From an uncultured Lachnospiraceae bacterium (GTDB lineage: Bacteria; Bacillota; Clostridia; Lachnospirales; Lachnospiraceae), in NCBI GenBank assembly GCA_947175175.1, contig CAMWLV010000030.1, positions 1 through 32,234 on the forward strand: DNA of 32,234 bases, written 5' to 3'. The translations under genes and the position numbers were made by a program. Every line of letters begins with the position of its first letter. Position 1 is the stretch's first letter. Below, in pieces: positions 1-32,234 of the stretch. The notes below the pieces were generated by a model. It made no database searches, was not told where the DNA came from, and saw only the letters and a program-made list of their open reading frames with translations.

Positions 1-60
1 CAGAATCTCTCCATGATCTCCCATGTGGAAGCGGGGAGTGAAGAAGCAGCATCTGGATAG
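1..60 (+). CDS. 3' end of an unidentified gene (partial)
   Basis: Frame 1 is open from the first base and ends in TAG at 58-60, giving 19 residues rich in Ser, Glu and Ala that end in EEAASG. That is too short to assign a family. The hairpin-rich stretch that follows would fit the 3' end of a transcript. It could equally be a chance open frame at the window edge. Confidence 0.3.
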   Translation, partial: QNLSMISHVEAGSEEAASG

Positions 61-217
61 TATTTACGTAGTTGAGCCAGGACATTTTCCTGGTAGGCGG
101 AGTGACCGCCGGGATTACAAGGTTTCAATAATAAACGCCCCCAATCAAAAAGTCTGCACCGGCCGGAGCCGGAACAAATTGCTTTTATAAATAAGGGTGC
201 GAAGCGCCGCATTTTTT
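61..217 (+). terminator. Gene-free hairpin cluster ending in a terminator-like stem and T-run
   Basis: Four short perfect or near-perfect hairpins lie in a row: CCAGG/CCTGG (77-81 with 89-93), GGCGG/CCGCC (96-100 with 106-110), CCGGC/GCCGG (159-163 with 168-172) and GGTGC/GCGCC (196-200 with 204-208, one G-U pair). The last is followed by a T-run at 212-217. The final stem can act as a rho-independent terminator for the gene ending at 60. The earlier stems suggest a structured 3' UTR or small RNA. No ORF with a ribosome binding site was seen in 61-341. Confidence 0.4.
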
Positions 218-341
218 AGACGGTTTGTCAATAGTTTTTTGAAAAAAGTGGGGAATTTATAAAAATGGAGTCTTGGAAGCCGCATAGAATAAGACTTAGA
301 GATTCCGAGAGTCTATGACAATGAAAGGGAGGGTTAAGGGC

Positions 342-1253
342 ATGGAAAATATAACAACCAAACAGTTTCAATTATTATCGGATAATCAGATTGTATGGGA
401 TTTATTGGTGGAGAATTATGCAGAAAACGGAGTGGCGGCTCCATTTTTTGAATATGCGATCACATCAACATGGTTCGATAAACGTTATCTCTATTTGAAT
501 AGGCTCTGGTTTGATGGGGACAAGGCAGTGGGCATTGTTTTCTATGAAAATCCTTGTACAGATGTATATTTTAGTTTGAGTCATGGATATGAGGAGTTGG
601 CAGATGAGATGATCGAATATGCTGAGAAGTATATGCCGGGAAATGATGAAGAAAAGTCATTGATTTTCAATCCAGTGCAGAAAGCGCTAATGGAAGCTGC
701 CAGGAAGAGAGGATACAGACAAAATTTTGTGAATGAAAGCTATGTTATAGATTTTGGAGCAGCCGCATTAAATGAACCATTACCAGATGGGTTTCATTTT
801 ATAGATCCTGATCATGTAGATCCGGTAAAACTTGCGATTTGCACATGGAAAGGATTTGATCATGAGGACAAGGGACCTTTTGAGAATTGGGAAGCAGAAG
901 ATCCAGGAACATCTTGGAATCCACAAAAAGCATATCTGGGTATTATTAGCGGTGTCATAGCGCCTCCGCCTCACTCTACATATGAATACGATGTAATCAT
1001 TGCAGATGAAAAAGATGAATATGTTTGTTTTTCAGGAATGTGGTGGGTGCCGGAAAATAGGCTTGCGTATGTGGAGCCGCTTTGTACTATTCCAGAGTAT
1101 CGCCATAGGGGATTGGCTTTGGCAGCACTTTCCAAACATTTTGGCAGAATGAAGGAACTAGGAGCTGAATGTATGACCGGAGGAGGAAATGATTTTTATC
1201 GCAGAATTGGATATAATCGCAAGACGCGGTCATATGGATGGAAAAAACAGTGA
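342..1253 (+). CDS. GNAT-family N-acetyltransferase (about 300 aa, C-terminal GNAT fold)
   Basis: Predicted cytoplasmic acetyl-CoA-dependent N-acetyltransferase of 303 residues; the substrate is unknown. The C-terminal third carries the acetyl-CoA binding signature as PEYRHRGLALAAL, after a strand reading YVEPLCTI. It ends with a GNAT-like FYRRIGY segment. The N-terminal two thirds probably form a second, degenerate GNAT-like or substrate-binding domain. The ATG at 342 is preferred over 315 because GGGAGG at 328-333 lies 8 bases upstream of it; the earlier ATG has no such site. The stop overlaps the next gene by 16 bases, implying translational coupling to the nucleotidyltransferase. An acetyltransferase next to a KNTase-like protein resembles small-molecule-modification cassettes, but nothing shows a resistance role. 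Confidence 0.8.
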   Translation: MENITTKQFQLLSDNQIVWDLLVENYAENGVAAPFFEYAITSTWFDKRYLYLNRLWFDGDKAVGIVFYENPCTDVYFSLSHGYEELADEMIEYAEKYMPGNDEEKSLIFNPVQKALMEAARKRGYRQNFVNESYVIDFGAAALNEPLPDGFHFIDPDHVDPVKLAICTWKGFDHEDKGPFENWEAEDPGTSWNPQKAYLGIISGVIAPPPHSTYEYDVIIADEKDEYVCFSGMWWVPENRLAYVEPLCTIPEYRHRGLALAALSKHFGRMKELGAECMTGGGNDFYRRIGYNRKTRSYGWKKQ

Positions 1254-1624
1254 TGATGTATTTAGAAGAGAGAAACCAAAAGATAATAGATGCAGTCATT
1301 AAAAAAGCAAATATTGTGTGTCCGGGTGCCCTTGCCTTAATTGGAATAAACGGTTCATTTATGACGGGTGACTTTTATGAAAAGTCAGATTTAGATCTGC
1401 TCATTCTGATCAATGATGATAGAGGCTGGCAATTGGCATGTACCTTTATACAAGATGACTTACAAGTTGGACATGACATCTACTGTACCACCTGGGAACA
1501 GTTGCAGAAAGATGCCAGATATGAACACCCGAACATTTCCAAGCTTATGGATGCCAAAATAGCAGATGGCGTGGGTTTAATAAAGGGTATCATATTTACA
1601 GTGGCGAATAGAGGGCGGAAATGA
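1238..1624 (+). CDS. KNTase-like nucleotidyltransferase domain protein, probably C-terminally truncated
   Basis: A 128-residue protein with the minimal nucleotidyltransferase core: GSF at about residues 39-41, then SDLDLLILI, which supplies the DxD metal-binding pair expected after the GS motif of this superfamily. A third acidic residue is likely the Asp in VGHDIY. Related bacterial proteins usually carry a further C-terminal helical region after KLMDAKI. Here the frame ends soon after it with a short unlike tail (FTVANRGRK). No continuation was found in the other two frames, so a deletion is more likely than a simple frameshift. The start lies inside the preceding acetyltransferase gene. 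It could also be an antitoxin-like MNT protein, but no HEPN partner is present. Activity is uncertain. Confidence 0.6.
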   Translation: MEKTVMMYLEERNQKIIDAVIKKANIVCPGALALIGINGSFMTGDFYEKSDLDLLILINDDRGWQLACTFIQDDLQVGHDIYCTTWEQLQKDARYEHPNISKLMDAKIADGVGLIKGIIFTVANRGRK

Positions 1625-1630
1625 TATAAT
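1602..1630 (+). promoter_or_regulatory. Extended -10 promoter for the second acetyltransferase gene
   Basis: TATAAT at 1625-1630 is preceded by TG at 1622-1623, giving a TGnTATAAT extended -10. A weak -35 (TGGCGA, 1602-1607) lies 17 bases upstream. It overlaps the 3' end of the nucleotidyltransferase gene and would start transcription near 1637. Confidence 0.55.
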
Positions 1631-1651
1631 CAAAAGCAGAGACTTGTAGGT

Positions 1652-1669
1652 TATGGCACGAATGCCATA
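1652..1669 (+). promoter_or_regulatory. Hairpin in the 5' leader of the second acetyltransferase gene
   Basis: TATGGCA (1652-1658) and TGCCATA (1663-1669) form a perfect 7-bp stem closed by a CGAA loop. It lies between the promoter and the RBS at 1702-1708. No T-run follows, so it is not a terminator. It may stabilise the mRNA 5' end or be a binding site. Confidence 0.4.
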
Positions 1670-1712
1670 GAGAAATCAGATATCTATGATAAAACATAAT
1701 TGGAGGAGAGAT

Positions 1713-2141
1713 ATGGATGAGAATATTTGTGGAGAAGTCAGGCTTGTCGATAATATTTTACAAGCTGATGATTTTGTAAGACTGCGAATCGAAGCGGGAT
1801 TTGCCAAGATACCAGTGGAACATGCCAGGAAGGCTTTGCAAAATGGGCTGATCAATGTTTCTGCAATATATCATGGTGAACTTGTGGGGATGGGGAGACT
1901 TGTTGGAGATGGCGCTATGTACTGGTATCTTCAGGAAATCATCATTTTACCTGAATTTCAACGAAAAGGCATTGGAACGATGATCGTGAATCATTTAGTT
2001 GATTATGTAAAAGCAAATTCTACTACTGGAAAATTTACGACAATCGGAGGTGTTTCTGCGAAAGGGAAAGAGCCATTTTATGAGAAAATGGGATTTGAGA
2101 TCATCTCAAATGGTATGAAAAAGATAATAGAAATGAATTAA
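1713..2141 (+). CDS. GNAT-family N-acetyltransferase (142 aa)
   Basis: A compact single-domain acetyltransferase. The core LPEFQRKGIGTMIVNHLV at about residues 85-102 is a textbook acetyl-CoA pyrophosphate loop (Q/RxxGxG/A). It follows the strand LVGMGRLVGDGAMYWYLQEI and is followed by FYEKMGFE, the usual GNAT C-terminal strand-turn. The acceptor substrate is unknown. The ATG at 1713 has a strong GGAGGA site at 1702-1708; the in-frame ATG at 1686 has none. It has its own extended -10 promoter and is followed 40 bases later by a VOC-fold gene, so the two probably form a short transcript. Confidence 0.85.
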   Translation: MDENICGEVRLVDNILQADDFVRLRIEAGFAKIPVEHARKALQNGLINVSAIYHGELVGMGRLVGDGAMYWYLQEIIILPEFQRKGIGTMIVNHLVDYVKANSTTGKFTTIGGVSAKGKEPFYEKMGFEIISNGMKKIIEMN

Positions 2142-2181
2142 AAAGAGTTAGATGCAACTAATAGTGATTGTGGAGGTATAT

Positions 2182-2535
2182 ATGCGATTAGGAGAAGTTG
2201 GTTTATTAACAAATGATGTTGTTAAATTAGCAGATTTTTATAAAGCAATGCTTGAAACAGATAATGGCAGTAATGATGAGGTACATCAGACGATCATTGC
2301 GGAAGAGACGATGCTGACAATTTATAATGATGGTTCCCTGAAAAATAATGATAATCAAAATATGTGTATTGCGTTTACTGTAGACAATATCGAGAAAGAG
2401 TATCATAAAGTTTTAGCATTAGGGGCAGACATTATTGAAAAACCAACGAAACGTCCGTGGGGTGCTGTAAACATGAGTTTTTATGACCCTGATAGAAATG
2501 TGATATATTTAAGGAGTTTTTCGTCAGATAATTAA
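2182..2535 (+). CDS. VOC-superfamily (glyoxalase/bleomycin-resistance-like) protein
   Basis: A 117-residue protein with the vicinal-oxygen-chelate repeat pattern. The N-terminal half has VVKLADFYKAML, the helix after the first strand. The C-terminal half has CIAFTVDNIEKEYHKVLALGADIIEKPTKRPWG, then FYDPDRNVIYL, the typical second beta-alpha-beta-beta-beta module. Members bind or transform small molecules, some with a divalent metal; the ligand here cannot be told. The ATG at 2182 follows TGGAGG (2171-2176), so the upstream in-frame ATG at 2152 is not favoured. It probably lies on the transcript of the preceding acetyltransferase. Confidence 0.8.
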   Translation: MRLGEVGLLTNDVVKLADFYKAMLETDNGSNDEVHQTIIAEETMLTIYNDGSLKNNDNQNMCIAFTVDNIEKEYHKVLALGADIIEKPTKRPWGAVNMSFYDPDRNVIYLRSFSSDN

Positions 2536-2543
2536 ATCATTAG

Positions 2544-2980
2544 GGGGAAGGATATTTCACGTGTAATAGGATCGCAGCGGCTTTTTGGTATCGTCATGAA
2601 TTGGAACAGGAATTTGGAAAGCAGATATTTGCTCATATTGACCAGCACAGGGCAGCAGAAAAATCTGATAGTACGAGACTGCAGTCGGAAGAATCTGTAT
2701 TAAAACTGCAATACAGAAAATTGATGGCAAAGGGTAGCCGTGATGAAGAAGCACTGTATAAAGTATTCCGAAAGTTGATAGAGATCCGCTGTGAGCTTGC
2801 AGACAGCCTTGGTTATAACAGCTGCATGGTCAGACCATATGAGTCTGACTATGCAGCGAAGGAGGAAGTAAATCTTATCTGGAATTATTGGAAACCGTTC
2901 ATTTGTCGAATCCATTTACTGGAAACACAGTAGAAGATATCTGCTGTCCTGTTGTTGATGAGTTGTATAGTCTTTTATGA
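2544..2980 (+). pseudogene. Decayed fragment of an M3-family oligoendopeptidase (PepF-like)
   Basis: An open stretch reading WYRHELEQEFGKQIF, then LQSEESVLKLQYRKLMA, then LIEIRCELADSLGY resembles the N-terminal helical domain of M3 oligoendopeptidases. In those proteins a similar order (GxxLF, LxxExxLxxxYxKL, LVxxRxxxAxxLGY) occurs, but with more sequence between the last two blocks. There is no ATG or RBS for this frame, which opens right after an in-frame TAG at 2541. The frame closes at 2931-2933. A -1 or +2 shift then gives VEDICCPVVDELYSLL ending at 2978-2980, which matches the next expected M3 segment. The HExxH catalytic domain is absent. It is therefore read as a remnant with an internal deletion and a frameshift. 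The family call rests on recalled motifs, not on an alignment. Confidence 0.5.
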
Positions 2981-3035
2981 GGAGCAAATTTCTCAGAAAG
3001 ATGGTTTCAAAATTGCGGAGTTCCAGATGGCTTTT

Positions 3036-4808
3036 TCAGTTACAGGCATTGTTGTCGCGTATCAGCGCAATCAGTTCATCGGGGTTCATTTCGCCCATAT
3101 CCTGTTTTGCGGCATCGGCATCACGTTGTCTGACAGAGATTGTATTGTTCGTCTGCTCTTTTTCTCCGATTATGATTATATAAGGTACTTTGTCAAGCTG
3201 TGCCTCACGAATCTTATACCCCAGCTTTTCATCTCTTGTATCTACTTCCACGCGGATTCCGGCGGATTGCAATGTTTCCAGAATCTTGTCAGCATATGAA
3301 AGATATCGGTCGGAGACAGGCAGCAGCTTGACTTGTACAGGAGATAGCCACACAGGGAATTTTCCGGCATAGTGCTCAATTAATATTCCGATAAAACGTT
3401 CAATAGAACCAAATATAACGCGGTGAATCATAATCGGCTGATGCCGCTCACCGTCAGCGCCAATGTACTCAGCACCAAAGCGCTGCGGCAGCTGGAAATC
3501 AAGCTGAATCGTCCCGCACTGCCAAGTGCGTCCGATGGAGTCCTTTAGGTGGAAATCAAGCTTTGGACCATAAAATGCGCCGTCGCCCTCGTTTACCGAA
3601 TAAGGAATATCCATAGAATCCATAGCATTTCGCAGCGCCCGTGTCGCCAGCTCCCAATCCCCGGCGCTTCCGATACTGTTTTCCGGCTGTGTGGACAATT
3701 CTACATGATAGTCAAAACCAAATTTTTTATATACGTTATCGATCAGTCTGGCAACGCCTTTAATTTCATCAATAACCTGTTCCTGTGTCATAAAAATATG
3801 GGCGTCGTCTTGCATAAACTCTCGCACGCGCATCAGACCATGCAGCTGGCCGGATTTCTCGTTGCGGTGCACAAGTCCGAGTTCCGCCAGACGTAAGGGC
3901 AGTTCGCGGTAAGAGTGTGGTGTTTGTTTATAGACCAGCATTCCTCCGGGACAGCTCATAGGTTTGATGGCGTATTCTGTGTTGTCGACCACTGTCGTAT
4001 ACATGATCTCCTTGTAATGTTCCCAGTGCCCCGATGTTTCCCATAGCTGCTGGTTTAACATGATCGGTGTGGATATTTCCTGATATCCGCTTTTTTGATG
4101 CAGCTTTCGCCAGTAATCGATCAGCAGGTTTTTCAGGACGATTCCTTTTGGCAGGAAAAATGGAAGACCAGCGCCTTCTTCGAATAGGGCAAAGATGCCG
4201 AGTTCCTTGCCAAGTTTGCGGTGATCCCTCAATTTTGCCTCCTCCAGCATCAACAGATATTCCTCTAATTGAGCGGCCTTGGGGAAGGAAATCCCGTAGA
4301 TGCGCGTCAGCATTTTGTTGTGTTCGTCGCCTCTCCAGTACGCTCCGGCGACGGACAGGAGCTTGACTGCCTTGATCTGGCAAGTGTTTGTGATATGCGG
4401 ACCTGCACAGAACTCGGCATACCCGCCCTGCCTGTAAAAGCTGATCTTTTCGTCGGACGGCAGGTTTTGTATCAGCTCTGATTTGTATTGCTCCCCGCGT
4501 TCCTGCATGTAGGCGAGTGCGTCCTCCTTTGTAAGTTCATAGACTTGCAGGGAGAGGGAGTCCTTTATGATTTTTTTCATCTCTGCCTCAATTGTGTGCA
4601 GGTGTTCTTCTGTAAAGGAAAAGTCAAAGTCGAAATCGTAGTAAAATCCGTTCTCAATCGCTGGACCGATTGCGCATTTTGTATTCGGGTACAGATGCTT
4701 TACCGCCTGCGCCAGCACATGTGCGCTTGTATGCCAGAATGCCTTTTTCCCCTCTGGTTCTTCAAAACTTTTTTCCACAATTTCACCGTTTTTTAGCAAT
4801 ACTTTCAT
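3036..4808 (-). CDS. thrS: Threonyl-tRNA synthetase (short form lacking most of the TGS domain)
   Basis: A 590-residue class II synthetase charging tRNA-Thr. The editing domain is intact, with HTSAH (His26, His30) and CAGPH (Cys134, His138). The catalytic core has zinc ligands Cys286 (MSCPGG), His337 (DDAHIF) and His462 (MIHRVIFGS), with motif 2 around VHRNEKSG and motif 3 around FGSIERFIG. The anticodon-binding domain follows (SPVQVKLLPVSDRY onward). ThrS proteins are usually about 640 residues with a roughly 60-residue TGS domain in front. Here only about 20 residues precede the editing domain, so TGS is missing or vestigial. The ATG at 4806-4808 has an AAGGAGG site just upstream. Expression is controlled by the T-box leader. 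No clear terminator lies between its stop and the converging pseudogene. Confidence 0.97.
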   Translation of the reverse strand: MKVLLKNGEIVEKSFEEPEGKKAFWHTSAHVLAQAVKHLYPNTKCAIGPAIENGFYYDFDFDFSFTEEHLHTIEAEMKKIIKDSLSLQVYELTKEDALAYMQERGEQYKSELIQNLPSDEKISFYRQGGYAEFCAGPHITNTCQIKAVKLLSVAGAYWRGDEHNKMLTRIYGISFPKAAQLEEYLLMLEEAKLRDHRKLGKELGIFALFEEGAGLPFFLPKGIVLKNLLIDYWRKLHQKSGYQEISTPIMLNQQLWETSGHWEHYKEIMYTTVVDNTEYAIKPMSCPGGMLVYKQTPHSYRELPLRLAELGLVHRNEKSGQLHGLMRVREFMQDDAHIFMTQEQVIDEIKGVARLIDNVYKKFGFDYHVELSTQPENSIGSAGDWELATRALRNAMDSMDIPYSVNEGDGAFYGPKLDFHLKDSIGRTWQCGTIQLDFQLPQRFGAEYIGADGERHQPIMIHRVIFGSIERFIGILIEHYAGKFPVWLSPVQVKLLPVSDRYLSYADKILETLQSAGIRVEVDTRDEKLGYKIREAQLDKVPYIIIIGEKEQTNNTISVRQRDADAAKQDMGEMNPDELIALIRDNNACN

Positions 4809-4868
4809 AAAATGTTACCTCCTTGTTTTTTGAATCGTATTTCAAAGTAAATCGTAAGATAACAACAT

Positions 4869-4912
4869 AAGAAAAGCACCCATAAGACCACAAATAATCG
4901 TCTTAAGGGTGC
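4869..4912 (-). terminator. T-box-controlled intrinsic terminator of thrS
   Basis: On the minus strand GCACCCTTAAGAC (4912-4900) pairs with GTCTTATGGGTGC (4888-4876), with a one-base asymmetry, followed by TTTTCTT (4875-4869). The 5' arm lies just after the T-box sequence, as required for the mutually exclusive antiterminator. Confidence 0.9.
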
Positions 4913-5130
4913 ATATGCACGGTTCCACCTTAACTTTTCACTTCAGATTCCATCAAATCCTATCCTTTAACGCAGGCGTACGGTAACGCTTACATGGATG
5001 ATCGTATCATTCAGGGGTGTTTTCAGCGTTACAGCTCGGGAATGGTTTTCGTCTATTGTCCTCATAAATGGCTTCCACCAAACGCCATTCTCTCTGGATG
5101 ATTTCACATAAACTACTCTTTCCGTCGTCG
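4869..5130 (-). promoter_or_regulatory. T-box riboswitch (tRNA-Thr) upstream of thrS
   Basis: Read on the minus strand, the conserved T-box AAGGTGGAACCGTGC lies at 4931-4917 and pairs with the acceptor end of uncharged tRNA. Upstream is a Stem I region with AGAGAGAATGG, the usual distal-bulge sequence. A specifier-loop context GAAAACCA carries the Thr codon ACC (forward 5044-5046). Downstream is a terminator stem (4912-4876) with its T-run. Uncharged tRNA-Thr binding would favour the antiterminator and allow thrS transcription. The boundaries are approximate. Confidence 0.93.
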
Positions 5131-5152
5131 CTTTTCTTATATTGTTATGGAT

Positions 5153-5181
5153 AAGATAGCAGATTTTGTGCCTGTTGTCAA
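5153..5181 (-). promoter_or_regulatory. Promoter of the thrS T-box transcript
   Basis: On the minus strand a perfect TTGACA (5181-5176) is separated by 17 bases from TATCTT (5158-5153). A TGC just before it makes an extended -10. Transcription would start near 5147, at the 5' side of the T-box leader. Confidence 0.75.
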
Positions 5182-5201
5182 CAGAAAAATTTTAACAGGA
5201 T

Positions 5202-5230
5202 TTGACAGGAGTGCGCCGACGTGTTACGGT
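5202..5230 (+). promoter_or_regulatory. Promoter of the CPBP-MATE operon
   Basis: TTGACA at 5202-5207 is followed after 17 bases by TACGGT (5225-5230). TG at 5222-5223 gives an extended -10. It lies back to back with the thrS promoter about 20 bases away. Confidence 0.6.
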
Positions 5231-5275
5231 ATAGAAAGTGGATTTATTTGCATGAAGAAGAGATGGAGGTTGGAA

Positions 5276-6136
5276 ATGGATTATAATCAAGAAGAGGCAG
5301 AAGCCGGAAAAAAGTTCCAGGAGGGGATTCTTGTAAGTTTTGCGATCATGGAATTGTTTATGTTACTGCAAATACTGGTGGGTATTGTAGGTGCAACGGC
5401 GACAATGACAGCGTACATGGTGCAGACAGGCAGTGATATGAACCATGCCCAATATGCTCTGGAGCGTATTATGATGAACAGTAGATATCAGATCATACTG
5501 TTGGTTGTAGCAACATTTGTGTCAGCAGTCTTTTCGGTGCCCGCGTACTGGATCATCTGGGGCAGGAAGAAAACAGCACAGGACAAGCAGTATTTCAGGG
5601 AGAAGGTGCTCAGGATCAAACCATTTGCGATGATTGTCATAGCGTCCTGCGGACTCTATTATCTGGCGTTGCTGATCGTGGCAGTGATCGCGGTTGTAAG
5701 CCCTGAGACGATGGAGAGTTACACGGATATGATGGATACAACATTTGGTGAAAGCCAGGCACTGGCAATGCTGGCGGCAGTGATATTGGCGCCCATCAAT
5801 GAGGAATGCATCATGAGGGGGCTGATCCTTAAGAATCTGCAGCGTTTTTTTTCGACACCTGTCGTGGTTATCATACAGGCAGTGCTGTTTGGAATAATTC
5901 ATGCAAACTTGGTGCAGGGACTTTACGTGCTTCCCGTCGGGGCGGCACTTGGATATGTGGCGATTAAGAGCAGGTCGGTGCTCCCGTCAATATTTATGCA
6001 CCTGTTTTACAATACACTTTCTTTTACGGTGGTATTGCTTCCGGAGGTCTGCCAGACGGGCCTTTTCGCAATTGGCACAGTAGTGGTGAGCGCAGTGGCA
6101 GTATGGTTTATGGGAAGGACAGAGAGGACGATATGA
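5276..6136 (+). CDS. CPBP-family intramembrane metalloprotease
   Basis: A polytopic membrane protein of 286 residues with the three CPBP/Abi motifs: EECIMR (Glu176, Glu177, Arg181), then IIHAN (His209), then HLFYN (His242, Asn246). In characterised members (Rce1-type) these line an intramembrane active site. Bacterial members include bacteriocin-immunity and peptide-maturation proteins; the substrate here is unknown. The ATG at 5276 is chosen for GGAGG at 5265-5269; an in-frame ATG at 5252 would add 8 basic residues. Its stop codon overlaps the start of the MATE gene (ATGA), so the two proteins are probably co-translated. Confidence 0.87.
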   Translation: MDYNQEEAEAGKKFQEGILVSFAIMELFMLLQILVGIVGATATMTAYMVQTGSDMNHAQYALERIMMNSRYQIILLVVATFVSAVFSVPAYWIIWGRKKTAQDKQYFREKVLRIKPFAMIVIASCGLYYLALLIVAVIAVVSPETMESYTDMMDTTFGESQALAMLAAVILAPINEECIMRGLILKNLQRFFSTPVVVIIQAVLFGIIHANLVQGLYVLPVGAALGYVAIKSRSVLPSIFMHLFYNTLSFTVVLLPEVCQTGLFAIGTVVVSAVAVWFMGRTERTI

Positions 6137-7521
6137 GCAGAGCAAAAACAGATAATCGAACAGCAATCTTTGAGAGTGTACCGATACCAAAGGCGGTAGC
6201 GCTTCTGTGTGTTCCCACGATCGTCAGTTCACTTGTGATGGTGCTCTACAATCTGGCGGATACTTATTTTGTCGGGATATTGAATGATCCTGTACAGAAT
6301 GCGGCAGTGACGCTTGCGGGACCTGTGTTGTTGGCATTCAATGCGATCAACAACCTGTTTGGTGTGGGATGTTCGAGTATGATGAGCAGGGCGCTGGGAC
6401 GCAAGGATTACGATACTGTGCATAGAACCTCTGCTTTTGGATTTTACTGCGCGGCGGTGTGCGGCGTGTTGTTTTCGCTTGGATGCACGGTTGGAAAGTC
6501 TTCTCTGCTGGCACTGTTGGGAGCAGACGAAGTCACAATACAGGCGACGTCAGATTATATGAGGTGGACTGTTACCTGCGGTGCAGTGCCGGCGATTCTG
6601 AATGTGGTTATGGCGAACATGGTGCGTGCCGAGGGCTCTGCATTCCATGCCAGTATTGGAACCATGAGCGGGTGTCTCCTGAATATTGTGCTGGATCCGA
6701 TCTTTATACTGCCGTGGGGATTGAACATGGGTGCAGCAGGTGCGGGACTTGCAACCTTCCTCTCAAACTGCGTGGCATGTTTGTATTTCTTTGTATTATT
6801 ATATGTTAGGAGAGAAAGTACTTATGTCTGTATCCGACCGAGTAAGTTTTGCTTGAGAAGTGCGATCGTGCTTGGGGTGTGCGGTGTTGGAATCCCGGCA
6901 TCGATACAGAATCTTCTGAATGTGACCGGAATGACGATCCTGAACAATTTTACTTCTGTATTTGGCGCGGATGCAGTAGCGGCGATAGGAATCACTCAGA
7001 AAATATACATGGTTCCGATGTATGTCTGCATGGGAATGTCGCAGGGAATCATGCCGCTGGTCAGCTACAACTATGCCAGCGGAAACCAGAAGAGGATGAG
7101 GGCAGCAGTTGTCTTTACAGGGGGGATCAGCATAGGGTTTATCACAGCCGCATCACTGTTCTTCTATGTGGGGGCAGAAGGTGTTGTGCGCTTTTTTATG
7201 GACAATCCGTCTATCATTGCGTATGGGATCCGTTTTTTGAGGGGATTTTGTCTCGGGCTGCCATTCTTGTGTATGGATTTTCTGGCAGTTGGGGTTTTTC
7301 AGGCACTCGGGTATGGGAAAAATGCGCTTGTGTTTGCCATCATGAGAAAAATCGTATTGGAGATACCGGCTCTGTATCTCTTGAATCATCTGTTTCCATT
7401 GTACGGACTTGCCTATGCGCAGTTTGCCGCGGAGTTCGTGCTTGCGGTCGCGGCGGTGGCAGAGCTGCTTTTGATATTCCGCAGATTAGGCAGGAAAACA
7501 GAGTATGTTGATGATGTTTAG
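6133..7521 (+). CDS. MATE-family multidrug/toxin efflux protein
   Basis: A 462-residue, predicted 12-helix cation-coupled antiporter. The N-terminus reads IPKAVALLCVPTIVSSLVMVLYNLADTYFVG, the usual MATE TM1 with the DTYFVG loop. The second half repeats the fold after the cytoplasmic break near 6830, with ASIQNLLNVTGMTILNNF and GITQKIYMVPMY. It likely exports cationic or aromatic compounds in exchange for Na+ or H+. The start overlaps the CPBP stop by one base pair of codons (ATGA). A 28-bp palindrome lies right after the stop. The family is secure; the substrate is not. Confidence 0.93.
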   Translation: MSRAKTDNRTAIFESVPIPKAVALLCVPTIVSSLVMVLYNLADTYFVGILNDPVQNAAVTLAGPVLLAFNAINNLFGVGCSSMMSRALGRKDYDTVHRTSAFGFYCAAVCGVLFSLGCTVGKSSLLALLGADEVTIQATSDYMRWTVTCGAVPAILNVVMANMVRAEGSAFHASIGTMSGCLLNIVLDPIFILPWGLNMGAAGAGLATFLSNCVACLYFFVLLYVRRESTYVCIRPSKFCLRSAIVLGVCGVGIPASIQNLLNVTGMTILNNFTSVFGADAVAAIGITQKIYMVPMYVCMGMSQGIMPLVSYNYASGNQKRMRAAVVFTGGISIGFITAASLFFYVGAEGVVRFFMDNPSIIAYGIRFLRGFCLGLPFLCMDFLAVGVFQALGYGKNALVFAIMRKIVLEIPALYLLNHLFPLYGLAYAQFAAEFVLAVAAVAELLLIFRRLGRKTEYVDDV

Positions 7522-7524
7522 GTA

Positions 7525-7552
7525 ATGAATAATATTCATGAATATTATTCAT
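7525..7552. repeat. Perfect 28-bp palindrome between the MATE gene and cvfB
   Basis: Bases 7525-7552 equal their own reverse complement over all 28 positions (half-site ATGAATAATATTCA). It begins 4 bases after the MATE stop and ends 25 bases before the cvfB start. No T-run follows. It may be an operator for cvfB or an mRNA hairpin separating the two genes. Confidence 0.9.
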
Positions 7553-7576
7553 GGATAATATGGAGGATATAAGAAT

Positions 7577-8416
7577 ATGTTTGAATTAGGAAAAACACAG
7601 TCGTTGCTCATCGTGAAAGAACTGAATTTCGGGGTATATCTCGGGGAGACGCTCAATGCTTCCATGGATGACAGGGTGTTGCTTCCGAAAAAACAAGTAC
7701 CGCAGGGCAGTGAGGTCGGCGATCATATTGAGGTGTTTTTGTATAAGGATTCCAAGGACAGAATCATTGCGACGACCAATAAGCCGCTGTTGCGTGTGGG
7801 GGAAGTAGGGAAACTGGAGGTTTCACAGGTGACAAAGATCGGTGCCTTTCTCAACTGGGGACTTGAGAAGGACGTGCTGCTTCCATACAAAGAACAGACC
7901 ACCAAAGTCAAGGAGGGCGATGAGGTGCTTGCTGCCATCTATGTGGACAAGAGCAGCCGTCTGGCGGCAACGATGAAAGTGTACCGTTATCTGGAACGCG
8001 CCAGCGAGTATAAGAAGGATGACACCGTGCGTGGCACCGTGTATGAGATCAGGGAGGACATGGGCGCTTTTGTCGCTGTCGATGACCGGTTTTCCGCACT
8101 GATTCCCAAGAGGGAGTTTTATGGGGGGATCAAGGTTGGAGATGTTGTGACAGCGCGTGTTTTGGATGTCAAGCAAGACGGGAAGCTGGATTTGAGCGTG
8201 CGTGAAAAAGCATATCTCCTGATTGAGAAAGATGCGGAAAAACTTGTGGAGATCATGGAGAGCTTTGACGGTGTACTGCCATTTACGGACAAGGCAAATC
8301 CCGAGGTGATCAGGCGGGAGACAGGAATGAGCAAGAATGAGTTTAAGAGGGCAGTGGGGAATCTGTTGAAAAAAGGAAGGATTGTCATCAAGTCTGACGT
8401 AATCCGTTTGAAATAA
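7577..8416 (+). CDS. cvfB: CvfB-family S1 RNA-binding protein
   Basis: A 279-residue cytoplasmic protein with several S1-type OB folds followed by a winged-helix domain, the architecture of the Staphylococcus CvfB / Bacillus YitL family. S1-like strands are seen in FGVYLGE, IGAFLNWGLEKDVLLPYKEQ and MGAFVAVDDRFSALIPKREF. The C-terminal part (MSKNEFKRAVGNLLKKGRIVIK) is the winged helix. Family members bind RNA and affect virulence or global expression in staphylococci; the role here is not known. An RBS (TGGAGG) lies at 7560-7565. It could be transcribed from the CPBP-MATE operon or start near the 28-bp palindrome. A bidirectional terminator follows. Confidence 0.9.
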   Translation: MFELGKTQSLLIVKELNFGVYLGETLNASMDDRVLLPKKQVPQGSEVGDHIEVFLYKDSKDRIIATTNKPLLRVGEVGKLEVSQVTKIGAFLNWGLEKDVLLPYKEQTTKVKEGDEVLAAIYVDKSSRLAATMKVYRYLERASEYKKDDTVRGTVYEIREDMGAFVAVDDRFSALIPKREFYGGIKVGDVVTARVLDVKQDGKLDLSVREKAYLLIEKDAEKLVEIMESFDGVLPFTDKANPEVIRRETGMSKNEFKRAVGNLLKKGRIVIKSDVIRLK

Positions 8417-8453
8417 ATCGGGCAAGGAAGTATTTCCCTGTCAATAATAACGA

Positions 8454-8476
8454 AAAACAGCCCTGCGGGCTGTTTT
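8454..8476. terminator. Bidirectional intrinsic terminator between cvfB and yjfB
   Basis: AAAACAGCCC and GGGCTGTTTT form a 10-bp stem around a TGC loop. There is a T-run on the + side and, through the A-run, on the - side. It serves the converging cvfB and yjfB genes. Confidence 0.9.
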
Positions 8477-8483
8477 AGGTCTT

Positions 8484-8675
8484 CTACACACTGATGTCGA
8501 TGTTTGCACCGATATCTGGATTGACAGAGAGCTCCATGGCAGATGCATCAAGCATTTCTGTCATGGAAGCAGTGATAACATCTGCCTGTTCCATAGATTT
8601 TGCCAGCATCGCTGTACCGACATCCGTCAGAAGATTTGACTGAGCCATATGCATGGAAAGACTTGGTATATCCAT
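8484..8675 (-). CDS. yjfB: YjfB-family small protein
   Basis: A 63-residue protein starting MDIPSLSMHMAQSNLLTDVG and ending NPDIGANIDISV. This matches the YjfB family of Firmicutes: an N-terminal Met/Ser/Gln-rich helix, a second helix with AMLAKSMEQ, and a short C-terminal acidic strand ending at Val. The function is not established; in Bacillus the gene belongs to the SigD regulon. The start at 8675 is set by an AAGGAGG site; the longer in-frame reading to 8744 lacks one. A SigD-like promoter lies upstream at 8784-8758. No flagellar genes are in the window, but this gene suggests the host makes SigD. Confidence 0.88.
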   Translation of the reverse strand: MDIPSLSMHMAQSNLLTDVGTAMLAKSMEQADVITASMTEMLDASAMELSVNPDIGANIDISV

Positions 8676-8753
8676 ATTACCAACCTCCTTATTGAACGTA
8701 GTTTTTATTCTGTATCTGTATGACGTCCATTTCAATAGACACAATACTACACT

Positions 8754-8775
8754 ATGTATTTCGGCTGAAATACAT
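8754..8775. repeat. Inverted repeat over the -10 of the SigD promoter
   Basis: ATGTATTTC (8754-8762) and GAAATACAT (8767-8775) are perfect 9-bp arms around GGCT. The repeat covers the whole -10 element, so it could be a repressor operator. In RNA it would not be transcribed from the SigD start. Confidence 0.7.
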
Positions 8776-8784
8776 AAAAATTTA
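8758..8784 (-). promoter_or_regulatory. SigD (sigma-28) type promoter of yjfB
   Basis: On the minus strand TAAA (8784-8781), 15 bases, then GCCGAAAT (8765-8758). This fits the motility sigma consensus TAAA-N15-GCCGATAT with one mismatch. Transcription would start near 8751, leaving a leader of about 75 bases. Confidence 0.75.
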
Positions 8785-9008
8785 ACACAGGGCAGAACCT
8801 TTTTGGGGGTTCAGAAATCTTTTGTATATCTTGCATAAATGCGTGAAAAGTTGTATTTTTTGTAAAAATATTTAAAAATGCATAAAAAAGTTGCGGATGG
8901 CTATAGATTTATTTGTATAAATATATTAAAATAAAAACAGAATGCGATGAAAAGGATAGAACACATCAGTTATTTTTTGTGGATAATGTATAAGAAGGAG
9001 AGTGGCAT
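8785..9008 (+). other. AT-rich intergenic region upstream of the PucR-like gene
   Basis: The region has no ORF with an RBS. A possible promoter is TTGCGG (8891-8896) and TATAAA (8916-8921), with a long 19-base spacer; TATATT at 8922-8927 is an alternative -10. An AAGGAG site (8995-9000) serves the gene at 9009. Nothing else was recognised. Confidence 0.35.
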
Positions 9009-10097
9009 ATGATTTCAAATCAGATTATGCAGAATACCATCGAAGGGATCAAGGCGATTGCAAGGGTTGAACTTTTTGTGGCTGATATCGATGGTAAATT
9101 GGTGGCTTCCACCAAAACGATCGGAAACAGCTTCGAAAATTCAGTACTTGAGTTCGTAAAGTCCGCGGCCGACAGCCAGGAGATCCAGGGCTGCCAGTTC
9201 TTTAAAATATATGATGACCAGCAGCTTGAGTATATCCTCATTGCCAATGATGCGGGCGAGAATGCCTACATGGTGGGAAAGATGGCAGCATTTCAACTGC
9301 AGAATCTGATGGTGGCATACAAGGAGCGGTTTGACAAGGACAATTTCATCAAGAATCTGTTGTTAGACAACCTGCTGTTGGTGGACATCTACAGCCGCTC
9401 CAAGAAGCTTCATATACAGACTGATGTGAAACGTGCTGTTCTGATCGTAGAATCTCAAAACGGAAAAGATACAAATATCCTGGAAAAGGTTCGGGAGAAT
9501 TTCGGGCAGAACGGCAGGGATTTTGTGACTGCGGTTGATGAGAATAATGTGATCGTGGTCAAGGAGATCACGGATAATGAGACGAACCGCGATATTGACA
9601 AGTATGCGCGGGCGATCGAAGACAGTCTTGTCAAGGATGGCATCAAGGATGTGCACATTTCTTACGGCACGAATGTCAAGGAGATCAAGGAGGTCAGCCG
9701 TTCTTATAAAGAGGCGAAGATGGCGCTTGATGTGGGAAAGATTTTCTTTGCCGAGAGGGATATCATCGCGTACAGCGAACTTGGCATCGGACGTCTGATC
9801 TACCAGCTGCCGATTCCGCTCTGCAAGATGTTCATCAAGGAAATTTTTGGAGGAAAGAGCCCTGATGATTTTGACGAGGAGACACTGACCACGATCAATA
9901 AGTTTTTCGAGAATTCCCTGAATGTGTCGGAGACTTCAAGGCAGTTGTTTATTCATCGAAACACGCTTGTATACAGGCTGGATAAGCTTCAGAAAAGTAC
10001 CGGGCTGGATTTGCGTATATTTGAGGATGCGATCACATTCAAGATCGCGCTGATGGTAGTGCGTTATATGAAATATATGGAATCGTTTGAATATTAA
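9009..10097 (+). CDS. PucR/CdaR-family transcriptional regulator
   Basis: A 362-residue cytoplasmic regulator. The last 60 residues hold the PucR-type helix-turn-helix (LNVSETSRQLFIHRNTLVYRL, then DKLQKSTGLDL). Before it is a GGDEF-like CdaR domain (YARAIEDSLV, SYGTNVKEIKEVSRSYKEAKMAL). The N-terminal 110 residues look like a small sensory domain (VELFVADIDGKLVAST), not the standard sugar-diacid domain. The ligand is unknown. It lies 30 bases upstream of ftsE in the same direction, so it may be co-transcribed with the division genes or regulate them. The position rather than the family suggests an envelope link; that is inference. Confidence 0.8.
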   Translation: MISNQIMQNTIEGIKAIARVELFVADIDGKLVASTKTIGNSFENSVLEFVKSAADSQEIQGCQFFKIYDDQQLEYILIANDAGENAYMVGKMAAFQLQNLMVAYKERFDKDNFIKNLLLDNLLLVDIYSRSKKLHIQTDVKRAVLIVESQNGKDTNILEKVRENFGQNGRDFVTAVDENNVIVVKEITDNETNRDIDKYARAIEDSLVKDGIKDVHISYGTNVKEIKEVSRSYKEAKMALDVGKIFFAERDIIAYSELGIGRLIYQLPIPLCKMFIKEIFGGKSPDDFDEETLTTINKFFENSLNVSETSRQLFIHRNTLVYRLDKLQKSTGLDLRIFEDAITFKIALMVVRYMKYMESFEY

Positions 10098-10127
10098 TGG
10101 ATGAATATATAGGGGTGAAATCAGATT

Positions 10128-10865
10128 TTGAAAAATACAGGAACGAGAAGGCGCGCGGGTTCTGGCATCAATGACAAGGCGATTGTGCTAGAGCATGTGA
10201 GCAAATCATACACGGCGGGAATACCAGCATTAAATAATGTTACTTTGCATATAAATAAAGGAGAGTTTGTGTTTATCGTTGGGGACAGCGGCTCGGGGAA
10301 GTCAACCCTGATCAAGCTGCTGCTTCGGGAGCTTTTACCTACATCGGGGCGGGTGATCGTGAACGGCACGGATGTGATCAGGCTCAAGAGGCGTCAGATA
10401 CCAAAGTTCCGGAGAAGTCTTGGCGTTGTGTTTCAGGATTTCCGGCTGCTGAAAGACCGAAATGTCTATGAGAATGTTGCCTTTGCGCAGCGCATTATCC
10501 AGATGCCAAACAGGGAGATTCGAAAAAATGTGCCCTCGATTCTCTCAACTGTGGGACTTGCGGGGAAGTACAAGGCGAGACCAAAGCAGCTTTCGGGCGG
10601 CGAACAGCAGCGCGTGGCGCTTGCGAGGGCGCTTGTGAACAAACCACAGATTTTGCTTGCAGATGAGCCGACAGGGAACCTGGATCCCAAGAATTCATGG
10701 GATATCATGAACCTGTTGGAGAAAGTCAATAACAATGGAACCACCGTTCTGGTAGTCACACACAACCGCGAGATTGTGAATGCCATGCAGAAAAGGGTTA
10801 TTACAATGAAGAAAGGCATCATTGTCAGTGATGAGGAAAAGGGTGGTTACATCGATGAGGATTAA
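10128..10865 (+). CDS. ftsE: Cell-division ABC ATPase FtsE
   Basis: The ATPase half of the FtsEX complex, which sits at the septum and activates peptidoglycan hydrolases. The 245-residue protein has Walker A GDSGSGKS (52-59), Q-loop VFQDFRLL, signature LSGGEQQRVALARAL and Walker B ILLADEPTGNLD. These are characteristic FtsE sequences. The start is TTG at 10128, with AGGGGTGA (10111-10118) upstream; no suitable ATG lies before the conserved region. About 18 extra N-terminal basic residues precede the usual start. It overlaps ftsX by 11 bases. Confidence 0.93.
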   Translation: MKNTGTRRRAGSGINDKAIVLEHVSKSYTAGIPALNNVTLHINKGEFVFIVGDSGSGKSTLIKLLLRELLPTSGRVIVNGTDVIRLKRRQIPKFRRSLGVVFQDFRLLKDRNVYENVAFAQRIIQMPNREIRKNVPSILSTVGLAGKYKARPKQLSGGEQQRVALARALVNKPQILLADEPTGNLDPKNSWDIMNLLEKVNNNGTTVLVVTHNREIVNAMQKRVITMKKGIIVSDEEKGGYIDED

Positions 10866-11751
10866 TACATTATTTTACTGCATATGGCAGGGAATACGCA
10901 ATATTTTCAAAAATAAATGGTTTACACTGGCATCGGTGGCGACAATCTCAGCATGTCTGTTTCTGTTTGGACTGTTTTATTCGATACTCACAAATTTTCA
11001 GCATATGGTGAGGAATGCGGAGCGGGAGCTGTGTGTGAGCGCGCTGCTCGACGCAGGTCTGAGCGATGAGCGTGTGGCAGAAATCCGCGGCATGATTGTC
11101 CGCAGGACAGAGGTCAGCAATGTGGAATTCCTGTCTGCGGATGAGACATGGGTACAGTTTGCGGAGGAAAGTAATTTTGGGGATATCAGTATTTTTACGG
11201 AAAATCCGCTGGAGGACTGTGCACATTTTGATATTTATCTGAGTGATGTGTCCATGCAGCCGACACTGGTGACTTATCTTGAGTCAATCGATGGGATCAG
11301 GAAGGTGAACCAGTCTTTCCTGACAGCACAGGCGCTGACAGGGGTAAATGCGATCATTGGCTATGTCTCGATCGGTATTATCGTGATATTGTTTCTGGTG
11401 TCGATCTTCTTGATCAGCAATACGGTTTCTATCGGTATCTCGGTTAGAAAGGAAGAGATCCAGATCATGAAATATATCGGTGCGACGGACTTTTTCACAA
11501 GGGCTCCATTTGTAATCGAGGGTATCGTGATCGGTCTGATCGGTTCTTTTCTTCCGTTGATCGGAGTATATTTTATTTACAATGAGGCGATGATGTATGT
11601 GGTGAAGCGCTTTCCGTCGCTGTCACAGCTTTTGGCATTTCTGCCGGTGGAGACCGTGTTTACAAACCTGATCCCGGTGTGTATGGGACTGGGTGTGGGT
11701 ATCGGCTTTATTGGAAGTTTTACCACAGTGAGGAAGCATCTCAGTGTCTGA
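10855..11751 (+). CDS. ftsX: Cell-division permease FtsX
   Basis: The membrane subunit of FtsEX, with 298 residues. One TM helix follows the N-terminal basic segment (FKNKWFTLASVATISACLFLFGLFY). An extracellular domain of about 110 residues comes next, then three TM helices (GYVSIGIIVILFLVSIFLI, FVIEGIVIGLIGSFLPLIGVYF and the C-terminal hydrophobic segment). VSIGISVRKEEIQIMKYIGAT is the FtsX coupling region. The extracellular domain contacts the hydrolase partner, here probably the M23 protein encoded 30 bases downstream. The ATG at 10855 lies inside ftsE with an AGGGTGG site upstream. The longer in-frame start at 10822 would add an unlike N-terminus. Confidence 0.93.
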   Translation: MRINTLFYCIWQGIRNIFKNKWFTLASVATISACLFLFGLFYSILTNFQHMVRNAERELCVSALLDAGLSDERVAEIRGMIVRRTEVSNVEFLSADETWVQFAEESNFGDISIFTENPLEDCAHFDIYLSDVSMQPTLVTYLESIDGIRKVNQSFLTAQALTGVNAIIGYVSIGIIVILFLVSIFLISNTVSIGISVRKEEIQIMKYIGATDFFTRAPFVIEGIVIGLIGSFLPLIGVYFIYNEAMMYVVKRFPSLSQLLAFLPVETVFTNLIPVCMGLGVGIGFIGSFTTVRKHLSV

Positions 11752-11781
11752 TGAGGTGGAGATTTAGAAAGGTTAGGATTT

Positions 11782-13038
11782 ATGCGGCGTAGGCAGTATC
11801 ATGGAAAAGCAGTAAAAAGGGTGGCGCTGTTTATGGTGGTGACAGTACTTGCGGCGGCTGTGTCTGCGTGGAGATGCCCTTTTGTCAGTCGGGCGGATGA
11901 AGTGTCAGACCTGAAAAAGAGCATTGAACAGAAGCAGCAGGAGATCAAGGATGCGCAGAACCAGAAGAAGCACCTGCAGTCGGGGCTTACCGATGTAAAA
12001 ACGATCATCAGTGAGCTGGAGCAGTCGAAGAGGGATCTTGCAGCGTATGTTACCCAGCTCGATGCGAACCTGTCTGAGATACAAGACAAAATAGCCGGGT
12101 TCAAGGAAATGATATCCCAGAAAGAAGCAGAGATCGTACAGACACAGGCGGAGCTTGATGCGGCGGTGGCAAAGGAAGAATCCCAATACGAGAATATGAA
12201 AGTCCGTATCAAGAGTATGTATGAGCGCGGTGATGATTTCTATTTTGAGGCGATACTGAATGCGAAATCCTTTGCGGATATGATCAACAGAGTCGACTAT
12301 GTGGAGAAGGTGTCTGCGTCTGACAGGCGGATGCTTGAAGAATTCCGGACGACGAGAGAGTATGTGGAGGTGTGCAAGGCACAGCTGGAATCCGAGCAGG
12401 AGCTCCTGGAGGAGGCAAAGAAGGACGTTGAGGCCGAGGAGACGTCCCTGGAGAGCCTGATTGCGCAGAAGAAGACAGAGATCGATGCATATGAGGCAGA
12501 TATCAGCAATCGCGAACAGCTGGTGCGGGAGTATGAGGCAGAGCTTGCTGCGCAGGATGCGGAAATCAAGGAGATGGAGAAGCTTGCCAAGACACTTCAG
12601 GCACAGTTGGAACAGGCGAACGGGCAGAAAAAGACTTATGACGGTGGTATGTTTGCATGGCCGGCGCCGTCATATACACGTATATCTGATGATTATGGTA
12701 TGAGAGAGGAACACCCGATCTTAAAGACGGCGCAGATGCATAATGGTGTGGACATGGCAGCGCCAGGTGGTTCCCCGATTCTGGCAGCATACAACGGTAC
12801 AGTCGTGGCTGCGGCATACAGTTCATCGATGGGAAATTATATCATGATCGACCACGGGGATAATTTGTATACAATCTACATGCATGCGTCAAAGCTGTAT
12901 GTCTCACAAGGGGCAGAGGTCGTGAAGGGACAGAAGATTGCAGCAGTTGGCACGACGGGGAGATCGACAGGAAATCACCTTCATTTCGGCGTGCGGTTAA
13001 ATGGAAGCTATGTAAATCCATGGAATTATTTAAAGTAA
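11782..13038 (+). CDS. Coiled-coil M23 (LytM) murein hydrolase or hydrolase activator
   Basis: An exported protein of 418 residues. The signal peptide has a basic N-terminus, then the hydrophobic VALFMVVTVLAAAVSAW, with likely cleavage before about residue 40. Residues 40-280 are a long Gln/Glu/Lys-rich coiled coil in the style of EnvC and PcsB, proteins that FtsX binds. The C-terminal LytM domain keeps HNGVD (His320, Asp324) and HLHF (His399, His401), so the zinc site looks intact. Unlike E. coli EnvC it may be catalytically active. It follows ftsX by 30 bases and precedes the S41 protease, so FtsEX-controlled peptidoglycan cleavage at the septum is the likely job. Confidence 0.9.
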   Translation: MRRRQYHGKAVKRVALFMVVTVLAAAVSAWRCPFVSRADEVSDLKKSIEQKQQEIKDAQNQKKHLQSGLTDVKTIISELEQSKRDLAAYVTQLDANLSEIQDKIAGFKEMISQKEAEIVQTQAELDAAVAKEESQYENMKVRIKSMYERGDDFYFEAILNAKSFADMINRVDYVEKVSASDRRMLEEFRTTREYVEVCKAQLESEQELLEEAKKDVEAEETSLESLIAQKKTEIDAYEADISNREQLVREYEAELAAQDAEIKEMEKLAKTLQAQLEQANGQKKTYDGGMFAWPAPSYTRISDDYGMREEHPILKTAQMHNGVDMAAPGGSPILAAYNGTVVAAAYSSSMGNYIMIDHGDNLYTIYMHASKLYVSQGAEVVKGQKIAAVGTTGRSTGNHLHFGVRLNGSYVNPWNYLK

Positions 13039-13074
13039 GGAACGGTTCTGTTCCTAAAAAAGAAAGGCAAAAAC

Positions 13075-14364
13075 ATGCAAAACCAATATCCAAATGGCAA
13101 TTACGATATAAATGATCAGATACGGAAGGAAAAAAAGCAGTCTGGAACAAAATATTATGTATTAGGAATGGTAACTGGAATTCTGGCAGCTATGGCAGTC
13201 ACGCTCGGCGCAGTAGGGGCAGTGCGCTTGTACAAGGCCGTTGCGCCGATCAACATTGGGAATGTTTCATCGGGTACACAGTCAGACGGAGCGACGAGCA
13301 TCACAGACGCAAGTGTGGAAAAGAAGCTCGCGGTGTTGGAGGATACGATCGGAAAGTATTTCTGGAAAGATGTGGAGGAGGAGACGCTCGAGGACGGTCT
13401 TTACAGGGGACTGCTGAGTTCCTTGGAGGATCCTTACAGCGTCTACTATACGAACGAAGAGCTGATCGCACTGCAGCAGCAGACAGAAGGAATCTATTAT
13501 GGAATTGGCGCGTATATTCAGGACGGAGATATCGGTTATGCGCAGATCAGCAGGGTGATCAAAAACACACCGGCTGAGGAGAGTGGTCTCATGCAGGGCG
13601 ACTATATATATAAGGTCAACGATGAGGATATGCAGGGTAAGGACAAATCGTATGTCGTAACCAAGATCAAGGGTGAAGAACATACGTATGTAACTTTGAC
13701 TGTGATTCGGGAGAATACACCAGAGCCGATTGACATCAGTGTGGAGCGCAGAAAGATCGAGAGCCCTACCGTCGAGTATGAGATGTATGATAACCATATG
13801 GCATATATACAGATCACAGAGTTTGATCTGGTGACAACAGGACAGTTTGAGAGTGCCTATAATCAGGCAAAAGCGGAAGGAATGAAAGGGCTGATCATCG
13901 ATCTGCGGAGCAATCCTGGCGGAAACTTGTCAACAGTGTGTGACATTGCCCGCATGATTCTTCCCAAGGGCTTGATCGTGTACACAGAGGACAAATATGG
14001 AAAGCGCGAGGAGTATACCTGTGAGGGTGAAAACCAGATTGAAGTTCCACTCGTCGTGCTCACAAATGGATACAGTGCAAGTGCGTCCGAGATTCTTGCA
14101 GGTGCAGTCAAGGACTACAGTATCGGCAAGCTTGTGGGAACTACCACTTTTGGCAAAGGAATCGTTCAGAAAGTGATCAACTTGTCAGATGGTTCTGCGA
14201 TCAAGCTCACTGTGAGCAGCTATTTTACACCAAACGGAAATAATATTCACGGGATTGGTATTGAGCCTGATGTGGAAGTTTTGTTTGACGCAGAACTTTA
14301 TAAGAATGGCACTGACAATCAGCTGGAAAAGGCGAAGGAAGTATTGGATGAAATGATACACTGA
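13075..14364 (+). CDS. S41-family C-terminal processing protease (CtpA-like)
   Basis: A membrane-anchored periplasm-facing serine protease of 429 residues. A cytoplasmic basic tail is followed by a single TM helix (YYVLGMVTGILAAMAVTLGAVGA). A PDZ domain lies around IGAYIQDGDIGYAQISRV to VTLTVIREN. The S41 core follows, with a catalytic Ser336 in SASASEIL and Lys361 in TFGKG, matching the Ser/Lys dyad of Tsp and CtpB by spacing. CtpA-like enzymes trim envelope and division proteins; in some bacteria they degrade murein hydrolases. Its position after ftsEX and the M23 gene suggests it controls that hydrolase, which is inference. AAAGG lies 8 bases before the ATG. A strong terminator follows. 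Confidence 0.92.
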   Translation: MQNQYPNGNYDINDQIRKEKKQSGTKYYVLGMVTGILAAMAVTLGAVGAVRLYKAVAPINIGNVSSGTQSDGATSITDASVEKKLAVLEDTIGKYFWKDVEEETLEDGLYRGLLSSLEDPYSVYYTNEELIALQQQTEGIYYGIGAYIQDGDIGYAQISRVIKNTPAEESGLMQGDYIYKVNDEDMQGKDKSYVVTKIKGEEHTYVTLTVIRENTPEPIDISVERRKIESPTVEYEMYDNHMAYIQITEFDLVTTGQFESAYNQAKAEGMKGLIIDLRSNPGGNLSTVCDIARMILPKGLIVYTEDKYGKREEYTCEGENQIEVPLVVLTNGYSASASEILAGAVKDYSIGKLVGTTTFGKGIVQKVINLSDGSAIKLTVSSYFTPNGNNIHGIGIEPDVEVLFDAELYKNGTDNQLEKAKEVLDEMIH

Positions 14365-14377
14365 GATTAGGAGGACG

Positions 14378-14413
14378 CCCCCAGAAGTAAGATTTACTTT
14401 TGGGGGTTATTTT
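14378..14413 (+). terminator. Intrinsic terminator of the ftsEX-ctp cluster
   Basis: CCCCCAGAAGTAA (14378-14390) pairs with TTACTTTTGGGGG (14394-14406) with one G-U pair, a 13-bp stem with a 3-base loop. TTATTTT follows. Confidence 0.92.
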
Positions 14414-14484
14414 ACACAAGAGTGGGATGTGCATAAGGAGTTGTTGAGAAAAGAAAAAAGATGATGATTGAGGAAGATATTGGT

Positions 14485-17064
14485 ATGAAAATTTTGGACT
14501 TAGATGGAAAATGGGAATTGAGGAACGAAGAGGGAGAAATGCTCTGTCCTGTGGAGGTGCCGGGCACAGTGATAGCAGGTCTTTTTGCGGCGGGAAAGAT
14601 TGAGGATCCCTATTATAGAGAGAATGAGTATAAGGTTCGGGAGCTATTTTGGAAGGATTATCAGTTTGTGCGCAGCTTTGCGGTGGAGCAAGAGCTGATG
14701 AGACAGAAGGAGCTGAATTTAGTCTGCAACGGATTGGATACGCTGGCGCAGATTTGTATTAATGGGAAAGAACTGGCTTCCACTGATAATATGCATCGAA
14801 CTTATACCGTTTCGATCAAAGAGTATGTCCATGAGGGTGAGAATGAGATCAGCATTACATTTCATTCAGTGCTGCGGTTTATTGAAAATTATCCATACAA
14901 AGAAAACAAGACGATTCATAATGTTGCCTGCGGAGCGATGAAGGGCAATCAGCTGGTTCGCAAGGGGCATTCTATGTTTGGATGGGACTGGGGTCCGCAG
15001 CTTGTAGATGCCGGGATTTGGCGAGACATTTATATTGAGGGAAACAGCGATGCAAAAATTGAGGATGTGCGAATCAGGCAGTTTCATGAAATGGACGGAA
15101 GTGTCCGTGTCAAGGTGACGATTGCACTGTCTGATATGGAGACAGAGATTACGCTGGCGCAGTTATTGTCAGAGGAACAGGCAGGAACAAAAGTCACAGC
15201 GACACTGGCAGAAAAGAATGGTGAAGACGTTTCTGAGGCAATTGTCACAGTTACAGCAGAGTATATTGAACAAATATCAGGCGAAAGTTATGATCAAGAT
15301 ATTTATGAGGCAGAGATTGTTGTAGAGAATCCAAAGCTCTGGTGGCCAAATGGTTATGGGGAGCAGTCCTTGTACCAACTCACTGTTTCAATTGATTCTG
15401 ATGCAAAAAAAGGTGCAAATGCAGGACAAACAGTGCAGAAGACAATCGGTCTGCGCACTCTGACTGTCAGTCAGGAGGCAGATGAGTGGGGGAATGAGTT
15501 TGCCTTTACTGTAAATGGAGTGAAGATTTTCACCAAGGGCGGTGACTATATTCCAGAGGACGCAGTTTATCCATGGATAAAAAAAGAGCAGCAAGATTAT
15601 CTGTTAAAGAGCTGTGTACGAGCGAATTTTAACTGTATCCGCGTCTGGGGCGGCGGTTATTATCCGTCTGATACATTTTATGATTTATGCGATCAGTATG
15701 GTTTAATCGTGTGGCAGGACTTGATGTATGCGTGCAATGTGTATGACGTGACAGAGGATTTTGCGGCAACTGCAAGGCAGGAGACGCTTGACAATGTACG
15801 GCGGATTCGGCATCACGCGTCACTTGGGCTCTGGTGCGGCAACAACGAGATTGAGTCTGCATGGCATCATTGGGGAGACTTCCAGAAAGAATCTATGTAT
15901 CTGCGTGCGGACTATATCAAATTGTTTGAGGATATTCTTCCTAAGGCATTGCGCGAGGCAGATGATGTGACCTTTTACTGGCCGTCGTCCCCTTCGTCGG
16001 GCGGATGTTTTGACGATCCTGATTCCGACAGACGTGGTGATGTACATTATTGGGATGTGTGGCATGGGCAGAAGCCGTTCAGCGATTATCAGAAATACTA
16101 TTTCCGTTTTTGTTCTGAGTTTGGATTTCAGTCGTTTCCCTGTTTGAAAACGGTAGAGACCTTTACAGAGGAAAAAGATAGGAATATTTTTTCAAAAGTG
16201 ATGGAAAGTCACCAGAAAAATGATTCTGCGAACGGAAAGATGCTCTATTATCTTTCTGAAAATTTTAAGTATCCAAAAGATTTTAAGAGCCTGCTTTATG
16301 TGACACAGGTTTTACAGGGAATGGCGATCAAGAGCGGTGTTGACCACTGGAGGAGAAATAGAGGGCGCTGTATGGGAACGCTGTACTGGCAGATCAATGA
16401 CAACTGGCCGGTGGCATCGTGGGCAAGCATTGACTATTATGGTCGATGGAAAGCGCTTCATTATATGGCAGTGAAGTTTTATGCTCCGGTTGCAGTTAGT
16501 ATTCAGAAGACACCGGACAGCATTAGTGTCCATCTGGAAAATGAGACATTTGAGGTACAAAAATGCAGTGTGTCACTGCGCGTCCGCGATATGGGATTTC
16601 ATATATTAAAGGAGTGGAGAGCGGATGCACAGGCAGAGCCGCTTAGTGTTAAGAGGCTGCTCAATTGCCCATTCAAAATGGAGTTTGTGGAAACAGGGTT
16701 TGTAGATGTGGATAATCTGTTTCTTGAGGCGGAGGTTGTTCTTGCGGATGGAACTGTATTGACTGATACAGATACCTTGATGCCATATAAGCATCTGGAA
16801 CTGGTGAAACCGCATTTTGCGACAGAAGTAAACGAGACAGAGGATTGTTTTGTAATTTCAGTTCAGAGTGATGTGTTTGCGCCGTTTGTTGAGATGGATT
16901 TTGCGGATGCAGATGTCATTTTCAGCGATAATTTTTTTACGATTTCCAATGAGAAGCCAGTGGTGATTAGATTAGATAAGAGAGACATCATGCGCGGAAA
17001 CTTTGTGGATGCGGCGGACTTGAAGACAAGATTGGTGTTGACGACGGTTGCAGATACGTTCTGA
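14485..17064 (+). CDS. GH2-family beta-mannosidase
   Basis: A glycoside hydrolase of about 859 residues that would release terminal beta-linked mannose from mannan or N-glycan-derived oligosaccharides. Typical family sequences are the opening LDLDGKWELR, the sandwich-domain GWDWGPQLVDAGIWRD and the TIM-barrel start VWGGGYYPSDTFYDLCD. The acid/base Glu455 is in WCGNNE and the nucleophile Glu545 is in CSEFGFQSFP. No signal peptide is seen, so it acts in the cytoplasm on imported oligosaccharides. The ATG at 14485 is chosen because GAGGA precedes it and the family starts there; the ATG at 14461 would add 8 residues. No mannose transporter is in the window. Confidence 0.92.
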   Translation: MKILDLDGKWELRNEEGEMLCPVEVPGTVIAGLFAAGKIEDPYYRENEYKVRELFWKDYQFVRSFAVEQELMRQKELNLVCNGLDTLAQICINGKELASTDNMHRTYTVSIKEYVHEGENEISITFHSVLRFIENYPYKENKTIHNVACGAMKGNQLVRKGHSMFGWDWGPQLVDAGIWRDIYIEGNSDAKIEDVRIRQFHEMDGSVRVKVTIALSDMETEITLAQLLSEEQAGTKVTATLAEKNGEDVSEAIVTVTAEYIEQISGESYDQDIYEAEIVVENPKLWWPNGYGEQSLYQLTVSIDSDAKKGANAGQTVQKTIGLRTLTVSQEADEWGNEFAFTVNGVKIFTKGGDYIPEDAVYPWIKKEQQDYLLKSCVRANFNCIRVWGGGYYPSDTFYDLCDQYGLIVWQDLMYACNVYDVTEDFAATARQETLDNVRRIRHHASLGLWCGNNEIESAWHHWGDFQKESMYLRADYIKLFEDILPKALREADDVTFYWPSSPSSGGCFDDPDSDRRGDVHYWDVWHGQKPFSDYQKYYFRFCSEFGFQSFPCLKTVETFTEEKDRNIFSKVMESHQKNDSANGKMLYYLSENFKYPKDFKSLLYVTQVLQGMAIKSGVDHWRRNRGRCMGTLYWQINDNWPVASWASIDYYGRWKALHYMAVKFYAPVAVSIQKTPDSISVHLENETFEVQKCSVSLRVRDMGFHILKEWRADAQAEPLSVKRLLNCPFKMEFVETGFVDVDNLFLEAEVVLADGTVLTDTDTLMPYKHLELVKPHFATEVNETEDCFVISVQSDVFAPFVEMDFADADVIFSDNFFTISNEKPVVIRLDKRDIMRGNFVDAADLKTRLVLTTVADTF

Positions 17065-17069
17065 GTTAG

Positions 17070-17252
17070 GAACTGACATATGATTTTGCAGTCATTGTAA
17101 AGGATGGAAAAGAGCAGACGATCTTTTTGGAAATGAATGACGGGTATGCGCTTGGCAATTACGGACTTTATTATCTGAATTATGCAAAGCTGATTTCTGC
17201 AAGGTGGTCACAGCTATTGCATAGACAGGATGAGTTCGATTTTAGAAGGTGA
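17070..17252 (+). pseudogene. C-terminal remnant of an ATP-grasp-like gene
   Basis: The open frame has no start or RBS and opens after an in-frame TAG at 17067. It encodes 60 residues: DFAVIVKDGKEQTIFLEMNDGYALGNYGLYYLNYAKLIS and RWSQLL are the recognisable parts. The block FLEMNDGYALGNYG resembles the last metal-binding strand and loop of ATP-grasp proteins (VExNDGxxLG). It differs from the intact ATP-grasp gene at 17308 (IIEAGDGEVSG), so it is probably from a different gene, not a copy. The front of the gene has been lost, possibly when the beta-mannosidase gene was joined here. The family call is tentative. Confidence 0.5.
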
Positions 17253-17307
17253 ACGATGAATATTGTTTTGTCGGCGTATGAAACAGTCTTGATGTGAGGG
17301 TGATTTT

Positions 17308-18162
17308 ATGGTAAATACAATATTGTTTCCGTCGAGTTTTTTCGATGTGCATAAGGTTGACGAGGATCTGCAGGCAGAGTATGATGCGGTGCACAATACG
17401 GGATTGTATGATGTGATTCTGTTTGGTTATGAGAAATGGTTTCATCAGGGGAAACTGGGGCTGACAACGGAGCCGGCGAAAGTGGTCAATGCTGTCTATC
17501 GCGGCTGGATGATGAAGCCAGACTTGTATGAAATGTTTTATGATCAGCTGAAAGAGCATGGGATCTGTCTGGTGACGGAACCGGAAATGTATGTAAATAT
17601 GCATGTTTTTCCGAATGTTTATAAACTGGTCGAGGATGATACTGCCAAGATGAAAGTTTTTCCGCTGCATGAAGAGATTGATATTGAAAGCGTGAAAAAG
17701 GAATTTTCAAGGTTTATGGTGAAGGATTATGTGAAGTCCGTGAAGGGTACGGAGTTTCCCAAATACTTTGACCACTCTGTCGACCAGGACAGTTTTGACC
17801 AGTGGATGGAAGTCTTTTACAAATATAGGGGTGATCTGCTTACAGGAGGAATCTGCATCAAGGAATATCTGGATCTGAAAAAATATGGGGACAGGTCAAA
17901 TGAGTTTCGGGTGTTTTATATCAATCATGAGATTGCAACAGTCTCAAGAAATTCCAGCCAGCTGCAGGTGACAGCGGATCCGCCGCGGGAGCTGGTTGAG
18001 AAATACCGGAATCTGCCGAGTGTATTTTACACAGTTGACTTTGCAGAACTGGCGGATGGGACATGGAAGATCATTGAGGCGGGCGACGGCGAGGTGTCCG
18101 GGCTTTCCGATGGGCAGGATTTTGAGGCTTTCTTTAGGGCATTGTATCATTGTTTTGCATAG
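17308..18162 (+). CDS. ATP-grasp protein of the R2K/CDC123-like clade
   Basis: A 284-residue cytoplasmic protein. Features of the divergent R2K ATP-grasp clade are the Lys-containing strand FMVKDYVKSVKG (about 130-141), a second LLTGGICIKEYLDL, the Arg in SNEFRVFYINHEI, and the C-terminal metal-binding strand VDFAELADGTWKIIEAGDGEVSGL. These enzymes are predicted to ligate an amino or carboxyl group using ATP; the substrates of bacterial members are not known. GAGGGTGA precedes the ATG at 17308. The AraC-type regulator starts 31 bases downstream, so the two likely share a transcript. An adjacent remnant suggests the region has been reshuffled. Confidence 0.75.
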   Translation: MVNTILFPSSFFDVHKVDEDLQAEYDAVHNTGLYDVILFGYEKWFHQGKLGLTTEPAKVVNAVYRGWMMKPDLYEMFYDQLKEHGICLVTEPEMYVNMHVFPNVYKLVEDDTAKMKVFPLHEEIDIESVKKEFSRFMVKDYVKSVKGTEFPKYFDHSVDQDSFDQWMEVFYKYRGDLLTGGICIKEYLDLKKYGDRSNEFRVFYINHEIATVSRNSSQLQVTADPPRELVEKYRNLPSVFYTVDFAELADGTWKIIEAGDGEVSGLSDGQDFEAFFRALYHCFA

Positions 18163-18193
18163 AGTTGGAGGATTCAAATAAGGAAAGATCAAT

Positions 18194-19105
18194 ATGTTAA
18201 TGATTAAAAATGAGACGATCAACCATGCGATTGATTACATTTTGCAGCATATTAATGAAGAACTGTCGGTTGATGATGTGGCGGCGTACTGTCATTTTTC
18301 CAAATATCATTTCAGCAGAATGTTTAAGGAGGAAACCGGGGAGAGTGTCTATGCGTTCATAAAGCGGTTGAAACTGGAGCAGAGCGCGTTCCGGCTGAAA
18401 GTGGAGCCTAACCGGACGGTGACGGATATTGGCTATGAGTTTGGATACAGTCCGTCAAATTACAGCTGGATGTTTCGGCAGCAGTATCAGACCAATCCGG
18501 TAAATTTTCGCAGGAACGTTGAGCAGGCGACAGTGAGACACGCTTTTATGCATATGGCTGAGGTGGGGGAACGGGCAGAAGAATTATCCATGCCAGAAAT
18601 GCAAATAGGAGAGGAACAAGCTCCTGATACCTACAGTTGTCTGGAGAGTTTTGAGGACTGCAATCGAAAGATTGTGATTAAGAATCTTCCGGATTATTTT
18701 GTATTATATGAGCGTAGAATAGGCAGTTATCGTTATCTTAGCGAACAGTGGGGCGACTTTATTGAGAAGTATCAGGAGTTTGTGACAAAGGATACACAGT
18801 TTCTGGAGCGGACTTTTGATGATCCTGTCATCACGGATACAGATGGCTGTCTCTATGATATCTGTATGAGTGTGGACAGAGGTGTTTCGCTGGAAAATAC
18901 CTGTACCATAGAGGGTGGAAAATGTGCTGTGTATCCTTATAAGGGACTGGGAAAGCACATTTATGCGGCGTATCAGACCATATTTACGGTGTGGCTGCCG
19001 CGCACTTCTTACGAACTGGATTACCGCAGTGGTTTTGATATCTATCATATGGTGGATCGGGAATCTGGTTACATGGAACTGGACATTTGTATGCCGTTAA
19101 GGTAA
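18194..19105 (+). CDS. AraC-family regulator with GyrI-like effector domain
   Basis: A 303-residue transcription factor. The AraC double helix-turn-helix lies at the N-terminus (about 8-108): ELSVDDVAAYCHFSKYHFSRM for the first, VTDIGYEFGYSPSNYSWMFR for the second, ending with the NPVNFRR that commonly closes this domain. The C-terminal 150 residues form a GyrI-like small-molecule-binding domain (DYFVLYERRIGSYRYLSEQW, and YMELDICMPL at the end). Such regulators (Rob/SoxS-like with GyrI domain) often sense hydrophobic drugs and activate exporters. The MATE gene 126 bases downstream has a good -10 but no -35, as expected for an activated promoter. An alternative start is the ATG at 18200. Confidence 0.9.
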   Translation: MLMIKNETINHAIDYILQHINEELSVDDVAAYCHFSKYHFSRMFKEETGESVYAFIKRLKLEQSAFRLKVEPNRTVTDIGYEFGYSPSNYSWMFRQQYQTNPVNFRRNVEQATVRHAFMHMAEVGERAEELSMPEMQIGEEQAPDTYSCLESFEDCNRKIVIKNLPDYFVLYERRIGSYRYLSEQWGDFIEKYQEFVTKDTQFLERTFDDPVITDTDGCLYDICMSVDRGVSLENTCTIEGGKCAVYPYKGLGKHIYAAYQTIFTVWLPRTSYELDYRSGFDIYHMVDRESGYMELDICMPLR

Positions 19106-19165
19106 GGAGCTGGCGACAAATATATTCTCCGCAAGAATTCAGAAGTTTATATTTAATACTCCTCT

Positions 19166-19171
19166 TATAAT
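19166..19171 (+). promoter_or_regulatory. Candidate activator-dependent promoter of the second MATE gene
   Basis: A consensus TATAAT sits at 19166-19171 in the gap between the AraC-type gene and the MATE gene. The -35 position (19143-19148, AAGTTT) has no match. A good -10 with no -35 fits control by the adjacent AraC-type activator. A small GCTG/CAGC stem lies downstream in the leader. Confidence 0.4.
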
Positions 19172-19231
19172 GGGACATACCGTAGGCTGTGAACAGCTTT
19201 GGGAATGCGAAACATATAGGAGGAGATTTTT

Positions 19232-20536
19232 ATGGATTTAGAGAGAATCAGGCAGAACACAGCAGGGATGATATTACAGTTTTCAATTCCTGCCATTATC
19301 GCAATGCTGCTGACTTCATTGATCACTGTTGTTGACGGTTTCTTTATCGGAAATTATGTCGGCGAGGAGGGGATTGCAGCAGTCAACCTGGGACTGCCGA
19401 TCATCTACTTATTTTTGTCCGTTGGCTTAATGGTATCTGTCGGCGGTGCCGCAATTGCCGGAATGTCATTTGGGGCGGGAAACATAACAGAGTGCAATCA
19501 GGTATTTCGCCAGACGATTGCAACCACAACGGTATTTTCGGTGTTGACAGGATTGCTGGTGGCACTGCTTTTTGAGCCGATGCTGGATATTCTGGGTGCT
19601 GCAGGGCAGGTGCGCGAATATTTTAAAATGTATTATGGCATTCTGCTGTTGGAGCTGGTCGTGATGGTGGTCAATTCTTCTTTTGGCATGTTCATCAGGG
19701 GAGAGGGAAGCCCGCAATATTATATGAAGGTGAATATTGTGAGTGTCTTGACAAATATTGCATTGGATTATGTATTTGCAGTTGTTATTCGCATTGGGAT
19801 TGCCGGTATCGCAGTTGCGTCCTTTCTTTCTGAAATGGTTTCCTTGGTCTTGATTCTGCACTTTTTTCTGAAAAGAGCAAAAGTGTATCGTTTAGGGAGA
19901 TTTTCTTTTTCGGCAGCAGTGTTAAAAAGGACTTTGTTGAATGGAAGCTCGGAGTTTATTGGCGAGATGTCAACAGGGATTGCCATGTTTGCCTACAATT
20001 ATGTGATCATGAGAAGGATTGGCGTTGACGGTGTCACGGCATTTACGATTGTTGGATATGTGTCTTATGTGTTCAGCATGATCGTCGTAGGATTTGGGCA
20101 GGGGGCGAGTCCGCTGATCAGTTTCAGCTATGGCGCAAGGGAGCACGAACTTGCCAAAAGGGTACGGAAAAAGACAAACGGACTTGTATTTGCAATCGGC
20201 GCAGTGACTTTTGGTGTTATGATGTTTCTGTCGGGGTGGTACAGTGGTCTGTTTGTGAAAAACGATGCGATTCGGGCAATGGTGCAGTCTGGTATGGTGA
20301 TTTTTATGGTTTCCTTTTTCTTTTCTGGAATCAATGCGATCACATCGTTCTACTTTACGTCGATTGGAAAAGCACTTGAGTCCGCGGTGATTTCCCTGTC
20401 GAGGGGGCTTGTGGTATTGCTGGTCTGTATCTTTGTACTTCCGGCGTATTTTGGCATGACAGGTGTATGGCTCGCAGCGCCGGTGACAGAAGTTATCACA
20501 GTTCTGCTTAGTGGTGTGATGGTACATCATGATTAA
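19232..20536 (+). CDS. MATE-family efflux protein
   Basis: A 434-residue predicted 12-helix antiporter. TM1 reads ILQFSIPAIIAMLLTSLITVVDGFFIGN, the common MATE opening with DGFFIG. The second half contains GQGASPLISFSYGAR, another MATE signature (QGxxPxxSYxYGA). It is clearly diverged from the MATE protein at 6133, so it is not a recent duplicate. Somewhat short for the family, it may lose part of TM12. AGGAGGAG precedes the ATG by 6 bases. It probably responds to the upstream AraC/GyrI-like regulator. Confidence 0.92.
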   Translation: MDLERIRQNTAGMILQFSIPAIIAMLLTSLITVVDGFFIGNYVGEEGIAAVNLGLPIIYLFLSVGLMVSVGGAAIAGMSFGAGNITECNQVFRQTIATTTVFSVLTGLLVALLFEPMLDILGAAGQVREYFKMYYGILLLELVVMVVNSSFGMFIRGEGSPQYYMKVNIVSVLTNIALDYVFAVVIRIGIAGIAVASFLSEMVSLVLILHFFLKRAKVYRLGRFSFSAAVLKRTLLNGSSEFIGEMSTGIAMFAYNYVIMRRIGVDGVTAFTIVGYVSYVFSMIVVGFGQGASPLISFSYGAREHELAKRVRKKTNGLVFAIGAVTFGVMMFLSGWYSGLFVKNDAIRAMVQSGMVIFMVSFFFSGINAITSFYFTSIGKALESAVISLSRGLVVLLVCIFVLPAYFGMTGVWLAAPVTEVITVLLSGVMVHHD

Positions 20537-20675
20537 ATACCTTTCCCGTTGATTGTAACATGGTTGTTTTGGGGGGCACAGCACTCTAGCGGATATTGGT
20601 ACAGATACAACGAAGACTGTTGCTGATGAAACCAAAGAGGTGTATAATGAGATGAAGAAAAGAAATGAGGTGTGA

Positions 20676-21587
20676 ATGAGAATGAAAAAAATCAGTTTCA
20701 GTCTGCTGCTTTTTACTGCAGGGGTATGGATGTGTATTGGCTGTAGCAGCAAAGAAGTTTCTGTGAAAACAATAGAAAATCAGGTGCTTACCTCGGAGAG
20801 TACAAAAAATAGTTCTCAAATAAAATATCAAATAGAAACTCAATTAGAGACTCAAACAGAGACTCAAACAGAGACTCAGCCGGAAGCTCAATCAGAGCCC
20901 GAAACGGAATTCCCAACAGAGGTGCAGTTAGAAACGCAATCTGCTATAGACAATAAAAACGGCAAACTGATTGTCATTGACGCAGGACATCAGTCTAAGG
21001 CAGATACTTCAAAGGAACCCATAGGATTAGGCTCTGCGGAAATGAAGATAAAGGTTTCGGGAGGAACCGTTGGAACAAGCACTAAACTGCCGGAGTACGA
21101 GTTGAACTTAGCAGTGGCATTCAAATTGCAGGAAGAATTGTTAAACCGCGGATATGACGTAATCATGTGCAGAGAGACAAATGATGTGAATATCAGTAAT
21201 TCCGAAAGGGCACAGATTGCAAATGACAACAATGCAGATGCATTTATACGAATCCATGCAAATGGTTCAACCAATTCGAAAGCAAATGGAATGATGACCA
21301 TTTGTCAGACCGCGTCAAATCCATATAACGGCGATTTGTACAGCAGTAGTAAATCCTTATCCACCTATGTGCTGGATGAAATGGTGGCCAGCACAGGGGC
21401 GAAAAAGGAGTATGTGTGGGAGACGGACACGATGAGTGGAATTAACTGGTGCCAGGTTCCGGTTACCATTGTGGAAATGGGGTACATGACCAATCCGGCG
21501 GAGGATCAGCTGCTTTCCACTGACGAATACCAGTATAAGATTGTTGAGGGCATTGCGAACGGAATTGATCTGTTTCTTGATCAATAA
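20676..21587 (+). CDS. Lipoprotein-like N-acetylmuramoyl-L-alanine amidase (Amidase_3)
   Basis: A secreted zinc amidase of 303 residues that cleaves the amide bond between muramic acid and stem peptide. The N-terminus has MKK followed by a hydrophobic stretch ending WMCIGC; Cys23 could be lipidated, although Cys at -3 is unusual for a lipobox. Residues 30-95 form a low-complexity Glu/Thr/Gln linker made from a 12-bp tandem repeat. The catalytic domain has His105 (IDAGHQ), Glu140 (PEYELNL), His194 (IRIHANG) and the catalytic Glu267 (VEMGYMTNP). All zinc and catalytic positions are present. It precedes the kinase/Thg1 pair by 44 bases in the same direction; a functional link is not evident. Confidence 0.92.
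20835..20894 (+). repeat. Five 12-bp tandem repeats in the amidase linker
   Basis: Units start at 20835, 20847, 20859, 20871 and 20883. The second and third are identical (GAGACTCAAACA) and the others differ at one to four positions. Each encodes an ETQx tetrapeptide. The length of 12 keeps the frame, so slippage would change linker length only. Confidence 0.9.
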
Positions 21588-21631
21588 AGAAGGTTGTCTT
21601 ATGATAAAGCATCAGCAGGGAGGTGGTATGG

Positions 21632-22072
21632 ATGCCGGTAATGGCAGTTATGACAGGGATTCAGGCAAGTGGAAAGAGTGCATTTTGTAAGAATTATTTA
21701 TCAGCATATGACAGAATCAATCTGGATACGCTTCACACGCGGAACAAGGAAAATACAGCAATCGATGCGGCACTTCAGGCAAAAAGGGACATGGTCATCG
21801 ACAATACAAATCCGACACTGGAAGACCGGAAAAAGTATATTGCAAAAGCGAAAGAAAACGGATACACAGTCATAGGTTATTTTATGCAGTCGCGGATACA
21901 GGATTGCATTGCCCGCAATGAGCTGAGGGAGGGGAAGGAAAAAGTTCCCGCGAAAGCGATCGCGGCGACTTCAAAGAAACTTGAAATGCCATCTTACGGG
22001 GAGGGCTTTGACGAGCTGTATTTTGTGAGGATCACAGATACAGGCACAGTGGTTGAAAAATGGCAGGAATAA
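21632..22072 (+). CDS. Polynucleotide-kinase-like P-loop ATPase
   Basis: A 146-residue P-loop kinase closely patterned on the kinase domain of PNKP and T4 Pnk. Walker A is GIQASGKS (9-16). Asp32 in INLDTLHTR is the expected general base with a following Arg. VIDNTNPTLEDRKKYI (56-70) is the characteristic DNTN segment plus Arg. The lid has RNELRE, and the C-terminal EMPSYGEGFDELYFV matches the PNKP ending. It would phosphorylate 5'-OH ends of RNA or DNA with ATP. No phosphatase or ligase domain is attached. GGGAGG at 21618-21623 supports the ATG at 21632. The next gene encodes a Thg1-like 3'-5' polymerase, so an RNA-repair pair is likely. Confidence 0.82.
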   Translation: MPVMAVMTGIQASGKSAFCKNYLSAYDRINLDTLHTRNKENTAIDAALQAKRDMVIDNTNPTLEDRKKYIAKAKENGYTVIGYFMQSRIQDCIARNELREGKEKVPAKAIAATSKKLEMPSYGEGFDELYFVRITDTGTVVEKWQE

Positions 22073-22134
22073 CGCCGAGTTCTTGAAAGGTGGGAAGTTT
22101 GAGAGAAGGTCATTTTCAAACTATTGATTGGTAT

Positions 22135-22150
22135 GCGTGCCAGAGCACGC
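22135..22150 (+). promoter_or_regulatory. Hairpin just upstream of the Thg1-like gene RBS
   Basis: GCGTGC and GCACGC form a perfect 6-bp stem with a CAGA loop, ending 3 bases before the AGGGGG ribosome binding site. It may affect translation of the Thg1-like protein or be a processing site between the two genes. Confidence 0.5.
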
Positions 22151-22164
22151 AAGGGGGTATAAAA

Positions 22165-22926
22165 ATGAACTTTGATGAATTAGACCGGAAGATGCGCGTA
22201 TATGAGCAGTCGTTAGACCAGATACTTTTACCGGAGACATATATGGTGGCAAGACTTGACGGCAGGAGTTTTACGAGGCTTACGAAGGAAATCTGCAGAT
22301 TTGAGACGCCATTTGATGTGCGGTTCAGGGATTTGATGGTTCACACCGTTGAAAAGCTGATGGACTGTGGATTCCGCATTGTTTATGGATTTACGGAGAG
22401 TGACGAGATTTCGCTGCTGTTTGCCGTGGGAGAGAATGCATTTGGGAGAAAAGTGCGCAAGTACAATTCCACACTGGCAGCAGAGGCGAGTGCGTCCTTT
22501 TCGCTGGAGCTTGGAAGGGCAGCTGCGTTTGACTGCAGAATGGTGCCGCTTCCCACGATTGAGAGAGTGCAGGACTACTTTCTGTGGAGGCAGGAGGATG
22601 CACACAGAAATTCATTGAATGCACACTGTTACTGGCTGCTCAGAAAAGAGGGAAAAACAGTGCAGGAAGCCACAAAAGAGCTGGAAGGGCAGTCAGTGAG
22701 TTTTAAGAACGAACTGCTTTTTTCCAGGGGGATTAATTTTGACCAGCTTCCCTCATGGCAGAAACGAGGAATCGGCGTTTGGAAAGAGCAGTATGAAAAA
22801 GAAGGGGTCAATCCTTTGACAGGAAATCATGAGATGGCAGTCAGAAACAGACTGAAAGTCGAGTATGAGCTACCGCTGGGAGAAACGTATGCAAAGATGG
22901 TTTGCGGGCTGCTTGGGTGTGTTTGA
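22165..22926 (+). CDS. Thg1-like 3'-5' nucleotidyltransferase (tRNA-His guanylyltransferase family)
   Basis: A 253-residue member of the Thg1/TLP family, which adds nucleotides to RNA 5' ends in the 3'-5' direction. The metal-binding Asp32 is in ARLDGRSFTRL. The second site is SDEISLL (Asp80, Glu81), with the usual F..PFDxRF helix between them. The later RNSLNAHCYWLLRKEG takes the place of the eukaryotic HINNLYN segment and looks like that of bacterial TLPs, which repair 5'-truncated tRNAs. Bacterial tRNA-His normally encodes G-1, so repair is a better guess than G-1 addition. The ATG at 22165 with AAGGGGG is preferred to the earlier start at 22090. Co-directional with the kinase-like gene; a strong terminator follows. 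Confidence 0.85.
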   Translation: MNFDELDRKMRVYEQSLDQILLPETYMVARLDGRSFTRLTKEICRFETPFDVRFRDLMVHTVEKLMDCGFRIVYGFTESDEISLLFAVGENAFGRKVRKYNSTLAAEASASFSLELGRAAAFDCRMVPLPTIERVQDYFLWRQEDAHRNSLNAHCYWLLRKEGKTVQEATKELEGQSVSFKNELLFSRGINFDQLPSWQKRGIGVWKEQYEKEGVNPLTGNHEMAVRNRLKVEYELPLGETYAKMVCGLLGCV

Positions 22927-22932
22927 ATGAAT

Positions 22933-22985
22933 AAAACCTGATAGGAAGTATGGTTTACAAAATACTTTCTATCAGGTTTTTTGTT
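22933..22985 (+). terminator. Strong intrinsic terminator after the Thg1-like gene
   Basis: A 20-bp stem (22933-22951 with 22962-22980) containing one G-U pair and a roughly 10-base loop is followed by a T-run to 22985. It would end the amidase-kinase-Thg1 transcript. On the minus strand it may also serve the small gene at 23036, with a shorter T-run. Confidence 0.93.
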
Positions 22986-23035
22986 TGTATCTTATTCATT
23001 AATTCTTTAGCATAGAAGAGCTCTATATCGAAATA

Positions 23036-23203
23036 TTATTGTTCAGTCCTTTCACATATAGTATTTTGTACAGAAATAACCTCAAGCATTTCACCGAGCG
23101 CTCGTAGATTGGCAGCAAGAAGTTCCAGTTCCTCTTTCGTAAGGCATTCGGATAGCTGGCAGGCGATTGTAGAGAGAAAATAAAGACCAGAGCAATGATT
23201 CAT
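23036..23203 (-). CDS. Small Cys-containing protein (DUF6774-like)
   Basis: A 55-residue ORF starting MNHCSGLYFLSTIACQLSEC, then LTKEELELLAANLRALGEML, and ending with a Cys-containing tail. The pattern of a Cys-rich, mildly hydrophobic first helix followed by an LTKEELELLAANL helix matches a short protein family common in Lachnospiraceae (I recall it as DUF6774). Its function is unknown. Start: AAGGTG lies about 7 bases before the ATG on the minus strand. No signal peptide is evident. It lies between the Thg1 terminator and the uvrB promoter, oriented opposite to both. Confidence 0.7.
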   Translation of the reverse strand: MNHCSGLYFLSTIACQLSECLTKEELELLAANLRALGEMLEVISVQNTICERTEQ

Positions 23204-23309
23204 AGGAACACCTTATATGCTTTTAATATATAATATGCAAAAAGAGTTTGTGTGTTAATTTGTAAAGGCAAAGTAGCAAACAAAAGTTCCGAAAATATCT
23301 TCTTTTCTC

Positions 23310-23338
23310 TGTACAAATCTGAGGCTGTGTGCTATAAT
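23310..23338 (+). promoter_or_regulatory. Promoter of uvrB
   Basis: TGTACA (23310-23315), a 17-base spacer, and TATAAT (23333-23338) preceded by TGC, which makes an extended -10. Transcription would start near 23345, at the edge of an inverted repeat. Confidence 0.75.
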
Positions 23339-23356
23339 CATAAGTACTTTTTACTA

Positions 23357-23375
23357 TGCGAATGGAATATTCGCA
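23357..23375. repeat. Inverted repeat in the uvrB leader, possible SOS operator
   Basis: TGCGAAT (23357-23363) and ATTCGCA (23369-23375) are perfect 7-bp arms around GGAAT, just downstream of the promoter. The CGAA...TTCG core recalls Gram-positive LexA boxes, but the spacing is one base longer than the usual CGAACnnnnGTTCG. It may be an operator of another type. Confidence 0.4.
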
Positions 23376-23402
23376 ATGGATTTTGGAGGTGATTTTTGTT
23401 CT

Positions 23403-25394
23403 ATGTTGTTCAAACTTCGCAGTGAATACCAGCCGACAGGCGACCAGCCGGAGGCGATCAAAGAACTTGTGGACGGCTTCAAGGAAGGCAACCAATTCCA
23501 GACTTTGCTGGGTGTCACAGGTTCCGGCAAGACCTTCACAATGGCAAATATCATACAGGCGCTGCAAAAGCCCACTTTAGTAATAGCGCACAATAAGACA
23601 CTCGCTGCACAATTGTACGGCGAGTTCAAGGAATTTTTCCCTGAAAATGCGGTAGAATATTTTGTGTCCTACTATGATTATTATCAACCGGAGGCATATA
23701 TCCCGTCATCAGATACCTATATCGCAAAGGACTCGGCAGTGAACGACGAGATCGACAAGCTGAGGCTGTCTGCAACAGCATCTCTGACAGAGCGTAGAGA
23801 CGTTGTGGTAGTGGCCAGTGTCTCGTGCATCTACGGTCTGGGAAGTCCTGATGAGTACCAAGGAATGATGCTTTCTCTGAGACCTGGCATGACAAAGGAC
23901 AGAGACGAAGTGATCCGTGCTCTGATTGAGATGCAGTATGACCGAAATGACATGGAGCTTGACAGAGGGCGTTTCCGGGTGCACGGAGATGTGGTTGACA
24001 TTCACCCGGCACAAGGCGGCGAGTACTGGATACGAGTGGAATTTTTTGGAGATGAGATCGACCGTATTGCAGAGGTAGACCCAGTCACTAACAAGGTCAA
24101 CGCCACTCTAGAGCACACCACGATCTTTCCGGCATCGCACTACGTCGTGGCACCAGAGCGGATCGCCAAGGCGTGTGATGCCATTGAGGCAGAGATGAAG
24201 GAGCGTGTGCGCTATTTTAAGAGCGAGGACAAGCTTCTGGAGGCGCAGCGCATCTCGGAGCGGACAAACTTTGACATTGAGATGCTTCGTGAGACTGGAT
24301 TCTGCTCTGGGATTGAGAATTATTCAAGACATTTGAACGGAACCAAAGAGGGAGATCCACCGTATTGTCTGATGGATTTCTTTACAGAGGACTTTCTGAT
24401 TATCATTGATGAGTCGCACATGACGATTCCCCAGATCCGTGGAATGTATGCCGGCGACCGCTCGAGAAAAAATACACTTGTGGAATATGGTTTCCGGCTT
24501 CCGTCGGCATTGGACAACAGACCGCTCCGTTTCGAGGAATTTGAAGAAAAGATTGACCAGATGCTTTTTGTGTCTGCGACGCCAAATGAATATGAAAAAC
24601 AACATGAGCTGCTGCGCACGGAGCAGATCATCAGACCAACAGGACTGCTCGACCCGGAGATTGAAATACACCCTGTGGAGGGACAGATTGATGACTTGAT
24701 CGCACGTATCAATGCGGAGACAGAAAAGCATAACAAGGTGCTGGTGACAACACTGACAAAGCGTATGGCAGAGGATTTGACAAAATACATGTCTGAGGTA
24801 GGGATTCGCGTAAAGTATCTGCATTCAGATATCGACACGCTTGAGCGCGCTGAGATTATTCGCGATATGCGTCTTGATGTGTTCGACGTGCTAGTCGGAA
24901 TCAATCTGCTGCGCGAGGGACTTGATATTCCTGAGATATCGCTTGTGGCGATTCTTGATGCGGACAAGGAGGGATTTCTGCGCTCCGCGACTTCCCTGAT
25001 ACAGACAGTCGGACGAGCAGCGAGAAATGCGGAAGGGCATGTGATCATGTATGCCGATACGATCACGGATTCCATGCAGGTGACGCTGGAAGAGACAGCG
25101 AGAAGGCGTGCGATCCAGCAGAAGTATAATGAAGAGCATGGCATTACTCCGCAGACGATCAAGAAGGCAGTGCGGGATCTGATCAGCATTTCAAAGGCAG
25201 TAGCAAAAGAGGAGCAGAAATTTGCGAAAGATCCGGAGTCCATGGATGAGAAGGAACTGAGGAAACTCATTGACACGGTTGAGAAAAATATGCGTAAGGC
25301 AGCGGCAGACCTCAACTTTGAGGCAGCGATGGAGCTGCGTGACAAGATGATGGAACTTAAAAAACAGCTGCAGGATCTGACAGGCGGGTTATGA
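23403..25394 (+). CDS. uvrB: Excinuclease ABC subunit B
   Basis: The damage-verification helicase of nucleotide excision repair, which is loaded by UvrA and recruits UvrC. The 663-residue length is standard. Walker A is GVTGSGKT (37-44). The beta-hairpin is seen as [18 protein letters not shown], with Tyr residues that clamp the DNA. The DEAD-type box is DESHMT, and motif VI is QTVGRAARN. The C-terminal UVR coiled-coil ([22 protein letters not shown]) binds UvrC. The ATG at 23403 is preferred because [16 protein letters not shown] is the normal family N-terminus and GGAGGTGA lies 10 bases upstream. It leads the uvrB-uvrA pair. Confidence 0.97.
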
Positions 25395-25485
25395 TGCACA
25401 TGGATGCAAAACGGCTGGCGTGCAGGCAGAGGGAAGGACACACGTTGCCTGATTATAATACATTTTAGAAAGGTATGGTACGAAA

Positions 25486-28353
25486 ATGGACAGAGAACAA
25501 CTCAAAATGCTTCCAAAGGGAGAAATCATCAAGATTCGTGGGGCGAATGAACACAACCTGAAAAATATTGATCTGGACATTCCAAGAAATAAATTTGTCG
25601 TGTTGACAGGATTGTCTGGTTCTGGTAAGTCCTCCCTAGCATTTGACACGATCTACGCGGAAGGGCAGAGGAGATATATGGAGTCGTTGTCATCCTATGC
25701 CAGACAGTTTTTGGGACAAATGGAAAAGCCAAATGTGGAGCGCATAGAGGGGTTGTCGCCGGCGATCTCGATCGACCAGAAGTCCACCAACCGAAATCCG
25801 CGCTCAACAGTCGGTACTGTGACAGAGATTTATGATTACTTTAGGCTGTTATATGCGCGGATCGGGATACCACACTGTCCAAACTGCGGCAGGGAGATTA
25901 AGCGCCAGACGGTAGACCAGATGGTAGACCAGATCATGGAGCTGCCGCAGGGCACGAAGCTTCAGCTTCTTGCGCCGGTGGTGCGCGGCAGAAAGGGTGA
26001 ACACGTTAAGGTGCTTGACCGTGCCAAAAAAAGCGGATATGTGCGTGTCCGGATCGACGGAAATTTGTATGATCTGTCAGAGGAGATCAAACTAGAGAAA
26101 AACATCAAGCACAATATTGAGATCATTGTGGACAGGATTGTCGTAAAAGAAGGCGTTGAGCGGAGACTGACAGATTCCATCGAGAATGTCATGGCACTTT
26201 CCGACGGACTGTTGATGGTCGATGTGATCGACGGAGAGATGATGAATTTCTCTGACAGTTTTGCCTGTCCTGACTGCAATATCAGCATCGATGAGGTGGA
26301 GCCGAGAAGCTTTTCGTTCAACAATCCATTCGGTGCCTGCCCAGAGTGTTTCGGGCTTGGTTATAAGATGGAGTTTGATATTGATCTGATCATACCAGAT
26401 AAAAGCCTTAGTATCAATCAGGGTGCGATTGCTGTCATGGGCTGGCAGTCGTGTGCGGACAAGGGAAGCTTTACAAATGCGATTTTGCAGGCTTTGTGCA
26501 AGGAATATGATTTTTCTCTTGACACACCGTTCGAAGAGTTATCGGATAGGGTAAAGGATGTACTGGTCTACGGAACAAAGGGGAAAGAAGTAACGGTACA
26601 TTACAAAGGACAGCGCGGTGAGGGGACTTATCCGGTGGCATTTGAGGGATTGATCAGAAATGTAGAGCGCAGATACAGGGAGACTGCGTCTGAAGGGATC
26701 AAGCAGGAGTATGAGACTTTTATGCGTATCACTCCCTGTAAGGAATGCGGTGGCAGGCGTCTGAAGAAAAGTTCGCTGTCTGTGACCGTCTGCGGTAAGA
26801 ATATTTATGAGATCACTTCTATGTCCATCACAAATCTTTACAGTTTTCTGGACACGATGGAGCTGACAAAACAGCAGCAGCTGATCGGCAAGCGTATCCT
26901 GAAAGAAATACGGGCGAGGGTAGGATTTCTTGCAAGTGTCGGGCTGGAATACCTGTGTCTGTCAAGGGGAACAGCTTCTCTGTCAGGCGGTGAGGCACAG
27001 CGTATCAGACTGGCAACGCAGATTGGTTCTGGGCTTGTCGGCGTCTGTTATATCTTGGATGAGCCGAGTATCGGACTGCATCAGAGGGACAATGACAAGC
27101 TATTGGCGGCTCTTCGCAATCTGCAGGGACTTGGAAACACGCTAATCGTCGTGGAACATGACGAGGATACTATGCTGGCGGCGGATCATGTGATTGATAT
27201 TGGACCAGGTGCCGGAGAGCATGGGGGAGAAGTGATCGCACAGGGAACAGCGCAGGAGATCATGCAGGTGCCGGAATCCGTCACAGGACAGTATCTGAGC
27301 GGGAAAATACAGATTCCTGTGCCGGAGTGCAGGAGAAAGCCAACGGGCTGGCTGGCGGTAAAAGGAGCGGCAGAGAACAACCTCAAAAATATTGACGTGA
27401 AGTTTCCGCTTGGTGTGTTTACCTGTGTGACAGGTGTGTCAGGTTCTGGCAAGTCGTCTCTGGTAAATGAGATCTTGTACAAGTATCTGGCAAAAAAATT
27501 GAACAGGGCGCGTACTTTACCAGGTAAGTTCAAGAAAATAGAAGGGGTGGAACAGCTTGACAAGGTGATTGCCATTGACCAGTCACCGATCGGCAGGACA
27601 CCGCGGTCAAATCCAGCTACTTACACAGGTGTGTTTGACCAGATCAGGGATCTGTTTGCCTCGACTGTCGATGCGAAGGCAAAAGGATACAGCAAAGGAC
27701 GTTTTAGCTTTAATGTGAAGGGCGGACGATGCGAGGCGTGCGGCGGCGATGGCATTATCAAGATTGAGATGCATTTTCTGCCAGATGTGTATGTGCCGTG
27801 TGAGGTTTGTCAGGGAAGGCGCTACAATCGAGAGACACTTGATGTAAAATATAAAGGAAAGAGTATCTATGATGTGCTGGACATGACAGTCGAGGAGGCA
27901 ATGACATTTTTTGAGCCAGTTCCTTCTATTAGAAGAAAGATCGAGACTCTGTATGATGTGGGACTCTCTTATATCAAGCTGGGCCAGCCTTCAACTACGC
28001 TGTCGGGCGGCGAGGCGCAGCGCATCAAGCTGGCGACGGAACTAAGCCGCAGAAGTACAGGGAAGACCATTTATATTCTGGACGAGCCGACGACAGGACT
28101 TCACTTTGCAGATGTGCATAAACTTGTTGAGATCCTGCAGCGTCTTGCGGAGGGAGGCAACACCGTGATTGTCATTGAGCACAATCTTGATGTGATCAAG
28201 ACGGCGGACTATATCATTGACATTGGACCAGAGGGAGGAGATGGCGGCGGAACGGTGATTGCCGAGGGCACACCAGAGCACATTGCCAAGTGTCCGCATT
28301 CTTACACAGGAATCTATGTCAAGAGAATGTTGGAGCGGGCAAAAAATAAATAA
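25486..28353 (+). CDS. uvrA: Excinuclease ABC subunit A
   Basis: The DNA-damage sensor of nucleotide excision repair. The 955-residue protein has two ABC modules. First Walker A is GLSGSGKS (42-49), with Cys pairs CPNCG and CPDC/CPEC for zinc fingers. Second Walker A is GVSGSGKS, with a zinc module CEACGGDG ... [10 protein letters not shown]. Signatures LSGGEAQRI occur twice, and Walker B is LDEPTTGLH at the C-terminus and LDEPSIGLH in the first module. It follows uvrB by 91 bases. That gap holds a possible weak promoter, TATAAT at 25454-25459, so uvrA may also be expressed alone. The ATG at 25486 follows AAAGG. Confidence 0.97.
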
Positions 28354-28374
28354 GTGGGAGCTTGCGGAGAAATC

Positions 28375-28429
28375 TTGGGAATTTCATAGAACAAGAGGTT
28401 TTGGAAATGGGAGCAGATTACAATATACT
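28375..28429 (+). promoter_or_regulatory. Promoter and candidate operator of the first XRE-family regulator
   Basis: TTGGAA (28401-28406), a 17-base spacer, and TATACT (28424-28429) make a good sigma-A promoter starting near 28436. Just upstream is a box TTGGGAATTTCATAG (28375-28389). It shares 12 of 15 positions with TTGGAAATTCCATAA (30669-30683) at the permease promoter. A start near 28436 rules out the in-frame ATG at 28430 as the translation start. Confidence 0.6.
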
Positions 28430-28468
28430 ATGGATAAAAATATTTTTGTGGAAAATGATAGGCATATT

Positions 28469-29449
28469 ATGGAAATCAATTCGGCGGGTGTCGTGTTGGC
28501 CTACTATAGAAATAAATATAGTTTGACATTGGAACAGGTGTGTGATGGGATCTGCTCCGTCAGTAAACTGCTGCGGATGGAGAAGGGAATAAGATGTGTG
28601 GATTCCTTGACAAGCAGTCAGCTTCTGGAGAGGATTGGAAAGACGGCAGACCAGTTTGAGCAGCTCTTAAATGATGAGGATTATGGACTGTGGCGTGCAA
28701 GGGAATCTATAAGGAAGAGCATACAGCAGAGGAAGTATGGGAAAGTGAAGGAAGATCTGGCATCATATCGCACTATGAAAAATAACGCCCCCAATCTGCA
28801 TGAACAGTTCTGCCTTTACCAGGAGGTTATGATGAAAGCAGAGCGGTTAAGAAGTGTCGGGAGAGTCCATTATGTTCCACAGGACGAACAGGCTGAACTG
28901 TGCGAAACAGCACTGCGTGCATTGCATCTAACAAAGCCTGCGTTTGTGTTTTGCGGTAGTGGGGAGAGACAATTGTATACATCAACGGAGATAGAACTCA
29001 TATTGCTTGTAGTTCACTATGGAACATACTGCACGGATACTCAGACAGAGGATATGCTCTTGAATCTGTTTCGGCATGTAGATTATTATTATTTGGAACG
29101 AGAGAGGCAGAAAATCGGATATTTGATCCTCGAAGAGCTGATTGAGCTGGCACAAAAACTGCAGGACTGGGATAAAGAGTTGGATTACATAGATAAGGGT
29201 ATTGACTTTGTTGTGCAGGGAAGGGAGATAACAGGGGTGGCCAGGCTGCATTTTCTTAAGGCCCAGGCATTACAGCGTCAGTGTGGGGCAGCTCTCGCGG
29301 AGGACAATGTATTCAGGAAGGAAATTCAGAGAGAATGCCTGATGGCATACAGTGTCTGTGAAGTGTTTGGTGATGTGTGTCTGATGGAGGCGATCAAGCG
29401 ATTCTGTGAGGAGGAATTGAAATGGCAAATTACAAGGCTGGAGATGTGA
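28469..29449 (+). CDS. XRE-family HTH regulator with helical-repeat domain (RRNPP-like), first of a pair
   Basis: A 326-residue protein. The N-terminal helix-turn-helix reads LAYYRNKYSLTLEQVCDGICSVSKLLRMEKGIR, the Cro/CI-like HTH found in PlcR/Rgg-type regulators. The remaining 250 residues are helical and probably TPR-like (KYGKVKEDLASYRTMK; LILEELIELAQKLQDWDKELDYIDKGIDF). In RRNPP regulators such repeats bind a signalling peptide. The ATG at 28469 is preferred because the promoter starts after the earlier in-frame ATG at 28430, although its RBS is weak. It overlaps the second regulator by 28 bases. The target and ligand are unknown. Confidence 0.75.
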   Translation: MEINSAGVVLAYYRNKYSLTLEQVCDGICSVSKLLRMEKGIRCVDSLTSSQLLERIGKTADQFEQLLNDEDYGLWRARESIRKSIQQRKYGKVKEDLASYRTMKNNAPNLHEQFCLYQEVMMKAERLRSVGRVHYVPQDEQAELCETALRALHLTKPAFVFCGSGERQLYTSTEIELILLVVHYGTYCTDTQTEDMLLNLFRHVDYYYLERERQKIGYLILEELIELAQKLQDWDKELDYIDKGIDFVVQGREITGVARLHFLKAQALQRQCGAALAEDNVFRKEIQRECLMAYSVCEVFGDVCLMEAIKRFCEEELKWQITRLEM

Positions 29450-30378
29450 TCCGCCTGACGAGGAATGCGGTCGGAATGACACAGGAAGAGCTGAGTAACG
29501 GAATCTGTTCTGTGGAGACATTGTCACGCATTGAAAACAATAGACATAAGATCAAGCGTGAAACATACAGAAAACTCATGGAGAAGATGGGACGTGGAGT
29601 GCATGACAACTGTGCGCTCTGCATGGGTCGGGATATGTCACTGCTGGAGGAATATATCATGTTTGAGGATGCCATGGCAAAACGGGAGTATAGTGTCGCA
29701 GAGCGGTATCTGGCACATATCAGGGAGAAAATATCAGGTTCTCTGGTGGACAGGCAGTATCTGAAAAGAGTAGAGAACTTTTTGGGGTATGATATGAAGA
29801 GGATTGATGCGCAAGAATGTATGTCGCAGCTGCATGTGGCAATGAAAATGACAGTTCCGGACTATGAGTGTTATCTGTGGGGGGAGAAGCGCGATAAAGT
29901 ATATCCGTACAGGGAGCAGGAAATATTGATTCTTATGGGGATTGGAAATACATATTATGATATGAATGAAATGGATAAAGCCATTTGGGTATATGAGACG
30001 ATTATAAAGAGTCTGGATGCTGGATATATGGATGCGAAAAATGTGGAGGAATTGAAGCTTATCAATTTGGCGAATTTAGTACGACCGCTCGGAAAGCTGG
30101 AACGATACGAAGAAGCGTTGTCAAAGGCAGAAGAAGGTTTAGATATGGCAGTCAGCCAGAGGTATGCACATGCATTGGTTGAATTGTTGATGGGAGTGGC
30201 GTGGAACAAGTTAAAACTGGCTAAAAAGATGGAGGATTCCAAGCTGCAGAAACAAGAATTGAAAGAATCAAATAGAATGATGCGGCAGGCATATTATATT
30301 GCCGCCGCAAGGAAAGATGTGCACAACCAAAAACTCATCAATGAAAATCTTAAATATCATTTTGGCGAGGAGATATAA
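29422..30378 (+). CDS. XRE-family HTH regulator with TPR domain (RRNPP-like), second of a pair
   Basis: A 318-residue regulator. The HTH (residues 5-45) reads IRLTRNAVGMTQEELSNGICSVETLSRIENNRHK and shares the GICSVxxLxRxE recognition segment with the preceding gene. Its C-terminal region has TPR-like helices: IGNTYYDMNEMDKAIWVYETII and LEELGKLERYEEALSKAEEGL-type segments (positions about 168-245). The two regulators are clearly homologous but diverged. GAGGAGGA precedes the ATG at 29422, which lies inside the first regulator gene. Its stop region overlaps the 3' end of a minus-strand peptide ORF and the terminator at 30453. A peptide-sensing role is inferred from the domain pattern and the neighbouring ORF. 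Confidence 0.85.
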   Translation: MANYKAGDVIRLTRNAVGMTQEELSNGICSVETLSRIENNRHKIKRETYRKLMEKMGRGVHDNCALCMGRDMSLLEEYIMFEDAMAKREYSVAERYLAHIREKISGSLVDRQYLKRVENFLGYDMKRIDAQECMSQLHVAMKMTVPDYECYLWGEKRDKVYPYREQEILILMGIGNTYYDMNEMDKAIWVYETIIKSLDAGYMDAKNVEELKLINLANLVRPLGKLERYEEALSKAEEGLDMAVSQRYAHALVELLMGVAWNKLKLAKKMEDSKLQKQELKESNRMMRQAYYIAAARKDVHNQKLINENLKYHFGEEI

Positions 30379-30514
30379 AAAAATGAGTTTCTGTTTTAGA
30401 GGAATATTCAGGTTCGCTACAACGGCTGTATTGTGGACTGACATAGAGAATCATGAGCATCAGTATAAAGGTGCTCATTTTTTTGATTTTGTTTAAGGAC
30501 TTTTTGTTCTTCAT
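30350..30514 (-). CDS. Candidate exported peptide precursor
   Basis: A 54-codon ORF on the minus strand. A near-consensus AGGAGG lies 8 bases before its ATG. The N-terminus has seven Lys residues in 12, then a hydrophobic FILMLMILYV, then SPQYS, as in a signal peptide or peptide-pheromone precursor. The C-terminal 24 residues (EPEYSSKTETHFFISPRQ, then NDI) would be exported. Two TTGACA elements lie upstream, each in an arm of the 50-bp palindrome or nearby. It overlaps the 3' end of the regulator at 29422 by 29 bases and contains the regulator's terminator on the other strand. No homologue is recognised, and the ORF could be incidental. Confidence 0.5.
   Translation of the reverse strand: MKNKKSLNKIKKMSTFILMLMILYVSPQYSRCSEPEYSSKTETHFFISPRQNDI
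30453..30484 (+). terminator. Intrinsic terminator of the regulator pair
   Basis: ATGAGCA (30453-30459) pairs with TGCTCAT (30472-30478) around a 12-base loop, followed by a T-run to 30484. It lies within the minus-strand peptide ORF, so the same DNA would encode part of its hydrophobic core. Confidence 0.8.
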
Positions 30515-30567
30515 ATATAAAACCTCCTGGAACAGATAATAATTTATTTTATCATGTATTTTGCGCA

Positions 30568-30617
30568 ACCACCATGTCAAAACTGGAAAAATATTTTTCC
30601 GGTTTTGACATGGTGGT
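30568..30617. repeat. 50-bp near-perfect palindrome with divergent TTGACA elements
   Basis: The 25-bp arms (30568-30592 and 30593-30617) differ at one position (T/C at 30584 against its partner). Each arm carries TTGACA pointing outward: minus at 30580-30575, with CATGAT 18 bases on (30556-30551), and plus at 30605-30610, with TAAAAT 15 bases on (30626-30631). A second minus-strand promoter, TTGACA (30650-30645)-17-TATGAC (30627-30622), would start transcription in the palindrome. It is likely the shared control region of the peptide ORF and the permease genes. It has no outer T-run and is not a standard terminator. Confidence 0.8.
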
Positions 30618-30660
30618 ATTTGTCATAAAATGGTATATTAAAGGTGTCAAGCTTGAACAA

Positions 30661-30689
30661 ATAATATTTTGGAAATTCCATAATATAAT
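30661..30689 (+). promoter_or_regulatory. Permease operon promoter overlapped by an inverted repeat
   Basis: TATAAT lies at 30684-30689. No good -35 is found at 16-18 bases. Centred on 30675, an inverted repeat (core TGGAAATTCCA at 30670-30680) pairs at 12 of 14 positions out to 30661/30689. Such placement over the spacer and -10 fits control by a DNA-binding regulator, plausibly one of the two XRE-type proteins. Confidence 0.55.
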
Positions 30690-30748
30690 AAGATTTTTGG
30701 CTATTAGAAAAATGGAATTAACTGAAAAAACAGATGGGAGATGAAACT

Positions 30749-30820
30749 ATGTTGAGAACTTGGGGAAATTAATAATCTGATATCAGCATGAGTGTTATCT
30801 GTTTGTCAGAAACACTCATG
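30749..30820 (+). promoter_or_regulatory. Leader with a 7-codon ORF and a 10-bp hairpin
   Basis: GGGAG lies 9 bases before an ATG at 30749, which encodes MLRTWGN and stops at 30772. Fifteen bases later, CATGAGTGTT (30787-30796) and AACACTCATG (30811-30820) form a perfect 10-bp stem. The stretch after it (TTGTTGCTTTG) is a weak T-rich tract. This resembles a leader-peptide attenuator between the promoter and the first permease gene, but a chance ORF is possible. Confidence 0.35.
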
Positions 30821-30919
30821 TTGTTGCTTTGCGAAATGAAGTGGGAGAAGTTCAGGAGATCGTAGCTGTATCACATTATATTATGAATAGTTCCTTAGGG
30901 ATTGGGAAAGAGGGAATAG

Positions 30920-31666
30920 ATGTTAGTAGGGATTATAAAAATTCAGTTTTGCAAACTCAGGGTATATAGAGGTTCATTGATCATTAATTTCTTTTTTTCG
31001 ATACTGGCTGTATATATAACATACACACTCTATAGTTTATTGCTAAACGATCAACATTCGCAGTTGTATTTATTAGCTTATTCAACATTGTCGATTGTAA
31101 TACAACAGTCTATGGCGATTGTTCGGATTCCAGAATTTTGCAAAAATATTAAGAAAGGGACTATTGCTAAATATTACAAGTATCCAGTTTCTGTGTATTT
31201 CCAGTTTATTTGTGAGGAGATGGGCAATTCTTTATATTCTTTGCTAGGATCAGGAGTATTGATGATTCTTGTCTTTGTAATATGTAAGAGAGATGTTTGT
31301 TCTATTATTTTGTTCACATTCTCATTGGTTTTGTCAGCACTGTTAGCGGTGGTGTTTACTTTGAATGTCTATAGCATTACATTTCTTTTTTGGAATTATA
31401 AGAGTTCTAAAGCAATATTAACTGCGCTGAGCAGTTTGTTTTCTGGATCAATGATTCCGTTGGTGCTGCTGCCTGATTGGTTTTGCAAAATAGCATACAA
31501 CACTCCATTTGCGTATATGGTGGATTTGCCAATTCGGATGTTGTTAGATTATAATAAGCCAGTTGAGTATTTGGTTTTACAATTAGTATGGATTTTCGTT
31601 TTGATTGTGATTGGATTTGTCATATATAATATAGTAGAATCTAAAATAAATGTTTATGGCGGATAG
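30920..31666 (+). CDS. ABC-2 type transporter permease
   Basis: A 248-residue membrane protein with about six TM helices: LIINFFFSILAVYITYTLYS, LYSLLGSGVLMILVFVI, IILFTFSLVLSALLAVVFTL, LSSLFSGSMIPLVLLPDW and VLQLVWIFVLIVIGFVIYN among them. The FSGSMIPLVLLPDWF..AYNTPFAYMVDLPIRM order is typical of the uncharacterised two-permease ABC-2 systems (COG4587-like). In those systems two permeases pair with one ATPase. GAGGGA lies 7 bases before the ATG at 30920. The second permease begins 13 bases after its stop. The substrate is unknown; a peptide or lipid-type export role is possible given the nearby peptide ORF. The region is AT-rich compared with the uvr genes. Confidence 0.85.
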   Translation: MLVGIIKIQFCKLRVYRGSLIINFFFSILAVYITYTLYSLLLNDQHSQLYLLAYSTLSIVIQQSMAIVRIPEFCKNIKKGTIAKYYKYPVSVYFQFICEEMGNSLYSLLGSGVLMILVFVICKRDVCSIILFTFSLVLSALLAVVFTLNVYSITFLFWNYKSSKAILTALSSLFSGSMIPLVLLPDWFCKIAYNTPFAYMVDLPIRMLLDYNKPVEYLVLQLVWIFVLIVIGFVIYNIVESKINVYGG

Positions 31667-31679
31667 GAGTAGAGGAGAT

Positions 31680-32234
31680 ATGATATTTAGCTATTGGAGA
31701 ATAAGTATCCTAGCACAGCTGACATATAAAAAAGATTTTTTAGTAGAAATTATAGTATGGTTTCTTTATTCAACGATACCTTTCTTATCACTGACGTTAC
31801 TATTACAAAAATTTGTATATCTTGGCAGATTTTCGATTTATCATATTGCTGTATTGTATGGACTTAGTCAGATGTCCTATGATATTGCGCGAATGTTTGG
31901 CAGAGGGTTTGACAATTTTGCGGACACTATTATGAGTGGTGATTTTGACATTTATTATATACGACCGTTATCAATATTATTTCAAATACTCGCCAATGAT
32001 ATTTTTTTGAGGAGAATAGCAGGTATATTACAGGGAGCGATTATACTTGCCTGGGGGCTGACAAAACTTCAAATGTTATCTTCTCTTTTCCAAATCATTT
32101 TAATTGTTTTTATCGGTTCATTGATGTACATGGGTTTGTTTATATTTAACTCATCATTAATACTATTAACAATAAAAGAAAATTCATTTGTTAGTTATTT
32201 AATTGACTTATCAGTTCAGGTTGGATATTATCCC
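31680..32234 (+). CDS. ABC-2 type transporter permease, partner subunit (3' end outside window)
   Basis: The ATG at 31680 with GAGGAG upstream opens a frame that runs past the end of the window; 185 codons are present. The N-terminus FSYWRISILAQLTYKKDFL is followed by a TM segment. FGRGFDNFADTIMSGDFDIYYIRPLSILFQIL is the hallmark of the COG3694-like permease that pairs with the preceding type (the usual form is GFDxFxxxIxxGxFDxxLLRPLxxLxQ). Further TM helices follow (AIILAWGLTKL, IILIVFIGSLMYMGLFIF). An ATP-binding subunit is expected downstream or elsewhere; none is in the window. Likely the second gene of the 30920 operon. Confidence 0.85.
   Translation, partial: MIFSYWRISILAQLTYKKDFLVEIIVWFLYSTIPFLSLTLLLQKFVYLGRFSIYHIAVLYGLSQMSYDIARMFGRGFDNFADTIMSGDFDIYYIRPLSILFQILANDIFLRRIAGILQGAIILAWGLTKLQMLSSLFQIILIVFIGSLMYMGLFIFNSSLILLTIKENSFVSYLIDLSVQVGYYP

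Follow-up and report, generated by a model that had tools for sequence, protein, structure and literature searches.

What do two overlapping regulator genes, a small convergent ORF, a palindrome and two ABC-2 permease genes do together at the end of a Lachnospiraceae contig? The window analysed here is the whole stretch of 32,234 nt (positions 1-32,234 of contig CAMWLV010000030.1, hereafter C30; assembly GCA_947175175.1) from an uncultured Lachnospiraceae bacterium whose draft genome amounts to 4.1 Mb (86.5% complete). A sequence-only reading of this DNA had proposed a peptide-sensing (RRNPP-like) circuit, and the receptor folds, the conservation of the candidate precursor and an operator-like palindrome now lend that proposal support at the level of sequence. 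We consider it probable, with fairly good confidence, that the locus works as a pheromone circuit of the RRNPP type, with a doubled receptor, at the head of a radical-SAM RiPP cluster; it would then be a novel form of RRNPP quorum sensing. The candidate signalling locus, which is adjoined by a DNA-repair gene, comprises the following features:

28469..29449, + strand: regulator 1, HTH and TPR repeats, Rgg/ComR/PlcR-like fold (326 aa; fold model)
29409..29414, + strand: Shine-Dalgarno site AGGAGG of regulator 2, within regulator 1 (read directly)
29422..30378, + strand: regulator 2, HTH and TPR repeats, PlcR-like fold (318 aa; fold comparison)
30350..30514, - strand: candidate pheromone precursor, 54 aa (Shine-Dalgarno site, orthologues, dN/dS)
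30453..30484, + strand: hairpin with T-run inside the precursor gene and antisense to it, probably terminating the regulator operon (ATGAGCA...TGCTCAT and T-run read directly)
30523..30528, - strand: Shine-Dalgarno site AGGAGG of the precursor gene (read directly, scored)
30546..30551, - strand: -10-like TAAAAT of the precursor gene, 23 nt from a TTGACA of the palindrome (chosen by eye)
30568..30617, no strand: operator-like palindrome, 50 bp, 23-bp arms, one mismatch (sequence; single genome site)
30634..30639, + strand: -10-like TATATT of the output operon, 23 nt from a TTGACA of the palindrome (chosen by eye)
30920..31666, + strand: ABC-2 permease 1 (ABC2_membrane_6, 36.2 bits, cut-off 22)
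31680..32234, + strand: ABC-2 permease 2, truncated where the contig stops (ABC2_membrane_6, 57.7 bits, cut-off 22)

The receptor pair and its relatives

The two HTH/helical-repeat regulators had been described as overlapping, and both are indeed read on the + strand with a 28-nt overlap, which is exactly conserved in the relatives L033, L034 and L035 and measures 37 nt in L037. A GGAGG lies at the place of the regulator 2 Shine-Dalgarno site in the first three and is absent in L037. Judging from the orthologues, regulator 1 likely starts at ATG 28469; an alternative ATG lies upstream (28430), and the listed TTG start (28259) falls within the preceding gene. The fold model of regulator 1, built on the reading from 28430 (P0001; pLDDT 77.8, pTM 0.70, residues 1-17 below 50), has Rgg2, ComR and PlcR as top PDB matches, with PrgX further down, and its helices are arranged in the HTH pattern (HTH_3 in the profile search, E 0.049, under the cut-off). 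Regulator 2 (P0002) matched HTH_3 with 33.4 bits (cut-off 23), and PlcR was its top fold match, ahead of unrelated TPR proteins; against RNPP_C (PF18768) it scored 20.6, the cut-off being 26.5, which two relatives exceed (L042, 33.7; L056, 32.6). RNPP_C was matched at E 0.01 by 3 of 11 members of group A4 and 3 of 11 of group A1. Both regulators are HTH-TPR proteins and in their modelled folds agree best with pheromone receptors of the RRNPP type; the TPR superhelix with the concave groove anticipated for their C-termini is present in the models, as in solved members.

The receptors form a tandem unit, a new arrangement that is kept either as overlapping genes or as a single fused protein (42 of 65 units), the latter 598-666 aa long in 41 of the 42 and 546-666 aa over the whole range. 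In a profile built from 11 fused relatives, the C-terminal half matched PlcR across 281 positions (E 9e-14) and positions 17-123 of the N-terminal half matched Rgg2 (E 3.5e-7). The tree of halves comprised 115 halves from 62 loci (L077 left out; C-half of L047 dropped for length).

The genome from which the window comes has five receptor loci, and one draft relative (G017) has as many as ten, both counts being taken from the match list, with precursor presence examined at some of the loci. Counting its own genome, regulator 2 found matches at E 0.001 in 21 of 60 near genomes, 18 of which belong to the genus. Stricter limits gave at least 2 of 397 family genomes (P0002, E 1e-40) and at least 6 of 391 class genomes (profile A4, E 1e-30), own included in each case; these are lower bounds, up to five and up to three candidates per genome having been scored, respectively. 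A plasmid origin of the receptor was rejected: with the fused receptor of L042, no more than two plasmid matches emerged, both of them distant (24 and 21% identity). Family loci were chosen by hand from the match lists, not every match being taken: 60 stretches were fetched, of which 59 contain a family member (the other, L071, is the stretch of own-genome contig C24), and these 59 together with the window, L034, L036 and L037 make 63 loci. Because they duplicate L072 and L073, L033 and L035 do not enter the 65-unit counts.

A small ORF under coding selection

The 54-codon ORF, previously read as convergent and resembling a signal-peptide-bearing precursor, lies on the - strand behind its own Shine-Dalgarno site and overlaps regulator 2 by 29 nt. 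Its product has a basic N-terminus, a hydrophobic core and a C-terminal tail (...SPQYSRCSEPEYSS...ISPRQNDI); the signal-like N-terminus was judged from charge and hydropathy, not with SignalP. Conservation of the ORF beside the regulators, put forward earlier as a check, was found in all four relatives with a readable orthologue (L033, L034, L035 and L037), where it is intact. Coding selection acts on this gene: dN/dS stayed below 1 in unsaturated pairs, with values for the window of 0.19 against L033, 0.10 against L034 and 0.42 against L035 (last 14 codons excluded).

Across the family, 37 of 65 units carry a convergent signal-peptide-like ORF at the 3' end, compared with 2 among the 387 other genes that served as controls at these loci (Fisher p 5e-34, related units not being independent). 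This count scores L036 (cut) and L047 (masked past the receptor) as misses, and two further loci, L048 and L050, also have such an ORF that failed only the charge filter; an earlier count of 26/43 includes the L035/L073 duplicate. The ORF overlaps the receptor stop in 35 of the 37, by exactly 4 nt in 18. An ISPQND/IAPMSD-like tail motif, the pattern for which was written after viewing the sequences, was present in 16 of 39 precursors, and 11 of these matches begin exactly 15 residues from the C-terminus (mean 3.1, maximum 9 over 500 shuffles); in the window's precursor the match begins 8 residues from the end.

Palindrome, output genes and competing explanations

The divergent control region is borne out by the 50-bp palindrome between the small ORF and the permeases. 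Its pattern was found at one place in the own draft genome (the reversed control pattern at none), which rules out a dispersed repeat. Similar palindromes occur in L033/L072 and L035, while L034 has lost the output half. Palindromes scoring at least 17 lay upstream of 12 of 37 precursor genes and 7 of 361 control genes. Arms of 24 bp also occur at L104, a locus with a single receptor, so we do not take a doubled operator to prove that the receptor is doubled.

Both permeases score above the ABC2_membrane_6 cut-off, in agreement with their first assignment, and no ABC ATPase was seen beside them up to the window end. Permease 1 has matches at E 0.001 in 30 of 60 genomes (own included), and its best match outside its own genome is 25% identical (E 9.7e-16), which leaves no close copy elsewhere among them. 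The output genes resemble a radical-SAM RiPP cluster, because L033 encodes at the corresponding place two radical-SAM/SPASM proteins, together with a precursor-like ORF of 42 aa and a sub-threshold PqqD match, and because own-genome contig C24 opens with a SPASM domain (33.6 bits against a cut-off of 27). C24 continues with an orthologous MFS gene (81% identity) and then, as compared by eye, with the right-hand neighbours seen in L072; it probably follows C30. A radical-SAM/SPASM enzyme is found within the cluster in L033 and L042, and for the window a candidate lies only across the unsequenced gap. No convincing RiPP precursor gene was found in the window up to the contig cut: a seven-codon ORF (30749-30772, MLRTWGN) was not adopted, though it has a ribosome site, nor was a TTG-started frame at 30829, which has none. 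The genes beside the switch probably make and export a modified peptide, and the window's permeases may be the exporters of such a RiPP.

Could the small ORF itself be that product, secreted or radical-SAM-modified in a bacteriocin-like way, with the receptor pair responding to something else? Radical-SAM genes do lie near several of these loci, and in L042 and L052 the small ORF ends a row of radical-SAM and ABC genes on the same strand. Yet distinct Cys-bearing precursor-like ORFs stand ahead of the radical-SAM genes in L042, L052 and L056, with another in L033; the small ORF also occurs at VWA loci, with no radical-SAM gene seen among the next four genes; and its overlap with the receptor stop ties it to the receptor, receptor ends being the only places searched. 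We therefore regard this explanation as unlikely. Slightly less probable again is an intracellular small membrane protein (partner, immunity protein or toxin), or an overlap that acts as antisense RNA on the receptor mRNA. Such roles would suit a short, basic ORF with one hydrophobic segment, antisense to the receptor 3' end and enclosing a probable terminator hairpin, but the tail motif recurs across subfamilies at the same C-terminal distance in 11 of 39, dN/dS below 1 is unexpected from antisense RNA alone, and both regulators are predicted to fold like peptide receptors. Ordinary regulators beside a chance ORF, with a terminator or repeat for a palindrome, are very improbable: the ORF is missing under the filter in 28 of 65 units and 23 of 361 control genes have some upstream palindrome at the loosest threshold, but chance was rejected for the ORF on the unit counts, orthologues and dN/dS, and the palindrome is single in the genome with a -10-like site 23 nt off on both sides.

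The proposed circuit among known systems

In the pheromone circuit that we favour, the precursor would leave the cell through its signal-like N-terminus and be trimmed to a short C-terminal peptide, which, once re-imported (the genome encodes three PF00496 oligopeptide-binding proteins), would be bound in the TPR groove of one receptor or of both. These receptors, made as two proteins by coupled translation or as one fused chain in relatives, would bind as a unit to the palindrome that separates the divergent precursor gene from the output operon. They would thereby switch the two together, presumably by activation rather than repression; the signal would reinforce its own production and turn on the product's synthesis and ABC export.

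PlcR/PapR of the Bacillus cereus group is nearest in fold and sequence profile to regulator 2 and the C-terminal half. PapR is a signal-peptide-bearing precursor, as here, but PlcR is a single receptor, its operator is shorter than the present palindrome, and the PapR gene lies 3' of plcR on the same strand rather than convergent. Rgg2 and Rgg3 of S. pyogenes are separate genes at separate places. According to PMC13361665, they are two receptors on one pheromone system, as may be the case here, with overlapping sites and opposed action, whereas the window pair is one unit by overlap or fusion. The same source describes SHP/Rgg group III (rgg1299, S. thermophilus), in which, as in the window, the peptide gene is convergent and overlaps the 3' end of the receptor gene (PMC13361665). 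The receptor folds are also alike. That group has one receptor, short hydrophobic peptides and streptococcal hosts; here there are two receptors and precursors of 40-81 aa. Another parallel comes from S. mutans, which belongs to a different bacterial class from the window's host. The receptor of its PdrA/SHP system adjoins and activates the wgk (tryglysin) RaS-RiPP operon, likewise placing a pheromone receptor beside radical-SAM RiPP genes (PMC8092268). There the peptide gene is divergent and the receptor single, while the window locus is convergent and doubled, and the L033 radical-SAM enzyme scored 115 bits against WgkB, far under the cut-off of 650.

Candidates from RRNPP_detector resemble the window in pairing a receptor with a SEC-type precursor encoded next to it, and some of them lie within biosynthetic clusters (PMC10075063). 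That survey, whose main text contains the string 'lachno' 0 times, drew on 7,974 complete Firmicutes genomes and chromosomes and set a receptor length of 250-500 aa (PMC10075063). Fused receptors, at about 600 aa, are too long for this range, whereas the split pair of the window (326 and 318 aa) would pass on length. Many RRNPP copies per genome are already known from Paenibacillus (PMC7425212). Among the open-access matches listed, titles and abstract beginnings mentioned neither RRNPP systems of Lachnospiraceae nor RRNPP receptors in doubled form.

More tentatively, and at somewhat under even chances, the two receptors may be one obligate sensor, with Rgg-like and PlcR-like halves bringing four HTHs per dimer to an operator of about 50 bp, one pheromone read via two grooves, and a response needing both halves (an AND gate or an internal antagonist). 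If so, they would form a separate receptor class with several loci per genome and subfamily-specific peptide and operator sequences, the fused form of which would escape surveys that limit receptors to 500 aa. Should the circuit as a whole be right, members of this Lachnospiraceae genus would have several private channels of peptide signalling, each relying on a double receptor, some of them sitting on modified-peptide gene clusters; a short synthetic peptide could then switch on silent peptide products, and the family would offer a clean case for what is gained by reading one signal with two receptors.

The locus and its candidate pheromone precursor

The overlapping regulators, convergent 54-codon ORF, palindrome and two ABC-2 permeases described in the sequence-only reading were all present in the window, which is one entire contig (G000:C30; 32,234 bases). 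The draft genome it belongs to totals 4.1 Mb and has its near relatives in the Lachnospiraceae, G013 and G022 being listed in the same genus. The features are:

25486-28353: uvrA-like gene (named by eye), preceding the regulator pair
28469-29449, +: regulator 1, predicted RRNPP-like receptor (HTH and TPR)
29422-30378, +: regulator 2, of the same kind, overlapping regulator 1 by 28 nt
30350-30514, -: small ORF, 54 codons, overlapping the end of regulator 2 by 29 nt
30568-30617: palindrome, 50 bp, between the small ORF and the permease genes
30920-31666: first ABC-2 permease gene past the palindrome
31680-32234: second ABC-2 permease gene, cut at the contig end

The window also encodes a Thg1-type tRNA(His) guanylyltransferase (22165-22926, 105.9 bits), here in a bacterium; eukaryotes and archaea are the better-known hosts of this family.

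An AGGAGG site precedes the small ORF, whose product is basic at the N-end and has a hydrophobic core. The ORF is uninterrupted in L033, L034, L035 and L037 (L-numbers denote stretches with receptor-family members, mostly from related genomes). With the last 14 codons (the stretch near and in the receptor overlap) excluded, dN/dS was 0.19, 0.10 and 0.42 for the window against L033, L034 and L035, respectively, and 0.39 between L034 and L035; two pairs were not computable, their synonymous sites being saturated. Across the family, 37/65 units carry a convergent ORF of this type next to the 3' end of the receptor gene (28/42 fused, 7/11 paired and 2/12 single), compared with 2/387 other genes passing the same filter (p = 5e-34, the units being related). 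The filter missed those of L048 and L050 because their N-ends carry one basic residue only. In 35 of the 37 the ORF runs over the receptor stop, the overlap being exactly 4 nt in 18; the other two lie past it (L107, 9 nt; L049, 85 nt). SHP/Rgg group III has this same layout, its peptide and receptor genes converging and overlapping (PMC13361665).

Small-ORF tails vary by subfamily and carry a short recurring motif (ISPQND, VAPCSD, IAPMSD and similar) in 16/39 precursors (500 shuffles: mean 3.1, maximum 9), a count that serves as a guide since the pattern was devised after viewing the sequences. Eleven of the 16 begin exactly 15 residues before the C-end; the window motif, ISPRQND, starts 8 from the C-end, and the match in L037, 28 from the C-end, looks accidental. 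A constant C-terminal stretch would be the expected look of a processed pheromone.

The tandem receptor unit

Among the 63 loci examined, 42 units were fused (one chain), 11 paired (two genes) and 12 single, the fused receptors being 598-666 amino acids in length except for L047 (546). In a tree built from 115 receptor halves, 9 of the 11 pairs, including the window pair, had their upstream partner among the N-halves and their downstream partner among the C-halves. Both partners were placed together in the remaining pairs, L056 and L078, which look like separate duplications, and both halves of the fused units L042 and L052 fell on the C side. In L081 a fused gene appears to have split later. 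The deepest forks, on which the order of fusion and splitting depends, had modest support (83/80), with a long-branch warning from the tool. In this group the two receptors are nonetheless passed on together, be they a single chain or two.

A large RRNPP survey covered complete genomes and receptors of 250-500 amino acids and lists 196 clusters, in families among which Lachnospiraceae is absent (PMC10075063). The terms 'lachno', 'fused' and 'two HTH' have 0 occurrences each in the available part of PMC12700828, as do 'lachno' and 'radical SAM' in that of PMC9765709. No open-access publication combining RRNPP, Lachnospiraceae and quorum sensing was found, and no doubled RRNPP receptor appeared among the open-access matches listed, judged by title and abstract start; in both cases absence is unproven.

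The operator-like palindrome

The window palindrome (CACCATGTCAAAAC...GTTTTGACATGGTG), present in one copy in its own genome, separates the divergent precursor gene from the output genes. It is flanked on both sides by -10-like boxes (chosen by eye), each 23 nt from a palindrome TTGACA. This spacing exceeds the reach of an unaided sigma-70 promoter and suggests an activator, repression being a possible alternative. Other subfamilies have their own palindromes in the same position (e.g. TTATGACGTTTTATG..., CAAGGGACAGAATTG...), of which the second type occurs at three places in the window's genome, all adjoining two such loci. A second GISTHEY-type copy lies on the start side of a receptor gene (G000:C60:17533-17568), perhaps for receptor self-control. 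Scored as arm length minus 3 per mismatch, palindromes of at least 17 were found upstream of 12/37 precursor genes vs 7/361 control genes (p = 2e-9), and 21/37 precursor genes had none even at score 11. The single-receptor locus L104 has a long palindrome too, which argues against simply pairing double receptors with double operators. In L034 (6621-6760), the output half and its promoter have apparently been deleted between two TGTCAA repeats, leaving the precursor half.

Output genes and the proposed circuit

In L033/L072 (duplicates), which share the uvrA neighbour with the window (by eye), a 42-aa ORF with a good ribosome site lies in the slot past the palindrome. The slot also encodes two radical-SAM/SPASM proteins, a protein whose PqqD match is below cut-off, and an MFS transporter; in L035/L073 it contains genes for an ABC exporter and an MFS transporter. 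This MFS gene's orthologue (81%) lies on contig C24 of the window's genome, which starts with a protein end matching the SPASM domain above cut-off; then come a protein that weakly matches a TIM barrel (24.2 vs a cut-off of 31.1 bits), the MFS gene and, beyond it, L072's genes (by eye). The order would thus likely read uvrA, receptors, precursor, palindrome, ABC-2 permeases, gap, radical-SAM, TIM barrel and MFS, with C24 placed across the gap by inference.

Radical-SAM enzymes also occur in L042 (with an ABC exporter) and L056, which L052 resembles (by eye). Directly 5' of each radical-SAM gene is an ORF of about 30 codons with a Cys-bearing tail:

L042:11792-11884
L052:11500-11589
L056:6287-6379

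These ORFs may encode the precursors of a small RaS-RiPP family; the L042 and L052 ORFs have ...EAGKVDVLVH... in common. In S. mutans, a pheromone receptor drives a RaS-RiPP operon (PMC8092268). L045, of a group adjoining a metK-like gene, has a radical-SAM gene (51.7 bits) nearest to Clo7bot maturases but far under their cut-off. That neighbours need not be peptide genes is seen at L085, which lies opposite a class I tRNA synthetase gene. In L077 (78-9000), from another family of the same order, the fused double receptor is followed by a PPTase-like gene (by eye) and a nonribosomal peptide synthetase with AMP-binding, condensation and PP-binding domains. L041, of a different group, lies opposite a VWA-domain gene. 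The operon there (L041:1286-5805), facing one precursor subfamily and conserved in L087, L088 and L114 (by eye), encodes a secreted protein with a VWA domain (searched in L041), one of 727 aa that has no Pfam match, and small proteins of 141-142 aa. Of the small proteins, L041, L088 and L114 have two each and the gene list of L087 has none; the single one searched gave no match. It is possibly a density-controlled surface machine.

The peptide-sensing interpretation is backed as far as sequence alone allows. The precursor would be exported and trimmed, and the peptide taken back into the cell, for which the genome's three PF00496 oligopeptide-binding proteins could serve, and bound by the receptor unit, which would work on the shared operator and so drive the output as well as its own signal. 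This circuit is probable, its computed basis being genes, folds, selection and the operator-like site, and its remaining steps predicted. The novelty lies in a doubled receptor that is inherited as a unit, has several loci per genome and works with peptides and operators that vary by subfamily.
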